Part shown: positions 1 through 64,000 of the stretch, piece after piece
Layout of the letters: every line of letters begins with the position of its first letter
Numbering within the stretch: position 1 is the first letter of the stretch
NCBI RefSeq assembly: GCF_009727155.1
Contig: NZ_WNWM01000002.1
Location: 4,588,001 to 4,652,000 of the forward strand
Direction of reading: 5' to 3'
Length of the DNA: 64,000 nt
DNA from: Pseudoduganella dura
GTDB lineage: Bacteria > Pseudomonadota > Gammaproteobacteria > Burkholderiales > Burkholderiaceae_D
Notes under the pieces: model-generated
Database searches by the model: none
Told to the model about the DNA's origin: nothing
What the model saw: the letters and a program-made list of their open reading frames with translations, nothing else
Translations under genes and position numbers: made by a program

Positions 1-651
1 GTACAGGATCACTTCCTGGCGGATGCGTTCCATCGCATCCTGGCGCGACAGCGCGGCGTTCGATCCCTGCGATGCCAGGCCCAGCGCTTCCTGCATGCGC
101 TCGATCGCCTTCTGCTGGAACGCGGCCACGACTTGCGGGATCAGCGGCGTGATGCGCCTGACGATGGCCTCCATGGCCTCGATGCGCGAAACCAGCATGG
201 CCTCGAGCGCGGCGCCTTCGCGCTGGCGGCTGGTGACGAACGCCCCGGTGGTCTTGGCCATCAGCGTGGCCACGTCGGCCTGCAGCGTTTCCTGGCCGAT
301 CTGCGCTTCCTCGACCACGCCGGGCCAGCGCAGCAATTCCGCCACGGACATCGCATGCGCGCCGCTGAAATGCGCGGTCACCTCGTTCTGCAGGCGGGCA
401 AGTTCATTGAGCAGGGGGATATTCAGCGCCTGGGTACCCGCGCCAGCGGCCTTGCGGCCGAAACTCAACCGGATTTCCACCTTGCCGCGCGTGATGGCGG
501 CCATGATCGCGGCCCGCAGGTCGGGTTCCAACGCCCGGAGGTCATCATTGATGCGGAATTGAAGGTCGAGAAAACGGGAATTGACACTCTTGATTTCAAT
601 GGTCAGAGTTCCCGCCGCGCTTTCGCTGGTGGCAACCGCGTAGCCCGTCAT
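1..651 (-). CDS. yicC: YicC family endoribonuclease, C-terminus cut by window edge
   Basis: The reverse strand encodes MTGYAVATSESAAGTLTIEI followed by KSVNSRFLDLQFRI, the hallmark N-terminus of YicC proteins (SMTGYA, then E-x-[KR]-S-V-N-x-R-[FY]-L). Family members are RNA endonucleases linked to stationary phase and small-RNA turnover. The visible 217 codons end in RIRQEVILY, just before the AQRIDVAEEL-like segment of the family, so roughly 70-80 C-terminal residues lie outside the window. The ATG before TGY is used; an in-frame TTG at 666 would give an LSISSMTGY start, closer to the usual MI(R/S)SMTGYA, and is a real alternative. The gene is divergent from the kinase gene, about 100 bp away. 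Family assignment is confident; the exact start is not. Confidence 0.88.
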   Translation of the reverse strand, partial: MTGYAVATSESAAGTLTIEIKSVNSRFLDLQFRINDDLRALEPDLRAAIMAAITRGKVEIRLSFGRKAAGAGTQALNIPLLNELARLQNEVTAHFSGAHAMSVAELLRWPGVVEEAQIGQETLQADVATLMAKTTGAFVTSRQREGAALEAMLVSRIEAMEAIVRRITPLIPQVVAAFQQKAIERMQEALGLASQGSNAALSRQDAMERIRQEVILY

Positions 652-751
652 GCTGGAAATGCTCAATGGATATCCCCGATTTTATCTTTACAATGCTTCG
701 TTTTGTCCACACAATCCGGTCTCAGTTGCGTTAGTTGAGGCGAAGAAACGC

Positions 752-1729
752 ATGGTTGCGAACGTACCGTTACCGGATGGGTTGGAGCTGGCTGGATACC
801 GCATTGTAAAGAAAATTGCGTCCGGCGGGTTCAGTATCGTCTACCTCGCCTATGACACGGAAGGCAATGCGGTCGCCATCAAGGAGTATTTACCAAGCGC
901 ATTGGCATTGCGTCAAGAGGGAGAATTGGCGCCAAGCGTTTCTGCTGCCAATCTGCCCGTGTTCCGCATCGGCCTGAAATGCTTTTTCGAAGAAGGCCGC
1001 ACGCTCGCCAGGATTGCCCATCCAAACGTGGTGCGGGTCCTGAACTTCTTCCGGGCCCACGATACCGTGTACATGGTCATGGCTTATGAATCCGGCCATA
1101 CGCTGCAGGACCATATATCGCACCAGCGGGCCAAGGGCGGCAGGATCGGCGAGGCATTCATCCGCCAGGTTTTTATCCAGGTATTGAAGGGATTGCGCGA
1201 AGTGCATGCGAACGGGTTGCTGCACCTCGATTTAAAACCGGCCAATATCTACCTGCGTACCGACGGCACGCCGATGCTGCTCGATTTCGGCGCGGCGCGG
1301 CAGATCATCAACAGCGGGGCGCTGACACTGATGCCGATGTTTACGCCGGGCTTTGCCGCCCCCGAGCTCACCGTCAAGACTTCGCCGCTGGGGCCGTGGA
1401 CCGACGCCTATGGCATCGGCGCGGCCATGTTCGCCTGCATGGCGGGCGCGCCGCCGCAGCCGGCCCAGGAGCGCCGCAACGCCGACAGGATGGATGAACA
1501 TTACGGCAAGCTGGCGGAGCGTTATTCTCCCGAGCTGTTGCAGCTGGTGCGTTGGGCGCTGACGAGCGATCCGCTGGCGCGGCCGCAAAGCCTGTTCGAA
1601 CTGCAGAAAGCATTGCAGACGCCGCCCGCGCCGCCGCCGCCGGCAGGCCCGTTCGCGCGGCTGCGCACGCTGGCGCGGCGCCTGCGGCCGGCGCGAGGCG
1701 CCGAAGCATCCGACACTCTGCAGCACTAG
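752..1729 (+). CDS. Serine/threonine protein kinase, Hanks type
   Basis: A 325-residue protein with a full Hanks-type kinase domain: glycine loop IASGGFSIVYLA (residues 22-33), ATP-binding lysine in VAIKEYLP (K44), catalytic loop HLDLKPAN (158-165; Leu where most kinases have Arg), DFG (178-180) and the activation-segment APE motif in FAAPEL. A proline-rich stretch and a basic tail follow. No transmembrane helix or sensor domain is visible, so it is probably a cytoplasmic kinase. HLD rather than HRD suggests it does not need RD-type activation-loop phosphorylation (inference). The chosen ATG has GAGG about 11 nt upstream; a start at 650 in the same frame would overlap yicC. The PP2C gene begins 5 bp downstream, so kinase and phosphatase are almost certainly co-transcribed. 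The substrate is unknown. Confidence 0.9.
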   Translation: MVANVPLPDGLELAGYRIVKKIASGGFSIVYLAYDTEGNAVAIKEYLPSALALRQEGELAPSVSAANLPVFRIGLKCFFEEGRTLARIAHPNVVRVLNFFRAHDTVYMVMAYESGHTLQDHISHQRAKGGRIGEAFIRQVFIQVLKGLREVHANGLLHLDLKPANIYLRTDGTPMLLDFGAARQIINSGALTLMPMFTPGFAAPELTVKTSPLGPWTDAYGIGAAMFACMAGAPPQPAQERRNADRMDEHYGKLAERYSPELLQLVRWALTSDPLARPQSLFELQKALQTPPAPPPPAGPFARLRTLARRLRPARGAEASDTLQH

Positions 1730-1734
1730 ATACC

Positions 1735-2649
1735 ATGCGATTCTCCGTCTACCAGGAAAGCCACATCGGCGCCCGCCGGATGAACCAGGACCGGATGGGC
1801 TACAGCTTCACGCGCGATGCGCTGCTGCTGGTGCTGGCCGACGGCATGGGCGGCCACCCGCGCGGCGAAGTGGCCGCCACCATTGCGTTGCAGACCATTT
1901 CCGCGCTGTTCCAGCAGCAGGCCGACCCGTACGTGAAGGGCCCCGAGCGCTTCCTGGAAGACGCGTGCCACGCGGCGCACCGCGAGATCCACCGCCACGC
2001 GGCGGCGCACGGCATGCCGGAGACGCCGCGCACCACGATCGTCGCCTGCCTGGTACAGCACAATGCCGCCACGTGGGCGCACTGCGGCGACTCGCGGCTG
2101 TACTGGCTGCGCGGCGGGCGCATCCTGGCGCGCACGCGCGACCACTCGCATATCGAGAAACTGATCGATGCCGGCCGCGTGCCGGCATCGGCCCGCGATA
2201 CGCATCCGGACCGGAACAAGCTGTACAACTGCCTGGGCGCGACCGCGGCGCCGAAGGTCGAGCTGTCGCGGCAGGCCAGCCTGGCGCCCGGCGACGTGAT
2301 GCTGTTATGCTCGGATGGCCTGTGGGCCGTGCTGCCGGAAGAAGAGCTGGTGACCGCTCTTTCCTCCGGCCCCGTCGACAGCGCCGTGCCGCACCTGCTG
2401 CGCTGCGCATTGCAGCGGGCCGGCGCCACCAGCGACAACGTCACCGGCCTGGCGATCGCCTGGCAAGGCGCGCCGGGCATCAACGATGCGCCGGCTGCCG
2501 GATCGACCATGATCGCCACGGAAACCTTGCCCGGCGACCTGCACAGCACCACGATCGCGCCCGCCGATCCGTTCGACGAAGCCGAGATCGACCGGGCCAT
2601 CGCCGAGATCCGCGTGGCCATCGAACGATCCTCCCAGTTACTCAAATAA
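1735..2649 (+). CDS. PP2C-family serine/threonine phosphatase
   Basis: A 304-residue PP2C (PPM) metallophosphatase. Metal-binding motifs are in order: NQDRMG (D19), LADGMGGH (D36, G37), CGDSRLY, LLCSDGLW and SDNVTGLA. These residues coordinate the two Mn/Mg ions in the family. The catalytic domain ends near residue 245; the rest is a low-complexity linker and a short acidic/amphipathic helix (DPFDEAEIDRAIAEIR). No membrane segment is seen. The gene starts 5 bp after the kinase gene stops and is presumably its antagonist, the two forming a reversible Ser/Thr phosphorylation switch. The start follows from the MRFSVYQESHIGARRMNQDR alignment pattern typical of short bacterial PP2Cs. rph follows after 15 bp, so the pair may be co-expressed with RNA-processing genes. 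Confidence 0.92.
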   Translation: MRFSVYQESHIGARRMNQDRMGYSFTRDALLLVLADGMGGHPRGEVAATIALQTISALFQQQADPYVKGPERFLEDACHAAHREIHRHAAAHGMPETPRTTIVACLVQHNAATWAHCGDSRLYWLRGGRILARTRDHSHIEKLIDAGRVPASARDTHPDRNKLYNCLGATAAPKVELSRQASLAPGDVMLLCSDGLWAVLPEEELVTALSSGPVDSAVPHLLRCALQRAGATSDNVTGLAIAWQGAPGINDAPAAGSTMIATETLPGDLHSTTIAPADPFDEAEIDRAIAEIRVAIERSSQLLK

Positions 2650-2664
2650 CGTTAGAAAGCATTC

Positions 2665-3399
2665 ATGACCCTTGATACCCGTCCCAGCGGCCGCGCCGTC
2701 GACCAGTTGCGCACCGTGCGCCTGACCCGCCAGTACACCCGGCATGCCGAAGGCTCGGTACTGATCGAATGCGGCGACACCAGGGTGATCTGCACCGCCA
2801 GCCTCGAAGAGAAGGTGCCGGGCTTCCTGAAGGGCAAGGGGCAGGGCTGGCTGACGGCGGAATACGGCATGCTGCCGCGCTCCACCCATTCGCGCATGGA
2901 CCGCGAAGCCGCCCGGGGCAAGCAAAGCGGCCGCACGCAGGAAATCCAGCGCCTGATCGGCCGCTCGTTGCGCGCCGCGTTCGACCTGCAAGGCTTCGGC
3001 GAGCGCACGCTGCACCTGGACTGCGACGTCATCCAGGCCGACGGCGGCACCCGCACCGCGTCGATCACCGGCGCCATGGTCGCCGCCTACGATGCGTTCA
3101 CGAAGCTGGTCGACAAGGGGGCGATCCCTGCCGTGCCGGTGAAGCACTTCGTCGCCGCGATCTCGGTCGGCGTATTCCAGGGCACGCCGGTGCTGGACCT
3201 GGACTACCCGGAGGATTCCGCCTGCGACACCGACATGAACGTGGTCATGACGGATGCCGGCCACTTTGTCGAAGTACAGGGCACCGCCGAAGGCGCCGCC
3301 TTCGACCGCGCCACGATGAACCGGCTGCTCGACCTGGCCGATGCCGGCATCGCCGACCTGATCCGGCTGCAGAAGCGCGAACTGGGGCTGGCGGGGTAA
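2665..3399 (+). CDS. rph: Ribonuclease PH
   Basis: A 244-residue phosphorolytic 3'-5' exoribonuclease that trims tRNA precursors. The sequence is typical along its whole length: [40 protein letters not shown], the substrate-binding [34 protein letters not shown], and [16 protein letters not shown] near the phosphate site. Length and start agree with the family. It follows the PP2C gene by 15 bp and precedes rdgB, an order (rph, rdgB, hemW) common in Burkholderiales. The space after it to rdgB is filled by a palindromic repeat element. Confidence 0.97.
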
Positions 3400-3406
3400 A
3401 ATAGTT

Positions 3407-3530
3407 GCCCCCAACTCGAATGGGGGCCCCAAATTGGGGCAGACCCTGTTTGCAGGAAATTTTCTCGTAAACAAGGGCCGTCCCGGATCTTTCCTCAAAA
3501 ACAGGGTCCGTCCCGGATTTTTCGGATTTT
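3407..3530. repeat. REP-like intergenic element: hairpins plus 30-bp tandem repeat
   Basis: The rph-rdgB gap is almost wholly structured. It opens with a hairpin GCCCCCA-ACTCGAA-TGGGGGC, then the palindrome CCCCAAATTGGGG. It ends in two head-to-tail units of exactly 30 bp (3471-3500 and 3501-3530), whose first 23 bases agree at most positions and share CCGTCCCGGAT. An inverted version of the unit (GGGGCAGACCCTGTTTGC) lies just before them. The AATTGGGG...CCC...GGAAA pattern recurs in the element at 13.5 kb, which suggests one dispersed family. No clear Shine-Dalgarno remains before rdgB. Function unknown. Confidence 0.6.
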
Positions 3531-3536
3531 CATTTC

Positions 3537-4121
3537 ATGACCCAAAAGCTCATCCTTGCCTCGAACAACGCGGGCAAACTGAAGGAATTCAACGCACTGC
3601 TGTCCACCGTCGGCTTCGACGTGCACGCGCAGGGCGAATTCGGCGTGCCGGAGGCGGACGAACCGTTCCACACGTTCGTCGAGAACGCGCTGCAGAAGGC
3701 GCGCCATGCGTCTCGGCTCACCGGGCTGCCGGCGCTGGCCGACGATTCCGGCGTCTGCGTCAACGCGCTCGGCGGCGCTCCCGGCGTCTACTCGGCGCGC
3801 TATGCGGGCGAGCCGAAATCCGATGCCGCCAACAGTGCCAGACTGGTCGCCGACCTGGCGCGGCATGACGACAAATCGGCCTATTACTACTGCGTGCTGG
3901 TGTTCGTGCGCCATGCCGACGATCCGCAGCCGGTCATCGCCGACGGCGTCTGGCGCGGTGTCATCCAGGCCGAGGCGCGCGGCGCCGGCGGCTTCGGCTA
4001 CGATCCGCACTTTTACATTCCCGAATTGGGCAAGACGGCCGCGGAACTTGCACCCGACGAGAAAAACCGCCTGTCCCATCGCGGCCAGGCATTGCGCGCG
4101 CTGGTAGAGAAGCTGAAATGA
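3537..4121 (+). CDS. rdgB: XTP/dITP diphosphatase (RdgB/HAM1)
   Basis: A 194-residue non-canonical purine NTP pyrophosphatase that hydrolyses ITP, dITP and XTP to monophosphates and keeps deaminated purines out of nucleic acids. Family signatures are present: LILASNNAGKLKEF at the N-terminus, TFVENALQKARHAS, LPALADDSGVCVNALGGAPG (catalytic acidic residues) and GGFGYDPHFYIPE toward the C-terminus, ending SHRGQALRALVEKL. Length is normal. The ATG sits immediately after a repeat element with no obvious ribosome-binding site. The stop codon overlaps the start of hemW (ATGA), so the two are translationally coupled. Confidence 0.96.
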   Translation: MTQKLILASNNAGKLKEFNALLSTVGFDVHAQGEFGVPEADEPFHTFVENALQKARHASRLTGLPALADDSGVCVNALGGAPGVYSARYAGEPKSDAANSARLVADLARHDDKSAYYYCVLVFVRHADDPQPVIADGVWRGVIQAEARGAGGFGYDPHFYIPELGKTAAELAPDEKNRLSHRGQALRALVEKLK

Positions 4122-5371
4122 TCCCCATCAAACCGGTTGGCGCGGGCAGCGGCAAGAGCGCAGCGCCGGCCCGCACCATCGATGCCGCCGCCGGCGTTGC
4201 AGCGCAATACCTGCAGCCGGGCGCCCTGAACCTCGCGGCACTGCCGCCTCTTTCACTCTACGTGCACTGGCCGTGGTGCGTGCGGAAATGCCCGTACTGC
4301 GACTTCAATTCGCACGAAGCCACCGGCGAGGTGCCCGAGAAACAGTACCTCGATGCGCTGCGCCTCGACCTGGAAATGGCGCTGCCGCTGATCTGGGGCC
4401 GCCGCATCCACACGGTGTTCATCGGCGGCGGCACGCCGAGCCTGATGTCCGCCGCGGGCCTGGACCGGCTGCTGTCGGACCTGCGCACGCTGCTGCCGCT
4501 GGACGGCGATGCCGAGATCACGATGGAAGCCAACCCCGGCACCTTCGAGGCCGAGAAATTCCGCAGCTACCGGACCAGCGGCATCAACCGGCTGTCGATC
4601 GGCATCCAGAGCTTCAATCCGCACCACCTGCAGGCGCTGGGCCGCATCCATGACGACGGCGAGGCCCGCCGTGCGGTCGAGATCGCGCTGGCGAACTTCG
4701 ACAACTTCAACCTCGACCTGATGTACGCGCTGCCGTCGCAGACGCTGGACGAGGCGCGCGTCGACCTGGCGACGGCATTGTCATACCAGCCGCCGCACCT
4801 GTCGCTGTACCACCTGACGATGGAACCGAACACGGTATTCGCGAAGTATCCGCCAGAACTGCCGGACGACGACACCAGCGCGGACATGCAGGACCTCGTC
4901 GCCGACATGACCGGCGCGGCCGGCTATGGCCATTACGAGGTGTCGGCCTATGCGCGGCCCGGCCACCAGGCGAAGCACAACCTGAATTACTGGCAGTTCG
5001 GCGACTACCTGGGTATCGGTGCCGGCGCGCACACCAAGCTGTCGTTCCCGCACCGCGTGCTGCGGCAGGCCCGCTACAAGCAGCCGAAATCGTACATGGA
5101 GCAGGTGGCCAACGGCACGCCGGTGCAGGAAGAGCACGAGATCCCGCGCGCCGAGATGGGCTTCGAGTTCATGCTGAACACGCTGCGCCTGCAGGGCGGC
5201 TTCGCCCCGAACCTGTTCACCGAGCGCACCGGCCTGGCGCTGAACACGATCGAGAAGGGCCTGAACGAAGCCGAAGGCAAGGGGCTGATCTACCGCGATC
5301 ACGCCATCATCCGGCCGACCGAGCTGGGACACCGGTTCCTCAACGACCTGCAGCAGATCTTCCTCGCCTGA
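4118..5371 (+). CDS. hemW: Radical SAM family heme chaperone HemW
   Basis: A 417-residue radical-SAM protein. The iron-sulfur motif is in YVHWPWCVRKCPYCDFNSH (C54, C58, C61). The SAM-binding FIGGGTPSLM and the HemW-type INRLSIGIQSFNPHHLQALGR follow, with LSLYHLTMEPNT and the C-terminal HemN-like domain GFEFMLNTLRL. HemW binds heme and delivers it to respiratory proteins; it was long annotated as coproporphyrinogen oxidase because of its likeness to HemN. There are about 45 residues before the core that are alanine/proline-rich and not conserved; the ATG overlapping rdgB is nonetheless the only start that preserves coupling. The gene converges on the patatin gene with 25 bp between. Confidence 0.93.
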   Translation: MIPIKPVGAGSGKSAAPARTIDAAAGVAAQYLQPGALNLAALPPLSLYVHWPWCVRKCPYCDFNSHEATGEVPEKQYLDALRLDLEMALPLIWGRRIHTVFIGGGTPSLMSAAGLDRLLSDLRTLLPLDGDAEITMEANPGTFEAEKFRSYRTSGINRLSIGIQSFNPHHLQALGRIHDDGEARRAVEIALANFDNFNLDLMYALPSQTLDEARVDLATALSYQPPHLSLYHLTMEPNTVFAKYPPELPDDDTSADMQDLVADMTGAAGYGHYEVSAYARPGHQAKHNLNYWQFGDYLGIGAGAHTKLSFPHRVLRQARYKQPKSYMEQVANGTPVQEEHEIPRAEMGFEFMLNTLRLQGGFAPNLFTERTGLALNTIEKGLNEAEGKGLIYRDHAIIRPTELGHRFLNDLQQIFLA

Positions 5372-5396
5372 TATTCCTTGCCTGACCGAAGCCGGA

Positions 5397-6482
5397 CTAG
5401 AACGCTGACGCCAGCGCCAGGTCCGGCTTCTCCGCCCACCCGGCGAGCGCCTCGGCCATCCGTTCGCTTTCCCCGATCGCATAGGTCCAGTCCCGGATGC
5501 GGGCCGCGTGGTCCTGCCCGTAGCGCTTGAAGTCGTTCCGGTCCGGCAGCTTGCGGTTCGGCAGCCGGGCGACGAACGACGGCGAAGGGGAAACGAGGAT
5601 CACGTTTTCCAGCGCCAGGTGACCGGACTGCGCCGGCGCACGGCGCCACGGCAGCGATTTGTCGAGCCAGCCGGGCACGATGTAGTCGGTGAAGTGCGGG
5701 TACAGCACCAGGCCGGGATCGCGCTGGTAGGGCAGGTGCAGGTGGTAGTCGATCAGGCCGCCATCCCAGTAAGCCCCCGGCGGCGCGCCTGCGATGTCGC
5801 GCACGGCTTCGAGCACGAGCGGAATCGAGCCGGAGGCCAGCAGCGCGTCGCGCAGGTTGTCCAGACCCAGGGCCACGAAGCGCGACGCGAACGCATCGAA
5901 ACGCTCGCGCAGCCAGCCGCCTTCGTCGCGCGCATCGTGGAACAGTACCCGCTCCATCCCGCGCGCCAGCCGGCTGCGCGATACGGCATTGCCGGCCGCG
6001 GCCCGCAGGAACCCCGCCAGTTCCCGCCAGCGCACGCCGCCGGCATTGGCCAGCGGCCCGATGCCGCGCGCGGTGATCACGGTCACGCGATGATGCGGAT
6101 GGGCGATGACTTCGTGGCCATGCCCCGCCAGCACTTCTTCCAGCAGGCCGCGCACCGTGCGCGTCACATAGGCCGAATCGACCCGGGCCGGGTAAGTCTG
6201 GTGCGTGTAGTGGTAAGCCAGCCGCTTGTGCGCGGCCACCGGGTCGGCGAACGCGCCGGCGGCCATGCGCCAGGCGCCGATCGAGGCGCCGATCAGCTGC
6301 CGTTCGCGCGGCGCCCGGGGCAGCCAGTCGCCGAACAGCCAGGTGTCGATGCCGTTCAGGATCAGGCCTTTCGGCCCGCCGGCCGCGGCGGGAATGATGG
6401 CGATGTCGGAAGCCTGCAAGCCTTCGGCGGCGATGCGCTGGCGGGCGCGGGCGCCGAGGCGGATGGTGATCGGTGAGTCCAT
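5397..6482 (-). CDS. Patatin-like phospholipase family protein
   Basis: A 361-residue predicted serine lipid acyl hydrolase. The nucleophile elbow is GASIGAW (S67), the oxyanion loop is AAAGGPKGLIL (about 33-42; GGPKG in place of the usual GGxRG), and the catalytic aspartate lies in YWDGGLIDYH (D240), completing the Ser-Asp dyad. No signal peptide is evident, so it is probably cytoplasmic or membrane-associated. The start chosen, MDSPITIRLG, is the one after which the sequence becomes protein-like; the open frame continues upstream but overlaps the outer-membrane factor gene. It lies 28 bp downstream of the efflux operon on the same strand and may be transcribed with it. The substrate cannot be read from sequence. 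Confidence 0.82.
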   Translation of the reverse strand: MDSPITIRLGARARQRIAAEGLQASDIAIIPAAAGGPKGLILNGIDTWLFGDWLPRAPRERQLIGASIGAWRMAAGAFADPVAAHKRLAYHYTHQTYPARVDSAYVTRTVRGLLEEVLAGHGHEVIAHPHHRVTVITARGIGPLANAGGVRWRELAGFLRAAAGNAVSRSRLARGMERVLFHDARDEGGWLRERFDAFASRFVALGLDNLRDALLASGSIPLVLEAVRDIAGAPPGAYWDGGLIDYHLHLPYQRDPGLVLYPHFTDYIVPGWLDKSLPWRRAPAQSGHLALENVILVSPSPSFVARLPNRKLPDRNDFKRYGQDHAARIRDWTYAIGESERMAEALAGWAEKPDLALASAF

Positions 6483-6510
6483 GCCGCATTGTAAGCCGGC
6501 CGCTCCGGGA

Positions 6511-7944
6511 TTACCGCAACCCGCCGCCCAGCGCCCGGTACAGGTCGATGGCGCTCGTGGTGCGCAGCAGGCGCGCCTGCACCAGCTCCTGCTCGGCCGC
6601 GAACAGTTCGCGCTGCGCATCGAGCACGTCCAGCGTGCTGGCAACCCCGTTCTCGAAACGCAGCGTGAGCAGCCGCAGCCGCTCGGCCTGCGCATCCTGG
6701 ATCGCCCGCTGCGCCGCCACCTGGTCGCCCAGATAGCTGCGCGCCGCGAGGGCATCGGCCACTTCGCGGAACGCGGTCTGGATCGTCCGCTCGTAGTCGG
6801 CGACGGCAATGTTCTTCCTCACCCCGGCCAGGTCGAGGTTGGCGCGGTTGCGGCCCGCGTCGAAGATCGGCAGCGTCAGTTGCGGCACGAACGACCAGGT
6901 ATCGTTGCCGCTGTCGAACAGCTGCGAGAATGCGGGGCTGGCGCTGCCGACCGCCGCGGTCAGCGAAATGCGCGGAAAGAACGCGGCCCGCGCGGCGCCG
7001 ATGCTGGCATTGGCCGCCAGCAGCCTCTGCTCGGCGGCGCGGATATCCGGCCGCCGCGCGATCAGGTCCGACGGCAGCCCGGCCGGCACGGCGCTCATCG
7101 CGTCGATCTGCGCGTCGTCCGCCATGGCGCCCGCCGTTTCCTGGTCAACCGGCGCTCCCACCAGCAGCGTCAGCGCGTTCCCGGCCTGGGCCCGCTGCCG
7201 CGCCAGGGCCAGCGCCGATGCGCGCGCCGTTTCCATCAGCGTTTCGTTCGAGCGCAGGTCGAGCAGCGACGACGCCCCCGCGTCCAGCCGCTGCAACGTC
7301 AATTCATACGTGCGCCGGCGTGCCTCGTACGTGCGCTGGGCCAGCGCCAGCTGCTCGGCATTCGCGCGCTCGGTGAAGTAAGCCTTGGCCACCTCCGCCA
7401 CGATGCTGATCTGCGCCGCCTGCCGGGCTTCGCCGGTGGCGAGATACGTGGCCAGTGCCGCATCGGACAGGCTGCGCACGCGGCCGAAGAAATCCAGCTC
7501 AAAGGCCGGGATCGACAGCCCTGCATCGAAGCGCTCGGCGATCGCCGGCTGGCCGGTGGCGGAATTCACGAAGCCGGGCGAGCGCGCCCGCGTGCCGGAC
7601 AGCGTGCCGTTCAGGTTCGGCAACCGGTCCGCACGCGTGATGCCGTATGCGGCGCGCGCTTCCTCGATGCGCAGCGCCGCGGTGCGCAGGTCGCGGTTGT
7701 TGTCCAGCGCGGCCGCGATCAGCGCCTGCAGCCGCCCGTCGGGGAAGAAGTCGCGCCAGCCGGTATCGACGGCGCTCGTCGCATCGGCGGCCGCCGGGGG
7801 TGCCCCCTTGCCGCCGGCAGTGAGGGGATTTTCCGGAAAGTCGGCGGCCACCGGCGCGGCCGGCCTCTCGTACTTCGGCGCCAGCGAGCATGCCGACAGC
7901 ATGCCGGCGCAGAGGAGGATGCCCACGCTGTTCAACGCTTTCAT
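6511..7944 (-). CDS. RND efflux outer-membrane factor, OprM/NodT family lipoprotein
   Basis: A 477-residue outer-membrane channel of a tripartite efflux pump. It starts with a lipoprotein signal peptide whose lipobox is LSAC (Cys19), then SLAPKYERPAAPV. Two OEP repeats follow, with typical blocks RLPNLNGTLSG, ALDNNRDLRTAALRIEEARA, the interdomain SDLIARRPDIRAAEQRLLAAN and EVADALAARSYLGDQ, each giving helical hairpins of the periplasmic barrel. It is the last gene of the adaptor-pump-channel operon, and its start overlaps the end of the pump gene by 4 bp. The substrate spectrum cannot be inferred; multidrug export is the family norm. Confidence 0.94.
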   Translation of the reverse strand: MKALNSVGILLCAGMLSACSLAPKYERPAAPVAADFPENPLTAGGKGAPPAAADATSAVDTGWRDFFPDGRLQALIAAALDNNRDLRTAALRIEEARAAYGITRADRLPNLNGTLSGTRARSPGFVNSATGQPAIAERFDAGLSIPAFELDFFGRVRSLSDAALATYLATGEARQAAQISIVAEVAKAYFTERANAEQLALAQRTYEARRRTYELTLQRLDAGASSLLDLRSNETLMETARASALALARQRAQAGNALTLLVGAPVDQETAGAMADDAQIDAMSAVPAGLPSDLIARRPDIRAAEQRLLAANASIGAARAAFFPRISLTAAVGSASPAFSQLFDSGNDTWSFVPQLTLPIFDAGRNRANLDLAGVRKNIAVADYERTIQTAFREVADALAARSYLGDQVAAQRAIQDAQAERLRLLTLRFENGVASTLDVLDAQRELFAAEQELVQARLLRTTSAIDLYRALGGGLR

Positions 7945-10900
7945 GGCTTGGTCTCCGGCAGGTCCATTTCATGCGCGGCGAGCCGGCGCTGCCGTTCGCT
8001 GCCCTTGAAGATACGGCGGATCACGACAAAGAACACGGGCACCAGGAACACGGCCAGCACGGTGGCCGTGATCATGCCGCCCATCACGCCGGTGCCGATC
8101 GCGCGCTGGCTGGCCGAACCGGCGCCGCTGGCCACCACCAGCGGCAGCACGCCGAGGATGAACGCCAGCGACGTCATGATGATCGGGCGGAAGCGCAGGT
8201 GCACCGCTTCCAGCGTGGCTTCGACCAGCCCCTTGCCCTGCGCCTGCAGGTCCTTGGCGAACTCGATGATCAGGATCGCGTTCTTGGCCGACAGGCCGAT
8301 GATCGCGATCAGGCCCACCTTGAAGTACACATCGTTCGGCAGGTCGCGCAGGTGGGCGCCGAGCAGCGCGCCCAGCACGCCCAGCGGCACCACCAGCAGC
8401 ACGGCGATCGGGATCGATTCGCTTTCGTACAGCGCCGCCAGCACCAGGAACGCGGCCAGCAGCGACAGCGCGAACAGCATCGGCGCCTGCGAGCCGGAGG
8501 TGCGTTCTTCCAGCGACTGCCCGGTCCAGTCGATGCCGAAGCCCGGCGGCAGCTGGCCGGCCAGGCGCTGCAGTTCGTCCATCGCCTCGCCGGTGCTGTA
8601 GCCCGGCGCCGCGTTGCCCGTCAGCCGGATCGCCGGGTAGCCGTTGTAGCGCACCAGCTGCACCGGGCCGTTGATCCAGCGCGTGCCGGCGAAGGCGGAG
8701 AACGGCACCATGTTGCCGCTCGTGCCGGAGCGGACATTCAGGCGCAGGATATCCTCCGGCTGCATGCGACGGTTCTGGTCGGCCTGCACGATCACGCGCT
8801 GCTGGCGGTTGTCGCTGTTGAAGTCGTTCACATACGAAGAGCCCAGCCCGGCGGACAGCGTGGAGTTGATGTCGGCGAACGTCACGCCCAGCGCCTGCGC
8901 CTTGTCGCGGTCGATGTCCACCTGCAGTTGCGGCGCGTCTTCCAGGCCTTCGGGCCGCACGCCCTGCAGTACCGCGCTCTTGCCGGCCATGCCCAGCAGC
9001 TGGTTGCGCGCATCGATGAGCGCCGCGTGGCCCAGCGAGCTGCGGTCCTGCAGCCGCGCCGTGATGCCGGTGGCGTTGCCCAGCTCGCGGATCGGCGGCG
9101 GCGACAGCGGAAACACGATCGCATCCGGAATGCCGGCCAGCGCGCCGAACGCGCGCCCGGCCAGGGCGTCGGCCGACTGGTCCTTGCCGCGCTCGCTCCA
9201 GTCCTTCAGCGGCACGAACACCAGCCCCGCGTTCTGGCCATTGCCGGAGAACGAGAAGCCGGCCACGGCGATCGTGCGCGCCACTTCCGGCTGCTGGCGG
9301 AAATACGCGTCCACCTTCGCCAGCACCGCGTCGGTGCGCGAGCGCGAGGCGCCCGGCGGTAGTTGCACGTTGGTGATGATGTAGCCCTGGTCTTCGTTGG
9401 GCAGGAACGACGAAGGCAGCCGCACGTAAAGCCATGCCACGAGCGCCAGCAGCAGCGCGAAGACCAGCATGAAGCGGCCGGTGCGGGCGAGGATCTTCGC
9501 CACCGCGCCCTGGTAGCGGGTGGCGGTCTTCGCGAACGAGCGGTTGAACCAGCCGAAGAAGCCTTTCTTCTCCACGTGATGACCCGCCTGCACGGGTTTG
9601 AGCATCGTGGCGCACAGCGCCGGCGTCAGCGTCAGCGCCATCAGCGCGGAAAAGGCCATCGCCGCCACCATCGACAGCGAGAACTGCCGGTAGATCGCGC
9701 CCACCGCGCCGCCGAAGGCCGCCATCGGCACGAACACGGCGATCAGCACCAGCGTGATGCCGATGATGGCCCCGGTGATCTGCGTCATCGCCTTGCGCGT
9801 GGCGTCGCGCGGCGACAGGCCTTCCTCGCTCATGATCCGTTCCACGTTCTCGACCACCACGATGGCATCGTCGACCAGGATGCCGATCGCCAGCACCATG
9901 CCGAACATCGTCAGCACGTTGATCGAAAATCCCGCCAGCTGCATCACGGCGAAGGTGCCCATCAGCGCCACCGGCACCACGATGGTGGGAATGATCGTGT
10001 AGCGGAAGTTCTGCAGGAACACGTACATCACGATGAACACCAGCAGCACCGCCTCGAGCAGCGTCTTGACCACTTCCTCGATCGAGATCTTCACGAACGT
10101 CGACGTATCGTAGGGCACCGTGTATTTCAGGCCCGGCGGGAAGAACCGCTGCAGCTCGTCCATCTTGGCCTTCACCAGGTTGGCCGTCGCCAGCGCGTTG
10201 CCTGTCAGCGACTGCTGCACGGCGATCGCCACGAACGGCTGGCCGTTCAGGCGCGCGCTGATGTTGTAGGTGGAACCGCCCAGTTCGAGGCGGGCCACGT
10301 CGCCGAGACGCACGCTCGAGCCGTCCGGGTTGGCGCGCAGCACGATCTTGGCGAACTGCTCGAGGGAAGCCAGCTGGCCGGTCACCACCACCGGTGCCTG
10401 GTAGGTCTGCGACTTCGGGTTCGGCAGATCGCCGATCGTGCCGGACGTGACCTGGGCGTTCTGCGCGCGGATCGCCGCCGTCACGTCGCTCATGTTCAGC
10501 TTGAAGCCGGTGAGCCTGTTCGGGTCGACCCACACGCGCAGCGCGCGCTCGGAGCCGAACAGCTGCGCCTGGCCCACGCCGGGAATGCGCTTGATCTCGT
10601 TGACGACGTTGCGCGCCATGTAGTCGCCGATCGCGTTCGGGTCCATCCGCCCGTCGGTCGAATACACGCCCACGAACATCAGGATGTTCGAACGCGCCTT
10701 GTTGACCTGCACGCCCTGCTGCGTGACGGCCTGCGGCAGCCGCGATTCCACCCGCTTGATGCGGTTCTGCACATCCACCGCGGCGATGTCGGGGTTGGTG
10801 CCGGGCAGGAACGTGACGGTGATCGTCACGCCGCCGGCCGCGTTGCTTTCCGATTCCACGTACTGCAGGCCTTCGGCGCCGTTCATTTCCTGCTCGATCA

Positions 10901-11090
10901 CGCTGGTAACGGCGTCGTCGAGCACCTGCGCGGTGGCGCCCGGGTAGTTCGCCGTGACCACGATCGACGGCGGCGCGATGGTGGGGTATTGGGCCACTGG
11001 CAGCACGGTGATCGCCAGCGCACCGCCCAGCAGGATGAACAGCGCGATCACCCATGCGAACACGGGCCGGTCGATGAAGAAGCGTGGCAT
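7941..11090 (-). CDS. RND multidrug efflux permease, AcrB/HAE1 family
   Basis: A 1049-residue inner-membrane proton/drug antiporter. The N-terminus MPRFFIDRPVFAWVIALFIL is classic HAE1. The proton-relay aspartates are in GILVDDAIVVVENVERIM (around residue 407) and the partner lysine in IGLSAKNAILIIEFAKDL. Twelve transmembrane segments and two large periplasmic loops are implied by length and hydrophobicity. It is preceded directly by the adaptor gene (stop and start abut) and overlaps the channel gene, so the three form one operon transcribed leftwards. No TetR or MarR repressor gene adjoins it, so regulation is probably from elsewhere. Confidence 0.97.
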   Translation of the reverse strand: MPRFFIDRPVFAWVIALFILLGGALAITVLPVAQYPTIAPPSIVVTANYPGATAQVLDDAVTSVIEQEMNGAEGLQYVESESNAAGGVTITVTFLPGTNPDIAAVDVQNRIKRVESRLPQAVTQQGVQVNKARSNILMFVGVYSTDGRMDPNAIGDYMARNVVNEIKRIPGVGQAQLFGSERALRVWVDPNRLTGFKLNMSDVTAAIRAQNAQVTSGTIGDLPNPKSQTYQAPVVVTGQLASLEQFAKIVLRANPDGSSVRLGDVARLELGGSTYNISARLNGQPFVAIAVQQSLTGNALATANLVKAKMDELQRFFPPGLKYTVPYDTSTFVKISIEEVVKTLLEAVLLVFIVMYVFLQNFRYTIIPTIVVPVALMGTFAVMQLAGFSINVLTMFGMVLAIGILVDDAIVVVENVERIMSEEGLSPRDATRKAMTQITGAIIGITLVLIAVFVPMAAFGGAVGAIYRQFSLSMVAAMAFSALMALTLTPALCATMLKPVQAGHHVEKKGFFGWFNRSFAKTATRYQGAVAKILARTGRFMLVFALLLALVAWLYVRLPSSFLPNEDQGYIITNVQLPPGASRSRTDAVLAKVDAYFRQQPEVARTIAVAGFSFSGNGQNAGLVFVPLKDWSERGKDQSADALAGRAFGALAGIPDAIVFPLSPPPIRELGNATGITARLQDRSSLGHAALIDARNQLLGMAGKSAVLQGVRPEGLEDAPQLQVDIDRDKAQALGVTFADINSTLSAGLGSSYVNDFNSDNRQQRVIVQADQNRRMQPEDILRLNVRSGTSGNMVPFSAFAGTRWINGPVQLVRYNGYPAIRLTGNAAPGYSTGEAMDELQRLAGQLPPGFGIDWTGQSLEERTSGSQAPMLFALSLLAAFLVLAALYESESIPIAVLLVVPLGVLGALLGAHLRDLPNDVYFKVGLIAIIGLSAKNAILIIEFAKDLQAQGKGLVEATLEAVHLRFRPIIMTSLAFILGVLPLVVASGAGSASQRAIGTGVMGGMITATVLAVFLVPVFFVVIRRIFKGSERQRRLAAHEMDLPETKP

Positions 11091-12284
11091 CTACGCTCCC
11101 TTGGCGGCGGGAGCCGGCCCGGATTGCCCGGCCGGTGCCGGCGTCGTGCCCTGGGCCGGCTGCCATGCCTGCGGCGTGACGGACGCGCCGGGCTTGGTCT
11201 TCTGGAAGCCTTCGACGATGATCCGCTCGCCGCCTTTCAACCCTTCGCTGACAACCCACCGGTTGTTCACGGAGGCTTCCGCCTTCACGGGCTGCGAGAC
11301 CACCTTGTTGTCCGCCCCCACGACCAGCACGGAGGCACCCTCGGCGCCCCGCACGATGGCCTGCTGCGGCACCGTGATCGCGGCCTCGTTGATCCCCTGT
11401 TCGAGGCGGGCGCGCACGTACATGCCCGGCAGCAGCGCCCGTTTCGGATTCGGGAACTGGGCGCGCAGCGAGACCGTGCCGGTGCTCTCGTCCACCGCGG
11501 CATCCGAGAACAGCAGCTTGCCCGCGCCCGGATATTCCTCGCCCGATTCCAGCAGCAGCGTCACGCGCGCGCCGTCCTGGCCGACGCTTTTGATCCGGCC
11601 GCTGGCCAGCGCCTGCCGCAGTTGCAGCAGTTCGGTGGACGACTGCGTCACGGTCACGTAGATCGGATCGAGCTGCTGCACCAGCGCCATCGGCGTGGCT
11701 TCGCCTTGCCCCACCAGCGCGCCCTCGGTGACCAGCGCCCGGCCCACGCGGCCGGAAATCGGCGCCGTCACGGTGGCGTAGCCCAGCGTCAGGCCGGCGG
11801 TTTGCCGCGCGGCCTTCGCGGTGGCCAGGTCGGCCTGCGCCTGCTTTTGCGCGGTGACTGCATCGTCGTATTCCTGCTGGCTCACGGCCTGCGCGGCCAG
11901 CAGCGGCTTGTAGCGCTTCTCGCGCAGGTTGGCCTGCGCCAGGTTGGCTTCGGCCCGCCGCACACTCGCTTCGGCACTGGCGAAGCCGGCCTGGAATTCG
12001 GCCGGGTCGATGCGGAACAGCACCTGGCCGGCCTTCACGTCCGATCCTTCCTCGAATTCCCGTTTCAGCACGATGCCCGGCGTGCGCGCCCGTACCTGCG
12101 CCACCCGGAACGCCTCGACACGGCCGGGCAGCTCATCCGTGACGGGCACGGCGGCGGCCGACACGGTGATGACGGAAACGGTGGGCGGGGGCGGGGCGGG
12201 GGGCGCTTCTTCCTTCTTGCCGCAGGCAGCGAGCAGTGACAAGGCAACGAGGACGGCGGGCGTGCGACGTGCGACAGATCTCAT
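11091..12284 (-). CDS. RND efflux periplasmic adaptor subunit (membrane fusion protein)
   Basis: A 397-residue AcrA/MexA-type adaptor. A lipoprotein signal peptide ends at LSLLAAC (Cys21) with GKKEEAPPAPPPP after it. Domain blocks follow the family: barrel strand EAFRVAQVRARTPGIVLKR, lipoyl half-motifs FEEGSDVKAGQVLFRIDP, an alpha-helical hairpin (SVRRAEANLAQANLREKRY), then ATVTAPISGRVGRALVTEGA, and a C-terminal tail rich in Pro, Ala and Gln. It is the first gene of the efflux operon and abuts the pump gene. The 175-bp space before tal must carry the operon promoter, but no clear operator was identified there. Confidence 0.95.
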   Translation of the reverse strand: MRSVARRTPAVLVALSLLAACGKKEEAPPAPPPPTVSVITVSAAAVPVTDELPGRVEAFRVAQVRARTPGIVLKREFEEGSDVKAGQVLFRIDPAEFQAGFASAEASVRRAEANLAQANLREKRYKPLLAAQAVSQQEYDDAVTAQKQAQADLATAKAARQTAGLTLGYATVTAPISGRVGRALVTEGALVGQGEATPMALVQQLDPIYVTVTQSSTELLQLRQALASGRIKSVGQDGARVTLLLESGEEYPGAGKLLFSDAAVDESTGTVSLRAQFPNPKRALLPGMYVRARLEQGINEAAITVPQQAIVRGAEGASVLVVGADNKVVSQPVKAEASVNNRWVVSEGLKGGERIIVEGFQKTKPGASVTPQAWQPAQGTTPAPAGQSGPAPAAKGA

Positions 12285-12380
12285 GGATGTCTCGCGAAAG
12301 AACTGCAGGCTCAGGGAACGGCGGGGAGGTGTCCGATATTTATTTTATATCAGTCACGATAACGTTTCCGCATAAGCCGG

Positions 12381-12410
12381 CAAAAGAAAAGGGAGCCGAA
12401 GCTCCCTTTC
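12381..12410 (-). terminator. Rho-independent terminator of tal
   Basis: Read on the minus strand, GAAAGGGAGC-TTCG-GCTCCCTTTTCTTTT forms a 9-10 bp perfect stem closed by a stable UUCG tetraloop and followed by a U-rich tract. It lies about 50 bp after the tal stop codon and before the efflux operon promoter region, so it separates the two leftward transcription units. Confidence 0.9.
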
Positions 12411-12459
12411 TGGTGCCATTTCCGTGGCAAATCCGCGACGTCGCCGTTGCGACGCCCGG

Positions 12460-13389
12460 TCAGCGCATGCCGGAAATGATCTGTTTCAGCTTGCCCGAAT
12501 CGGCGCAGAACGCGCGGATGCCTTCGGCCAGCTTCTCGGTGGCCATCGCATCCTCGTTGAGCATGAAGCGGAAGGTCTTTTCATCGACGGAGATCTTGGC
12601 CAGCCCGCCGCCGCTGTCGGCGGTCAGCTTGCGCGCGACCGGTTCGTTCGAGTCGGCCAGCTTTTGCAGCAGGTCCGGGCTGATCGTCAGCAGGTCGCAG
12701 CCGGCCAGTTCCAGGATCTGGCTGGTGTTGCGGAAGCTGGCGCCCATCACTTCGGTCTCGTAGCCGAACTTGCGGAAATAATTGTAGATCTTCTTCACGG
12801 ACTGCACGCCCGGATCTTCCGCGCCTTCGTAGTCGATGCCGGTCTGCTTCTTGTACCAGTCATAGATGCGGCCGACGAACGGCGAGATCAGCTGCACGCC
12901 CGCTTCGGCGCAGGCGATCGCCTGCGGCAGCGAGAACAGCAGCGTCAGGTTGGTGTGGATCATTTCCTTTTCCAGGATCTCGGCGGCCTTGATGCCTTCC
13001 CATGTGGAGGCGATCTTGATCAGCACGCGCTCGCGGTCGAAACCGGCGCGCTCGTACAGGTCGATCAGTTCGCGGCCCTTGGCCACGTTGGCCTCGACAT
13101 CGAACGACAGGCGCGCATCGATTTCGGTGGAAACGCGACCGGAAACGATCTTCAGGATCTCGCCGCCGAATGCGATCAGCAGCTTGTCGATGATTTCGCC
13201 GCTGGAGGCGTGCGGATTGTCGCGCACGGCCTTTTCCAGCAGGGGCTTGTATTCATCCTTCTGCACCGCCTTCAGGATCAGCGACGGGTTGGTGGTGGCG
13301 TCGCGCGGCGTATAAGCCTTGATCGACTGGAAATCGCCGGTATCGGCAACGACCTTGGTGTATTGCTTGAGCTGTTCGAGTTGATTCAT
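12460..13389 (-). CDS. tal: Transaldolase
   Basis: A 309-residue class I transaldolase of the non-oxidative pentose phosphate pathway, transferring a dihydroxyacetone unit between sedoheptulose-7-phosphate and glyceraldehyde-3-phosphate. Motifs: [16 protein letters not shown] near the N-terminus and the Schiff-base lysine in [17 protein letters not shown] (K125), followed by [19 protein letters not shown] and [14 protein letters not shown]. The start [14 protein letters not shown] matches the family; an in-frame ATG 33 bp upstream ([11 protein letters not shown]) would add an atypical extension. It is encoded alone with its own terminator and is separated from dadA by a structured repeat. It complements rpiA and the Entner-Doudoroff genes elsewhere in the window. 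Confidence 0.95.
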
Positions 13390-13448
13390 GACTTGGCCAG
13401 GCGAGTGGGAGAAAACCGCCATTGTACCGAATCGTGCACGTCAAAAAT

Positions 13449-13600
13449 GTTTCCTGAAACCGGGGGCGTAGCAGGGGTTTCAAAGGAGCATTGCTCCTTG
13501 CCTGCGAAGCGGAGATGGCCTGCAGGCCATCTCTCCTTCCAGACCCCATTTTATGGAAACTATTTCCAGCAATTGGGGTACGCCCCCGGTTTTTGGAAAC
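13449..13600. repeat. Modular palindromic element, copy A
   Basis: A 152-bp nested structure. The outer arms (13449-13470 and 13579-13600) are inverted copies matching at 20 of 22 positions and contain ACCGGGGGCGTA/TACGCCCCCGGT. Inside lie GCAGGGGTTTC, a 17-nt palindrome AAGGAGCA-T-TGCTCCTT, a linker GCCTGCGAAGCG (13500-13511), and a perfect 22-nt palindrome (arms GAGATGGCCTG and CAGGCCATCTC). A smaller hairpin TGGAAACTATTTCCA follows. The inner part repeats at 26.4 kb with the same linker but different stems. It sits between tal and dadA, which diverge from this gap. Function unknown. Confidence 0.75.
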
Positions 13601-13650
13601 ATATTGGCAACTGGGGTATCCTTGCGCCACTCTGCAGATTCCCGTTCACC

Positions 13651-14901
13651 ATGAAACATATCGCGGTCATCGGCGCCGGCGTTACCGGTGTCACCACGGC
13701 CTACGCGCTGGCGCGGCGTGGCTTTTCGGTCACAATCATCGAGCGGCATCGCTATCCGGCGATGGAAACGTCGTATGCGAACGGCGGGCAGTTGTCGGCT
13801 TCGCATGCCGAGGTGTGGAATCACCCGTCGACGCTGCGCAAGGGCCTGAAATGGATGACGCAGCCCGATGCGCCGCTGCTGCTGCACCCGGCGCCCACGT
13901 GGCACAAGCTGTCGTGGCTGGCCAGGTTCGTGGCGGCGATGCCCCGCTACCGGGCCAACACGGTAACCCTGGCACGGATGGCCGTCGCGGCGCGCACGCA
14001 CCTGTTCGCCTGGGCGGAAGAGGAGGGCATCGACTTCGACCTGCGCCGCGAAGGCATCCTGCACCTCTATCGCGGCAAGGCGGAGTTCGCGCATGCGCGG
14101 CAGGTGTCGCAATTGCTGGCGGAGGCGGGGCTGGTGCGCCGGCATGTCACGCCATCCGAAATGCGCGCGATCGAGCCGGCGCTGACGGGCAGCTACTACG
14201 GCGGCTGCTACACCGACAGTGACAGCAGCGGCGACATCCACCGGTTCACCACCGGCCTGGCCGCGGCCTGCGTGCGCCGCGGCGTGCAACTGCTGTGCGA
14301 GCGCGAAGTGCTGGCGTTGACAACGCATGACGATGGCGCCACGGTAGCGCTGCGCCACGCGGGCCACCGCGATGCGCAGCGCTTCGACGCCATCGTCATC
14401 TGCGCCGGCACCGCCAGCCGCGCGCTGGCGCGGATGGCCGGCGACCGCATCGATGTCTATCCGGTCAAGGGCTACTCGATCACCGTGCAGCTCGACGACG
14501 CGGCCAGCCGGGCCGCCGCGCCCACCGTCAGCCTGGTCGACGATGCGCCGAAGCTGGTGGCCAGCCGCTTCGGTGCCGACCGCTTCCGCGTGGCCGGCAC
14601 CGCCGAATTCGCCGGCTTCGACCGCGACATCCGCCACGACCGCATCCGGCCGCTGGTCGACTGGGTACACCGCGAGTTTCCCGCCGTGCGCACGGCGGAT
14701 GTCACGCCCTGGGCCGGCCTGCGGCCGATGATGCCGGACCTTTTGCCGCGCGTCGGCAGGGGCAGGGCGCCGCGCGTGTTCTACAACACGGGCCACGGCC
14801 ACCTGGGCTGGACGCTGTCGGCGGCCACCGCCGACACGGTGGCGCGGCAGCTGGCAGCAGCGTTGCAGCCGGATGCCGCGCGCACGGCGCTGGCCGCTTG
14901 A
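13651..14901 (+). CDS. D-amino-acid dehydrogenase, FAD-dependent (DadA-like)
   Basis: A 416-residue FAD-dependent oxidoreductase of the DAO fold. The dinucleotide-binding motif is VIGAGVTGVTTAYALARRGF with the ribose-binding acidic residue in TIIERH. DadA-type blocks follow: SYANGGQLSASHAEVWNHP, LKWMTQPDAPLLLHP, DSSGDIHRFTTGLA, VYPVKGYSITV, and the C-terminal TPWAGLRPMMPDLLPRVGR and NTGHGHLGWTLS. The enzyme oxidises D-amino acids (D-alanine in the best-known cases) to keto acids and passes electrons to the respiratory chain. The ATG at the Rossmann motif is used; the frame stays open far upstream but only through repeat DNA. No alr/dadX racemase gene is adjacent. Confidence 0.9.
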   Translation: MKHIAVIGAGVTGVTTAYALARRGFSVTIIERHRYPAMETSYANGGQLSASHAEVWNHPSTLRKGLKWMTQPDAPLLLHPAPTWHKLSWLARFVAAMPRYRANTVTLARMAVAARTHLFAWAEEEGIDFDLRREGILHLYRGKAEFAHARQVSQLLAEAGLVRRHVTPSEMRAIEPALTGSYYGGCYTDSDSSGDIHRFTTGLAAACVRRGVQLLCEREVLALTTHDDGATVALRHAGHRDAQRFDAIVICAGTASRALARMAGDRIDVYPVKGYSITVQLDDAASRAAAPTVSLVDDAPKLVASRFGADRFRVAGTAEFAGFDRDIRHDRIRPLVDWVHREFPAVRTADVTPWAGLRPMMPDLLPRVGRGRAPRVFYNTGHGHLGWTLSAATADTVARQLAAALQPDAARTALAA

Positions 14902-14909
14902 GAGCACTA

Positions 14910-15071
14910 GGGAAGCACTGATTTAATTCTGGTGGGAGGGAATGGTTCCGAAAAAAGTGTCAGGCAAGGCGTAAATCGTCGTCAATACCGGGGTATTGGC
15001 GATGATTTGCAACGCAGCATGGCGCTTTTTCTCGGGGCCAGGCCCCCTCCATGAATAAATCAGTGGTTCCC
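14910..15071. mobile_element. MITE-like element with terminal inverted repeats
   Basis: The ends GGGAAGCACTGATTTAATTC (14910-14929) and its inverted partner (15053-15071, reading GGGAACCACTGATTTATTC from the other strand) are near-identical and are flanked on both sides by TA, a possible target duplication. The interior is itself almost fully self-complementary: GCGTAAATCGTCGTCAATACC pairs with GGTATTGGCGATGATTTGC, and CCGAAAAAAGTGTCAGGC with GCATGGCGCTTTTTCTCGG. At 162 bp with no coding capacity it fits a miniature inverted-repeat transposable element. Its right edge forms the stop codon of the sensor kinase gene. Confidence 0.65.
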
Positions 15072-16531
15072 TACGATGCGTTGAACGCCACCCGCACCAG
15101 CAAGCCGCTACCGGCAGGCTTGTCCAGCAGCGCCAACCCGGCACCGTGCAGCGCGGCGATATCGGCCACGATGGCCAGCCCCAGACCGGCACCGCCGGGA
15201 TTGATCTGCAGCGCCGACGAAGCCCGGTAGAACGGCGCGAACACGCGCTCCCGCTCCGCCGCCGGAATGCCCGGCCCGCCATCCTCCACTTCCAGCACGG
15301 CGCTCCCGCCATCGTGCAGCACGCGCAGCACCACGCTGCCGCCGGCGGGCGTGTAGCGCAGCGCGTTGTCGACCAGGTTCGCAACCAGTTCGTGCAGCAG
15401 CAGCGCCTGTCCCGCCACGTGGACTTCCCGCTCGCCTTCCAGCGACAGGTCGATCTCCTTGCGCACCGCGTTGGGCGCCAGTTCCAGCGCCACCTGCTGC
15501 ACCAGCGCGCGCAGCGCCACGGGTTCGGCCAGGTTGCCCTTGCTGTGTTCGATCCGTGCCAGGGTCAGCAGGCGGTTCGCCAGGTGCACGGCGGCGTCGG
15601 TGGTGGCGGCGATGCTGTCGAGCAGCGTGGCCAGCGCCGGTGTGCCGCCATGGCGGCCGATCTCGCGCTGCGCCAGTTCCGTCTGCGTGCGCAATACCGC
15701 CAGCGGCGTGCGCAGCTGGTGCGACGCATCGGCGATGAAGCGGCGCTGGCTGCTGATCAGGCCGCCGATGCGCGACATCGACGCATTCATGGCTTCCACC
15801 AGCGGCCGCACTTCCTTGTGCACCAGTGCCGGATCGAGGTCCGACAGGTCGGCCGCGCTGCGCGCCTCCACCGCCGTCTTCAGTTCCATCAGCGGCCGCA
15901 GCACCAGGCGCACGGCGAACCAGATCAGCAGCGTGGCCGACAGCACCAGCCCGGCCTGCCACAGCACCGTGTCGAGCAGGATCCGGGCGGTCAGCCCGCG
16001 CCGCGCATCGAGCGTTTCGCCCACCTGGATCAGCGCGATGCCGCGCATCCTCTCGTCGTAGACCGGCTGCAGCAGGGCGGCGATGCGGATCGGCTGGCCG
16101 TTGTATTGCGCGTGATAGAAGCGCACCAGCGCCGGGTAGCTTTCCGAGCGCGGCACGTTGGCCGGGACCGCCGGCAGGTCGTCGTAGCCGGACACGGTTT
16201 CGCCGCTCAGGCCCGTCACCTTGTAGTACAGGCGGCCCGACGTATCGGTCTCGAAGCTGTCCAGCGCCACGTAGGGCACGTCCGCCACCACCTTGCCGTC
16301 CACGATCGACACCCGTTCTGCCAGCGCCCGCGTGGATGCGAGCAGCGAACGGTCGTAGGCCATGTCCGCCGCGTCCAGCGCATTGTGATAGGCCGACACG
16401 GTATTGAGCACCTCGAGCACCACCAGCGGCAACAGCAGCCAGCGCAGCAGTTCGCTGCGCAGGCTGCCGATGCCTGCGCCACGCAGGCGCCGGGTAAGGC
16501 CCACGACAAGGCGTTCGGCCAGCGCCGGCAT
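15071..16531 (-). CDS. Sensor histidine kinase, TctE-like
   Basis: A 486-residue membrane histidine kinase. One hydrophobic segment lies near residues 28-45 and a second near 188-212, bracketing a periplasmic domain of about 140 residues of the two-component-sensor N-terminal type (SGRLYYKVTGLSGETVSGYD). A HAMP-like linker follows, then the phospho-acceptor H-box FIADASHQLRTPLAVLR (H271), N-box LVANLVDNALRYTP, and G-boxes VEDGGPGIP and GGAGLGLAIVADIA. The architecture and periplasmic motif resemble TctE, which senses tricarboxylates. Its start is 2 bp after the regulator stop. The stop codon TAG coincides with the boundary of the MITE-like element, so the native C-terminus may have been altered there. 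Confidence 0.9.
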   Translation of the reverse strand: MPALAERLVVGLTRRLRGAGIGSLRSELLRWLLLPLVVLEVLNTVSAYHNALDAADMAYDRSLLASTRALAERVSIVDGKVVADVPYVALDSFETDTSGRLYYKVTGLSGETVSGYDDLPAVPANVPRSESYPALVRFYHAQYNGQPIRIAALLQPVYDERMRGIALIQVGETLDARRGLTARILLDTVLWQAGLVLSATLLIWFAVRLVLRPLMELKTAVEARSAADLSDLDPALVHKEVRPLVEAMNASMSRIGGLISSQRRFIADASHQLRTPLAVLRTQTELAQREIGRHGGTPALATLLDSIAATTDAAVHLANRLLTLARIEHSKGNLAEPVALRALVQQVALELAPNAVRKEIDLSLEGEREVHVAGQALLLHELVANLVDNALRYTPAGGSVVLRVLHDGGSAVLEVEDGGPGIPAAERERVFAPFYRASSALQINPGGAGLGLAIVADIAALHGAGLALLDKPAGSGLLVRVAFNAS

Positions 16532-16533
16532 GC

Positions 16534-17226
16534 TCAGGCCGGGTCGCGCGGCTGCAGCAGGTAGCCGATGCCGCGCAGCGTGCTGATGGCGGCGGCGCCG
16601 GGCTGGCCGCTGTCGAGCTTCTTGCGCACGCGGTGGATGTAGAGTTCGATGGCGTCCAGGTTGGCGTCGTCGGCCAGCGCGAACACTTCGTCGAACAGCT
16701 TTTCCTTCGCCACCGCGCGGCCGCTGCGCGTGATCAGCGCTTCGAGCACCGCGTGCTCGCGCGGCGTCAGGGCCAGCGGCGCGCCGTAGTAGGTGAAGGC
16801 GCGCGCCACCGTGTCGAACGCCAGCTCGCCGCAGTGGTAGACCAGCGCCTCGTTGCCCTGGCCGCGGCGCAGCAGGGCTTTCACGCGCGCTTCCAGTTCC
16901 ACCAGTTCGAACGGCTTGGCGAGGTAATCGTCGGCCCCCAGGTTCAGGCCCTGCACGCGGTCTTCCAGGCCGCCGCGCGCCGTGAGGATCAGCACCGGCG
17001 TCTTGCCGCGCGGGCCGCCGCGGGCACGCAGGCGTTTCAGCACATCGAGCCCGTCCATGCGCGGCAGCGTGAGATCGAGGATCACGAGCGCGTATTCCTG
17101 CGTGTGCAGCAGCGCATCGGCGTCGGCGCCGTTGTCGGCGCACTCCACCGTCAGGTGCGCGTCGCGCAGCGCCTTGGCGAGCCAGCGCTGCAATTCGGTG
17201 TGGTCTTCTACGAGAAGGATGCGCAT
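16534..17226 (-). CDS. Response regulator, OmpR family, TctD-like
   Basis: A 230-residue OmpR/PhoB-type regulator: receiver domain with acidic pocket VEDHTE, phospho-acceptor D51 in ILDLTLPRMDG, switch region LTARGG and KPF lysine in YLAKPFELVELEARV; then a winged-helix DNA-binding domain with LTPREHAVLEALITRSGRAV and the recognition segment NLDAIELYIHRVRKKLDS. The start MRILLVED is the family start; an upstream in-frame ATG adds 21 atypical residues. It is co-transcribed with the sensor kinase and divergent from the porin-transporter operon 115 bp away, which is its likely target, as for TctD and tricarboxylate porins. Confidence 0.92.
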   Translation of the reverse strand: MRILLVEDHTELQRWLAKALRDAHLTVECADNGADADALLHTQEYALVILDLTLPRMDGLDVLKRLRARGGPRGKTPVLILTARGGLEDRVQGLNLGADDYLAKPFELVELEARVKALLRRGQGNEALVYHCGELAFDTVARAFTYYGAPLALTPREHAVLEALITRSGRAVAKEKLFDEVFALADDANLDAIELYIHRVRKKLDSGQPGAAAISTLRGIGYLLQPRDPA

Positions 17227-17340
17227 TGTGGAAAACCCGTAGCCGGGTGTGAAAGCATTTTGAAAGGTTGGCGATTCTATAGTAACCACATGCCCCGCGA
17301 CGAGGGCAAGGCAGTAGACTATAAACCCAGGAGACAGTCA

Positions 17341-18423
17341 GTGAAAAGAACCAATATGGCCATGGCGGCGCTCGCCACCGTGGCGTCCCTTGCCGCCGGT
17401 ATGGGCCATTCCGCGGCCCAGGCGCAATCTTCCGTTACCCTGTATGGCCTGCTCGACACGGGGGTCGACTACGCGTCCGACGCCTCCGCCGGCGGCCATT
17501 CCGTCACCCGCGTCAGCTCGGGTGGCATGAACACGTCCCGCTGGGGCATCCGCGGCAGCGAAGACCTGGGCGGCGGCCTGAAAGCCGTGTACAACCTCGA
17601 GGGTGGCATCCTGATGGATACCGGCGCGGCGGACGGCGCGCTGTTCAAGCGCCAGGCCTACGTGGGCCTGGAAGGGAAATATGGCCGCCTGGTGCTGGGC
17701 CGTTCGTTCACCAGCGTGTACGACACCGTGATCCGCTTCGACCCGATGGGTTTCGCGCCGTTCTACTCGTGGGCCACCACCGGCAACGCCACCGGGCCCA
17801 GCAAGTACGGCATGACCACGGGCTTCGATAACCTTGTCAAGTATTCCGGCAGCACCGGCGATTTCAAATACGGCGTATCGTACGGCATGGGCGAACAGAG
17901 CACGGGCACCGGCGACGGCGCCAGGATAGCCACGGCCGTCAGCTACGAAAGCGATGGCCTGGGGCTGATGGCGACATGGGAGCAGGTCAACGGCAACCCG
18001 GTGGCGGCGACCGGGCGCCGCGACGAGGCGCGCGTGTTCCACCTGGGCGCCTATTACGAAACCGGCAAGCTCAAGTTCTGGGCGGCGGGCCGCGGATATG
18101 CGATGGAAAAAGGCCAGCTTGCCACGGCGGACGTGAAAGCCGATACCTACTGGACCGGCGTGGCTTACAAGCCCGTGCCCGGCACCACGTTGACCGGTGC
18201 CGTCTACTACATGAACGTGAAGAACGTGGCCGCCGCCACGGACGCGGACCCGCTGATGTTCGTGGCCCGCTACCGCTACGCGCTGTCGAAGCGCACCGAC
18301 CTGTATGCCACCGTCGCCTATGCCAGGGCAAAGCATGGGCAGCTGGTCGGCCTGTCGCGCGACGATGCCGGCTTTGCCGACACGCAGCGCGGCGCCATCG
18401 TCGGCATCCAGCACCGGTTCTGA
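17341..18423 (+). CDS. Outer-membrane porin, Gram-negative general porin family
   Basis: A 360-residue trimeric-type betaproteobacterial porin. A GTG start is preferred because AGGAGA lies 6 nt upstream; an internal ATG at codon 6 is the alternative. A signal peptide (VKRTNMAMAALATVASLAAG) is cleaved after AQA, and the mature protein begins QSSVTLYGLLDTGVDYAS, the first strand of this family. Alternating beta strands, GSEDLGGGLKAVYNLEGGI and VGLEGKYGRLVLGRSF are family blocks, and it ends with the phenylalanine typical of outer-membrane barrels (GIQHRF). It heads an operon with a TctC-like protein and an ABC importer and presumably admits the same solute through the outer membrane. Confidence 0.93.
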   Translation: MKRTNMAMAALATVASLAAGMGHSAAQAQSSVTLYGLLDTGVDYASDASAGGHSVTRVSSGGMNTSRWGIRGSEDLGGGLKAVYNLEGGILMDTGAADGALFKRQAYVGLEGKYGRLVLGRSFTSVYDTVIRFDPMGFAPFYSWATTGNATGPSKYGMTTGFDNLVKYSGSTGDFKYGVSYGMGEQSTGTGDGARIATAVSYESDGLGLMATWEQVNGNPVAATGRRDEARVFHLGAYYETGKLKFWAAGRGYAMEKGQLATADVKADTYWTGVAYKPVPGTTLTGAVYYMNVKNVAAATDADPLMFVARYRYALSKRTDLYATVAYARAKHGQLVGLSRDDAGFADTQRGAIVGIQHRF

Positions 18424-18425
18424 CC

Positions 18426-19427
18426 ATGCGCCGCCCGCTGTTCGCCATCCCGTCCGCCATCCCGCTGGCCATCGTTCTATGTGCCGGCCTGCTGCGGATG
18501 ACCGCCGCTTCCGCCGCCGCGCCATCCGGCGTGGAATGCATCGTACCGTCGAAGCCGGGCGGCGCGATGGATCTCACCTGCAAGCTGGTGCGCGACGGGC
18601 TGCGCGAGCTGCCGGACCAGGCGGAACGCCCGCTGCGCCTGTCCTACGTGCCGGGCGGGATCGGCGCCGTGGCGTGGCACTCGATGGTGTCGGCGCACCG
18701 GGGCGACGCGAACACGCTGGTGGCATTCTCGGGCGGTTCGCTGCTCAACCTGGCGCAGGGCAAGTTCGGCAAGGCGAAACCGGCCGACGTGCGCTGGGTG
18801 GCGGCGCTGGGCACCGACTACGGCATGATCGCCGTGCGCGCCGATTCGCCCTATAAAACCTTGCCGGACCTGCTGGCGGCGCTGCGGCGCGATCCGGCCA
18901 GGGTGCTGGTCGGCGTGTCCGGCACCAAGGGCAGCCAGGACTGGCTGAAGATGGCGCTGCTGGCGGGCGCTGCCGGCATCGATCCGAAGGTGTTCCGCTT
19001 CGTGGCGCTGGAAGGCGGCGGCGAGGCCTTCACGGCGATGCAGGCGAACCACGTGCAGGTGGTCTCCGGCGACGCGTCGGAAGCCCAGCTGATGGCGGCC
19101 GAAGGCAGGCTGCGCATCCTGGCCGTGCTGTCCGAACAGCGCCTGCCTGGTGCGCTGGCCGGCGTGCCCACGGCGCGCGAACAGGGCTACGACGTGGTCT
19201 GGCCCACGATCCGCGGCGTATGGATGGGCCCGCAGGTATCGGACAAGGAATACCGCCACTGGGTACGAACGTTCGACCGCATGATGGCCAGCCCCGGATT
19301 CGCCCGCCTGCGCGGCGAATCCGGTTTGTATCCCCTCAGCCTCACGGGCGAGGCATTGACGAAGTATGTAGAACAGTCGGTTCGCGACCACCGCGAACGC
19401 GCCGCCCGGTTCGGGCTGGTGCGCTGA
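18426..19427 (+). CDS. Tripartite tricarboxylate transporter-type substrate-binding protein (TctC/Bug family)
   Basis: A 333-residue periplasmic binding protein of the Bug/TctC family, starting 2 bp after the porin stop. A signal peptide with a hydrophobic core (AIPLAIVLCAGLLRMTAASA) precedes the mature start APSGVECIVPSKPGGAMDLT, the family's first ligand-binding loop. Further family blocks are VLVGVSGTKGSQDWLKMALL and LAVLSEQRLPGALAGVPTAREQGYDVVW. Normally such proteins deliver carboxylates to TctAB membrane subunits, but none is encoded here. It may feed a distant TctAB pair or serve as an extracytoplasmic sensor for the adjacent TctD/TctE-like system; both are inferences. Confidence 0.9.
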   Translation: MRRPLFAIPSAIPLAIVLCAGLLRMTAASAAAPSGVECIVPSKPGGAMDLTCKLVRDGLRELPDQAERPLRLSYVPGGIGAVAWHSMVSAHRGDANTLVAFSGGSLLNLAQGKFGKAKPADVRWVAALGTDYGMIAVRADSPYKTLPDLLAALRRDPARVLVGVSGTKGSQDWLKMALLAGAAGIDPKVFRFVALEGGGEAFTAMQANHVQVVSGDASEAQLMAAEGRLRILAVLSEQRLPGALAGVPTAREQGYDVVWPTIRGVWMGPQVSDKEYRHWVRTFDRMMASPGFARLRGESGLYPLSLTGEALTKYVEQSVRDHRERAARFGLVR

Positions 19428-19452
19428 ATAAATCCCATAACAGGAGACAAAA

Positions 19453-20547
19453 ATGATGAAAACCATGAACGCCGTTCTCGGCGCGGCCGCCGCATGCCTG
19501 TTCGCAGGCGCCGCTCACGCACAGGTGCCTGCCGGCTACCCGGCCGATTACCAGAAACTGGTCGACGCGGCGAAGAAGGAGGGCAAGCTGGTCGTGTACG
19601 GCGCGACCGACAGCAAGGCCACGCAGCCGCTGATCCGCGATTTTTCCGCACTGTACCCGGGCATCACCGTCGAGTACAACGACATGAACTCCACCGAGGT
19701 GTACAACCGCTTCATCTCGGAAAAGGCGGCCGGCGGCAACACGGCGGACGTGATGTGGTCGTCGTCGATGGACCTGCAGATCAAGCTGGCCGTGGAAGGC
19801 TACGCGCTGCAATACAAGTCGGTGGAAACGCCGAACATCCCGGGCTGGGCAGTGTGGGACGCCAAGGCCTATGGCACCACGTTCGAGCCGGCCGCCATCG
19901 TCTACAACAAGCGCCTGCTGGCGGCGAACGAGGTGCCGGCCACGCACGACGATTTCGTCAGGCTGATCCAGCAGCCGAAGTTCCGCGACAAGATCACCAC
20001 CTACGACATCGAGAAATCCGGCGTGGGCTTCATGTTCATGACGCACGACGCCCAGCTTTACCCGAAATTCGCCGAGCTGCAGAAGGCGTTTGGCGTGGCC
20101 AGGGTGCGGGTGCAGTCTTCCACCGGCACGATGATGGAGCGCATCTCGTCCGGCGAGAACCTGATCGGCTACAACGTGCTGGGATCGTATGCGCTGGTGC
20201 GCGCCAAGACCGATCCGTCGATCGGCGTGGTGCTGCCGAAGGATTACACGCAGATCATGTCGCGCGTCATCTTCATCAACAAGGCGGCGAAGAACGCGAA
20301 CGCGGCCAAGCTGTGGCTGGACTACATGCTGTCGAAGCGCGGGCAGACCGTGATCGCCAACGGCTCGAAGCTGTACGCGATCCGCGCCGATGTCACCGGC
20401 GAGACCACCAGCGCCGATCTCATCAAACAGATCGGCAAGGACAACGTCAAGCCCGTTCCCGTGCATCCCGACCTGCTGAAGGACCTGGTGCCGGCGAAGC
20501 GCATGGCTTTCCTGAAGGCGTGGAAAGAAACGGCCGGGAAGAAGTAA
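19453..20547 (+). CDS. ABC transporter substrate-binding protein, Fe(III)/AfuA-type
   Basis: A 364-residue periplasmic binding protein. A signal peptide ends at AGAAHA with mature QVPAGYPADYQKLVDAAKKE. The family-1 iron-type fold is indicated by GKLVVYGATDSKATQPLIRD, FSALYPGITVEYNDMNSTEV, GGNTADVMWSSSMD, and the C-terminal VIFINKAAKNANAAKLWLDY and LSKRGQTVIA. The same family binds ferric iron, sugar phosphates, phosphoglycerate and aminoethylphosphonate, so the ligand is open. The tyrosine pattern of true ferric-binding proteins was not established. AGGAGA lies about 7 nt before the ATG. It is followed by its permease and ATPase. Confidence 0.88.
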   Translation: MMKTMNAVLGAAAACLFAGAAHAQVPAGYPADYQKLVDAAKKEGKLVVYGATDSKATQPLIRDFSALYPGITVEYNDMNSTEVYNRFISEKAAGGNTADVMWSSSMDLQIKLAVEGYALQYKSVETPNIPGWAVWDAKAYGTTFEPAAIVYNKRLLAANEVPATHDDFVRLIQQPKFRDKITTYDIEKSGVGFMFMTHDAQLYPKFAELQKAFGVARVRVQSSTGTMMERISSGENLIGYNVLGSYALVRAKTDPSIGVVLPKDYTQIMSRVIFINKAAKNANAAKLWLDYMLSKRGQTVIANGSKLYAIRADVTGETTSADLIKQIGKDNVKPVPVHPDLLKDLVPAKRMAFLKAWKETAGKK

Positions 20548-20588
20548 CGGTCGACCATCCGTAACCGCACTTGACCCTGGAGTCCACC

Positions 20589-22409
20589 ATGCAGAACGCC
20601 ACATTGTCGAATCCCGCCGCTGCGCATTGTGTAACCACCGTGCCGGCCCTGCCCGCGAAGCGCGATTCGCGGATCAACTGGAAGCGCGGCATCGTCGTTG
20701 CGCTGACGGCGCTGGCCATCTTCACGCCGCTGTGCCTGATCTTCTACCAGAGTTTCCTGTCCGCGCCGTTCTTCATGCCGGAAAAGATGCTCAGCCTGGA
20801 TGCCTACCGCTTCATCATCGACGATCCGGACTTCGCGCAAGCGTTCAGGAACGGCCTGCTGCTGGCCACCGGGCTGGCCCTGATCGCCGTGCCGCTGGGC
20901 GGCATGCTGGCCTTCCTGATGGTGCGCACCGACCTGCCGGGGCGCAATTGGATAGCGCCGATGCTGCTGGTGCCGATCTTCGTCTCGCCGATGGTGATGG
21001 GCTTCGGGTACGTGGTGTCGATGGGCCCGGTGGGCTTCTACTCCACCTGGGCCAAGGAGCTGCTGGGCTTCGTGCCGTGGAACGTCTATTCGTTCACCAG
21101 CATCGTGATCATCGCCGGCCTGACGCACGTGCCCCACGTGTACCTGTACGCCTCGTCGGCGCTGCGCAGCCTGGGCTCGGACGTGGAAGAGGCGGCGCGC
21201 GTTTCCGGCGCCTCGCCGCTGCAGGTGATGATGAACGTGTCGCTGCCGATGATCATGCCGGCGCTGGCCTATGCCGGCGTGCTGGTGTTCTTCCTGGGCT
21301 TCGAGGTGTTCGGCCTGGTGCTCGTGCTGGGCGACCCGGAAGGGCACCTGGTGCTGCCCACTTACCTGTACAAGCTGACCAACAAGCTGGGCACGCCGTC
21401 GTACCACCTGATGGCGGCGGTGGCCGTGTGCCTGGTGATGGTCACGCTGCCGCTGGTGATGCTGCAGCGCCATCTGCTGAAATCGGCCAACAAGTACGTG
21501 TCGATCAAGGGCAAGGGCGCGCGCAGCAAGGCGATGCCGCTGGGCCGCTGGAAATGGCTGGCCTTCGCGCTGCTGGGCGGCTGGCTGCTGTTCACGATCG
21601 TGATGCCGCTGTCCGGCATCGCGCTGCGCTCGTTCGTGCAGTACTGGGGCGAAGGCGTGCAGCTGGGCGACGTGCTGACGCTGCAGCATTTCCGCGACAT
21701 CTTCGAGCAGCCGTCGCTGGTGCGGGCCATCGTCAACACGGTGCTGATCGGCGTGGTCGGCGGCGGCCTGGCGATCGTGTGCTACAGCTTCATCGCGCTG
21801 GCCATGCATCGCCGGCCCGACGGCGTCACGCGCTTCCTCGACTACAGCGTGCTGGTGCCGCGCGCCGTGCCCGGCCTGCTGGCGGGCCTGGCGTTCCTGT
21901 GGGTGTTCCTGTTCGTGCCGAGCTGGCTCGACGGCATGCTGCAGGGCGCGGACAACGCGGCGGCAGCATGGCTGTCCGCCAACTTCATCCCCGCGCTGCG
22001 GTCGCTGCGCTCGACGATCTTCGCCGTGTGGCTGGCTTACTCGGTGGTGTGGATGGCCTACGGCATGCGCCTGATCTCGACCGCGCTGCTGCAGGTGGGA
22101 CCGGAGCTGGAGGAGGCGGCCCGCGCCGTGGGCGCCCGCCGCGGCCAGGTGGTGCGCGACGTGACGCTGCCGCTGGTGCGCTACGGCCTGCTGGGCGCCT
22201 GGCTGATGGTGTTCCTGATCTTCGAGCGCGAGTACTCGACCGGCGTGTACCTGCTGTCGCCCGGCACCGAGGTGATCGGCGCCATGCTCGTGTCGCTGTG
22301 GGCGGGCGGGTCGACCGACCTGGTGGCGGCGCTGTCCTTCATCAACATCACGCTGGTGGCCATCGGCCTCGGCATCGCGCTGCGCTTCGGCGTCAAGTTG
22401 CATGACTAA
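20589..22409 (+). CDS. ABC transporter permease with two fused membrane domains (FbpB type)
   Basis: A 606-residue inner-membrane protein made of two tandem BinI/FbpB-type permease domains, about 12 transmembrane segments. Both halves carry the EAA coupling loop: DVEEAARVSGASPLQVMMNV in the first and ELEEAARAVGARRGQVVRDV in the second. The ATG has GGAG 6 nt upstream and is preferred over a TTG 18 bp earlier. This single-chain arrangement is usual for Fe(III)-type importers. It lies between the binding protein and the ATPase, and completes a canonical ABC import system in one operon. Confidence 0.93.
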   Translation: MQNATLSNPAAAHCVTTVPALPAKRDSRINWKRGIVVALTALAIFTPLCLIFYQSFLSAPFFMPEKMLSLDAYRFIIDDPDFAQAFRNGLLLATGLALIAVPLGGMLAFLMVRTDLPGRNWIAPMLLVPIFVSPMVMGFGYVVSMGPVGFYSTWAKELLGFVPWNVYSFTSIVIIAGLTHVPHVYLYASSALRSLGSDVEEAARVSGASPLQVMMNVSLPMIMPALAYAGVLVFFLGFEVFGLVLVLGDPEGHLVLPTYLYKLTNKLGTPSYHLMAAVAVCLVMVTLPLVMLQRHLLKSANKYVSIKGKGARSKAMPLGRWKWLAFALLGGWLLFTIVMPLSGIALRSFVQYWGEGVQLGDVLTLQHFRDIFEQPSLVRAIVNTVLIGVVGGGLAIVCYSFIALAMHRRPDGVTRFLDYSVLVPRAVPGLLAGLAFLWVFLFVPSWLDGMLQGADNAAAAWLSANFIPALRSLRSTIFAVWLAYSVVWMAYGMRLISTALLQVGPELEEAARAVGARRGQVVRDVTLPLVRYGLLGAWLMVFLIFEREYSTGVYLLSPGTEVIGAMLVSLWAGGSTDLVAALSFINITLVAIGLGIALRFGVKLHD

Positions 22410-22474
22410 GCGGCACGCCTAAGCTGCACGACCAAGCTGCACGGCAAGGCCGCACCACCCAACGGAGACTGAAC

Positions 22475-23554
22475 ATGAAACGAGACCTGAACATGAACGA
22501 ACTGAGCGTCCACGAACTGCACCTGGACTACGGCACGGGCGCCGCGGCGAACCCGATCCTGAAAGGGGTGTCGATGCACCTGCGCAAGGGCGAAGTGGTG
22601 GCGCTGCTGGGGCCCTCGGGCAGCGGCAAGACCACGCTGCTGCGCGCCGTGGCCGGGCTTGAAAGCCCGCGCCAGGGCAGCATCGACATCGGCGAGCGCC
22701 GCGTGTTCGACGGCGCGGCGAAGCTGGAGATGCCGGCCGAGCAGCGCAACCTGGGGCTGGTGTTCCAGTCGTATGCGCTGTGGCCCCACAAGACCGTGTT
22801 CGACAACGTGGCCTATGGCCTGAAGCTGCGCCGCATGGCCACCGCCGAGACCAGGACCCGCGTGATGGAAGTGCTCGGGCAGCTGGGCCTGGGCCACCTG
22901 GGCGAGCGCTACCCGCACCAGCTTTCCGGCGGCCAGCAGCAGCGCGTGGCGATCGCCCGCGCGCTGGTCTACAACCCGCCCGTGATCCTGCTCGACGAGC
23001 CGCTGTCGAACCTCGATGCCAAGCTGCGCGAGGAAGCCCGCGCCTTCCTGCGCGAACTGATCGTGCGGCTCGGCCTGTCGGCGCTGATGGTCACGCACGA
23101 CCAGGGCGAGGCGATGGCGATTTCCGACCGCATCCTGCTGCTCAACAACGGCCGCATCGAACAGCAGGGCACGCCGCAGAGCATGTATGAAACGCCGGAT
23201 ACGCTGTTCACCGCCGAGTTCATGGGCAGCAACAACCGGCTGCCCGGCACGCTGGTTCAGCGCGACGGCGGCCATGTCGTCATCGATGTCGACGGCACGC
23301 GACTGCGGGGTACCGCGCGGGGCAACGTGGGGGCACAGATCGCGCCGCTGGTGCGGGTGGAGGAGGTGCGCATCAGCGCCGCGCAGGCGGACAATGCGCT
23401 GCAGCTGCCGCTCTCCACGTGCATGTACCTGGGCGACCGGTGGGAATGCCTGTTCAAGCGGGGCGAGACCAGCGTGCGGGCCTACTCGCGGCAACGGCTG
23501 GACGATGGGCAGTACTGGCTGCAGATGCCGGCGGAGAAATTGTGGGTGTTCTGA
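22475..23554 (+). CDS. ABC transporter ATP-binding protein, FbpC/PotA-like
   Basis: A 359-residue ATPase. Walker A is LLGPSGSGKTTLLRAV, Q-loop VFQSYALWPHKTVFDN, signature LSGGQQQRVAIARAL, Walker B VILLDEPLSNLDAKL, H-loop MVTHDQGEAM. The last third is a TOBE-like beta domain (GTLVQRDGGHVVIDVDGTRL onward), typical of spermidine/iron-type importers. Two in-frame ATGs near the start (MKRDLN-MNELSV) are both possible; GGAG precedes the first. It closes the uptake operon and powers the permease encoded 65 bp upstream. Confidence 0.94.
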   Translation: MKRDLNMNELSVHELHLDYGTGAAANPILKGVSMHLRKGEVVALLGPSGSGKTTLLRAVAGLESPRQGSIDIGERRVFDGAAKLEMPAEQRNLGLVFQSYALWPHKTVFDNVAYGLKLRRMATAETRTRVMEVLGQLGLGHLGERYPHQLSGGQQQRVAIARALVYNPPVILLDEPLSNLDAKLREEARAFLRELIVRLGLSALMVTHDQGEAMAISDRILLLNNGRIEQQGTPQSMYETPDTLFTAEFMGSNNRLPGTLVQRDGGHVVIDVDGTRLRGTARGNVGAQIAPLVRVEEVRISAAQADNALQLPLSTCMYLGDRWECLFKRGETSVRAYSRQRLDDGQYWLQMPAEKLWVF

Positions 23555-23622
23555 ACGCCCGAAGGCATCCTGGCCGGGCCGCGCTGCAAGCGTGGAAAAA
23601 ACTGGCGTGTGCGACCGATGCC

Positions 23623-23653
23623 GCAGCGTGACAGGGGGCTCCCTTCACGCTGC
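23623..23653. terminator. Strong hairpin between convergent genes
   Basis: GCAGCGTGA and TCACGCTGC form a perfect 9-bp stem, continued by AGGG/CCCT inside, in the gap between the ABC ATPase gene and the oppositely oriented oxidoreductase gene. There is no U-tract on either side, so it may stall or process transcripts rather than act as a classic intrinsic terminator. Confidence 0.5.
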
Positions 23654-23667
23654 GTGCCCCATTGCCC

Positions 23668-24465
23668 TTACAAGGCAATGGCACGCGCCGGCGGCTCGCC
23701 GAGATGCGCATCGAAACCGGCGAGGCCGGGAGCGACATGTTCGGCCAGCACATGGCCGTCGGGATAATCGCCACCGTTCTGCCTCCGGAACGGAATGGGG
23801 CGCTCGCTGAACAGGTTCCTTGTCCGCGATTGCAGTTCCGCCGTGGCGCGCGCCATGCCTTCCTCGGTCATGCGCGCGGCGCCATACACGGCATGGATTG
23901 GAAGCACGTCCATGCCGGCGAAAAACAGTGTGCCATGGGTGACCGGAAAGAGCAGCTGGTCCAGTGGGCCGTTGATGCCACGCACGCAATAATCTTCCTC
24001 GGGCCCGCCGACGGCCACGGACAGCATTGCCCGCTTGCCCTGCAGCGCGCCCTCGCCGTACCGGTACCGGTTTCCGGCATCCCTGTATCCGTATGCCAGC
24101 CCGTAGGCGAATACCCGGTCGAACCAGCCTTTCATGATGGCCGGCATGCCGAACCACCACAGTGGAAACTGGAAGACCACGGCATCCGCGGCCAGCAGCT
24201 TCTCCTGTTCCGATTGCACATCGGGGGCCTGCGTGCCGTTGCGGTAGGCGTGGCCCGATTCGGCGATGAAGGACAGGCGCGTCCGGTCCAGCCGATGCAG
24301 GAAATCGTGCTCGTCGAAAACGGCTTTCCACTCCATCGCATACAGGTCGGACAGCATCACTTCGTGTTCCTGCGCTTCGAGGGTCTCCCTCGTCGCCGCC
24401 AGCAGCTGGCTGCTGACCGAGGTCGGCTCCGGATGTGCGTGGACCAGCAGTACTTTCTTTGGCAT
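23668..24465 (-). CDS. NAD(P)H-dependent flavin oxidoreductase, NQO1/KefF flavodoxin-like family
   Basis: A 265-residue flavodoxin-fold reductase: KKVLLVHAHPEPTSVSSQLL (FMN phosphate-binding first loop), LSDLYAMEWKAVFD, the signature ADAVVFQFPLWWFGMPAIMK, GWFDRVFAYGLAYG, and LSVAVGGPEEDY. Such enzymes perform two-electron reduction of quinones or electrophiles, or act as ancillary subunits of potassium efflux. The protein is some 50 residues longer than minimal family members at its C-terminus (RRQNGGDYPDGHVLAEHVAP). GGAG lies about 5 nt before the ATG. It diverges from a LysR gene 91 bp away, which is its probable regulator. Confidence 0.88.
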   Translation of the reverse strand: MPKKVLLVHAHPEPTSVSSQLLAATRETLEAQEHEVMLSDLYAMEWKAVFDEHDFLHRLDRTRLSFIAESGHAYRNGTQAPDVQSEQEKLLAADAVVFQFPLWWFGMPAIMKGWFDRVFAYGLAYGYRDAGNRYRYGEGALQGKRAMLSVAVGGPEEDYCVRGINGPLDQLLFPVTHGTLFFAGMDVLPIHAVYGAARMTEEGMARATAELQSRTRNLFSERPIPFRRQNGGDYPDGHVLAEHVAPGLAGFDAHLGEPPARAIAL

Positions 24466-24556
24466 TGGAATTCTCCAGGTGTTGATCGAAAGGCGATTCT
24501 GCGGCCCGTGGCGATCCCTGTGAACCCATGCAGGGTTCTGGGGTACTATCCAAAAA

Positions 24557-25477
24557 ATGAATACCAGCGACGTGGATTTCAACCTCCTTGCCACCCTCGA
24601 AGCCTTGCTGGCCGAGCGCAACGTGACCCATGCGGCGCGGCGGCTGCGCATCAGCCAGCCCGCGCTGAGTTCACGGCTTGGCCGCCTGCGTGAACTCTTC
24701 GGCGACCAGTTGCTCGTTCCCGGCCACAGGGGCATGACGCCGACGGCGAAAGCGCTCGAACTGGAAGAGCCGCTCAAGGCGGCACTGAACGGGCTCAGGG
24801 GCGTGGTGGCGGCTGCCTGCGGATTCGATCCTTCCACCGACCGGCTGGTGGTGAACATCGCCGCTTCCGACTATATGCAGGCATCGGTATTGCTCGATTT
24901 TACGCTGGCGCTTCGACAGGAAGCCCCCGGTATCCGGATCGCGCTGCGCAATATCGACGTGTCACGGCTCGAGGGCCATATGGAAGAGGGAACGGTGGAC
25001 CTTGCATTCCTGACGCCCGACCTGATCCCGGATGCCTTGCGGTCCCGCCCGTTGCTTGCCGAACGCTACGTGCTGATCGCCCGAAAGGCGCATCCGGCCG
25101 CGCCGCGCGGGCTGACCGCGGAGGCATTCGCCCGGCTCGACCACGTCATCGTTTCTCCGCGCGGTGGCGGGTTTTGCACGGCGGCGGACAATGTGCTCGA
25201 ATCGATGAATCTGCGCCGTAACGTCGTGATGTCGGCGTCGTCGTTCCTGGTCGTGCTGGATGCGGTGCGGAACTCCGACGTGGTGGCGCTGGTGCCGGAG
25301 CGCCTGGTGCGCAACCGGGTGGGCAATCTGCGCGTGCTGGAACCGCCGATCCCCGTTCCCGGGTTTTCCGTGTCGATGGCGTGGCACGAACGGGGCCATG
25401 GCGACCTGGCGCAACGCTGGTTCCGGCAGAAACTGCTGGAGCATGTCGCCAGTCAGGCGCGAACGCGGCCGCTGTAG
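24557..25477 (+). CDS. LysR family transcriptional regulator
   Basis: A 306-residue LysR-type regulator. The N-terminal winged helix-turn-helix is FNLLATLEALLAERNVTHAA-RRLRISQPALSSRLGRLREL, and the effector domain runs from about residue 92 (DRLVVNIAASDYMQASVLLD) with the characteristic EGTVDLAFL and VALVPERLV. Its orientation, back to back with the flavodoxin-like reductase, is the usual arrangement in which the regulator controls the divergent gene in response to the compound the enzyme acts on. The inducer is unknown. Confidence 0.93.
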   Translation: MNTSDVDFNLLATLEALLAERNVTHAARRLRISQPALSSRLGRLRELFGDQLLVPGHRGMTPTAKALELEEPLKAALNGLRGVVAAACGFDPSTDRLVVNIAASDYMQASVLLDFTLALRQEAPGIRIALRNIDVSRLEGHMEEGTVDLAFLTPDLIPDALRSRPLLAERYVLIARKAHPAAPRGLTAEAFARLDHVIVSPRGGGFCTAADNVLESMNLRRNVVMSASSFLVVLDAVRNSDVVALVPERLVRNRVGNLRVLEPPIPVPGFSVSMAWHERGHGDLAQRWFRQKLLEHVASQARTRPL

Positions 25478-25539
25478 AGGCCGCGGCCCTGTACCTGCCC
25501 GATGTGCCGCGCGACCTGCTGCCTGACGTGCGGTGAGTT

Positions 25540-26394
25540 CTAGCCGATGAACGAATCGAACTGCACCTCGAACTCCTGCAGCGCCTTTTGCGCGTTCTGC
25601 ATTTTTCGCCGGAATTCCGGCCCGCGCTGGAGCGCCAGGCCCACGGCCAGCACGTCGATGACCACGAGGTAGGCCAGCCGCGCCGAGATCGGCGTGTAGG
25701 GATCGGTGTTGAAGATCAGGTCGATCGGAATCAGCACCGTGCCCAGGTCGGCCAGCGGCGTACCCGAGGGCGCCAGCACGATCACGTCCGCGCCGCCGTC
25801 GCGCGCCAGCTGCGCCGAGCGCACCAGCGCCGGGCTGTTGCCGCGCTGCGAGATGGCGACCAGCGCATCGCCCTTGCGCAGCAGCGCCGCGGCGATGTTG
25901 TGGATGGCCGGATCGGAATAGGCGACCGTCGGTACGCCCGAGCGGAAGAATTTATGCTGCGCGTCGGCCGCCACGATGCCCGACGTGCCTTGCCCGTAGA
26001 ACTCGATCTTGTTCGCCAGCGACAGGATGTCCAGCGCGCGCTGCACCGGCTCGTGGTGCAGGTTGTTGCGCAGGTCGAGCAGCGTGTTGATCGAGCGGCT
26101 GCAGATCTTGTTGATCAGGTCCGCGGCCAGGTCGTCCTGCGACGGTGCCTCGTTCAGGCCGGGCAGGGCAACGGCCAGGCCCTGCGCCAGCTTCAGCTTG
26201 AACTCGTGCCAGCCGTCGTAGCCCAGCGTGCGGCAGAACCGCACCACGGTGGGCTCGGACACCTGGGCGCTTTTCGCCAGCGCCGTGATGTTCGAGCTCA
26301 CCGTGCGCGACGGATTGTCGAGCACGGCCAGTGCCACCTTGCGCTCGGATTTCGACAGCGAATCGAGCTGGGTGCGGATGGAATCAAGCAGCAT
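25540..26394 (-). CDS. hexR: RpiR-family regulator of central carbon metabolism (HexR)
   Basis: A 284-residue protein with an N-terminal RpiR helix-turn-helix (LSKSERKVALAVLDNPSRTV, ITALAKSAQVSEPTVVRFCR-TLGYDGWHEF) and a C-terminal SIS sugar-phosphate domain (KIEFYGQGTSGIVAADAQHK, DALVAISQRGNSPALVRSAQ). HexR represses Entner-Doudoroff and related genes and is released by 2-keto-3-deoxy-6-phosphogluconate. The neighbours zwf, pgi, edd and eda are exactly the known HexR targets and carry matching candidate operators, which supports the name. It is separated from zwf by the second modular palindromic element. Confidence 0.9.
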   Translation of the reverse strand: MLLDSIRTQLDSLSKSERKVALAVLDNPSRTVSSNITALAKSAQVSEPTVVRFCRTLGYDGWHEFKLKLAQGLAVALPGLNEAPSQDDLAADLINKICSRSINTLLDLRNNLHHEPVQRALDILSLANKIEFYGQGTSGIVAADAQHKFFRSGVPTVAYSDPAIHNIAAALLRKGDALVAISQRGNSPALVRSAQLARDGGADVIVLAPSGTPLADLGTVLIPIDLIFNTDPYTPISARLAYLVVIDVLAVGLALQRGPEFRRKMQNAQKALQEFEVQFDSFIG

Positions 26395-26431
26395 TTACGT
26401 ATCAACCATCAAAAGTGAAGCAGGGGGTGAA

Positions 26432-26558
26432 GCAGGGGTTTCGCAGAGCATGCTCTGCGCCTGCGAAACGCCGGAGCCATGCAGGGCTCCGGCTTCGCGA
26501 AGCATGCTTCGCGCCTGCGTAACGGCCTGGCCTTGCAAGGCCAGGCTCCTTGCTCCCC
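26432..26558. repeat. Modular palindromic element, copy B (two modules)
   Basis: A run of palindromes: GCAGAGCATGCTCTGC (26443-26458), linker GCCTGCGAAACG, a 22-nt near-palindrome with arms CCGGAGCC/GGCTCCGG, then CGCGAAGCATGCTTCGCG (26496-26513), linker GCCTGCGTAACG (26513-26524) and a perfect 22-nt palindrome (arms GCCTGGCCTTG and CAAGGCCAGGC). It opens with GCAGGGGTTTC, as in copy A at 13.47 kb, and ends TCCTTGCTCCCC, which can pair back with the opening GGGGTGAAGCAGGGG. It fills the space between zwf and hexR. Function unknown. Confidence 0.78.
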
Positions 26559-26562
26559 ATTA

Positions 26563-28035
26563 TTAGTCTTCAGGGAGCGCTTCTTCGCGCCACTGCAGGC
26601 CATCGCGGCCGATCAGCGCCGACGAGGCGGCCGGCCCCCACGTGCCCGACGTGTACGGCAGCGGCGCCGTGTCGTCCTGTTCCCAGTTGGTCAGGATCGG
26701 CTCGACCCATTCCCATGCCGCTTCCAGCTCGTCACCGCGCATGAACAGCGTCAGCTGGCCGCGCAGCACGTCGAGCAGCAGGCGCTCGTAGGCGTCCATG
26801 CGGGGAGCCTTGAACGATTCGCGGAAATCCAGCTCCAGCTCGGCCGGTTTCAGGCGCATGCCTTCGCCCGGCGTCTTCGCCATCAGGTTCATGCGCAGGC
26901 CTTCGTCCGGCTGCAGGCGGATCACCAGCGAATTGGGCTGGAAGCTCGACGTGGGCTGCTGGAAGATCGAGTGCGGGATCTGCTTGAAGCGCACCACGAT
27001 CTCGGCCAGGCCGTCGGCCATGCGCTTGCCGGTGCGCAGGTAGAACGGCACGCCGGCCCAGCGCCACGTGTCGATCTCGGCTTTCATCGCCACGAACGTT
27101 TCGGTGCGCGAACCCTGCGGCGCATCGGGTTCGTCGCGGTAGCTCGGCACCGGCTGGCCGTCGACGTGGCCGGCGCGGTACTGCCCGCGCACGATATTCT
27201 GGGCCAGCGTGGTCGGCGTGAAGCGTTTCAGCGAACGCAGCACCTGCAGCTTGGCGTCGCGCACGGCATCCGGCGACGTCGATGCCGGCGGTTCCATCGC
27301 CACGATGCACAGCAGTTGCAGCAGGTGGTTCTGCAGCATGTCGCGCAGCGCGCCCGAGGTGTCGTAGTAGCCGATCCGGTTGCCCACGCCCAGTTTCTCG
27401 GCGATGGTGATCTGCACGTCGGAAATCCATTCGCGGCGCCACAGCGGCTCGAACAGGATGTTACCGAAGCGCAGCGCCAGCAGGTTCTGTACCGTTTCCT
27501 TGCCCAGGTAGTGGTCGATCCGGTAGATCTGCGATTCCTCGAACACTTCGCCCACTTCCCGGTTGATCTGCTTGGCGGACGCCAGGTCGCGGCCCAGCGG
27601 CTTTTCCAGCACCACCCGTGAATTCGGCGTGACCAGGCCGTTTTCCTTCAGGTTGTCGCAGATCTGCGCGAACAGCGCCGGCGGCGTGGCCAGGTAGTAC
27701 ACGCGGTTCAGCGCCGGATCGGGGCGCAGCGCCTCGGCCAGCGCCCGGTAGGTGGACGAATCGGTGGCGTTCAGCGCCACGTACACGATGCGTTGCGTGA
27801 AGCGTTCCCAGTTCTCGGGCGTCACCTTCGGCGACTTGATGTGCGGCCGGGATGTCGAATTGACCATCCCGATGAATTCTTCCGTGGTGTTGTCGTGCCG
27901 GCCCACGCAGACGATGCGCGCGGTGGGCGGCAGGTCGCCGCACACGTCGCGCGAGAACATCGCGGGCAGGAGTTTGCGCATCGCGAGGTCGCCGCTGCCG
28001 CCGAACAGAACCAGGTCAAAATCGGAAAGTGCCAT
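26563..28035 (-). CDS. zwf: Glucose-6-phosphate 1-dehydrogenase
   Basis: A 490-residue NADP-dependent enzyme oxidising glucose-6-phosphate to 6-phosphogluconolactone, the entry to the Entner-Doudoroff and pentose phosphate routes. The coenzyme fingerprint is VLFGGSGDLAMRKLLPAM and the substrate/catalytic motif is YRIDHYLGKETVQNLLALRF. EKPLGRDLASA, YDTSGALRDMLQNHLLQLL and VPFYLRTGKRM are family blocks. Length is normal. It has its own leader of about 100 bp with two candidate HexR operators, so it seems to be transcribed separately from the pgi-lactonase pair upstream. Confidence 0.97.
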   Translation of the reverse strand: MALSDFDLVLFGGSGDLAMRKLLPAMFSRDVCGDLPPTARIVCVGRHDNTTEEFIGMVNSTSRPHIKSPKVTPENWERFTQRIVYVALNATDSSTYRALAEALRPDPALNRVYYLATPPALFAQICDNLKENGLVTPNSRVVLEKPLGRDLASAKQINREVGEVFEESQIYRIDHYLGKETVQNLLALRFGNILFEPLWRREWISDVQITIAEKLGVGNRIGYYDTSGALRDMLQNHLLQLLCIVAMEPPASTSPDAVRDAKLQVLRSLKRFTPTTLAQNIVRGQYRAGHVDGQPVPSYRDEPDAPQGSRTETFVAMKAEIDTWRWAGVPFYLRTGKRMADGLAEIVVRFKQIPHSIFQQPTSSFQPNSLVIRLQPDEGLRMNLMAKTPGEGMRLKPAELELDFRESFKAPRMDAYERLLLDVLRGQLTLFMRGDELEAAWEWVEPILTNWEQDDTAPLPYTSGTWGPAASSALIGRDGLQWREEALPED

Positions 28036-28056
28036 GATGGGTATCGTCTAATGGTC

Positions 28057-28072
28057 GTGAAAACTTACTACC
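28057..28072 (-). promoter_or_regulatory. Candidate HexR operator, zwf-proximal
   Basis: On the minus strand GGTAGTAAGTTTTCAC matches the edd-upstream site TGTAGTAAAATTTCGG at 11 of 16 positions, keeping the GTAGTAA and TTTC blocks. It starts about 22 bp before the zwf ATG. Assignment is by mutual similarity and context, not by a motif scan. Confidence 0.5.
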
Positions 28073-28088
28073 GAAAAAGCAATTTTTG

Positions 28089-28104
28089 ACGAAAATATAC
28101 TACA
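28089..28104 (-). promoter_or_regulatory. Candidate HexR operator, zwf-distal
   Basis: On the minus strand TGTAGTATATTTTCGT matches the edd-upstream site at 13 of 16 positions. It lies 32 bp (about three helical turns) from the proximal site, a spacing that would put two bound dimers on the same face of the DNA. Confidence 0.6.
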
Positions 28105-28138
28105 AATTCGTCAAGCTTGCAGCTCAGGACGGCGCTGG

Positions 28139-29029
28139 TCAGGGCTGGTAGGCCGGCTGTACCAGCCCCGCCACCGGCACGCGCACCGACAGCACGCGGC
28201 CCGACAGCGGACATTGTTCCAGCTCCGCGGCCGGGCGCTTGCCGGCCGTCGTGATATACAGCGTGCGCAGGTCGTCGCCGCCGAATGCCACCATCGTCGG
28301 GCAGCGCACCGGCAGCGCGATCACGTCGAGCTCGTCGCCGGAAGGCGACAGCTTGACGATCCGCCCGCCCTCGAACAGCGCCACCCAGTAGTTGCCTTCG
28401 CTGTCGACGGCGGCGCCGTCGGGCCGGCCGCCGTAGCCGTTGTCCTTGTCCATCGAGAACTGGCGCATTTCCCGCCCGTTCGATACGGCGCCGGCGGCAA
28501 GGTCGAAGTCGTAGCGCGTGATGCGGTGCGAGGTCGTGTCGGCGTGGTACATCGTGCGATTGTCGGGGCTGAACGCCAGGCCGTTCGAGTTCGTCATGCC
28601 GCCGGACCAGGCCAGGCGTACCGCGCCTTTTTCCAGCACGTACATCTCGGCGGCCGGCTGGTCGCGCGGTTCGTAGATCGTGCCGACCCAGAAGCGGCCC
28701 GCCGCATCCGGTTTGCCGTCGTTGAAGCGCGCTTTCGCGCGGTCGAACGGGGAGGGCGCGATCTCGACGGTGGCACCGGTGCCCGTATCGAGATGGACGA
28801 AGCCGGCGCGCGTGGCGACCACCAGGCCGCCGGCCGCATGCCGCGCCAGCGACGACGGTTCGGTCGCCATGGACCACGACGTGTGCGCACCGGTATCTGG
28901 AGCGAGCCGGTGCACGGCCAGGCCGTCGATATCCACCCAGTACAGCGCATGTTCGCCGGGCACCCACAGCGGGCCTTCGCCCACCTGCATCGCGCCATCG
29001 AAGGCGACGGCAACCGCGTGATCAGTCAT
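28139..29029 (-). CDS. SMP-30/gluconolactonase family lactonase
   Basis: A 296-residue six-bladed beta-propeller of the SMP-30/regucalcin/gluconolactonase family. Metal-site blocks are visible: [20 protein letters not shown] (N-terminal Glu), [16 protein letters not shown] (Asn), [18 protein letters not shown] (Asn) and [20 protein letters not shown] (Asp). The family opens sugar lactones. Its place between zwf and pgi, with no pgl gene in the cluster, suggests that it hydrolyses 6-phosphogluconolactone made by Zwf; this is inference, and gluconolactone or another aldonolactone is possible. It overlaps the end of pgi by 8 bp, so the two are coupled. No signal peptide is seen, consistent with a cytoplasmic role. 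Confidence 0.88.
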
Positions 29030-30674
29030 GGATCTTCGCTCCCTTGGCCATCACGATCAGGCCATTGGTCGAGCTGTCGTGCGCGGCCGGGTCGACGGCG
29101 CCTTCCAGCTCGGCCTGGATCTTTTTCGCCAGGACCTTGCCCAGCTCCACGCCCCACTGGTCGAAGCTGGCGATGTCCCACAGCACGCCCTGCACGAACG
29201 TCTTGTGTTCGTAGAGCGCGATCAGCGCGCCCAGCGTGGCCGGCGTCAGGTGTTCCATCAGGATCGTGTTCGACGGGCGGTTGCCCGGGAACGTGCGGTG
29301 CGGTACCAGTTCGTCGATCTTCGCTTCGGGCAGGCCCTGGGCGGCCAGCTCGGCGCGCACCTCATCGGCCGTCTTGCCCTTCATGAACGCTTCCGACTGC
29401 GCGAAGCAGTTGGCCAGCAGCGCATCGTGGTGGCCGGCCAGGTCGTGCGTGGGCAGCAGCGCGGCGATGAAGTCGATCGGCACGATGTCGGTACCCTGGT
29501 GCAGCAGCTGGAAGTAGGCGTGCTGCGCATTCGTGCCGCACTCGCCCCACACGACCGGGCAGGTGGCGGTGTCGACGGGCTGGCCGCCTTTCGTCACGCG
29601 CTTGCCGTTGCTTTCCATGTCCAGCTGCTGCAGGTAGGCGGGGAAGCGGTTCAGGTCCTGGTGGTACGGCGCGATGGACAGCGACGCGGCGCCGATGAAC
29701 TCGCGGTTCCAAAAGCCGGTCAGGGCCAGCAGCACCGGCATGTTCTGCTCCAGCGGGGCGGTGCGGAAATGCTCGTCCATCGCATGCGCGCCGGCCAGGA
29801 ACGTCTCGAAATAGCCGAAGCCCACCGCCAGCGCCACCGGCAGGCCGATCGCCGACCATACCGAGTAGCGGCCGCCCACCCAGTCCCAGAACGGGAACAT
29901 GTTGTCCGGGTCGATGCCGAATTTCGTGACCGATTCGGTATTGGTGGAAACGGCCACGAAGTGCCGCGCCAGGTGTTCTTCCTTGCCTTCGCACAGGAAC
30001 CAGCGGCGCGCGGTCTGCGCGTTGAGCATCGTCTCGGCAGTCGTGAAGGTCTTCGAGGCCACGATGAACAGCGTGGTTTCCTGATTCAGGCCGGTCAGCA
30101 CCGCGTCCATGTCGTGGCCGTCCACGTTGGAGACGAAGTGCATCGACAGGCGCGGATGGGCGAACGAGCGCAGTGCCAGCACGGCCATCTTCGGCCCCAG
30201 GTCGGAACCGCCGATGCCGATGTTGACGATGTCGGTGATCGGCTTGCCGCTGTAGCCCAGCCAGTTGCCGCTGCGAACCTTGTCGGTGAAGGTCCTGATG
30301 CGGTCGAGTACCGCGTGCACGTCGCCGTTCACATCCTGGCCGTCGACGACGAGCTGCTTTCCGCGCGGCATACGCAGTGCGGTGTGCAATACGCTGCGTT
30401 GTTCGGTAAGATTGATTTTTTCACCAGCGAACATGGCGTCGCGCTGCGCTTCCACGCCGCGCTCGCGCGCCAGGTCCGTCAGCAGTTCCAGCGTGCGCTG
30501 CGAAATGCGGTTCTTGGAATAATCGAGGAACAGGCCCGCGGCATCGACCGTGAGGGCGGGAAAGCGCTGCGGCTCGGCGGCGAACAGATCGCGCAGGTGC
30601 CAGTCCTTGGCATCGGCGGCATGGGATTGAAGGGCCTGGTAGGCGGCGGTGGTGGTAAGCAGAGGCTGGCGCAT
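29022..30674 (-). CDS. pgi: Glucose-6-phosphate isomerase
   Basis: A 550-residue phosphoglucose isomerase interconverting glucose-6-phosphate and fructose-6-phosphate. Signature blocks: [78 protein letters not shown] (active-site Glu and His region) and [17 protein letters not shown]. Length is standard. In a cell using the Entner-Doudoroff pathway it recycles fructose-6-phosphate toward Zwf. It is divergent from edd across a 209-bp region holding two candidate HexR operators, one 47 bp upstream of this start. Confidence 0.97.
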
Positions 30675-30720
30675 GAGGCATATGTGTCAGTTTTGGATAG
30701 AAGAACTATACAGGAAAATG

Positions 30721-30736
30721 CGGTAAATTCACTACG
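30721..30736 (-). promoter_or_regulatory. Candidate HexR operator upstream of pgi
   Basis: On the minus strand CGTAGTGAATTTACCG matches the edd-upstream site at 11 of 16 positions, keeping GTAGT and the AATTT core. It lies about 47 bp before the pgi start in the pgi/edd divergent region. Confidence 0.5.
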
Positions 30737-30844
30737 CTATACTCCTCAAACCGGCAAAAAAACCTGCCATTCATGCCACTGTCCGGCCAGATTGTGCCGG
30801 GTGGTTGGCTCGAACATCGAGCAGGCAGCACGCCCTTCGCCTTC

Positions 30845-30860
30845 TGTAGTAAAATTTCGG
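30845..30860 (+). promoter_or_regulatory. Candidate HexR operator upstream of edd
   Basis: TGTAGTAAAATTTCGG lies 24 bp before the edd start. It resembles the A/T-centred pseudo-palindromic sites (TGTA...TTACA type) known for HexR in other proteobacteria, and related sequences precede zwf (twice) and pgi. Its position suggests repression by blocking initiation or early elongation. Confidence 0.6.
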
Positions 30861-30883
30861 GAATTCATCGATAAGGAAGCATA

Positions 30884-32806
<1,923 letters not shown>

Positions 32807-33433
32807 ATGACCATGAACCTACTCGACATTATGCGTACCTCGGCCGTGATCCCGGTGATCGCGATCGATGATCCCGACCACGCCGTGCCCCTCGCGAAAG
32901 CACTGGTGGCGGGCGGCATCCGCGTGCTCGAAGTCACGCTGCGCACGCCCCACGGCCTGGGTGCCATCCGGGCCATGAGCGAAGTGGAAGGTGCGATCGT
33001 CGGCGTCGGCACGCTGACGCAGCCGGAAGAATTCGCCGCCGCGCGCGACGCCGGCGCCGTGTTCGGCGTGTCGCCCGGCCTGACCGATGCGCTGATCGCC
33101 GCCGCCAGGTCGTCCGGCCTGCCGCTGCTGCCGGGCGTGATGACGCCTTCGGAAGTGATGAAGGCGCGCGAGCAGGGGTTCAGGCAATTGAAGCTGTTCC
33201 CGGCCGTGCCGGCCGGCGGCATCGGCATGCTCAACGGTATCGGCGGCCCGCTGCCGGACGTGACGTTCTGCCCCACCGGTGGCATCTCGCAGGAAAACGC
33301 GCCGGCCTTCCTGGCGCTGAAGAACGTGGCCTGCGTGGGCGGCTCGTGGCTGACGCCGAAGGAAGCGATGAAGGCCGGCGACTGGGCGCACATCACGGCG
33401 CTGGCGAAGGCGGCCAGCGCACTGCGCGGCTGA
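32807..33433 (+). CDS. eda: 2-keto-3-deoxy-6-phosphogluconate aldolase
   Basis: A 208-residue class I aldolase cleaving KDPG to pyruvate and glyceraldehyde-3-phosphate. The catalytic glutamate is in GIRVLEVTLRTPHG (E42) and the Schiff-base lysine in FRQLKLFPA (K129). The phosphate-binding loop is TGGISQENAP, and VGGSWLTPKEAM follows near the C-terminus. Two ATGs (MTMNLL) are close together; the first abuts the edd stop codon. A terminator hairpin follows within 20 bp of the stop. Confidence 0.97.
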   Translation: MTMNLLDIMRTSAVIPVIAIDDPDHAVPLAKALVAGGIRVLEVTLRTPHGLGAIRAMSEVEGAIVGVGTLTQPEEFAAARDAGAVFGVSPGLTDALIAAARSSGLPLLPGVMTPSEVMKAREQGFRQLKLFPAVPAGGIGMLNGIGGPLPDVTFCPTGGISQENAPAFLALKNVACVGGSWLTPKEAMKAGDWAHITALAKAASALRG

Positions 33434-33451
33434 TTTTTCCCGCTTCATGAC

Positions 33452-33476
33452 AACGGCGCCCGCGGGCGCCGTTTTG
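33452..33476 (+). terminator. Rho-independent terminator of edd-eda
   Basis: AACGGCGCCCGCGGGCGCCGTT is a nearly loopless perfect inverted repeat followed by TTTT, 18 bp after the eda stop codon. The remaining sequence up to the next gene at 33794 shows no coding frame, tRNA or clear promoter that I can support. Confidence 0.85.
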
Positions 33477-33793
33477 CATGGCGCTGTTCCGGCACGGCCG
33501 GCAACGATGGCGATTGCGCAGGAAGCGCTTGCCCGATAGCGTGGTAACAAGGGGCAGGCGGCGGCATCTTCCAGCGCGTCAAGCTGATTGGGCAACATAA
33601 AGCTGCCTGCCAGGCAAAATCCTTGCGCCCGATCAGAACGAACTCGCATCAGGTTTCTAAACTCGAGGATTACTCATTTCTGTTGAACGTTGAACACCCA
33701 CGGCGGCCGTGGCCACCATGTTTGCGCCATGATTTGCACTTTACACATTGCGCCGTGTTCGATGCTTCGCGGTTTTCCCCGAAAGGACCTTCG

Positions 33794-34036
33794 ATGCATG
33801 CTGTTTTCATCTCGACACGCCGCCATCCGCGGCTCGCACTGTTTGCTGTTGCGCTGGCGTTTGTCCTGGCGGCCAGTCTTGCCTGGGGTGGCATGCCATG
33901 GCTGCTGATGGTGCCGGTCACCTTCATGCTGGGCCGTTCCTACGGCACCGGGGCCGACCTGCAGGATATGTCGGGCCAGCCCCAGTATGGCGTGGGAGCG
34001 GCGCTGGCAGGGTTCACCCCGGCGCACCGCGATTGA
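33794..34036 (+). CDS. Small hypothetical membrane protein
   Basis: An 80-residue protein of unknown function. AAGGA lies 7 nt before the ATG. Residues 13-33 (LALFAVALAFVLAASLAWGG) and 34-47 (MPWLLMVPVTFMLG) are hydrophobic and could form one or two membrane helices; the tail (RSYGTGADLQDMSGQPQYGV) is polar. The basic N-terminus (STRRHPRLA) would stay in the cytoplasm. It is a lone gene, with terminator-like hairpins before and after it, between the Entner-Doudoroff and chemotaxis loci. I do not recognise the family. Confidence 0.55.
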   Translation: MHAVFISTRRHPRLALFAVALAFVLAASLAWGGMPWLLMVPVTFMLGRSYGTGADLQDMSGQPQYGVGAALAGFTPAHRD

Positions 34037-34077
34037 CCGCATGCGGCCGGATCGGTCCTGTTTCCGGATGCGCGATG

Positions 34078-34107
34078 AAAGCCGGCGATAAGCCGGTTTT
34101 ATTATTT
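34078..34107 (+). terminator. Rho-independent terminator of the small membrane protein gene
   Basis: AAAGCCGGC and GCCGGTTTT pair around a GATAA loop and run into an AT-rich ATTATTTTAT tract, about 40 bp after the preceding stop codon. Confidence 0.75.
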
Positions 34108-34418
34108 TATGCCAATGCATTATAGGCATGCCGTTCATGAATTAACATTTGCCTGATTTTCAAATATCCTCCCGCCCGTACCGACTATCTGTCGGGTTTC
34201 ACAAAAAGTTCAATCGAGACAATACGTTGGCAGTGATTCAAGCTGTCGGATTTTTGCGACCGCTCCCACCGAATTGTTAAACGTCTTCTTGCGTCACAGC
34301 AATAAAACCTGCAATCATATGTTCCGAGCGATATGCAATCGAACGCATATCCGATTATCCAAAACGGTAATCGCCATGCCTTCTTAAACCCTTGGTCCAC
34401 GAGACGGAGCGACGCGTG
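34108..34418. other. AT-richer leader of the chemotaxis operon, no gene
   Basis: About 310 bp with no credible coding frame, clearly richer in A and T than its surroundings. It must hold the promoter of the chemotaxis operon. I looked for a flagellar sigma (FliA-type) promoter and saw only weak partial matches (TCAAATAT followed by CCGACTAT), not enough to call. GGAG at 34406-34409 serves the next gene. Confidence 0.5.
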
Positions 34419-35558
34419 ATGCGGCAACGCCCCCTGCAATCCTGTTTTACCCTGGCCCTGGCTTTCGCAGCCGGCTGCGCCATCGTGCCGCTGGCCGGCT
34501 GGCAATGGCACGGTTGGCTGATCGCCGCCGCGCTGCTGGCCGCCGGTGTTTTCGCTTTCGTCCATTGGGGCACCGCACCCGGGGTGGCAGCACGGCCGGA
34601 CGACTACCTGGCCAGCCGCCGGCAGTTCGCCGAGCAGGTGTCCGGCGTATGGTCATCGCACATCGATGCGTCGCGCGGCCAGATGGAAACGGCCGTCGTG
34701 GCGCTGGTCGAGCGCTTTTCCGGCATCGTGTTCAAGCTGGAACAGGCACTGGCCGCCTCCGGCGCCGCGCGGCACCATGAAGGCGGCAGCATCGTCGAAG
34801 TATTCGCCGCCAGCGAAAAGGAACTGCGCTCGCTGCTGGACATGCTGTCCAGTGCCGCCGCCAGCAAGCAGCAGATGCTGCAGAAGATCGAAGGCCTGCA
34901 GCAGATCACGGCCCAGCTGCAGAAGATGGCGGCCGACGTGGCCAGCATCGCCTGGCAGACCAACCTGCTGGCGCTGAACGCGGCGATCGAAGCGGCGCGT
35001 GCCGGCGAGGCCGGCCGCGGCTTCGCGGTCGTCGCCAACGAGGTGCGGATGCTGTCGAACCGCTCGGCCGACGCGGGCAAGCACATCGCCCAGCAGGTCG
35101 GCCAGATCAGCGCGGCGATCGATGCCACCTGCAGCGCCGCCGGCGATTCGATGCGCGCCGAAGAGCACGCGGTGCAGGCCTCGGGCCAGATGATCGGCAC
35201 CGTGCTGTCGTCGTTCCGCGGCGTGACGGATGCGCTGGTGCAGTCGTCCGACCTGTTGCAACAGGAAAGCGCCGGCATCAAGGCGGAAGTGGCCGATGCG
35301 CTGGTGCAGTTGCAGTTCCAGGATCGCGTGAGCCAGATCCTGTCGCACGTGCAGCAGAACATCGCACGCCTGCCGTCCTACCTCGACGAGCAGGCGCAGG
35401 CATCGGCGGCGCCATCGTCCGCCGGCCTGCAACCCCTCGATTCGCGCGCGCTGCTGGCCGAGCTGGAAAGCACGTACGCAATGGCCGAAGAACATACGCT
35501 TCACCTGGGCAGCGCCAAGCCGGCGCCGCAGCAGGATGAAGAAATCACATTTTTCTAG
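34419..35558 (+). CDS. Methyl-accepting chemotaxis-like transducer without a sensor domain
   Basis: A 379-residue protein with two hydrophobic segments near the N-terminus (about residues 10-28 and 33-49) separated by only a few residues, so there is no periplasmic sensor, and no HAMP domain is recognisable. The signalling tip is clear: [20 protein letters not shown] followed by [21 protein letters not shown] coiled coil precedes it and a Gln/Ala-rich tail ends in EEITFF. A GTG codon just upstream could also initiate. It heads the cluster, 9 bp before cheY. It may sense a cytoplasmic or membrane state or act as a scaffold; the input is unknown. Confidence 0.82.
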
Positions 35559-35567
35559 GAGCTTCAC

Positions 35568-35936
35568 ATGGCAAAAACCATCATGGTGGTCGACGATTCG
35601 ATCTCGATCCGCCAGGTCGTCGGCATCGCACTGCGCCAGGCCGGCTATGACGTGATCGAAGGCCACGACGGCGTCGACGCGCTGGCCAAGCTGACGGGCC
35701 AGAAGGTCAACCTGATCATCAGCGACGTCAACATGCCGAACATGGACGGCATCAGCTTCGTCCGCGAGCTGAAGACCCGCCCCGCCTACAAGTTCACCCC
35801 GGTGATGATGCTGACCACCGAATCGCAGGCGGACAAGAAGGCGCAGGGCCAGGCGGCCGGCGCGCGCGCCTGGATGGTCAAGCCGTTCAAGCCGGACGCG
35901 CTGCTGGCGGCGGTGCAGAAACTGGTCATGCCGTAA
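35568..35936 (+). CDS. Response regulator, CheY-like single receiver
   Basis: A 122-residue stand-alone receiver domain: acidic pocket MVVDDSISIRQ, phospho-acceptor D53 in LIISDVNMPNMDG, the T switch in MMLTTESQ and K105 in AWMVKPFKPDALLAAV. With no output domain it probably binds a motor or another target as CheY does. AGGAG lies upstream of the ATG. It is nine bases after the transducer gene and is followed by two tandem hairpins before the STAS gene. Because the cluster holds another receiver gene on the opposite strand, I do not assign the cheY symbol firmly. Confidence 0.9.
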   Translation: MAKTIMVVDDSISIRQVVGIALRQAGYDVIEGHDGVDALAKLTGQKVNLIISDVNMPNMDGISFVRELKTRPAYKFTPVMMLTTESQADKKAQGQAAGARAWMVKPFKPDALLAAVQKLVMP

Positions 35937-35958
35937 CGGCGCAAGGTTGTAACGAACG

Positions 35959-36011
35959 CTCCCGCCGACTGCGGGATCCATCGGGCTCCCGCCGACCGGC
36001 GGGATGCCATC
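35959..36011 (+). repeat. Tandem hairpin repeat within the chemotaxis operon
   Basis: Two adjacent units, CTCCCGCCGACTGCGGGATC and CTCCCGCCGACCGGCGGGAT, each followed by CCATC-like bases. Each folds into a CCCGC/GCGGG hairpin; the second is stronger. They sit between the receiver and STAS genes, without a U-tract. They could set relative mRNA stability or partial read-through between the first two genes and the rest of the operon (inference). Confidence 0.55.
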
Positions 36012-36025
36012 CACGGAGAAACCAC

Positions 36026-36349
36026 ATGAGTATTGGCGAAGCGCGCCAGGGGCAGGCTGTTGCCCTGGCGGTCGAAGGCGAGCTGACGATCTACCGCGCG
36101 GCGGAACTGAAGGACGCGCTGCTGGACGCCGTGCGGCAGCACGCCGCGCCGGCGTTCGACCTGACCGCCGTGACCGAATTCGACAGCGCCGGCCTGCAAC
36201 TGCTGCTGGTCGCGCGGCAGGAAGCCGCGAGCCTCGGCAAGGCACTGCGCGTGCAGGGCGCGAGCGCCGCCGTGCGCAACGTGTTCGAACTGCTCGGCGT
36301 GCCGTTCGACGGCATCGTGGAAACAACCGGCGAAGGAACCGCGGCATGA
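36026..36349 (+). CDS. STAS domain protein (anti-sigma-factor antagonist-like)
   Basis: A 107-residue single STAS domain: VALAVEGELTIYRAAELKDA at the N-terminus and FDLTAVTEFDSAGLQLLLVA, where the DSAG motif carries the serine that is phosphorylated in SpoIIAA-like proteins. In chemotaxis clusters such proteins replace or accompany coupling components, and their exact role is poorly defined. The stop codon overlaps the cheA start (ATGA), so the two products are probably made in a fixed ratio. GGAG lies before the ATG. No cognate anti-sigma kinase gene adjoins it. Confidence 0.88.
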   Translation: MSIGEARQGQAVALAVEGELTIYRAAELKDALLDAVRQHAAPAFDLTAVTEFDSAGLQLLLVARQEAASLGKALRVQGASAAVRNVFELLGVPFDGIVETTGEGTAA

Positions 36350-38472
36350 ACATCGACCAGGTGATGCAGACCTTTATCGCCGAGAGCCGCGAGCTGCTCG
36401 AGCAGATGGAAAACGCCCTGCTGGCCGTGGCGCAGGACGGCGCCGAAGCGGTCAACGCGATCTTCCGCGCCGCGCACACGATCAAGGGATCGGCCGGCAT
36501 GTTCGGCCTCGATGCGGTGGTCGATTTCACCCACGTGGCCGAGAGCGTGCTGGACAAGGTGCGCGACGGCGCCGTGCCGGTCGACGATGCGCTGGTGACG
36601 CTGCTGCTGGGCTGCTGCGACCATATCGGCCACCTCGTCGACGCGGTCGAGGCGGGCACGCTGGAAAGCGATGCGGTGCTGGTATCGGCCGGCGCGCCGC
36701 TGCTGGCCGCGCTGCAGGGCTACCTTGATGGCGGCGCCGCGCCGGCGGCCGCCAAGGTATCGGCCGCGCCCGTGCCTGAAGCCGCCGCGGCCGAGCAGTG
36801 GCACATCTCGCTGCGCTTCGGCCGCGACGTGCTGCGCAACGGCATGGATCCGCTGTCGTTCATCCGCTACCTGGGCCAGATGGGCGAGATCACGGGCATC
36901 GCCACGCTGACCGATGCCTTGCCGGCGGCGAACGCGTTCGACCCCGAATCGTGCTACCTCGGCTTCGAGATCGGCTTCCTCTCCAGCGTCGACAAGGCGG
37001 CGATCGACGGCGTGTTCGACTTCGTGCGCGACGATTGCCAGATCCGCATCCTGCCGCCGGACAGCCGGATCGCCGAATACATCGCCTGGCTCGACGAAGT
37101 GCCTGAACAGCGCGAACGCCTGGGCGAAATGCTGGTGCGCTGCGGCAGCGTCACGGCCCATGAACTGGAACAGGCGCTCGCGGTGCAGGCCGCCGCCGGC
37201 ATGGCCGGCACGCCGATCGGGGAGATCCTGGTCGGCCAGGGCGCCGTGCGGCCGCCGGTCGTCGAGGCCGCGCTTGCCAAGCAGCGCCAGGCGCCGGAGC
37301 CGAAGGCGGCGCCGGCGGAAAACCGCTCGATCCGGGTGGACGCGGACAAGCTGGACCACCTGATCAACCTGGTGGGCGAACTGATCATCGCCGGCGCCGG
37401 CGCCAACCTGATCGCGCGGCGCACGCAGATTCCGGAACTGCTCGAATGCACGTCCACGCTGTCCGGCCTGGTGGAAGAAGTGCGCGACAGCGCGCTGCAG
37501 CTGCGCATGGTGAAGATCGGCGCCACGTTCAACCGCTTCCAGCGCGTGGTACGCGATGTGTCGCGCGAGATCGGCAAGGATATCCAGCTGGAGGTCAGCG
37601 GCGAGGATGCGGAGCTGGACAAGACCGTGGTCGAGAAGATCGGCGATCCGCTGACGCACCTGGTGCGCAACGCGATGGACCACGGCATCGAACCGGCCGA
37701 TGTGCGGCTGGCGCGCGGCAAGCCGGCGCAGGGCACGGTGTCATTGAACGCCTACCATGACTCCGGCAGCATCGTGATCGAGGTCAGCGACGATGGCGGC
37801 GGCCTGAAACGGGACCGCATCCTGGCCAAGGCCATCGAACGGGGCCTGGTGGAACCGGGCCGCGCGCTGTCGGACAAGGAAATCTTCGGCCTGATCTTCG
37901 AGCCGGGCTTCTCGACGGCCGAGCAGGTGACGAACCTGTCCGGCCGCGGCGTGGGCATGGATGTCGTCAAGCGCAACATCGTTGCCCTGCGCGGCAGCGT
38001 GGAGATCGCCAGCACCGAAGGCGCCGGCACCACGGTGACCGTGCGCCTGCCGCTGACGCTGGCGATCATCAACGGTTTCCAGGTCGGGGTCGGCAAGTCG
38101 GTGTTCGTGATCCCGATGGACATGGTCGAGGAATGCATCGAGTTCCGCGACGAGCCGGGGAGAGACTTTGTCGATCTGCGCGATTCGCCCTTGCCGTTCG
38201 TGCGGTTGCGCGAACGCTTCGAGCTGGCCGGCGCGCCGGCACGGCGCCAGAGCATCGTCGTGGTGCGTTACGGCAGCAGCCGGGCCGGCCTCGTGGTCGA
38301 CACGCTGCTGGGCGAATTCCAGACCGTGATCAAGCCGCTCGGCAAGGTGTTCGCCGGCGCGCGTTTCCTGTCCGGTTCGTCGATCCTCGGCAACGGCGAT
38401 GTCGCGCTGATCCTCGACATGGCGGCGCTGATGACGGGCATCGAGAGCGAGCGCCATGCGTTCGCCGAATGA
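36346..38472 (+). CDS. cheA: Chemotaxis histidine kinase CheA
   Basis: A 708-residue CheA. P1 phosphotransfer domain: RAAHTIKGSAGMFGL with H44. Instead of an ordinary P2 there is a globular module (residues about 152-250, WHISLRFGRDVLRNG...) and then two 20-residue repeats, LGEMLVRCGSVTAHELEQAL (259-278) and IGEILVGQGAVRPPVVEAAL (291-310). P3 dimerisation begins near 330. The P4 kinase core has HLVRNAMDHGIEPADVR, SDDGGGLKRD, FGLIFEPGFSTAE and SGRGVGMDVVKRN. P5, the CheW-like domain, occupies about 568-700. No receiver is fused. Coupled to the STAS gene upstream; two MCP genes follow. Confidence 0.96.
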   Translation: MNIDQVMQTFIAESRELLEQMENALLAVAQDGAEAVNAIFRAAHTIKGSAGMFGLDAVVDFTHVAESVLDKVRDGAVPVDDALVTLLLGCCDHIGHLVDAVEAGTLESDAVLVSAGAPLLAALQGYLDGGAAPAAAKVSAAPVPEAAAAEQWHISLRFGRDVLRNGMDPLSFIRYLGQMGEITGIATLTDALPAANAFDPESCYLGFEIGFLSSVDKAAIDGVFDFVRDDCQIRILPPDSRIAEYIAWLDEVPEQRERLGEMLVRCGSVTAHELEQALAVQAAAGMAGTPIGEILVGQGAVRPPVVEAALAKQRQAPEPKAAPAENRSIRVDADKLDHLINLVGELIIAGAGANLIARRTQIPELLECTSTLSGLVEEVRDSALQLRMVKIGATFNRFQRVVRDVSREIGKDIQLEVSGEDAELDKTVVEKIGDPLTHLVRNAMDHGIEPADVRLARGKPAQGTVSLNAYHDSGSIVIEVSDDGGGLKRDRILAKAIERGLVEPGRALSDKEIFGLIFEPGFSTAEQVTNLSGRGVGMDVVKRNIVALRGSVEIASTEGAGTTVTVRLPLTLAIINGFQVGVGKSVFVIPMDMVEECIEFRDEPGRDFVDLRDSPLPFVRLRERFELAGAPARRQSIVVVRYGSSRAGLVVDTLLGEFQTVIKPLGKVFAGARFLSGSSILGNGDVALILDMAALMTGIESERHAFAE

Positions 38473-38516
38473 ATTCCAACAACCTTATTGTTTTTTACTG
38501 ATCCTGGAGAGCCATC

Positions 38517-40145
38517 GTGCTTAAGAACTTGAAAATCGGCGTACGCCTCGGACTGGGCTTCGGCGTGCTGCTGCTGCTGTTGCTGGGCGTCGCGGCCCTG
38601 GCCATCACACGCATGGCGGACATGGACAAGGTGACCGACGAGATCACCGGCGAGGCCTATCCGAAGGTGATCGTGGCGCAGGACATGGTGCGCGATGCGA
38701 TCGATATCGGGCGCCATATGCGCGGCATGCTGCTGACAAACAGCGACACCGAAGTCGAGCGCCACCGCAAGAGCATCGAGGGCATGCGTGCCGATACGGT
38801 GCGCCGCATCGCCGACATGGAGAAAGTGGTGTTCTCCGAGCGTGGCAAGGAACTGCTGCGTGCCGTGTCCGAGAAGCGGGCGGCACTGGACACCAGGTAC
38901 GACAAGTTCTATGCCCTGGTGCGTGCCGATCGCCAGCAGGGCGCCGATTTCGTCAGCAACGACTACGCGCCCGCCAACCGGGAACTGATCCAGGCCCTGG
39001 ACGCGCTGATCAAGCACCAGGGCAAGCTGATGCAGGACCTCACCGAGACCGCGGGCCACACCTACGAGGACACCCGCACCACCGTCATGCTGATGACCGG
39101 CGGCGCGCTGCTGCTTGCCATCGTCATCGGCGCGTCGATCACGCTGTCCGTCACCCGCGCGCTGCGCCAGGCGGTCAATGCCGCCAACAGCCTCGCCGAG
39201 GGCGACCTGACCGTGCGCATCGACAGCACCTCGCGCGACGAGACGGGCCAGCTGCTGCAGGCGATGAGCCAGATGATCGCGAAGCTGACGCAGGTGGTCG
39301 GCGATGTCAACGCCGGCGCGCAGTCGCTGGCCTCGGCGTCGGAAGAAGTGTCCGCCACGGCGCAGTCGCTGTCGCAGGCCGCTTCCGAGCAGGCCGCCAG
39401 CGTCGAGGAAACCTCGGCATCGCTGGAGCAGATAACGGCATCGATCTCGCAGAACACCGAGAATTCGCGCGTCACCGACGGCATGGCCACCCAGGCGGCG
39501 CGCGAAGCGGCCGAGGGCGGCGAAGCCGTCAAGGCCACCGTGACGGCGATGAAGCAGATCGCCAGGCAGATCGGCATCATCGACGACATCGCCTACCAGA
39601 CCAACCTGCTGGCGCTGAACGCGGCGATCGAGGCGGCGCGTGCGGGCGAACACGGCAAGGGTTTTGCCGTGGTGGCCGCCGAGGTGCGCAAGCTGGCCGA
39701 GCGCAGCCAGGTGGCGGCGCAGGAAATCGGCGAAGTGGCCACGTCCAGCGTGGAACTGGCCGAACGGGCCGGCAACCTGCTGGACCAGATGGTGCCGAAC
39801 ATCCGCAGGACGTCCGACCTGGTGCAGGAAATCACCGCCGCTTCCGAAGAGCAGTCGGCCGGCGTGGGCCAGATCAACGCGGCCGTGGGCCAGATGAGCC
39901 AGGGCACGCAGCAGAACGCTTCCAGCTCCGAGGAACTGGCGGCAACGGCCGAGGAAATGAGCGGCCAGGCCGAGCAGCTGCAGGCAGCCATGAGCTTCTT
40001 CAAACTGGAAGCCGCCGCTGGCAGTTCGCGCCGCCCGCCGTCGCGCACCGCGGCCGCGTCGAAACGCCGTCCGGAAAGCCTGGGCATGAACGCACCCGCG
40101 TTCGCGGCCCACGGGCCGGACGAAGCCAGCTTCACCCGATTTTAG
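38517..40145 (+). CDS. Methyl-accepting chemotaxis protein, four-helix-bundle sensor
   Basis: A 542-residue MCP starting at GTG (GGAGA 7 nt upstream). First membrane helix about 11-31, a periplasmic four-helix-bundle domain with the YPKV motif ([20 protein letters not shown]), second helix about 190-212, HAMP, and a long cytoplasmic signalling domain with [20 protein letters not shown] as the tip. The protein ends [13 protein letters not shown] fits the x-aromatic-x-x-aromatic pattern of the CheR/CheB tethering pentapeptide (NWETF in E. coli). Its signalling half is about 98% identical in DNA to that of the next gene. Confidence 0.95.
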
Positions 40146-40211
40146 AACCGCATCCTAAAAACCATTTCTGATTTATTTCAGCCCGCGGCGGGAGCCGCAA
40201 GGAGACCCAAC

Positions 40212-42125
40212 ATGTTTCGCAATCTAAAAGTAAGTGTGCGCCTGGCCCTCGGCTTCGGCGTCGTCAGCATCCTGCTGGCGGCCATCGTGCTGCTGAGCAT
40301 TCGCAGCCTAGCGAGCGTCAACAACAACGTCGACGGCATGGTCAACGACCGTTATCCGAAGGTCGTGATCAGCAATACGCTGATCGGCAGTCTTCACCAG
40401 ATCGCGATTGCAATGCGCAATGTCGTCATCACCGAGGATGCCGAGACGACACGCCGCGAACTGGCCTTGATCGATGACGGGCGCACCGCGCTGCGCACGA
40501 ACCTGGAAAACCTGAAGAAGCGCATCAATACGCCGACAGGCCAGGCGATCCTGGACGAAGTGATGGACCAGCGCCAGAAGTACCTGGGCATCCAGGACCA
40601 GTTCATCCGGCTGGCCGGCGAAGGCAAGCGCGCGGAAGCGCGCGTGCTGCTGGTAACCCAGATCGAGCCGGTCCAGAAAGCGTACATCGACAAGCTCGAA
40701 AAAATGATCGAGTTCCAGGACAAGCTGACGACCGAGCTGGGTAAGACAGCAGCGGCGGAATACACCAGCGCCCGTACGCAAATGATCATGCTGGGTGCCC
40801 TGGCAGTGTTGCTGGGTATTTGCATGGCATGGTGGATCACCTTCAGCCTGACGCGCACGCTCGGTGGCGAACCGGCCTATGCGGCCGAACTGATGAAGCG
40901 CATCGCCGATGGCGACCTGTCCGGCGAAGTGGTCACGCGCAAGGGCGACACCACCAGCATGCTGTTTGCCGTGAGCCAGATGGTGGGCAAGCTGCGCCAG
41001 GTGATCGCCGGCCAGCGCACCGTGATCGAGGCGGCCAACCGCGGCGACTTCGCCGTGCGCGTCGACACGGCCGGCATGGCAGGCTTCCAGAAAGAGATGG
41101 GCGACGGCCTGAACCAGCTGGTCACGACGACGGGCGGCAGCATCGACGACGTGGTGCGCGTGATGGCGGCGCTGGCCGAAGGCGACCTGACCACCCGCAT
41201 CGACAAGGAATACCACGGCGCGTTCGGCAAGCTGAAGGAATATTCGAACGGGACGATGGACAAGCTGGCGCGGGTCGTGGGCGACGTGAACCAGAGTGCG
41301 CAGTCGCTGGCCTCGGCGTCGGAAGAAGTTTCCGCCACGGCGCAGTCGCTGTCGCAGGCCGCTTCCGAGCAGGCCGCCAGCGTCGAGGAAACCTCGGCAT
41401 CGCTGGAACAGATGACGGCATCGATCTCGCAGAACACCGAGAACGCCCGCGTCACCGATGGCATGGCCACCCAGGCGGCGCGCGAAGCGGCCGAAGGCGG
41501 CGAAGCCGTCAAGGCCACCGTGACGGCGATGAAGCAGATCGCCAAGCAGATCGGCATCATCGACGATATCGCCTACCAGACCAACCTGCTGGCGCTGAAC
41601 GCGGCGATCGAGGCTGCGCGTGCGGGCGAACACGGCAAGGGTTTTGCCGTGGTGGCCGCCGAGGTGCGCAAGCTGGCCGAGCGCAGCCAGGTGGCGGCGC
41701 AGGAAATCGGCGAAGTGGCCACGTCCAGCGTGGAACTGGCCGAACGGGCCGGCAACCTGCTGGACCAGATGGTGCCGAACATCCGCAAGACATCCGACCT
41801 GGTGCAGGAAATCACCGCCGCTTCCGAAGAGCAGTCGGCCGGCGTGGGCCAGATCAACGCGGCCGTGGGCCAGATGAGCCAGGGCACGCAGCAGAACGCT
41901 TCCAGCTCCGAGGAACTGGCGGCAACGGCCGAGGAAATGAGCGGCCAGGCCGAGCAGTTGCAGCAGGCGATGAGCTTCTTCCACCTGGCCGGCAACGATG
42001 GCGCGCGGGTGCTTGCCAAGGTTCGCCATGGCAGCGCGCGGCCGGCACGGCGCGGCGGCGCGGCGCGGGCCGACGGCTTCGCCACGCATGGCGAGCTGGA
42101 CGAAAAGAACTTCACCAATTTCTGA
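40212..42125 (+). CDS. Methyl-accepting chemotaxis protein with tandem HAMP-like regions
   Basis: A 637-residue MCP. First membrane helix about 10-30; four-helix-bundle periplasmic domain ([20 protein letters not shown]); second helix about 190-212; a HAMP domain and then a second HAMP-like segment ([20 protein letters not shown] and [18 protein letters not shown]), some 100 residues more than its neighbour; then the methylated helices and signalling tip. It ends DEKNFTNF, again an x-aromatic-x-x-aromatic tether (NFTNF). GGAGA precedes the ATG. It probably arose by duplication of, or recombination with, the preceding gene. Confidence 0.95.
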
Positions 42126-42135
42126 TGGACCGATC

Positions 42136-42648
42136 ATGAAGCACACCAAGCAAGACAGCGCGGCGGCAACCGGGGCCGCACAATACCTGACCTTCATGCT
42201 GGGCGGCGAATCGTTCGGCATCGGCATCATGGCGGTGAAGGAAATCATCGAGTTTTCCGGCATCACCGAAGTGCCGATGATGCCCGAATCGATCCGCGGC
42301 GTGATCAACCTGCGCGGCGCCGTGGTGCCCGTGATGGACCTGGCGGCGCGTTTCGGCCGGCCGCTGGCGGTGCCGGGCAAGCGCACCTGCATCGTCATCG
42401 TCGAACTGGAAGGCGATGGCGAGCGGCAGGTGACGGGCGTGGTGGTCGATGCCGTGAGCGCCGTGCTCGATATCGCGCTGGCGGAGATCGAGCCGGCTCC
42501 GTCGTTCGGCACTCGCATCCGCGGCGACTTCATCGGCGGCATGGCCAAGGTGAACGGCAAGTTCGTGATCCTGCTGAACGTGGCGCAGGTGCTGGCGCTG
42601 GATGCCCTGGCCATGCTGCCGGAGCTGGCCGAAGCGCAGGCCGCATGA
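42136..42648 (+). CDS. cheW: Chemotaxis coupling protein CheW
   Basis: A 170-residue CheW: QYLTFMLGGESFGIGIMAVK, EIIEFSGITEVPMMPESIRG, VINLRGAVVPVMDLAARFGR and VVVDAVSAVLDIALAEIEPA are the family's beta-barrel blocks. It links the transducers to CheA in the signalling array. The start follows the MCP stop by 10 bp, and its last codon overlaps the cheR start (ATGA), so translation is coupled. Confidence 0.97.
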   Translation: MKHTKQDSAAATGAAQYLTFMLGGESFGIGIMAVKEIIEFSGITEVPMMPESIRGVINLRGAVVPVMDLAARFGRPLAVPGKRTCIVIVELEGDGERQVTGVVVDAVSAVLDIALAEIEPAPSFGTRIRGDFIGGMAKVNGKFVILLNVAQVLALDALAMLPELAEAQAA

Positions 42649-43469
42649 ACGCGGTCGCGATCAGCGAGCGCGAGTTCGCGCACTTCCAGCGTTTCATCCA
42701 CGATATCGCCGGCATCACGATGTCGGACGCGAAGAAAGCGCTGGTCAGCGGGCGGCTCGCCAAGCGGCTGCACCACTTCGGGCTGGACAGCTACGAAGCC
42801 TATTTCGAACTGCTGGCGGGCGGTCGGCATGCGGACGAGACCCAGGTCGCGGTCGACCTCCTGACCACCAACGAGACCTACTTCTTCCGCGAGTCGCGCC
42901 ATTTCGACCTGCTGCGGGAGGCGGCGCGCGCGCACGGGGCCTCCGGCAGCGGGCCGTTCCGGGTATGGAGCGCGGCCTGTTCGTCCGGCGAGGAGCCCTA
43001 CAGCATCGCCATGGTGCTGGCGGACACATTGGGCAACGCACCGTGGGAAGTAATGTCGTCCGACATCAGCACCCGCGTGCTGCAGCGCGCCCGCATCGGG
43101 CATTACCCGTTGGAGCGCGCCGTGCACGTGCCGGAAGACTACCTGAAGCGCTTTTGCCTGAAAGGCATCCGCGAGCAGGAGGGCACGCTGCTGGTGGACC
43201 GGGCGGTGCGCCAGCGCGTGCAGTTCCGGCAGGTAAACCTGAACACCCAGCTGCCGTCCGACCTCGGCATGTACGACGTGATTTTCCTGCGCAACGTGAT
43301 GATCTACTTTAATGCCGATACGAAGCGGGAGGTGGTCGCCCGCGTGACGTCGCGGCTGAAGCCGGGCGGGCAGTTCTTCATCGGCCATTCCGAAAGCCTG
43401 CACGAGATCAGCGACGCGGTAAAGCCGGTGATGCCGTCGGTGTACCGGAAAGCAGGCAAGGACCACTAG
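42645..43469 (+). CDS. cheR: Chemotaxis protein methyltransferase CheR
   Basis: A 274-residue SAM-dependent methyltransferase that methylates glutamates on MCPs. N-terminal helical domain (GITMSDAKKALVSGRLAKRL), then the SAM site WSAACSSGEEPYSIAMVLAD, DISTRVLQRARIGHYP and NVMIYFNADTKREVV. The beta-subdomain loop KGIREQEGTLLVDRAVR has the same spacing as I recall for E. coli CheR, which belongs to the pentapeptide-dependent type. This agrees with the tether-like C-termini of the two MCPs upstream. Confidence 0.96.
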   Translation: MNAVAISEREFAHFQRFIHDIAGITMSDAKKALVSGRLAKRLHHFGLDSYEAYFELLAGGRHADETQVAVDLLTTNETYFFRESRHFDLLREAARAHGASGSGPFRVWSAACSSGEEPYSIAMVLADTLGNAPWEVMSSDISTRVLQRARIGHYPLERAVHVPEDYLKRFCLKGIREQEGTLLVDRAVRQRVQFRQVNLNTQLPSDLGMYDVIFLRNVMIYFNADTKREVVARVTSRLKPGGQFFIGHSESLHEISDAVKPVMPSVYRKAGKDH

Positions 43470-43544
43470 CGGACAGCAGTTCCGGGCCCGCATGCGTTAC
43501 GCTGGCGGTTTTCGCGGTGCGGGTGCGCGGCTCCCTGGATATCT

Positions 43545-44618
43545 ATGAATCCTATCAATGTGATGGTCGTCGACGATTCCGCCGTGGTGCGCAAGATCGT
43601 CGGCGAAATGCTGGCGGCGGCTCCCGGCATCCGGCTGCTGCACGCGGTATCGGACCCGTTGCTGGCGATCGAGCGGATGAAGCAGCAGTGGCCGGACGTG
43701 ATCGTGCTGGACGTGGAAATGCCGCGCATGGACGGCATCACCTTCCTGAAGAAGATCATGGCCGAGCGGCCCACGCCGGTGATCATCTGCTCGACGCTGA
43801 CCGAGAAGGGCGCCCAGACCACGATGGCCGCGATGGCGGCCGGCGCCGTGAACGTGATCGCCAAGCCGAAGCTGGGCCTGAAGGACTTCCTGAACGACAG
43901 CGCCGCCGAGCTGGTGAGCGCGGTGCGGGCCGCCGCCCAGGTCAACGTGCGCCGGCTCGCCCAGCGCGCCGCGACGCCGGCCCAGGCGCCCGCCAAGCTC
44001 ACGGCGGACGCGATCCTGCCGCCGGGGCTGGAGGCCCGGGCACCGCTGCAGACCACCGAGCGCGTGGTGGCGATCGGCACCTCCACAGGGGGGACCCAGG
44101 CGCTGGAAGAGGTGCTGGCGGTGCTGCCGCGCGTAACGCCGGGGATCGTGATCGTGCAGCACATGCCGGAAAAATTCACGGCGGCGTTCGCCGACCGGCT
44201 CAACAAGCTGTGCCAGATCGAGGTGCGCGAGGCGCAGCATGGCGACCGCGTGCTGCCGGGCCGCGCATTGATCGCGCCGGGCGGGCGCCACATGCTGCTG
44301 CGGCGCGACGGCGCGCGCTATTGCGTGGACGTGATCGACGGCCCGCTGGTGAACCGGCACCGGCCGTCGGTGGATGTGCTGTTCCGCTCCGTGGCAAAGC
44401 AGGCCGGTGCCAACGCGCTGGGCATCATCATGACCGGCATGGGCGACGACGGCGCCGCCGGCCTGCTGGAAATGCGCAAGGCCGGCGCCCGCACCGTGGC
44501 GCAGGACGAGGAAAGCTGCGTGGTGTATGGCATGCCGAAGGAGGCCGTCAAGCGCGGCGGCGTGGAGAAAACCGTGACACTGAAGGCAATCGACCGCGAG
44601 ATCCTGCAGCTGCGCTGA
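43545..44618 (+). CDS. cheB: Chemotaxis methylesterase/deamidase CheB
   Basis: A 357-residue two-domain response regulator. The receiver has [17 protein letters not shown] and phospho-acceptor D56 in [12 protein letters not shown]. The methylesterase has its catalytic Ser in [16 protein letters not shown], His in [18 protein letters not shown] and Asp in [15 protein letters not shown]. It removes methyl groups from MCPs and deamidates glutamines. It is separated from cheR by 75 bp with no cheD between, and it is the last gene of the rightward chemotaxis operon; the next gene runs towards it. Confidence 0.96.
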
Positions 44619-44670
44619 TCAGGCAGTCGTTGCCTCCGGCTGCGCAACCACGAATCAGTCGGATTCCCGG

Positions 44671-45672
44671 TCAGGGCGCGGTTTCTTCGGGCTGCGCAAC
44701 CATGATGCGGTTGCGCCCCTGGCGCTTGGCGGCGTACAGCGCGCCGTCGGCGGCGCGGATCAGCGCGGCTGGCGAGGCCGGCTGGCCCGGCAGCAGCGTG
44801 GCCACGCCGATGCTGACGGTGACCTGCTTCAGCGGCCCGGCCGCGTGCGCGTGCGGGATCGCCAGCTTCAGCACACGCTCGTGCAGCGCCTCGGCCATGC
44901 GCAGCGCCTGGCCCGCATCGTTGTCCGGCAGGATGGCGGCGAATTCCTCGCCGCCATAGCGGGCCAGCATGTCGACCGAGCGTTGCAGCAGCGCCTGCAG
45001 CGCGCCCGACACCTGGATCAGGCACCCGTCGCCCTGCTGGTGGCCGTAGTGGTCGTTGTAGGGCTTGAAGTGGTCGATGTCGATCATCAGCAGCGACAGC
45101 ACGGTGCCGTTGCGCTTGGCGCGCCGCGTTTCGCGGTCGATCGCGGCATCGAATGCGCGGCGGTTGGCGATGCCCGTCAGGCCGTCCGAGAACGTCTGCA
45201 TGCGCAGCAGTTCGGTCTGTTCGCGCAGCAGCTTTTCCCGGCTGGCCGCCATGCTGACATCGTTCAGCTGGATCAGGCAATGGGGAATGGCCTGTCCGGC
45301 GTCGGGCCCCATCTGGCCGGCGGGAAATGCCAGCGGCGTGACGGCGATGGCCTGCTGCATCCGTTCGCCGCGCGCAATCGCGGCCGGGTTCGAGTACAGC
45401 GGGAACGGCGCGCGGTTCAGCGTGGGCGACAGCAGCGACGAAAAGTTGTTCGCCAGCGCCTGCGTGACGGCCGCCTCGACGCGGCCGCCGCGCAATTCCG
45501 GCAGCAGCTCGAACAGGTCCATGCCCAGCGCCTTGTGGGCGGCGCAGCCGGAATGGCGGCTCATCCACTTGTTCCACAGCACGATACGGTGCGCCGCGTC
45601 GACGACGACCACGCCGGCGCTGACCGCTTCCAGCACGCTTTCCAGCAAAGGCAGGCGAAAGGGTTGCTGCAT
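44671..45672 (-). CDS. PAS-GGDEF diguanylate cyclase
   Basis: A 333-residue protein. The N-terminal 130 residues form a PAS-like sensor (LEAVSAGVVVVDAAHRIVLW). A short coiled coil (SREKLLREQTELLRMQTFSD) leads to a GGDEF domain with DGLTGIANRRAFDAAI, IDIDHFKPYNDHYGHQQGD and the active-site loop ARYGGEEFAAILP. GGEEF and the metal-binding aspartates are intact, so c-di-GMP synthesis is expected. No membrane helix, so input is cytoplasmic. The gene is the last of a three-gene operon with a receiver protein and CheC, linking chemotaxis signalling and c-di-GMP. It follows cheC by 2 bp. Confidence 0.93.
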   Translation of the reverse strand: MQQPFRLPLLESVLEAVSAGVVVVDAAHRIVLWNKWMSRHSGCAAHKALGMDLFELLPELRGGRVEAAVTQALANNFSSLLSPTLNRAPFPLYSNPAAIARGERMQQAIAVTPLAFPAGQMGPDAGQAIPHCLIQLNDVSMAASREKLLREQTELLRMQTFSDGLTGIANRRAFDAAIDRETRRAKRNGTVLSLLMIDIDHFKPYNDHYGHQQGDGCLIQVSGALQALLQRSVDMLARYGGEEFAAILPDNDAGQALRMAEALHERVLKLAIPHAHAAGPLKQVTVSIGVATLLPGQPASPAALIRAADGALYAAKRQGRNRIMVAQPEETAP

Positions 45673-45674
45673 CC

Positions 45675-46331
45675 TCAGTGCGGTCCCATCGCGCGTTGCA
45701 GGTAGCGGTCGATCTGGTCCTTCAGGTCGGTGAGGGCGGTCACGTCGAGGATGAAGGCAACGTAGCCGTGGATCTGGTGCTTCTCCAGGATGAAGTCGAT
45801 ATGCAGCATCATCACCACGGTATCGGCGCGGGTGCCGGTGGCATCGAGGATCTCGTCGCTGGAGCCCACGTGGTAGACCGGCAGCGAGCCATGCAGCTCG
45901 TGCTGGAAGATGTTGGCCAGCGTTCCCACGCAGGAATTGAGGATGATGTTGCCGATCTCGCTCATCGCCTCCTGCTCCATGCCGGACAGCTCGGCCAGCG
46001 GCACCGCCTCGCCCACCATCAGGCGCACGATCTCGAGGCTTTTATCCTCGGGAAACATGAGCAGCGCCTCGGTCGAGAAGGCGCCCTCGTAATGCTGGCT
46101 GACGCCGCAGATGCGTTCGCTGCCACCGTGGCCGGCGGTGGCCAGGTGGTCCCTGCGGTGCGCTTCTTCCAGCAACTGGGCCGCATCGCTGCGGCTGAGG
46201 AAGGTAATCGACGGCACCGACATCGTGACTTCCTCGTTGACGATGCCGCTCATGGCGGCGGCGGCCTGGCCGACGCCGATGTTGAAGATCTCGACCAGCG
46301 CGTCGTGTTCCAGTTCGCTCAGCGCGATCAT
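45675..46331 (-). CDS. cheC: Chemotaxis phosphatase CheC
   Basis: A 218-residue CheC-type CheY-P phosphatase. Both copies of the active motif are present: D10-x3-E14-x2-N17-x22-P40 in DALVEIFNIGVGQAAAAMSG, and EIGNIILNSCVGTLAN with Pro exactly 22 residues after its Asn. Two intact sites indicate an active phosphatase. CheC usually works with the deamidase CheD, but no cheD lies in this cluster. It starts 1 bp from the stop of the receiver gene, so the receiver may be its substrate, as may the CheY-like protein across the cluster. Confidence 0.92.
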   Translation of the reverse strand: MIALSELEHDALVEIFNIGVGQAAAAMSGIVNEEVTMSVPSITFLSRSDAAQLLEEAHRRDHLATAGHGGSERICGVSQHYEGAFSTEALLMFPEDKSLEIVRLMVGEAVPLAELSGMEQEAMSEIGNIILNSCVGTLANIFQHELHGSLPVYHVGSSDEILDATGTRADTVVMMLHIDFILEKHQIHGYVAFILDVTALTDLKDQIDRYLQRAMGPH

Positions 46332-46332
46332 T

Positions 46333-46737
46333 TCAGCGCACCAGGGCGACCAGGCGCTCGATGCGTTCGGGCGTGATCGGCTTTTCCATGAAGCCGACGC
46401 CGATTTCGCTGGCGCGGTTGCGGGTGGCGTCCTGCACATTGGCGGTGAGCAGCGAGATATGCGCATCGGGCAGCAACGCCCGCAGCTTTTCGGCACAGGC
46501 GATGCCGCCCATGCCCGGCATGTTCACGTCCATCAGCACCAGCTGTGGCTGCGCTTCGGGCGCCCTGGCCAGCGCTTCCTCGCCGGTTCCCGCTTCCACC
46601 ACGGTCCAGTCGGGGCGCAGCGAGAGGATGTACTGCCGCGCCACCAGGCGGGAAACCCGGCTGTCGTCGACGATGAGAACGGTTGGCGTACCGCCGGGGA
46701 CCGGGGAGGCGGGGGGGACAGCTGTGGTAGACGTCAT
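46333..46737 (-). CDS. Single-domain response regulator
   Basis: A 134-residue receiver domain with a 17-residue Pro/Ala-rich N-terminal tail (TAVPPASPVPGGTP). Acidic pocket LIVDDSRVSRLVARQY, phospho-acceptor D70 in LVLMDVNMPGMGG, T/L switch in SLLTANVQ and the conserved lysine in FMEKPITPERI. It is first in the receiver-cheC-GGDEF operon, so its phosphorylation is probably set by the nearby CheA and CheC and may govern the cyclase. The intergenic space of about 108 bp to rpiA is divergent. Confidence 0.9.
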   Translation of the reverse strand: MTSTTAVPPASPVPGGTPTVLIVDDSRVSRLVARQYILSLRPDWTVVEAGTGEEALARAPEAQPQLVLMDVNMPGMGGIACAEKLRALLPDAHISLLTANVQDATRNRASEIGVGFMEKPITPERIERLVALVR

Positions 46738-46845
46738 TTTTCTGTTTGGCCGGCTTGTGAGGATTGGGTATTTTCCCACAAAGGCCGCCCGGTGCGCTGC
46801 TAAAATAGCGGCCCCCGATTCAACATTCCCACCTACTTCATCATC

Positions 46846-47523
46846 ATGACTCAAGACGAACTGAAACAGGCCGTGGCGCGCGCCGCCATCGGCTACGTGG
46901 TCGACGGCGAAATCATCGGCGTCGGCACCGGCTCGACCGCCAACTTCTTCATCGACGAACTGGCCGTCATCAAGGACCGCATCAAGGGCACCGTGGCTTC
47001 CTCGGAAGCGACGGCCGCGCGCCTGAAGGGCCACGGCATCGCCGTGTTCGACCTGAACGACGTGGAATCGATCGCCGTGTACATCGACGGCGCCGACGAG
47101 ATCGACGCTTCCGGCGCGATGATCAAGGGCGGCGGCGCTGCGCTGACGCGCGAGAAGATCGTGGCCTCCGTGTCGAAGCAGTTCGTCTGCATCGCCGACG
47201 GTTCGAAGCTGGTGGAAACGCTGGGCAAGTTCGCGCTGCCGGTCGAAGTGATCCCGATGGCGCGCAACGCCGTGTTCCGCCAGCTGGTGGCACTGGGCGG
47301 CCAACCGAAAGTACGCGTCAAGCCGGGCACCGACGAGCCGTTCGTCACCGATAACGGCGGCCACCTGATCGACGTGGCCGGCCTGTCGATCACCGATCCG
47401 GTGGCGCTGGAAAATACCATCAACGGCATGGTCGGCGTGATCGCCGTGGGCCTGTTCGCCGCGCGCGGCGCCAACGTGTGCCTGCTGGGTACCGCCGAGG
47501 GCGTGAAGACGCTGAGCTGGTAA
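46846..47523 (+). CDS. rpiA: Ribose-5-phosphate isomerase A
   Basis: A 225-residue RpiA interconverting ribose-5-phosphate and ribulose-5-phosphate. Family blocks: [60 protein letters not shown] (catalytic aspartates), [20 protein letters not shown] and [11 protein letters not shown]. Length is standard. A lone gene with a terminator downstream. With tal it forms part of the non-oxidative pentose phosphate pathway seen in this window. Confidence 0.97.
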
Positions 47524-47637
47524 GGCCTGCTTGCTCCGGCGGCAACTGCCGGGGACGGCCCCCGTCACCACGAGCGTCCGTGCTCGCTGACCCCGGGGTC
47601 TGCACTTGGGTTTTGAAAAAAACGGCGGCCCTGGAAC

Positions 47638-47667
47638 AAAAAACGGCAGCCGAAGGTGCCGTTTTTT
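47638..47667. terminator. Bidirectional rho-independent terminator, rpiA/yggX
   Basis: AAAAAACGGCA and TGCCGTTTTTT are perfectly complementary arms around GCCGAAGG, with A-tract and U-tract on opposite sides. This fits termination from both directions between the converging rpiA and YggX genes. Confidence 0.88.
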
Positions 47668-47683
47668 GTTGGGCAGGCAATGC

Positions 47684-47956
47684 TCAGGCCGGTGGCGGCA
47701 CGTAGCCCTGGGCGGCATCGGCGCCTTCGCCGAAGAAATGCTTTTCCATCTGTGTCGCCAGGTACTTGCGGGCGCGCACGTCGGCCAGGTTCAGGCGGTT
47801 CTCGTTGACCAGCATGGTCTGGTGCTTCAGCCAGGCCGCCCAGGCCTCTTTCGACACGGATTCGTAGATCTTCTTGCCCAGTTCGCCGGGATACGGCGGG
47901 AAGTCGAGGCCTTCGGCTTCCTTGTTCAGTTTGATGCAGTGGACGGTACGGGCCAT
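47684..47956 (-). CDS. Probable Fe(2+)-trafficking protein YggX
   Basis: A 90-residue YggX-family protein: [20 protein letters not shown] at the N-terminus with the conserved Cys7, [20 protein letters not shown], and [22 protein letters not shown]. The family protects iron-sulfur proteins from oxidative damage and is thought to move Fe(II). Size and start match. In Betaproteobacteria it is often found near argA, as here, 67 bp away on the same strand. Confidence 0.94.
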
Positions 47957-48023
47957 CGCGGGTGCTCCTCAGTGTGCAGAAACCAGCATTGTAAATCGTA
48001 TTGGGAAATTGGCTGGCGCTTCC

Positions 48024-49334
48024 CTACAGCGTCTTCACCAGCACCTGCGACTTGCGCTGGTAGTTGTACATGCGCTGGCGGTCTTTCGGCAGCGCATCCA
48101 CGCTGGCGGGCACGAAGCCGCGCTTGATGAACCAGTGCGCCGTGCGCGTGGTCAGCACGAACAGTTTCGTGATGCCGGAGGCGCGCGCGCGGTTTTCCAT
48201 GTGCTTCAGGATCCGTTCGCCGTCGCCCTGGGCCTGCACTTCCGGATTGACGGTCAGGCATGCCATTTCGGCCATTTTGTCTTCCGGGAACGGATACAGC
48301 GCCGCGCAGCCGAAGATCACGCCATCGTGTTCGATGACGGAAAAATAATTGATTTCCCGTTCGATCAGTTCGCGGCCCCGCTTGACGAGCGTGCCGTCCG
48401 CTTCCAGCGGTTCGATCAGCTTGATAATTCCGCCGACGTCCTCAATTGTGGCAGGACGCAGGCTTTCCAGGTTTTCATGGCTGATCATCGTGCCCACGCC
48501 ATCGTGCGTGAACAGTTCCAGCATGGCCGAACCGTCCATCGCGAAGGGCACGATGTGCGAACGCTCGACGCCGTTGTTGCAGGCTTTCATGCAGTGGCGC
48601 AGGTAGAATGCGCTCTCCGGGGACAGGAAATTCGCGTGCAGCACGGCTTCGGCCTGGTGCGACGACAGTTCGCGGATCTCGGTGCCGGCCAGGTCGCGCA
48701 GCATCTCGGTCTCGGTGATGAAGATCAGTTTGTCCGCATGCAGGGCCACGGCGGCGGACACGGCCACGTCTTCCATCGTCAGGTTGAAGGCCTCGCCGGT
48801 CGGCGAGAAGCCCAGCGGCGACAGCAGGATCACGCCGCCGGCGGCCAGGATCGAATGGATCGTTTCGGCATCGACCTTGCGGGTGATGCCGGTCAGTTCC
48901 AGGTCCACGCCGTCGATGACGCCCAGCGGGCGCGCCGTGACGAAGTTGCCGGATATGACACGGATCGCCGCGTTCGACATCGGCGTGTTCGGCAAGCCCT
49001 GGCTGAAAGCGGCTTCGATATCGAGCCGCAGCTCGCCGGCGGCTTCCTTGGCGCATTCCATCGCGGCGGTATCGGTGACCCGGATGCCGTTGTGGAAGCG
49101 TCCTTCGACGTTGCGCAGCGCGAGCTGTTCGGCGACCTGCGGCCGCGAGCCGTACACGACGACGACCTTGATGCCCAGCGCGTGCAGCAGCGACAGGTCA
49201 TGCGCCAGCACGGGCAGGGCGCCGGCCGATACCAGTTCACCGGGAAAGGCGACCACGAAGGTCTTGCCGCGGAAGGCGTGGATATAAGGCGCGACGGAGC
49301 GCAGCCACTGGACGAATTCGACAGGGTTTTCCAT
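48024..49334 (-). CDS. argA: Amino-acid N-acetyltransferase (N-acetylglutamate synthase)
   Basis: A 436-residue classical ArgA, the first step of arginine synthesis. The N-terminal two-thirds is an amino-acid-kinase-like domain (GKTFVVAFPGELVSAGALPV, VVVVYGSRPQVAEQLALR), which in the family binds arginine for feedback inhibition. The C-terminal third is a GNAT domain (YFSVIEHDGVIFGCAALYPF, ACLTVNPEVQAQGDGERILK, TAHWFIKRGFVPASVDALP) that transfers acetyl from acetyl-CoA to glutamate. The start MENPVEFVQWLRS fits the family; MRRMENP nine bases upstream is possible. A TATAAT lies only 7 bp before the ATG, which would give a leaderless or very short 5' end if it is the promoter. Confidence 0.95.
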   Translation of the reverse strand: MENPVEFVQWLRSVAPYIHAFRGKTFVVAFPGELVSAGALPVLAHDLSLLHALGIKVVVVYGSRPQVAEQLALRNVEGRFHNGIRVTDTAAMECAKEAAGELRLDIEAAFSQGLPNTPMSNAAIRVISGNFVTARPLGVIDGVDLELTGITRKVDAETIHSILAAGGVILLSPLGFSPTGEAFNLTMEDVAVSAAVALHADKLIFITETEMLRDLAGTEIRELSSHQAEAVLHANFLSPESAFYLRHCMKACNNGVERSHIVPFAMDGSAMLELFTHDGVGTMISHENLESLRPATIEDVGGIIKLIEPLEADGTLVKRGRELIEREINYFSVIEHDGVIFGCAALYPFPEDKMAEMACLTVNPEVQAQGDGERILKHMENRARASGITKLFVLTTRTAHWFIKRGFVPASVDALPKDRQRMYNYQRKSQVLVKTL

Positions 49335-49341
49335 GCGCCGC

Positions 49342-49349
49342 ATTATAAT
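49342..49349. promoter_or_regulatory. Candidate bidirectional -10 element, argA/hrpA
   Basis: ATTATAAT reads TATAAT on both strands (49344-49349 forward for hrpA, 49342-49347 reverse for argA). The forward box would place a start about 45 bp before hrpA. No good -35 is seen for either direction, so this is tentative. Confidence 0.35.
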
Positions 49350-49399
49350 TCGCTGCGCGGCATTCGTAGTAAAACTCGCATTAAAACCTTGTAAAAACA

Positions 49400-53641
<4,242 letters not shown>

Positions 53642-53647
53642 TGAAAA

Positions 53648-53673
53648 AAAGCCCCGCGAAAGCGGGGCTTTTT
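53648..53673. terminator. Rho-independent terminator, hrpA/PRC gene
   Basis: AAAGCCCCGC-GAAA-GCGGGGCTTTTT is a 10-bp stem with a GAAA tetraloop and U-tract, directly after the hrpA stop. The A-run on the other side lets it also terminate the converging PRC-barrel gene. Confidence 0.93.
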
Positions 53674-53697
53674 CATTACCGCATGGTGCCGCGGCGG

Positions 53698-54417
53698 TTA
53701 GAACTTCCTGTTCGGATCGATGCTGGTGTTCTGGTTCGACAGCCCGCCCACCTGGTTGACGTTCTTGTCGGTCAGGTCGGAGTCGCCGCGGCCCAGGTCC
53801 AGGCTGTTGCTGCCCAGGCCGGTGCCGCTGCCCAGGCTGCCGCTCTGGCTGGACAGGCCGCTGCTGCCCCCCATGCTGCTGCCGGAGCCGCCGGACAGGC
53901 TGCCCGAACCGCCCGACAGGCTGCCGGACTGGCTCTGGCCGAAGCTGGAGCTGCTCTGCATCGTGGAAGAACCGGTGCCCATCACGCTGCCGGTGGATGT
54001 CATCTGGCCCGGCAGCGCATTGGCGGCGCCGCCCCAGAAGCTGCTGACCTGGCTGCCGAACTCGGCGCTGGCCATGTCCGGCCAGCGGTCCTTGTCGAAG
54101 CCGGGCGCGTTTTCGAGGCGTTCTTTCGCCACGTCGAGGATGAAGCGCTTGTTGACGGTATCGAGCTGCAGTGCCTGCCATGGCACGGCGAACAGCTTGT
54201 CGCCCATGCCCAGGATGCCGCCGAACGACAGCACGGCATAGGCGATCTTGCCGGACTGCATGTCGATCATGATTTCCTTGATGTCGCCCAGGTCTTCTTC
54301 CTGGCGGTTGTACACATCTTCGCCCATCAGCGTATCGGCGCCCATCAGGTGCGGGCCTGGGCCGTCGTTGTCGCGGTCACGGTACATGCCAAACGGGTCT
54401 CGGTCGAGATAGCTCAT
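53698..54417 (-). CDS. PRC-barrel domain protein with Ser/Gly-rich tail
   Basis: A 239-residue protein. Residues about 15-110 form a PRC-barrel: MGEDVYNRQEEDLGDIKEIM, IDMQSGKIAYAVLSFGGILG, FAVPWQALQLDTVNKRFILD. Such domains in stand-alone proteins are often stress-induced or polymer-binding, with no enzymatic role known. From about residue 135 the sequence is low-complexity, with SGS, LSGGSGS and QSGS repeats, ending NQNTSIDPNRKF. AGGAG precedes the ATG that starts MSYLDRDPFGMYR; the open frame further upstream lacks a ribosome site. Function unknown. Confidence 0.82.
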   Translation of the reverse strand: MSYLDRDPFGMYRDRDNDGPGPHLMGADTLMGEDVYNRQEEDLGDIKEIMIDMQSGKIAYAVLSFGGILGMGDKLFAVPWQALQLDTVNKRFILDVAKERLENAPGFDKDRWPDMASAEFGSQVSSFWGGAANALPGQMTSTGSVMGTGSSTMQSSSSFGQSQSGSLSGGSGSLSGGSGSSMGGSSGLSSQSGSLGSGTGLGSNSLDLGRGDSDLTDKNVNQVGGLSNQNTSIDPNRKF

Positions 54418-54584
54418 GTTGGTCTCCTGTGATGCATCGGGTAATGCGGTTCGTGGAAAGCCCGCCATGGATAACCCGGCGGTGCGCATGCCAGAATAGC
54501 GCAAGCGGATGTTTTGCGCCCTTACCGGAGTTCAACAGTGTGGCCTGCTGCCATGGCATGCGGGCCGACGAAAACGGAGGAAGC

Positions 54585-55736
54585 ATGGCCAAACGGAATG
54601 CCGGCGCGCGCTTGGTGCGCAGCCTGATGAAAGCGGGCAGCGCGCAGCAAAAGGCGGCGGTGAAGATGCTCGGCACCATGCTGGCCTTGCCGAAGAGCAG
54701 CGTGCGCAAGCGGCCCGCGAAGAAGGCGGCCGTGGCGACGTCACCGGTGCGCACCGCTCCCGTCAAGAAGGCGGCCGTGGCAGTGCCATTGGTGCGCCCC
54801 CAGCCAGTCAAGAAGGCACCCGTGGCGGCGCCGCGGGTGCGCACCCCGGCCGCGGTGCCGGTGGCGCCGGGCCGCTGGCTGGCCGGGCACCACGCGGCCG
54901 GTGCGCAGCAGATGTCGTACTGGCTTTACCTGCCGCAGGGCGAGCCACCCCCGAAGGGATGGCCGCTGGTGCTAATGCTGCATGGCTGCCAGCAGACCGC
55001 GACCCAGTTCGCGCAGGGCACGCGGATGAACGCGGTGGCGGAAAAGAAGGGCTTTGCCGTGCTGTACCCCCAGCAATCGGTCACCGTGCACGCGCAGCGA
55101 TGCTGGCGCTGGTTCGACCGGTCCACGCAGGCCGGCGGCGGCGACGTGCAGCCGGTGGCGGCCATCCTCGGCAAGGTGCTGTCGCAGTATCCGGTCGACC
55201 GGCGCCGCCTCTATGTGTGCGGCATCTCGGCCGGCGCCGGCATGGCCAACATCATGGCGCTCAATTTCCCGGACCTGTTCGCCGCGGTCGGCCTGCATTC
55301 GGGTCCCGTGTTCGGCGCCGGCCACGGCACCGTGGGCGCGCTGGGCGTGATGCGCCACGGCGGCGGATTGCGCACCGAGCCGGCCATCCGCGAAGTGCTG
55401 GCGCGCCGCGCCGATTTTCCGGTGATGCCGGCGATCCTCATCCAGGGCGATGCGGACACGGTGGTGCATGCCGTGAACCAGCAGCAGCTCGTGCAGCAGA
55501 GCCTGCTGTTGAACGGCGTGCCGGCCGATGCGCCCGTCAAGGTGACGCGGCGCGGCACGCGCAGCGGGCACGAGATCCGCGATTACCAGGTCGGCAGCAA
55601 GGTCGTGCTGCGGGTGGTGCGCGTCGATACGCTGGACCATGCGTGGAGCGGCGGCGATCCGCGGATCGCCTTCCACGCGAAGGGACCGGATGCGAGCAGG
55701 ATGATGCTGGAGTTCTTTGCGAAACACCGGCGGTGA
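54585..55736 (+). CDS. PHB depolymerase family esterase with basic repeat N-terminus
   Basis: A 383-residue alpha/beta hydrolase of the LpqC/poly(3-hydroxybutyrate) depolymerase family. The catalytic domain starts near residue 100: YWLYLPQGEPPPKGWPLVLM, the oxyanion region LHGCQQTATQFAQGTRMN, nucleophile elbow VCGISAGAGMANIMAL, GDADTVVHAVNQQQL (Asp) and DTLDHAWSGGDPRIAF (His). Before it lie three 15-residue Lys/Ala/Pro/Val repeats (46-90). GGAGG is well placed before the ATG, and an open frame upstream has no such signal. There is no signal peptide, so action on intracellular polymer is likely (inference); other esters are possible. Confidence 0.86.
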   Translation: MAKRNAGARLVRSLMKAGSAQQKAAVKMLGTMLALPKSSVRKRPAKKAAVATSPVRTAPVKKAAVAVPLVRPQPVKKAPVAAPRVRTPAAVPVAPGRWLAGHHAAGAQQMSYWLYLPQGEPPPKGWPLVLMLHGCQQTATQFAQGTRMNAVAEKKGFAVLYPQQSVTVHAQRCWRWFDRSTQAGGGDVQPVAAILGKVLSQYPVDRRRLYVCGISAGAGMANIMALNFPDLFAAVGLHSGPVFGAGHGTVGALGVMRHGGGLRTEPAIREVLARRADFPVMPAILIQGDADTVVHAVNQQQLVQQSLLLNGVPADAPVKVTRRGTRSGHEIRDYQVGSKVVLRVVRVDTLDHAWSGGDPRIAFHAKGPDASRMMLEFFAKHRR

Positions 55737-55813
55737 TACCGCCTTTGCAATGGCGCGCACCATGCGGGCGGCTTTTCAGGCGGATTCGGCCGCGTTCGAT
55801 TGCCAAAATATCA

Positions 55814-55856
55814 TTGTCAAAACGTCCCATAGCTAGTACTGTATAGGCATACAGTA
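55814..55856 (+). promoter_or_regulatory. SOS promoter with LexA box, imuAB
   Basis: TACTGTATAGGCATACAGTA (55837-55856) is a near-perfect LexA operator (CTGT-N8-ACAG with flanking TA). It overlaps a plausible -10 (TACTGT) placed 17 nt after a -35 TTGTCA (55814-55819). LexA binding here would block imuA transcription until DNA damage. Confidence 0.93.
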
Positions 55857-55875
55857 TTTCTTTGCATCATCGCCT

Positions 55876-56595
55876 ATGGCCCAAGCTGCCCCCATTCCAG
55901 TCACGATCCTGGCGCCGGAATCGCTGCATCCCTCACTCTGGCTTGCATCGCAACTGGCGCAATCGCACGACCGCTGTGTCGACACCGGCCACCCGGTACT
56001 GTCCACCCAGCTGCCGGGGGGCGGGTGGCCGACGGGAACGCTGGTGGAATTGCTGCTGCAACAGCCGGGCATCGGCGAGATGCGCCTGCTGCAGCCGACC
56101 CTGGCGGCAATGGAGCGGCCCATCGTGCTGGTGCAACCACCGTATGCGCCGCAGGCGCTGGCGCTCGATGCGCTGGGCATTTCGCCCACGCGGCTGATCT
56201 GGATCCGCAACACGGGCAAAAGCACCGATGCGCTGTGGGCCGCCGAACAGATCCTGCGCAGCGGCTGCTGCGGTGCGTTGCTGCTGTGGCAGCAGCACGT
56301 GCGCAGCGAGGCACTGCGCCGGCTGCACCTGGCCGCGCAGAGCAGCGAGACCCTGTTCTGCCTGATGCGACCGCTGGCGGCGGCGCAGGATGCGTCGCCG
56401 GCACCGTTGCGGCTGGCGCTGCGGCCCGTCGCCGGCGGGCTGGAGATCGGTTTTGTCAAACGCCGGGGGCCGCAACGCGATGCGCCACTGTTCCTGCCCC
56501 TTACTCCTTCTTTACTGCAACGACATGCGCCTCTGGATCGGCCTGCACCTGCCCCGGCTCCCGCTCGAAGTGTTCTGCCCGAACTGGTCGGCTGA
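55876..56595 (+). CDS. imuA: Translesion DNA synthesis-associated protein ImuA
   Basis: A 239-residue RecA/SulA-like protein of the ImuA family. Conserved blocks are STQLPGGGWPTGTLVELLLQ, RPIVLVQPPYAPQALALDAL, LIWIRNTGKSTDALWAAEQI and CCGALLLWQQHVRSEALRRL. With ImuB and DnaE2 it forms the mutasome that performs error-prone synthesis after damage. It starts 20 bp after a LexA box. A weak leader with no obvious Shine-Dalgarno precedes the ATG. Its 3' end overlaps imuB by 71 bp in another frame, which is more than usual. Confidence 0.92.
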   Translation: MAQAAPIPVTILAPESLHPSLWLASQLAQSHDRCVDTGHPVLSTQLPGGGWPTGTLVELLLQQPGIGEMRLLQPTLAAMERPIVLVQPPYAPQALALDALGISPTRLIWIRNTGKSTDALWAAEQILRSGCCGALLLWQQHVRSEALRRLHLAAQSSETLFCLMRPLAAAQDASPAPLRLALRPVAGGLEIGFVKRRGPQRDAPLFLPLTPSLLQRHAPLDRPAPAPAPARSVLPELVG

Positions 56596-58000
56596 CACCT
56601 GCGCGGCGGTGCTGGACCATGAAGCGGTGCTGGCGGCATCGGATGACGCGCGGCGCGCCGGCGTGTTGCCAGGCATGCGCCGCGGCGGCGCGCTGATGAT
56701 GGCGCCGGATATACAGTTGCACGAACGCGCGGCGGAGCTGGAGGCGGAGGCGCTCCACGCGGTGGCGATGGCCATGCTGCAGTTCACGCCCCAGGTTGCC
56801 GAGGGCGAGGAAGCCACGTTGCTGATGGACGTGGGGGCGAGCCTGCGCCTGTTCGGCGGCATCCGCCGCCTGTGCGCGCTGGTGCGCGCGAGCCTGCGCA
56901 CGCTGGGCTTCACGGCCGTGCTGGGCGTGGCGCCCACGGCGCGCGGCGCGTGGCTGCTCGCGCGCGGCGGCGGCGGGCGGTCCCTGGCCATCGACAAGAT
57001 GACGCGCCGGCTGCACCAATTGCCGGCGAGCCTGCTGCCGCCGGCCCGCCCCTACATGACATGGCTCGAAGGCATCGGCTGCCTGTCGGTGGGGGACGTG
57101 GCGCGCCTGCCGCGGCCGGGCCTGCAGCGGCGCTGCGGCCGCGCACTGCTCGACGTGCTCGATGCGGCACTGGGCCACGCGGCCGAGATGTTCCGCTGGA
57201 TCGAGGCGCCGGCCACGTTCCACGCGAAGCTGGAACTGTTCGGGCGCATCGAGAACACGGACCTGCTGCTGGCCGGCGCGTGCCGGCTGCTGCAGCAGAT
57301 GACCGGCTGGCTGCACGCCCGCCAGATGGCCGTCGAACGCATCACGCTGCTGCTCGAACACGAACGGGGCAGGGTGGCGCGGCCGCCCACGCCGGTGGAG
57401 ATCGTGCTGGCCGAGGCGGTGTGGCGCGACGATCACCTGGTGCGCCTGCTGAAGGAACGGCTCGCCAAGCTGGCGCTAGAGGCGCCCGTCATCGGGCTGG
57501 TGCTGCAGGCACCGCATATCAAGCCGATGGCGCCGCTGTCGGATTCGCTGTTTCCCGAGCCGGGCGGGGGCGTGGAGGACCGGCGGCGCCTGTTCGAGCT
57601 GCTGGTGGCGCGGCTGGGGGCGGACAACGTGCTGCAGGCGGCGCCCAGGGCCGATTACCGACCCGAGCATGCGAACGCATGGGTGCCCGTGCAGCAGAAG
57701 CTGCGCGCGGCCGATATCCTGGCCTGCCTGCCGCCGAGCGGCCTGCCGCGACCCACCTGGCTATTGCCCAAGCCGATCGCGCTGCTGGTGCGCGACCACC
57801 GGCCGTTCTATTGCTCGCCGCTGCGGATGGTCTCGGCCGCCGAGCGCATCGAGGCGGGGTGGTGGAGCGATGTGCAGACCCGCGATTACTTCATCGCGCA
57901 GGGCGAGGACAATGCGCATTACTGGGTGTATCGCGAGCGGTTGCCGGGCGGGGACGAGGAGGCGGAGCCACGGTGGTATCTGCATGGGTTGTTTGGGTGA
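56525..58000 (+). CDS. imuB: Y-family polymerase-like protein ImuB
   Basis: A 491-residue Y-family polymerase homologue. It begins MRLWIGLHLPRLPLEVF; in active Y-family enzymes this position carries catalytic acids, and their absence is typical of ImuB, which acts as a hub binding the beta clamp, ImuA and DnaE2. Further blocks are TLLMDVGASLRLFGGIRRLC, LGVAPTARGAWLLAR, YMTWLEGIGCLSVGDVARLP and the C-terminal EAGWWSDVQTRDYFIAQGED. Several in-frame starts exist upstream inside imuA; this one fits the family N-terminus. No dnaE2 follows: the chromosome changes to gene-poor accessory DNA right after the stop. Confidence 0.93.
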   Translation: MRLWIGLHLPRLPLEVFCPNWSADTCAAVLDHEAVLAASDDARRAGVLPGMRRGGALMMAPDIQLHERAAELEAEALHAVAMAMLQFTPQVAEGEEATLLMDVGASLRLFGGIRRLCALVRASLRTLGFTAVLGVAPTARGAWLLARGGGGRSLAIDKMTRRLHQLPASLLPPARPYMTWLEGIGCLSVGDVARLPRPGLQRRCGRALLDVLDAALGHAAEMFRWIEAPATFHAKLELFGRIENTDLLLAGACRLLQQMTGWLHARQMAVERITLLLEHERGRVARPPTPVEIVLAEAVWRDDHLVRLLKERLAKLALEAPVIGLVLQAPHIKPMAPLSDSLFPEPGGGVEDRRRLFELLVARLGADNVLQAAPRADYRPEHANAWVPVQQKLRAADILACLPPSGLPRPTWLLPKPIALLVRDHRPFYCSPLRMVSAAERIEAGWWSDVQTRDYFIAQGEDNAHYWVYRERLPGGDEEAEPRWYLHGLFG

Positions 58001-59040
58001 GCTGGCGGGGCTGGCGTAAGTGCAGATGCTGGCTGACAGTTATCCGGCCATCCGTCTCGGTGACAACGTTATGGTAATCGGAATGTCGGGATCTGACCCG
58101 AGTCGAACATGTCGTAATAGTCCATGACTTTTTTATTCAGCAAGCTATTGTGCTGAGCTCTGCGACTTGGTACGGCCAGGAACGAGCTTTCACTCAAGAG
58201 AAAAAGGCATGAATACTAGGCAGCGACTGCTCGAGCTTGAAACGCCATTCGAGACCTATGATGGCGAGGCTCCTGTTCGCGATGTCATTCTTGCTGGGCT
58301 ACGGCCCCCGACGAGAAAATATTGGGTAGTGCTTGCACTTACTTGGATAGGAGCATAGAGCAGACCTTGACCGTGAAATTGTTGACCGTCTTGGGGAGAT
58401 TGTATCGGCATCACGACAAAGTGAGCAGCACACGCGTCACCGTGCATTGCGCCTCACCAAATCTTGGAATCGACAGCACTGAGCGTGAGCGCCCGGATGG
58501 GGCGACTCCTGCCGGTCATGACTGTAGATGAATTTTCCGGCTCGGCAACCTGGTATGCTGCAACAAGCGGCCGAGATTGACGATAACCGGGCACTCCAGT
58601 TCGATAATTCGGAGCTCTTTGCATCAATTATACGATGATGGCGTGATGAACAAAGTGCTCGAGCTCGACGATAGATTGCATCAAAGGAACAAGTGGCATT
58701 GCGCCAAGGTTTTTTTGTTGAAATACGCTTGCTCCATGCGATACAAGCGAATCATGGCAGACATCGATCATCCCAAAATTTAACAAGTCCCAGCCGCGCA
58801 ACTTGCTGTCATTAGGGAATTTAAACAGTGCCAAATCTCGTAGGCTGCCGGAGATTTCTTGAGAACCGCTGGATTAATCGCTGCCGGCTCGTTACCAGCA
58901 ATCCGGAAGCTGTCACAATAGCTGCCTCATTCAGCGCCAACATTACTGACGTCAAGCGCTCGCATATTTTGCCATGTAAAGCGCATCGGACTGCCTGTCT
59001 GGAACCTTCGCCGCCATCCTTGGTCTTTCGACTCTACTTT
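58001..59040. other. Gene-poor junction between imuB and the GTPase operon
   Basis: About 1 kb, visibly lower in G+C than the imuAB side, with only short frames on both strands. It holds one frameshifted remnant (58209-58482). A 68-codon frame at 58577-58783 has no supporting features. No integrase, transposase, tRNA or direct-repeat attachment site was recognised. It reads as degraded DNA at the edge of an acquired segment. Confidence 0.6.
58209..58482 (+). pseudogene. Frameshifted remnant of a small protein gene
   Basis: A frame starting MNTRQRLLELETPFETYDGE runs to KYWVVLALTWI and stops shortly after. If one G at 58350 is skipped, the sequence continues in the next frame as EHRADLDREIVDRLGEIVSA and then SRQSEQHTRHRALRLTKSWN before a TGA. 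The joined 90-residue product is uniformly charged and helical in pattern, unlike the nonsense in other frames, which suggests one ancestral gene with a +1 frameshift. I do not recognise the family. Confidence 0.4.
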
Positions 59041-59043
59041 CGG

Positions 59044-59071
59044 TTAAATTCTAGCAATCTCCCTGTATAAT
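59044..59071 (+). promoter_or_regulatory. Candidate promoter of the GTPase operon
   Basis: A perfect -10 TATAAT (59066-59071) lies 16 nt after TTAAAT (59044-59049), a weak -35. It would start transcription near 59078, giving a leader of about 130 nt before the first gene. Confidence 0.55.
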
Positions 59072-59156
59072 CTAACCACAACTTTGACTTGGGCGTAGAA
59101 GGACCTATAGCTCTTCTCTGCCTCGCTGGCGTAACTACATCGTCTGAAATGATCCA

Positions 59157-59184
59157 AGTTTGCATAGATATCATTATGCAAGCT
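59157..59184 (+). promoter_or_regulatory. Inverted repeat, candidate operator of the GTPase operon
   Basis: AGTTTGCATA-N8-TATGCAAGCT: 10-bp arms with one mismatch, around an AT-rich centre GATATCAT. It ends 25 bp before the first start codon and downstream of the TATAAT box, a position suited to a repressor, or to an mRNA hairpin near the ribosome-binding site. No regulator gene is seen in the window's part of the system. Confidence 0.55.
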
Positions 59185-59209
59185 AATTACCGCGTTCGGA
59201 AGGCTAGGG

Positions 59210-60520
59210 ATGGCAAAAGAATTTCTGTTAAATTTCCTTGAAGTCGGCATCATCGACCTCAGTGGTGACGATAGCAAACTAGAAAAATTGCGGGAGACTA
59301 CCAAAGATATATCTGCTGCACTGCGCAAGGCTGCCACGAAAACGTCTAGCCTCACGATGGTGGCGGCCGACCCAACAATTGCATCGACCGACCCAACAAT
59401 CGTCGAGGCCATGGAGGCTCTCAAGAAGCAATGGCAGACAATTTCCAATACTCACCGTAGCCCACCCGTTGCTATCCTGCGTGCCATCCTGCTCGACGCC
59501 ATCATGCAGGCAGCCCGCGCGGACGATGCGATCGCCGTAGCGTTTGTCAATACTGCGCGTAATGCCCTTGCTCATGCCCCAGTCGCCGATGAGGCGGACA
59601 TTTGGCGCACCGCTATCAATGAAATTGAAACTAAAGTCGATGCCCGTGCGGAGGCCGAATGGGAAACGCCAGAAATGATTTCGGTAGCCCCGTTGAAATT
59701 CGGGTCACCGAGCCAAGCTCCAGCAGAGTACCAGCCCCCTTCTATCAATCGAACAGAGATGCAGACAAAGATTTTTTCTGCGACAGGACCTTGGGGAGGG
59801 CAGGATCAAAATCCTTATCAGCCCAACCAAGGCCAGCATTGGGGGCAAACATTTGCCGAACGGATGACCGTCGTTATCGCAGAAGCGCTTGAGAGCATGG
59901 CCACCGATCTTGCACCAGTCCCTGTGGATTTGAGTAAGCCGTTGTCTACATTGGCCAGCGCGGTCTCGACTCATGTTGATGAGGCGCTGGCAAGTTTCAG
60001 CACCGCGACCGCTGGGCTGCAACGCCGTACAAACCTCCTATGGTGGAAGGAGGCAATGTATTCCCCCAGCGCTCATGCGAGTTACCAAGATCTGCCGCTG
60101 TTCGAAGCAGCCGCTCTGATGGCGCTCGACCTGCACGAGCAAGTGCCGACGTATTCGCCAGCGAGTGTCTCAGCCCTGCTGAAACAGACAATTCAGGCGC
60201 TTTCCGTAGGAGAAGGCGGTCAGGACGCTAGCCGACGCGAATTTGCGAGCCTAGTACAAGACGCAATCAGTTCCACACATATGGAAACATTCCGCTCGCT
60301 GGCAGCAGCCTATGCACCTGCTCCCAAGGGCCGTGGTCCTTTGCTGTCGCTTATTGGGAATCCTCAGGACGCTAAGGCTATCGAGCCAGCGCTCCTTCGC
60401 GCCTATGCCGGCGTGGACGCTTTAAAGGCCATGAGCGCATCCGAGTGGGGCACGCACCTGTTCCGAGAGCTGCAGGCCGCGCGCGCCACAAGCCTGACCA
60501 AGCGCGCCAAGAAGAAATAG
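59210..60520 (+). CDS. Predicted all-helical protein of a GTPase-associated conflict system (GASH-like)
   Basis: A 436-residue protein with no signal peptide, membrane segment or known catalytic motif. Composition and spacing point to an almost entirely alpha-helical fold: MAKEFLLNFLEVGIIDLSGD, ILRAILLDAIMQAARADDAI, a Pro/Gln-rich disordered break (about 170-215), then helices such as DLPLFEAAALMALDLHEQVP and VSALLKQTIQALSVGEGG. As first gene of an operon with two P-loop GTPases and a GAP1-N protein it fits what I recall as GASH, the GTPase-associated system all-helical protein; the name rests on context and length more than on motif. GGAAGG lies 6 nt before the ATG. The next gene is 7 bp away. 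Confidence 0.72.
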   Translation: MAKEFLLNFLEVGIIDLSGDDSKLEKLRETTKDISAALRKAATKTSSLTMVAADPTIASTDPTIVEAMEALKKQWQTISNTHRSPPVAILRAILLDAIMQAARADDAIAVAFVNTARNALAHAPVADEADIWRTAINEIETKVDARAEAEWETPEMISVAPLKFGSPSQAPAEYQPPSINRTEMQTKIFSATGPWGGQDQNPYQPNQGQHWGQTFAERMTVVIAEALESMATDLAPVPVDLSKPLSTLASAVSTHVDEALASFSTATAGLQRRTNLLWWKEAMYSPSAHASYQDLPLFEAAALMALDLHEQVPTYSPASVSALLKQTIQALSVGEGGQDASRREFASLVQDAISSTHMETFRSLAAAYAPAPKGRGPLLSLIGNPQDAKAIEPALLRAYAGVDALKAMSASEWGTHLFRELQAARATSLTKRAKKK

Positions 60521-60527
60521 GTGGTTC

Positions 60528-61475
60528 ATGGACGGCTGCCGACACCCGCACTGTTTTGCGGACGACAACATCACCTGCACGCTTGGCCACCTCAGGAAGG
60601 ACCAGTGCCCTGAGTGGAAAGGCTCGAATGATGCTCCCGCTTCCGCGGTGCCTGAAACTGGCCAGACGCTCCTGCCATGGAGTGGTTCAGCCATGGGGCC
60701 AAACGACCTTAATTTTCTCAGCGGAGTCGGGAAGCCAATTACGGTTGCCATCGTCGGACCGGAGAGCGCGGGCAAGACCACTATCTTAGGTGCGTTCTAC
60801 CAGCTCCTTTGGCAAAACAAACTGACCACCAATGCACATAGATTTAGCAATTCCTATACCCTTAATGGATGGGAAGCGGTTGCGTCCGCCCTGCGCTGGA
60901 AGCCAGGTATCCCCCCAAGCTTCCCGCCACATACGCCTAGTAGCGAAGCGCGCGCGCCCGGCATGCTGCATCTCGGCTTCCGTCTCGAGAATGGTTCTCT
61001 TCGTGACTTCATTTTTGCCGATGCGCCTGGTGAATGGTTTCAGAAATGGGCAATCGACGAGCGCGCGGCCGACGCCCAAGGTGCCACTTGGATCGCGCGA
61101 CACGCAGATATCACCCTGCTGATCGCCGATCGCGAAGCGCTCTCCGGCCCCAAGCTCGGCACCGCGCGCAACGACTTTCAATTGCTCGCGCAACGCACGA
61201 TCACTAACGCCCATGGTCGCTCCATCGCGTTGGTTTGGACCAAGGGCGATCTATCCGTAAAACCCGTCTTGGAAACCAAGATCCGAAGTATGGTTGCCTC
61301 GGTGTCGCCTGCGGTTCCAGAGTTTACCGTAAGCGTCCACGGGGCTGAAGAAGGCGCCGCTGACGGCTTCCGCCAGCTATTCGCGTGGATCCTTGCGGCG
61401 ACACGTCCGGGGATAATTTTGCCAGCGACTGACGGACCTATGCATGATCCGCTTTTCCGAATTGGCAGGAGATAG
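60528..61475 (+). CDS. TRAFAC-clade GTPase of a double-GTPase system, with N-terminal Cys/His cluster
   Basis: A 315-residue P-loop GTPase. The G1 loop is VAIVGPESAGKTTILGAF (K83, T84), G3 is FIFADAPGEWFQKW (D165-x-x-G168) and G4 is a variant, LVWTKGDLS (T238-K239-G-D241), which should still recognise guanine. Before the domain, residues 4-27 form a putative zinc knuckle: C4, H6, H8, C9, C17, H21, C27. A flexible linker follows. The adjacent gene encodes a second, different GTPase. Such pairs are called double-GTPase systems in comparative work I remember; whether this is type 1 or 2 needs a profile search. It follows the helical protein gene closely and is presumably co-expressed. Confidence 0.8.
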   Translation: MDGCRHPHCFADDNITCTLGHLRKDQCPEWKGSNDAPASAVPETGQTLLPWSGSAMGPNDLNFLSGVGKPITVAIVGPESAGKTTILGAFYQLLWQNKLTTNAHRFSNSYTLNGWEAVASALRWKPGIPPSFPPHTPSSEARAPGMLHLGFRLENGSLRDFIFADAPGEWFQKWAIDERAADAQGATWIARHADITLLIADREALSGPKLGTARNDFQLLAQRTITNAHGRSIALVWTKGDLSVKPVLETKIRSMVASVSPAVPEFTVSVHGAEEGAADGFRQLFAWILAATRPGIILPATDGPMHDPLFRIGRR

Positions 61476-61478
61476 AAA

Positions 61479-62315
61479 TTGGCAGAACAACACACCATCT
61501 TGCTGGTCGGTGAATCCGGCGTAGGCAAAACTCACTACGGCGCCCAGTTCTTGAAGCGCCTTTCGGTCGAGACCTGCGCTCTCAAGGCAGCCAATGCGCC
61601 GTCGAACGTAACGCCATTTGCTACGGCGCTCAGTTGCCTGACCGAGGGGCTGGCAACCCACCATACGCCGGCGGATTCTTACGTCGAGAGCGTCTGGCCA
61701 ATTCGGGATGAGACCGGCCGCGTCGCAGAGCTAGTGTGGCCCGATTATGGTGGCGAACAAGTGCGCAATCTTGCCGTCCAGCGTCAAATTCCAGAGGCCT
61801 GGCGGGAGCGCGTGCTCAGCGCTACTGATTGGGTCTTGCTGATTCGACCGCACTCGATTCGCAAGGAAGATGACCTGTTTTCCCGGCCTTTGCAGAAACT
61901 GGGCAAGGTGGAGCCGCAGCCGACGGCAGCGGTCCACAGTATCTCGGACCAAGCCAGGATGCTTGAGCTCTTGCAAATCCTGCTTTATCTGGGGCAGTTT
62001 CATCTGGACAAACCGCTTCGGAGACCTGGCTTGACCATATTGCTGACCTGCTGGGACGAAGTCAACGACCCCCGCGTCCCTGCCGATGTTATCGCAGATC
62101 AGTTGCCGATGCTGTGGTCCTTTGTGCATAGTAACTGGGCGACGCCCACTGTAATGGGGTTGTCCGCTCTCGGGCGCGCGCTCAGCACGGAAGACGCAGA
62201 CGTGGAATTCGCCAGTGTCGGACCAGAGGACTTCGGTTACGTGATACTTCCCGACGGTCAACAGAGCTCGGACATCACCCTGCCAATCCAACGTCTTATG
62301 AGCGGGCGAAGCTGA
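61479..62315 (+). CDS. Second GTPase of the double-GTPase system
   Basis: A 278-residue P-loop protein starting at TTG, supported by AGGAGA 6 nt upstream and by the 3-bp distance to the preceding stop. G1 is ILLVGESGVGKTHYGAQFL (K17, T18), G3 is LVWPDYGGEQVRNL (D89-x-G-G), and the G4 position is LLTCWDEVND (T190-C-W-D193), which departs from NKxD, so nucleotide specificity is uncertain. A segment GLSALGRALS resembles a G5 loop. Its DYGGE switch and short N-terminus distinguish it from the neighbouring GTPase. Probably the two form a hetero-oligomeric switch; inference. The GAP1-N gene begins 5 bp later. Confidence 0.78.
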   Translation: MAEQHTILLVGESGVGKTHYGAQFLKRLSVETCALKAANAPSNVTPFATALSCLTEGLATHHTPADSYVESVWPIRDETGRVAELVWPDYGGEQVRNLAVQRQIPEAWRERVLSATDWVLLIRPHSIRKEDDLFSRPLQKLGKVEPQPTAAVHSISDQARMLELLQILLYLGQFHLDKPLRRPGLTILLTCWDEVNDPRVPADVIADQLPMLWSFVHSNWATPTVMGLSALGRALSTEDADVEFASVGPEDFGYVILPDGQQSSDITLPIQRLMSGRS

Positions 62316-62320
62316 GCGAT

Positions 62321-64000
62321 ATGCGCGTGGAACAAGCGATTTATGGTGAGGTTGCCCGCCGTGGGCATGGGCTCAGGGCCGCCAGTCCAAATGCGCTGAT
62401 GGCGGAGGGTATCGCATCGAAGCTCGACCTGCCTGACACCATCCCGCCCGGCGATCTGAACTGGGGAAAGTTTGTCCGCGGGTTCCCTCTCCCAGATTAC
62501 TACGTTCTGGCTCGTACTTTTTTGGACCCAATGGCGTCGCGTGGCGGCATGGTGCTAACTCACGCTCTCTTCATCCCATTGGACGAAATGTGCGCCGTAA
62601 GCAGTCTGTCCCCACTCTTCGCCAAGCTACACTCAACCGCTGCAGAGTGCATAGGACCGCTGGAATACCTCCAGGTGGAAACATCGAGCGGAACTCCAGT
62701 AGCGCCTGCCGATCTGATTGGTACTGCTAATGCGTTGACGGCCGGCGGGCCTGGCCCAGTGGTCAGGGTTGGTGTTGACGGTTTCGAAGAGCTGATTGAC
62801 GCCTTGTGGCACAATCTCTGGCCTTCGATTAGGCGCTCCTTCGCGTTTAGGCTCAGCTTCGGCCCGAACGACGTTATGGTGCAGCCTTCTCCGGTACTCG
62901 TCTGCACGCCCGCGCAGCGGCAAGGTCAATGGACTAAGCATCCCATCGTCAAGCCTAGTGATCTTGTGCCTGCAAACGAGTCGGCGAAGATTCTAATTGG
63001 TCAACGCAGCATTGCGCCCATTCTGGCGCTGGCCAACGACCTAGGCGTGGACGTTCAGTCTTTCAAAGATTTGGGTCGGTTGGAGCGCTTGGAGGCTTTA
63101 TTTCCTACTGCCAACACGTTCGACGCGCTCCTTTCTGTCATACGCATGGTTGATGGAATTTCGAGTCAAAAGGATTGTGGCGAGCGATTGAAGAACCAGC
63201 TCATCGATCGCTTCTCGGCCGTACTGCCCAGTGCCCAACCTAGCCAGCTACTGCAGCTGAGGAATTTGGATTTCGCAGGCTTCCCTAGCTCAGCGGCCGT
63301 ATGGAAGGCAATGGCACAAGTTGTCGGCGATCTCGATTTCGAGCCCCTGGACGATTTAAGCGCGATGGAATTGGTCACTGCCTCCGTTGATAGCGATCGA
63401 GCAATTGCGCCTTGGCGCGAAGCCGCTAGCGCCGGGCTAGGTATTGCTGCTCACCGTACTAAACCTACCGTCTACAAAGCGATCTGGAGATGGGCCAAGG
63501 CGAACTCCAAAGCGTTCTTCACGGCCCTCGGCGTGCTGCCAGATGACTCAGAAATAGAACTGCGGCTGGTTCAGGTTGCCCCAAAGGCTTTGGCCGTCCT
63601 TAACCAGGAAGCACTGCTCTGTGCTTTGGTGCGAAAGCGCTGGTTGACTGCCCACGGTGCCGCCTTGGGCGCAATTGCGCCGCCCCTGGAAGCCGTACAG
63701 CGTCAACTGGCTGCGGAAGTCGACCAGACGTCAAGTCAAGGTATCCGAGCGGCCATAGGGAATGCTACCCCCGCGCAGGTGCTGGAATGTGCAGTCAAGC
63801 TGAAAGATGCTCGACTCGTAGATCTGTGCGCTGAGCTGGCTTGGAAATGCCCAGAGATGTTGGCTGATATTCGCTGCGAGGAGATTACTGAGCAGAAGAT
63901 CTGGGCGGCAGCAATTTTCAAACAGCCGGCACTATGGAACTCTCCTCGAAACGCAGCCGATGTGCGCAACACCGTTCTGACGCGCCTCGAGAGTGGGCAT
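62321..64000 (+). CDS. GTPase-associated protein 1 (GAP1-N domain), cut by window edge
   Basis: An open frame of 560 codons running off the right end with no stop. It begins MRVEQAIYGEVARRGHGLRA, and the QAIYGEV...GHxLxAxS start is what I recall as the signature of the GAP1-N1 domain. The next 100 residues include FVRGFPLPDYYVLARTFLDP and RGGMVLTHALFIPLDEM, a mixed beta domain; beyond about residue 230 the sequence becomes helical (APILALANDLGVDVQSFKDL). GAP1 proteins are thought to modulate the partner GTPases and carry variable C-terminal effector-associated regions; that part lies outside the window. Codon use and G+C are lower than in the core genes. Family name from memory, moderately sure. 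Confidence 0.75.
   Translation, partial: MRVEQAIYGEVARRGHGLRAASPNALMAEGIASKLDLPDTIPPGDLNWGKFVRGFPLPDYYVLARTFLDPMASRGGMVLTHALFIPLDEMCAVSSLSPLFAKLHSTAAECIGPLEYLQVETSSGTPVAPADLIGTANALTAGGPGPVVRVGVDGFEELIDALWHNLWPSIRRSFAFRLSFGPNDVMVQPSPVLVCTPAQRQGQWTKHPIVKPSDLVPANESAKILIGQRSIAPILALANDLGVDVQSFKDLGRLERLEALFPTANTFDALLSVIRMVDGISSQKDCGERLKNQLIDRFSAVLPSAQPSQLLQLRNLDFAGFPSSAAVWKAMAQVVGDLDFEPLDDLSAMELVTASVDSDRAIAPWREAASAGLGIAAHRTKPTVYKAIWRWAKANSKAFFTALGVLPDDSEIELRLVQVAPKALAVLNQEALLCALVRKRWLTAHGAALGAIAPPLEAVQRQLAAEVDQTSSQGIRAAIGNATPAQVLECAVKLKDARLVDLCAELAWKCPEMLADIRCEEITEQKIWAAAIFKQPALWNSPRNAADVRNTVLTRLESGH

Follow-up and report, generated by a model that had tools for sequence, protein, structure and literature searches.

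GTPase-centric conflict systems of the GAP1-N1 type, built on DO-GTPases and including a form coupled through EAD1, were predicted by Kaur et al. in 2020 (PMC7159879). In that paper, GAP1 is described as having three globular domains, N, M and C, and the variable effector is coupled in one of three ways: by fusion, through EAD1 or through GAAD. The immunity role of GAP1-N1 systems is likewise given there as a prediction, and the literature searched contained no experimental test of this class. This article examines a locus at the right-hand end of a Pseudoduganella dura window, i.e. the whole analysed stretch of 64,000 nucleotides. The locus is probably an acquired and complete GAP1-N1-type operon with a caspase effector, working by the four-step scheme set out below. 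Control of a caspase-like protease appears to lie with two GTPases and a scaffold protein, and the role of the cassette is probably to disable the cell upon invasion. New here are the solenoid prediction for GAP1, the evolutionary rates by domain, the EAD1 pairing test and the insertion site.

Organisation of the operon

The cassette comprises five genes in 6.8 kb. The locus and its left flank are laid out as follows:

56390..58000, + strand: imuB-like Y-family polymerase gene (Pfam IMS, 1.1e-9); host left flank, outside the system
58001..59209, no strand: left portion of the insert, GC low at 0.503; longest fully contained ORF 80 aa
59210..60520, + strand: GASH, 436 aa, all-helical (Pfam PF19994, E 3.5e-100, residues 7-425)
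60528..61475, + strand: DO-GTPase2, 315 aa (Pfam PF19993, E 7.1e-58)
61479..62315, + strand: DO-GTPase1, 278 aa, TTG start (Pfam PF19975, E 3.2e-74)
62321..64813 (L002:5321-7813), + strand: GAP1, 830 aa, crossing the window end at 64000 (Pfam GAP1-N1 and EAD1)
64830-65984 (L002:7830-8984), + strand: caspase-EAD1, fifth gene, beyond the window (Peptidase_C14, 2.8e-20; EAD1, 7.4e-10)

The initial annotation had described four close-packed genes, encoding a GASH-type protein, two distinct P-loop GTPases and a protein with a GAP1-N-like start, and had placed the effector in the GAP1 C-terminus or downstream. The ORF list agrees on the packing (gaps of 7, 3 and 5 bp, all genes on the forward strand). 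The profile searches identify all four proteins as proposed, the part of GAP1 inside the window already matching GAP1-N1 with E 2.3e-24; the E-values lie far beyond the Pfam cut-offs, so that these family matches are not due to chance. Past position 64000, GAP1 continues to 64813 and ends in an EAD1, and the caspase gene starts 16 bp further on, on the same strand. The effector lies downstream, and is linked to the GAP1 C-terminus by an EAD1 common to both proteins. A terminator-like hairpin stands 3' of the caspase gene, and no additional effector gene was recognised in the operon. All five frames are open, their lengths match those of relatives, and P-loops and catalytic dyad are intact; this copy is complete and ordinary for its kind.

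The two GTPases

Two paralogous DO-GTPases adjoin the GAP1 gene, and the P-loop, G3 and G4-like motifs reported earlier can be assigned in each. DO-GTPase2 has GPESAGKTT (G1), DAPGEW (G3) and TKGD (G4); DO-GTPase1 has GESGVGKT (G1), DYGGEQ (G3) and a G4-like TCWD. The Walker B/G3 glutamate of DO-GTPase2 recurs as D[AT]PGEW in all 18 loci compared, and that of DO-GTPase1 as D-Y-[GA]-G-E in 16 of 18, the pattern having missed L031 and L053. Patterns also missed the caspase cysteine and the DO-GTPase2 G4 of L053, both of which are seen on direct comparison. In 18/18 loci the G4-like motif of DO-GTPase1 lacks the classical lysine, and the N-terminus of DO-GTPase2 has, at motif level, a zinc-ribbon-like four-cysteine pattern (again 18/18).

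GAP1, the caspase and their EAD1 domains

Full-length GAP1 matches GAP1-N1 (PF20012) with E 4.2e-24 and 85.2 bits against a cut-off of 27, and EAD1 with E 1.6e-7; apart from a TPR match below the cut-off, Pfam finds only these two. The N1 domain spans residues 2-101 and EAD1 residues 741-823, and between them an alpha-solenoid is predicted at about residues 230-735. In the structural model (mean pLDDT 74.2, pTM 0.47) the N-terminus, with strands, is modelled poorly, and the solenoid and the C-terminus are both helical.

Identity to the window protein was compared by domain in 13 close loci, with GAP1 segment borders (102-290, 291-560, 561-735) set by the analyst. The fastest-evolving large regions are GAP1 291-560 (median 46.3%) and 561-735 (48.3%). 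The short caspase linker changes faster still (35.0%), and the caspase domain is the slowest (median 77.5%). Rapid change in the solenoid can also be compatible with weak constraint. This comparison and the EAD1 test covered loci other than L029, in which both GASH and GAP1 are split, L052, whose GAP1 is split, L043, treated as a duplicate of the L017 record, and the divergent L039-L042 and L046-L051; the short GASH of L021 and L025 was retained.

The caspase matches Peptidase_C14 (PF00656, E 2.8e-20), with its histidine in FFSGHGG and its cysteine in IDACHAGG; both residues are kept in 18/18 loci compared. EAD1 is above the cut-off in GAP1 and in the caspase, and these are the only two EAD1 matches in the 6.95 Mb genome at E <= 0.01. 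Across 18 loci, pair-specific matching of the two EAD1 domains was not detected: a locus's own pairs share 36.65% identity and mismatched pairs 36.66%, with 0.53 of permutations at or above the observed value. The comparison of relatives covered 120 of the 390 GAP1 sequences and 120 of the 751 caspase sequences, two sets that are unmatched to each other.

A tentative joint reading combines these features. EAD1 might be a two-sided plug rather than a self-matching tag, with a GAP1-type and a caspase-type as two fixed classes that evolve independently of their pairing, any caspase EAD1 then being able to dock on any GAP1 EAD1; specificity for the invader might reside in the fast-evolving alpha-solenoid; and DO-GTPase1, with [ST]CWD in place of [NT]KxD, might be a partner whose nucleotide preference has changed in a heterodimeric switch.

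Insertion site and distribution

The gene preceding imuB encodes ImuA (NCBIfam, 7.7e-66). With imuB on one side and a hydrolase gene on the other, the cassette forms a clean insertion at a variable junction; the alignment covers 9 of 11 junctions, all but L059 and L060. In 16 of the 24 genomes that have both genes side by side, their spacing is 12-343 bp. That the cassette is the inserted part follows from this adjacency without it elsewhere, and from the presence of GASH in just 2 of 74 genomes of the genus, the second (G063) with a different effector. Base composition fits the earlier description of an acquired locus in a low-GC setting: GC is 0.574 across the operon as a whole and 0.503 over the 1.2 kb upstream of it, against 0.71 at the imuB end and 0.656 on the right side.

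The distribution is patchy. GAP1-N1 occurs in 8 of 294 family genomes, query included, so that neither it nor GASH behaves as a core gene present in all relatives at the same place, a finding that, like a missing match of the first and fourth proteins to GASH and GAP1, would have spoken against the initial annotation. Four of these genomes have the EAD1-caspase form (G000, G194, G210, G162) and four a GAAD form (G228, G222, G185, G249). The five-gene order is identical in 15/15 further genome loci, from a pattern search (GGMV[LV]THA, ELWSRAGGK) that is biased by these patterns towards GAP1 with this EAD1; the order is also the same in G210 and G162. Among the further genome matches, that in G352 sits at the end of a contig and that in G747 falls short of the cut-off.

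Proposed mode of action and alternatives

In the proposed scheme, the GAP1 alpha-solenoid, perhaps together with GASH, would sense an invader or the damage it causes. The DO-GTPase1/DO-GTPase2 pair would form a nucleotide-controlled switch that sets the threshold. Activated GAP1 would then expose or cluster its C-terminal EAD1, and the caspase would be recruited through its own EAD1. Proximity would activate the His-Cys protease, and cleavage of cell or phage proteins would stop the infected cell, which may amount to phage defence.

The caspase might instead be a signalling protease, recruited by GAP1 to cleave either another component, such as GASH, GAP1 or the caspase itself, or a host protein, the true effector being the protein cleaved. 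This is possible, although we would not favour it: PMC7159879 regards peptidases of related systems as being in part signalling components that release effectors, and of the segments compared the caspase domain is the best conserved, which a fixed substrate would lead one to expect; yet there is no further recognised effector gene, the terminator-like hairpin comes after the caspase, and the genome offers no third EAD1 at the threshold used. Mobility raises the thought of a competition or addiction module of mobile elements, serving plasmid or island maintenance or the exclusion of other elements rather than acting against phage. A GAP1 relative occurs in 8 of 72,556 plasmid records, five of the eight predicted conjugative; the two examined of these eight carry the whole gene set in the same order (GAP1 split in one), and the cassette here is itself an insertion. 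Against this, the ORFs listed for this genome from imuB to the hydrolase gene, with some of the small ones scanned, include no recognised recombinase or replicon gene, and such a role seems unlikely. Very improbable is decay into an inactive remnant, a view that the low-GC DNA alongside could prompt. The 1.2 kb upstream of GASH holds only short ORFs (the 49-aa fragment encoded at 58209-58355 is without a match in Pfam), and in some relatives (L021, L025, L029, L052) genes are shortened or split, but the intact frames and motifs of the present copy speak against decay. The preferred reading remains an intact operon in which the caspase is the effector.

Comparison with known systems

In PADLOC, neither GASH nor the GTPases nor GAP1 has a convincing counterpart, and the caspase gives only a generic hit. 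LypABC, the CARD-NLR-like system of Caulobacter (PMC13236601), is alike in combining a switch NTPase with peptidases, in being toxic when overproduced and in its logic of NTPase-controlled proteolysis; it differs in having an ATPase instead of a GTPase, another recruiting domain and a role in gene transfer agent release.

Closer are related loci in which a metallophosphoesterase-GAAD effector replaces the caspase (9/9 tested: L039-L042, L046-L049, L051). Shared with the cassette are GAP1-N1 (6/6 tested), GASH (3/3 tested) and, by phmmer, weak similarity to the DO-GTPases; what differs is that the effector is encoded by the first gene of the operon and is GAAD-coupled, and that GAP1 has no EAD1 match (6/6 tested). 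The EAD1-coupled form of PMC7159879 agrees with the cassette in having GASH, GAP1-N1 and two DO-GTPases, of which one has a zinc-ribbon-like N-terminus, and in carrying EAD1 on GAP1 as well as on a caspase encoded downstream; relative to that description, no essential difference was found. The cassette is a compact, complete example of a predicted immunity class with a caspase under the putative control of GTPases; the edges of the insertion are clear, the effector is named and has its two catalytic residues, and the claims on which part senses and how the effector is recruited lend themselves to testing.

Gene Content and Domains of the Operon

The window covers G000:C2:4588001–4652000 of a genome of 6.95 Mb. 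The five genes of the operon all lie on the forward strand (59210–65984) and continue past the window edge at 64000. The positions assigned to the first four open reading frames in the initial annotation, with gaps of 7, 3 and 5 bp, agree exactly with the ORF list, and Pfam matches bear out the identities proposed there: GASH (3.5e-100) for the first protein, DO-GTPase2 (7.1e-58) and DO-GTPase1 (3.2e-74) for the two distinct GTPases, and GAP1-N1 (2.3e-24) for the GAP1-N-like start of the fourth. The effector had been expected in the GAP1 C-terminus or downstream; reading past 64000, in locus record L002 (window position = L002 position + 57000), revealed a downstream caspase gene.

Features at the operon end and the neighbouring genes (window positions)
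Left neighbour: imuB-like gene (Pfam IMS), behind imuA (NCBIfam 7.7e-66)
End at 64813, +: GAP1, 830 aa, EAD1 at residues 741–823, read past the window in L002
64830–65984, +: caspase gene, 384-aa ORF, 16 bp after GAP1; caspase domain PF00656 (2.8e-20), plus an EAD1 domain (7.4e-10)
Right neighbour: alpha/beta hydrolase gene

The His and Cys of the caspase catalytic dyad are present in the motifs FFSGHGG and IDACHAGG. Most of the listed caspase relatives have a length near 366 aa, so the actual start codon may lie a few codons downstream of the ORF start. Directly after the gene follows a G+C-rich hairpin with a T run (L002:8990–9055; z −3.77; 0 of 200 shuffles as stable), which is absent from the results of a pattern scan; the operon probably ends here.

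In DO-GTPase2, a TKxD-like G4 motif is found by pattern in 17 of 18 loci, and reads TKSD in the 18th. The corresponding motif of DO-GTPase1 is [ST]CWD in all 18, a putative G4 by pattern and position.

Proposed Effector Coupling

EAD1 matches in the query genome (E ≤ 0.01) are confined to GAP1 and the caspase, which makes an additional effector recruited in trans through EAD1 unlikely. The GAP1-type and caspase-type EAD1 fall into two distinct classes that share a core. If like matched like, the EAD1 pair of a given locus should be more alike than mismatched pairs. In a test run without a positive control, no such excess in identity was seen across 18 loci (own pairs 36.65%, mismatched pairs 36.66%; a fraction of 0.53 of the permutations reached or exceeded the observed value) or across 14 close loci (own pairs 36.98%, permutation mean 37.15%; fraction 0.76). 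The result is evidence against pair-specific co-evolution and not against binding.

GASH is not a core gene of the relatives, occurring in 2/74 genus genomes, and the second of these (G063) carries the other GAP1-N1 subtype. Its locus (L051; G063:C1:1802000–1817000) has a metallophosphoesterase-GAAD effector upstream of GASH. A metallophosphoesterase with a GAAD adaptor precedes GASH in 9/9 such loci from genus, family and order (L039–L042, L046–L049, L051), and the six GAP1 proteins of this form that were searched (L039, L041, L042, L046, L047, L051) gave no EAD1 match. Gene orders and domain matches thus show that effector position differs with coupling: in the loci compared, the effector gene comes first with GAAD and last with EAD1.

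At a further locus (L050:4477–7687), the gene after an EAD1-bearing GAP1 encodes a 220-aa protein that contains hydrophobic stretches; Pfam and EAD1 searches with this protein gave no match, and it is perhaps a membrane effector.

Genomic Context

The imuB-like and hydrolase genes adjoin in the same order in 24 of the 31 genus genomes searched, query included; of the other seven, two are differently arranged, and in five no hydrolase was matched at E 1e-30. The spacing between matches is 12–343 bp, nearly empty, in 16 of the 24, and 891–8444 bp, with inserts, in the remaining eight, among them the query. Junction alignment took in nine relatives of 11 junctions fetched. In these nine, similarity ends at or shortly before the imuB end (L002 957–1002) and restarts at the hydrolase start (L002 9431–9448). 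The insert has a GC content of 0.50–0.57 versus 0.66–0.71 in the flanks. Elsewhere, the junction holds a PAS-GGDEF-EAL protein, an AraC-type regulator, a redoxin, low-GC fragments, or two genes, one with a RES domain. The junction is variable within the genus, and the simplest reading is that this lineage acquired the cassette.

The junction here spans window positions 58000 to 66442 (L002:1000–9442); the RES-domain gene is found in genome G038 and low-GC fragments in G027.

Distribution

A pattern search of genome_contigs, which favours the EAD1 subtype because one of its two GAP1 patterns falls in EAD1, located GAP1 relatives in 15 loci. The five-gene order is identical in all 15, with gene defects in three: a short GASH in L021 and L025, and split GASH and GAP1 in L029. 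Family genomes G210 and G162 (L044, L045) share this order, as do two plasmids, one from Mesorhizobium and one from Enterobacter, the latter with a split GAP1. Few of the sampled genomes carry GAP1-N1, query included in each count: 8/294 in the family, 6/399 in the order (five over the cut-off) and 3/369 in the class.

Three individual records may be mentioned. The L052 copy of the gene set (NZ_CP110879.1), in which GAP1 is broken into two pieces, lies on a predicted conjugative IncHI2A plasmid; to one side of it are an integrase and an IS3 transposase, to the other transfer genes. In Cupriavidus sp. IDO (L019:5881–7029), caspase EAD1 similarity is lost over the final third, suggestive of a frameshift or an error in the assembly. 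A Leptospira phage protein (KF114878.1:17000–18910) matches GAP1 residues 193–818 (20.5% identity, E 1e-16); this may reflect helical repeats alone, or a phage-borne relative.

Relation to Known Systems

In the public records of the two plasmids that were opened, the proteins are already named GASH, EAD1-containing protein and caspase family protein, and the GTPases are listed as 'hypothetical'. A literature search, with most subscription papers and all preprints outside its reach, found no experiment on a GAP1-N1 system. In PMC11237479, 'DO-GTPase' occurs once; PMC8195603 extends the use of EAD1 in other systems and does not contain the term 'GAP1'.

GTPase-centric conflict systems were predicted by Kaur et al. 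2020 (PMC7159879). According to that paper, the GAP1-N1 type comprises GASH, GAP1 and two DO-GTPases, one with a zinc ribbon, and the effectors named include caspases. The operon is a complete new example of this known, predicted type, and its value is that of a clean test case. In the features open to testing here, it has the same form as the GAP1-N1 type.
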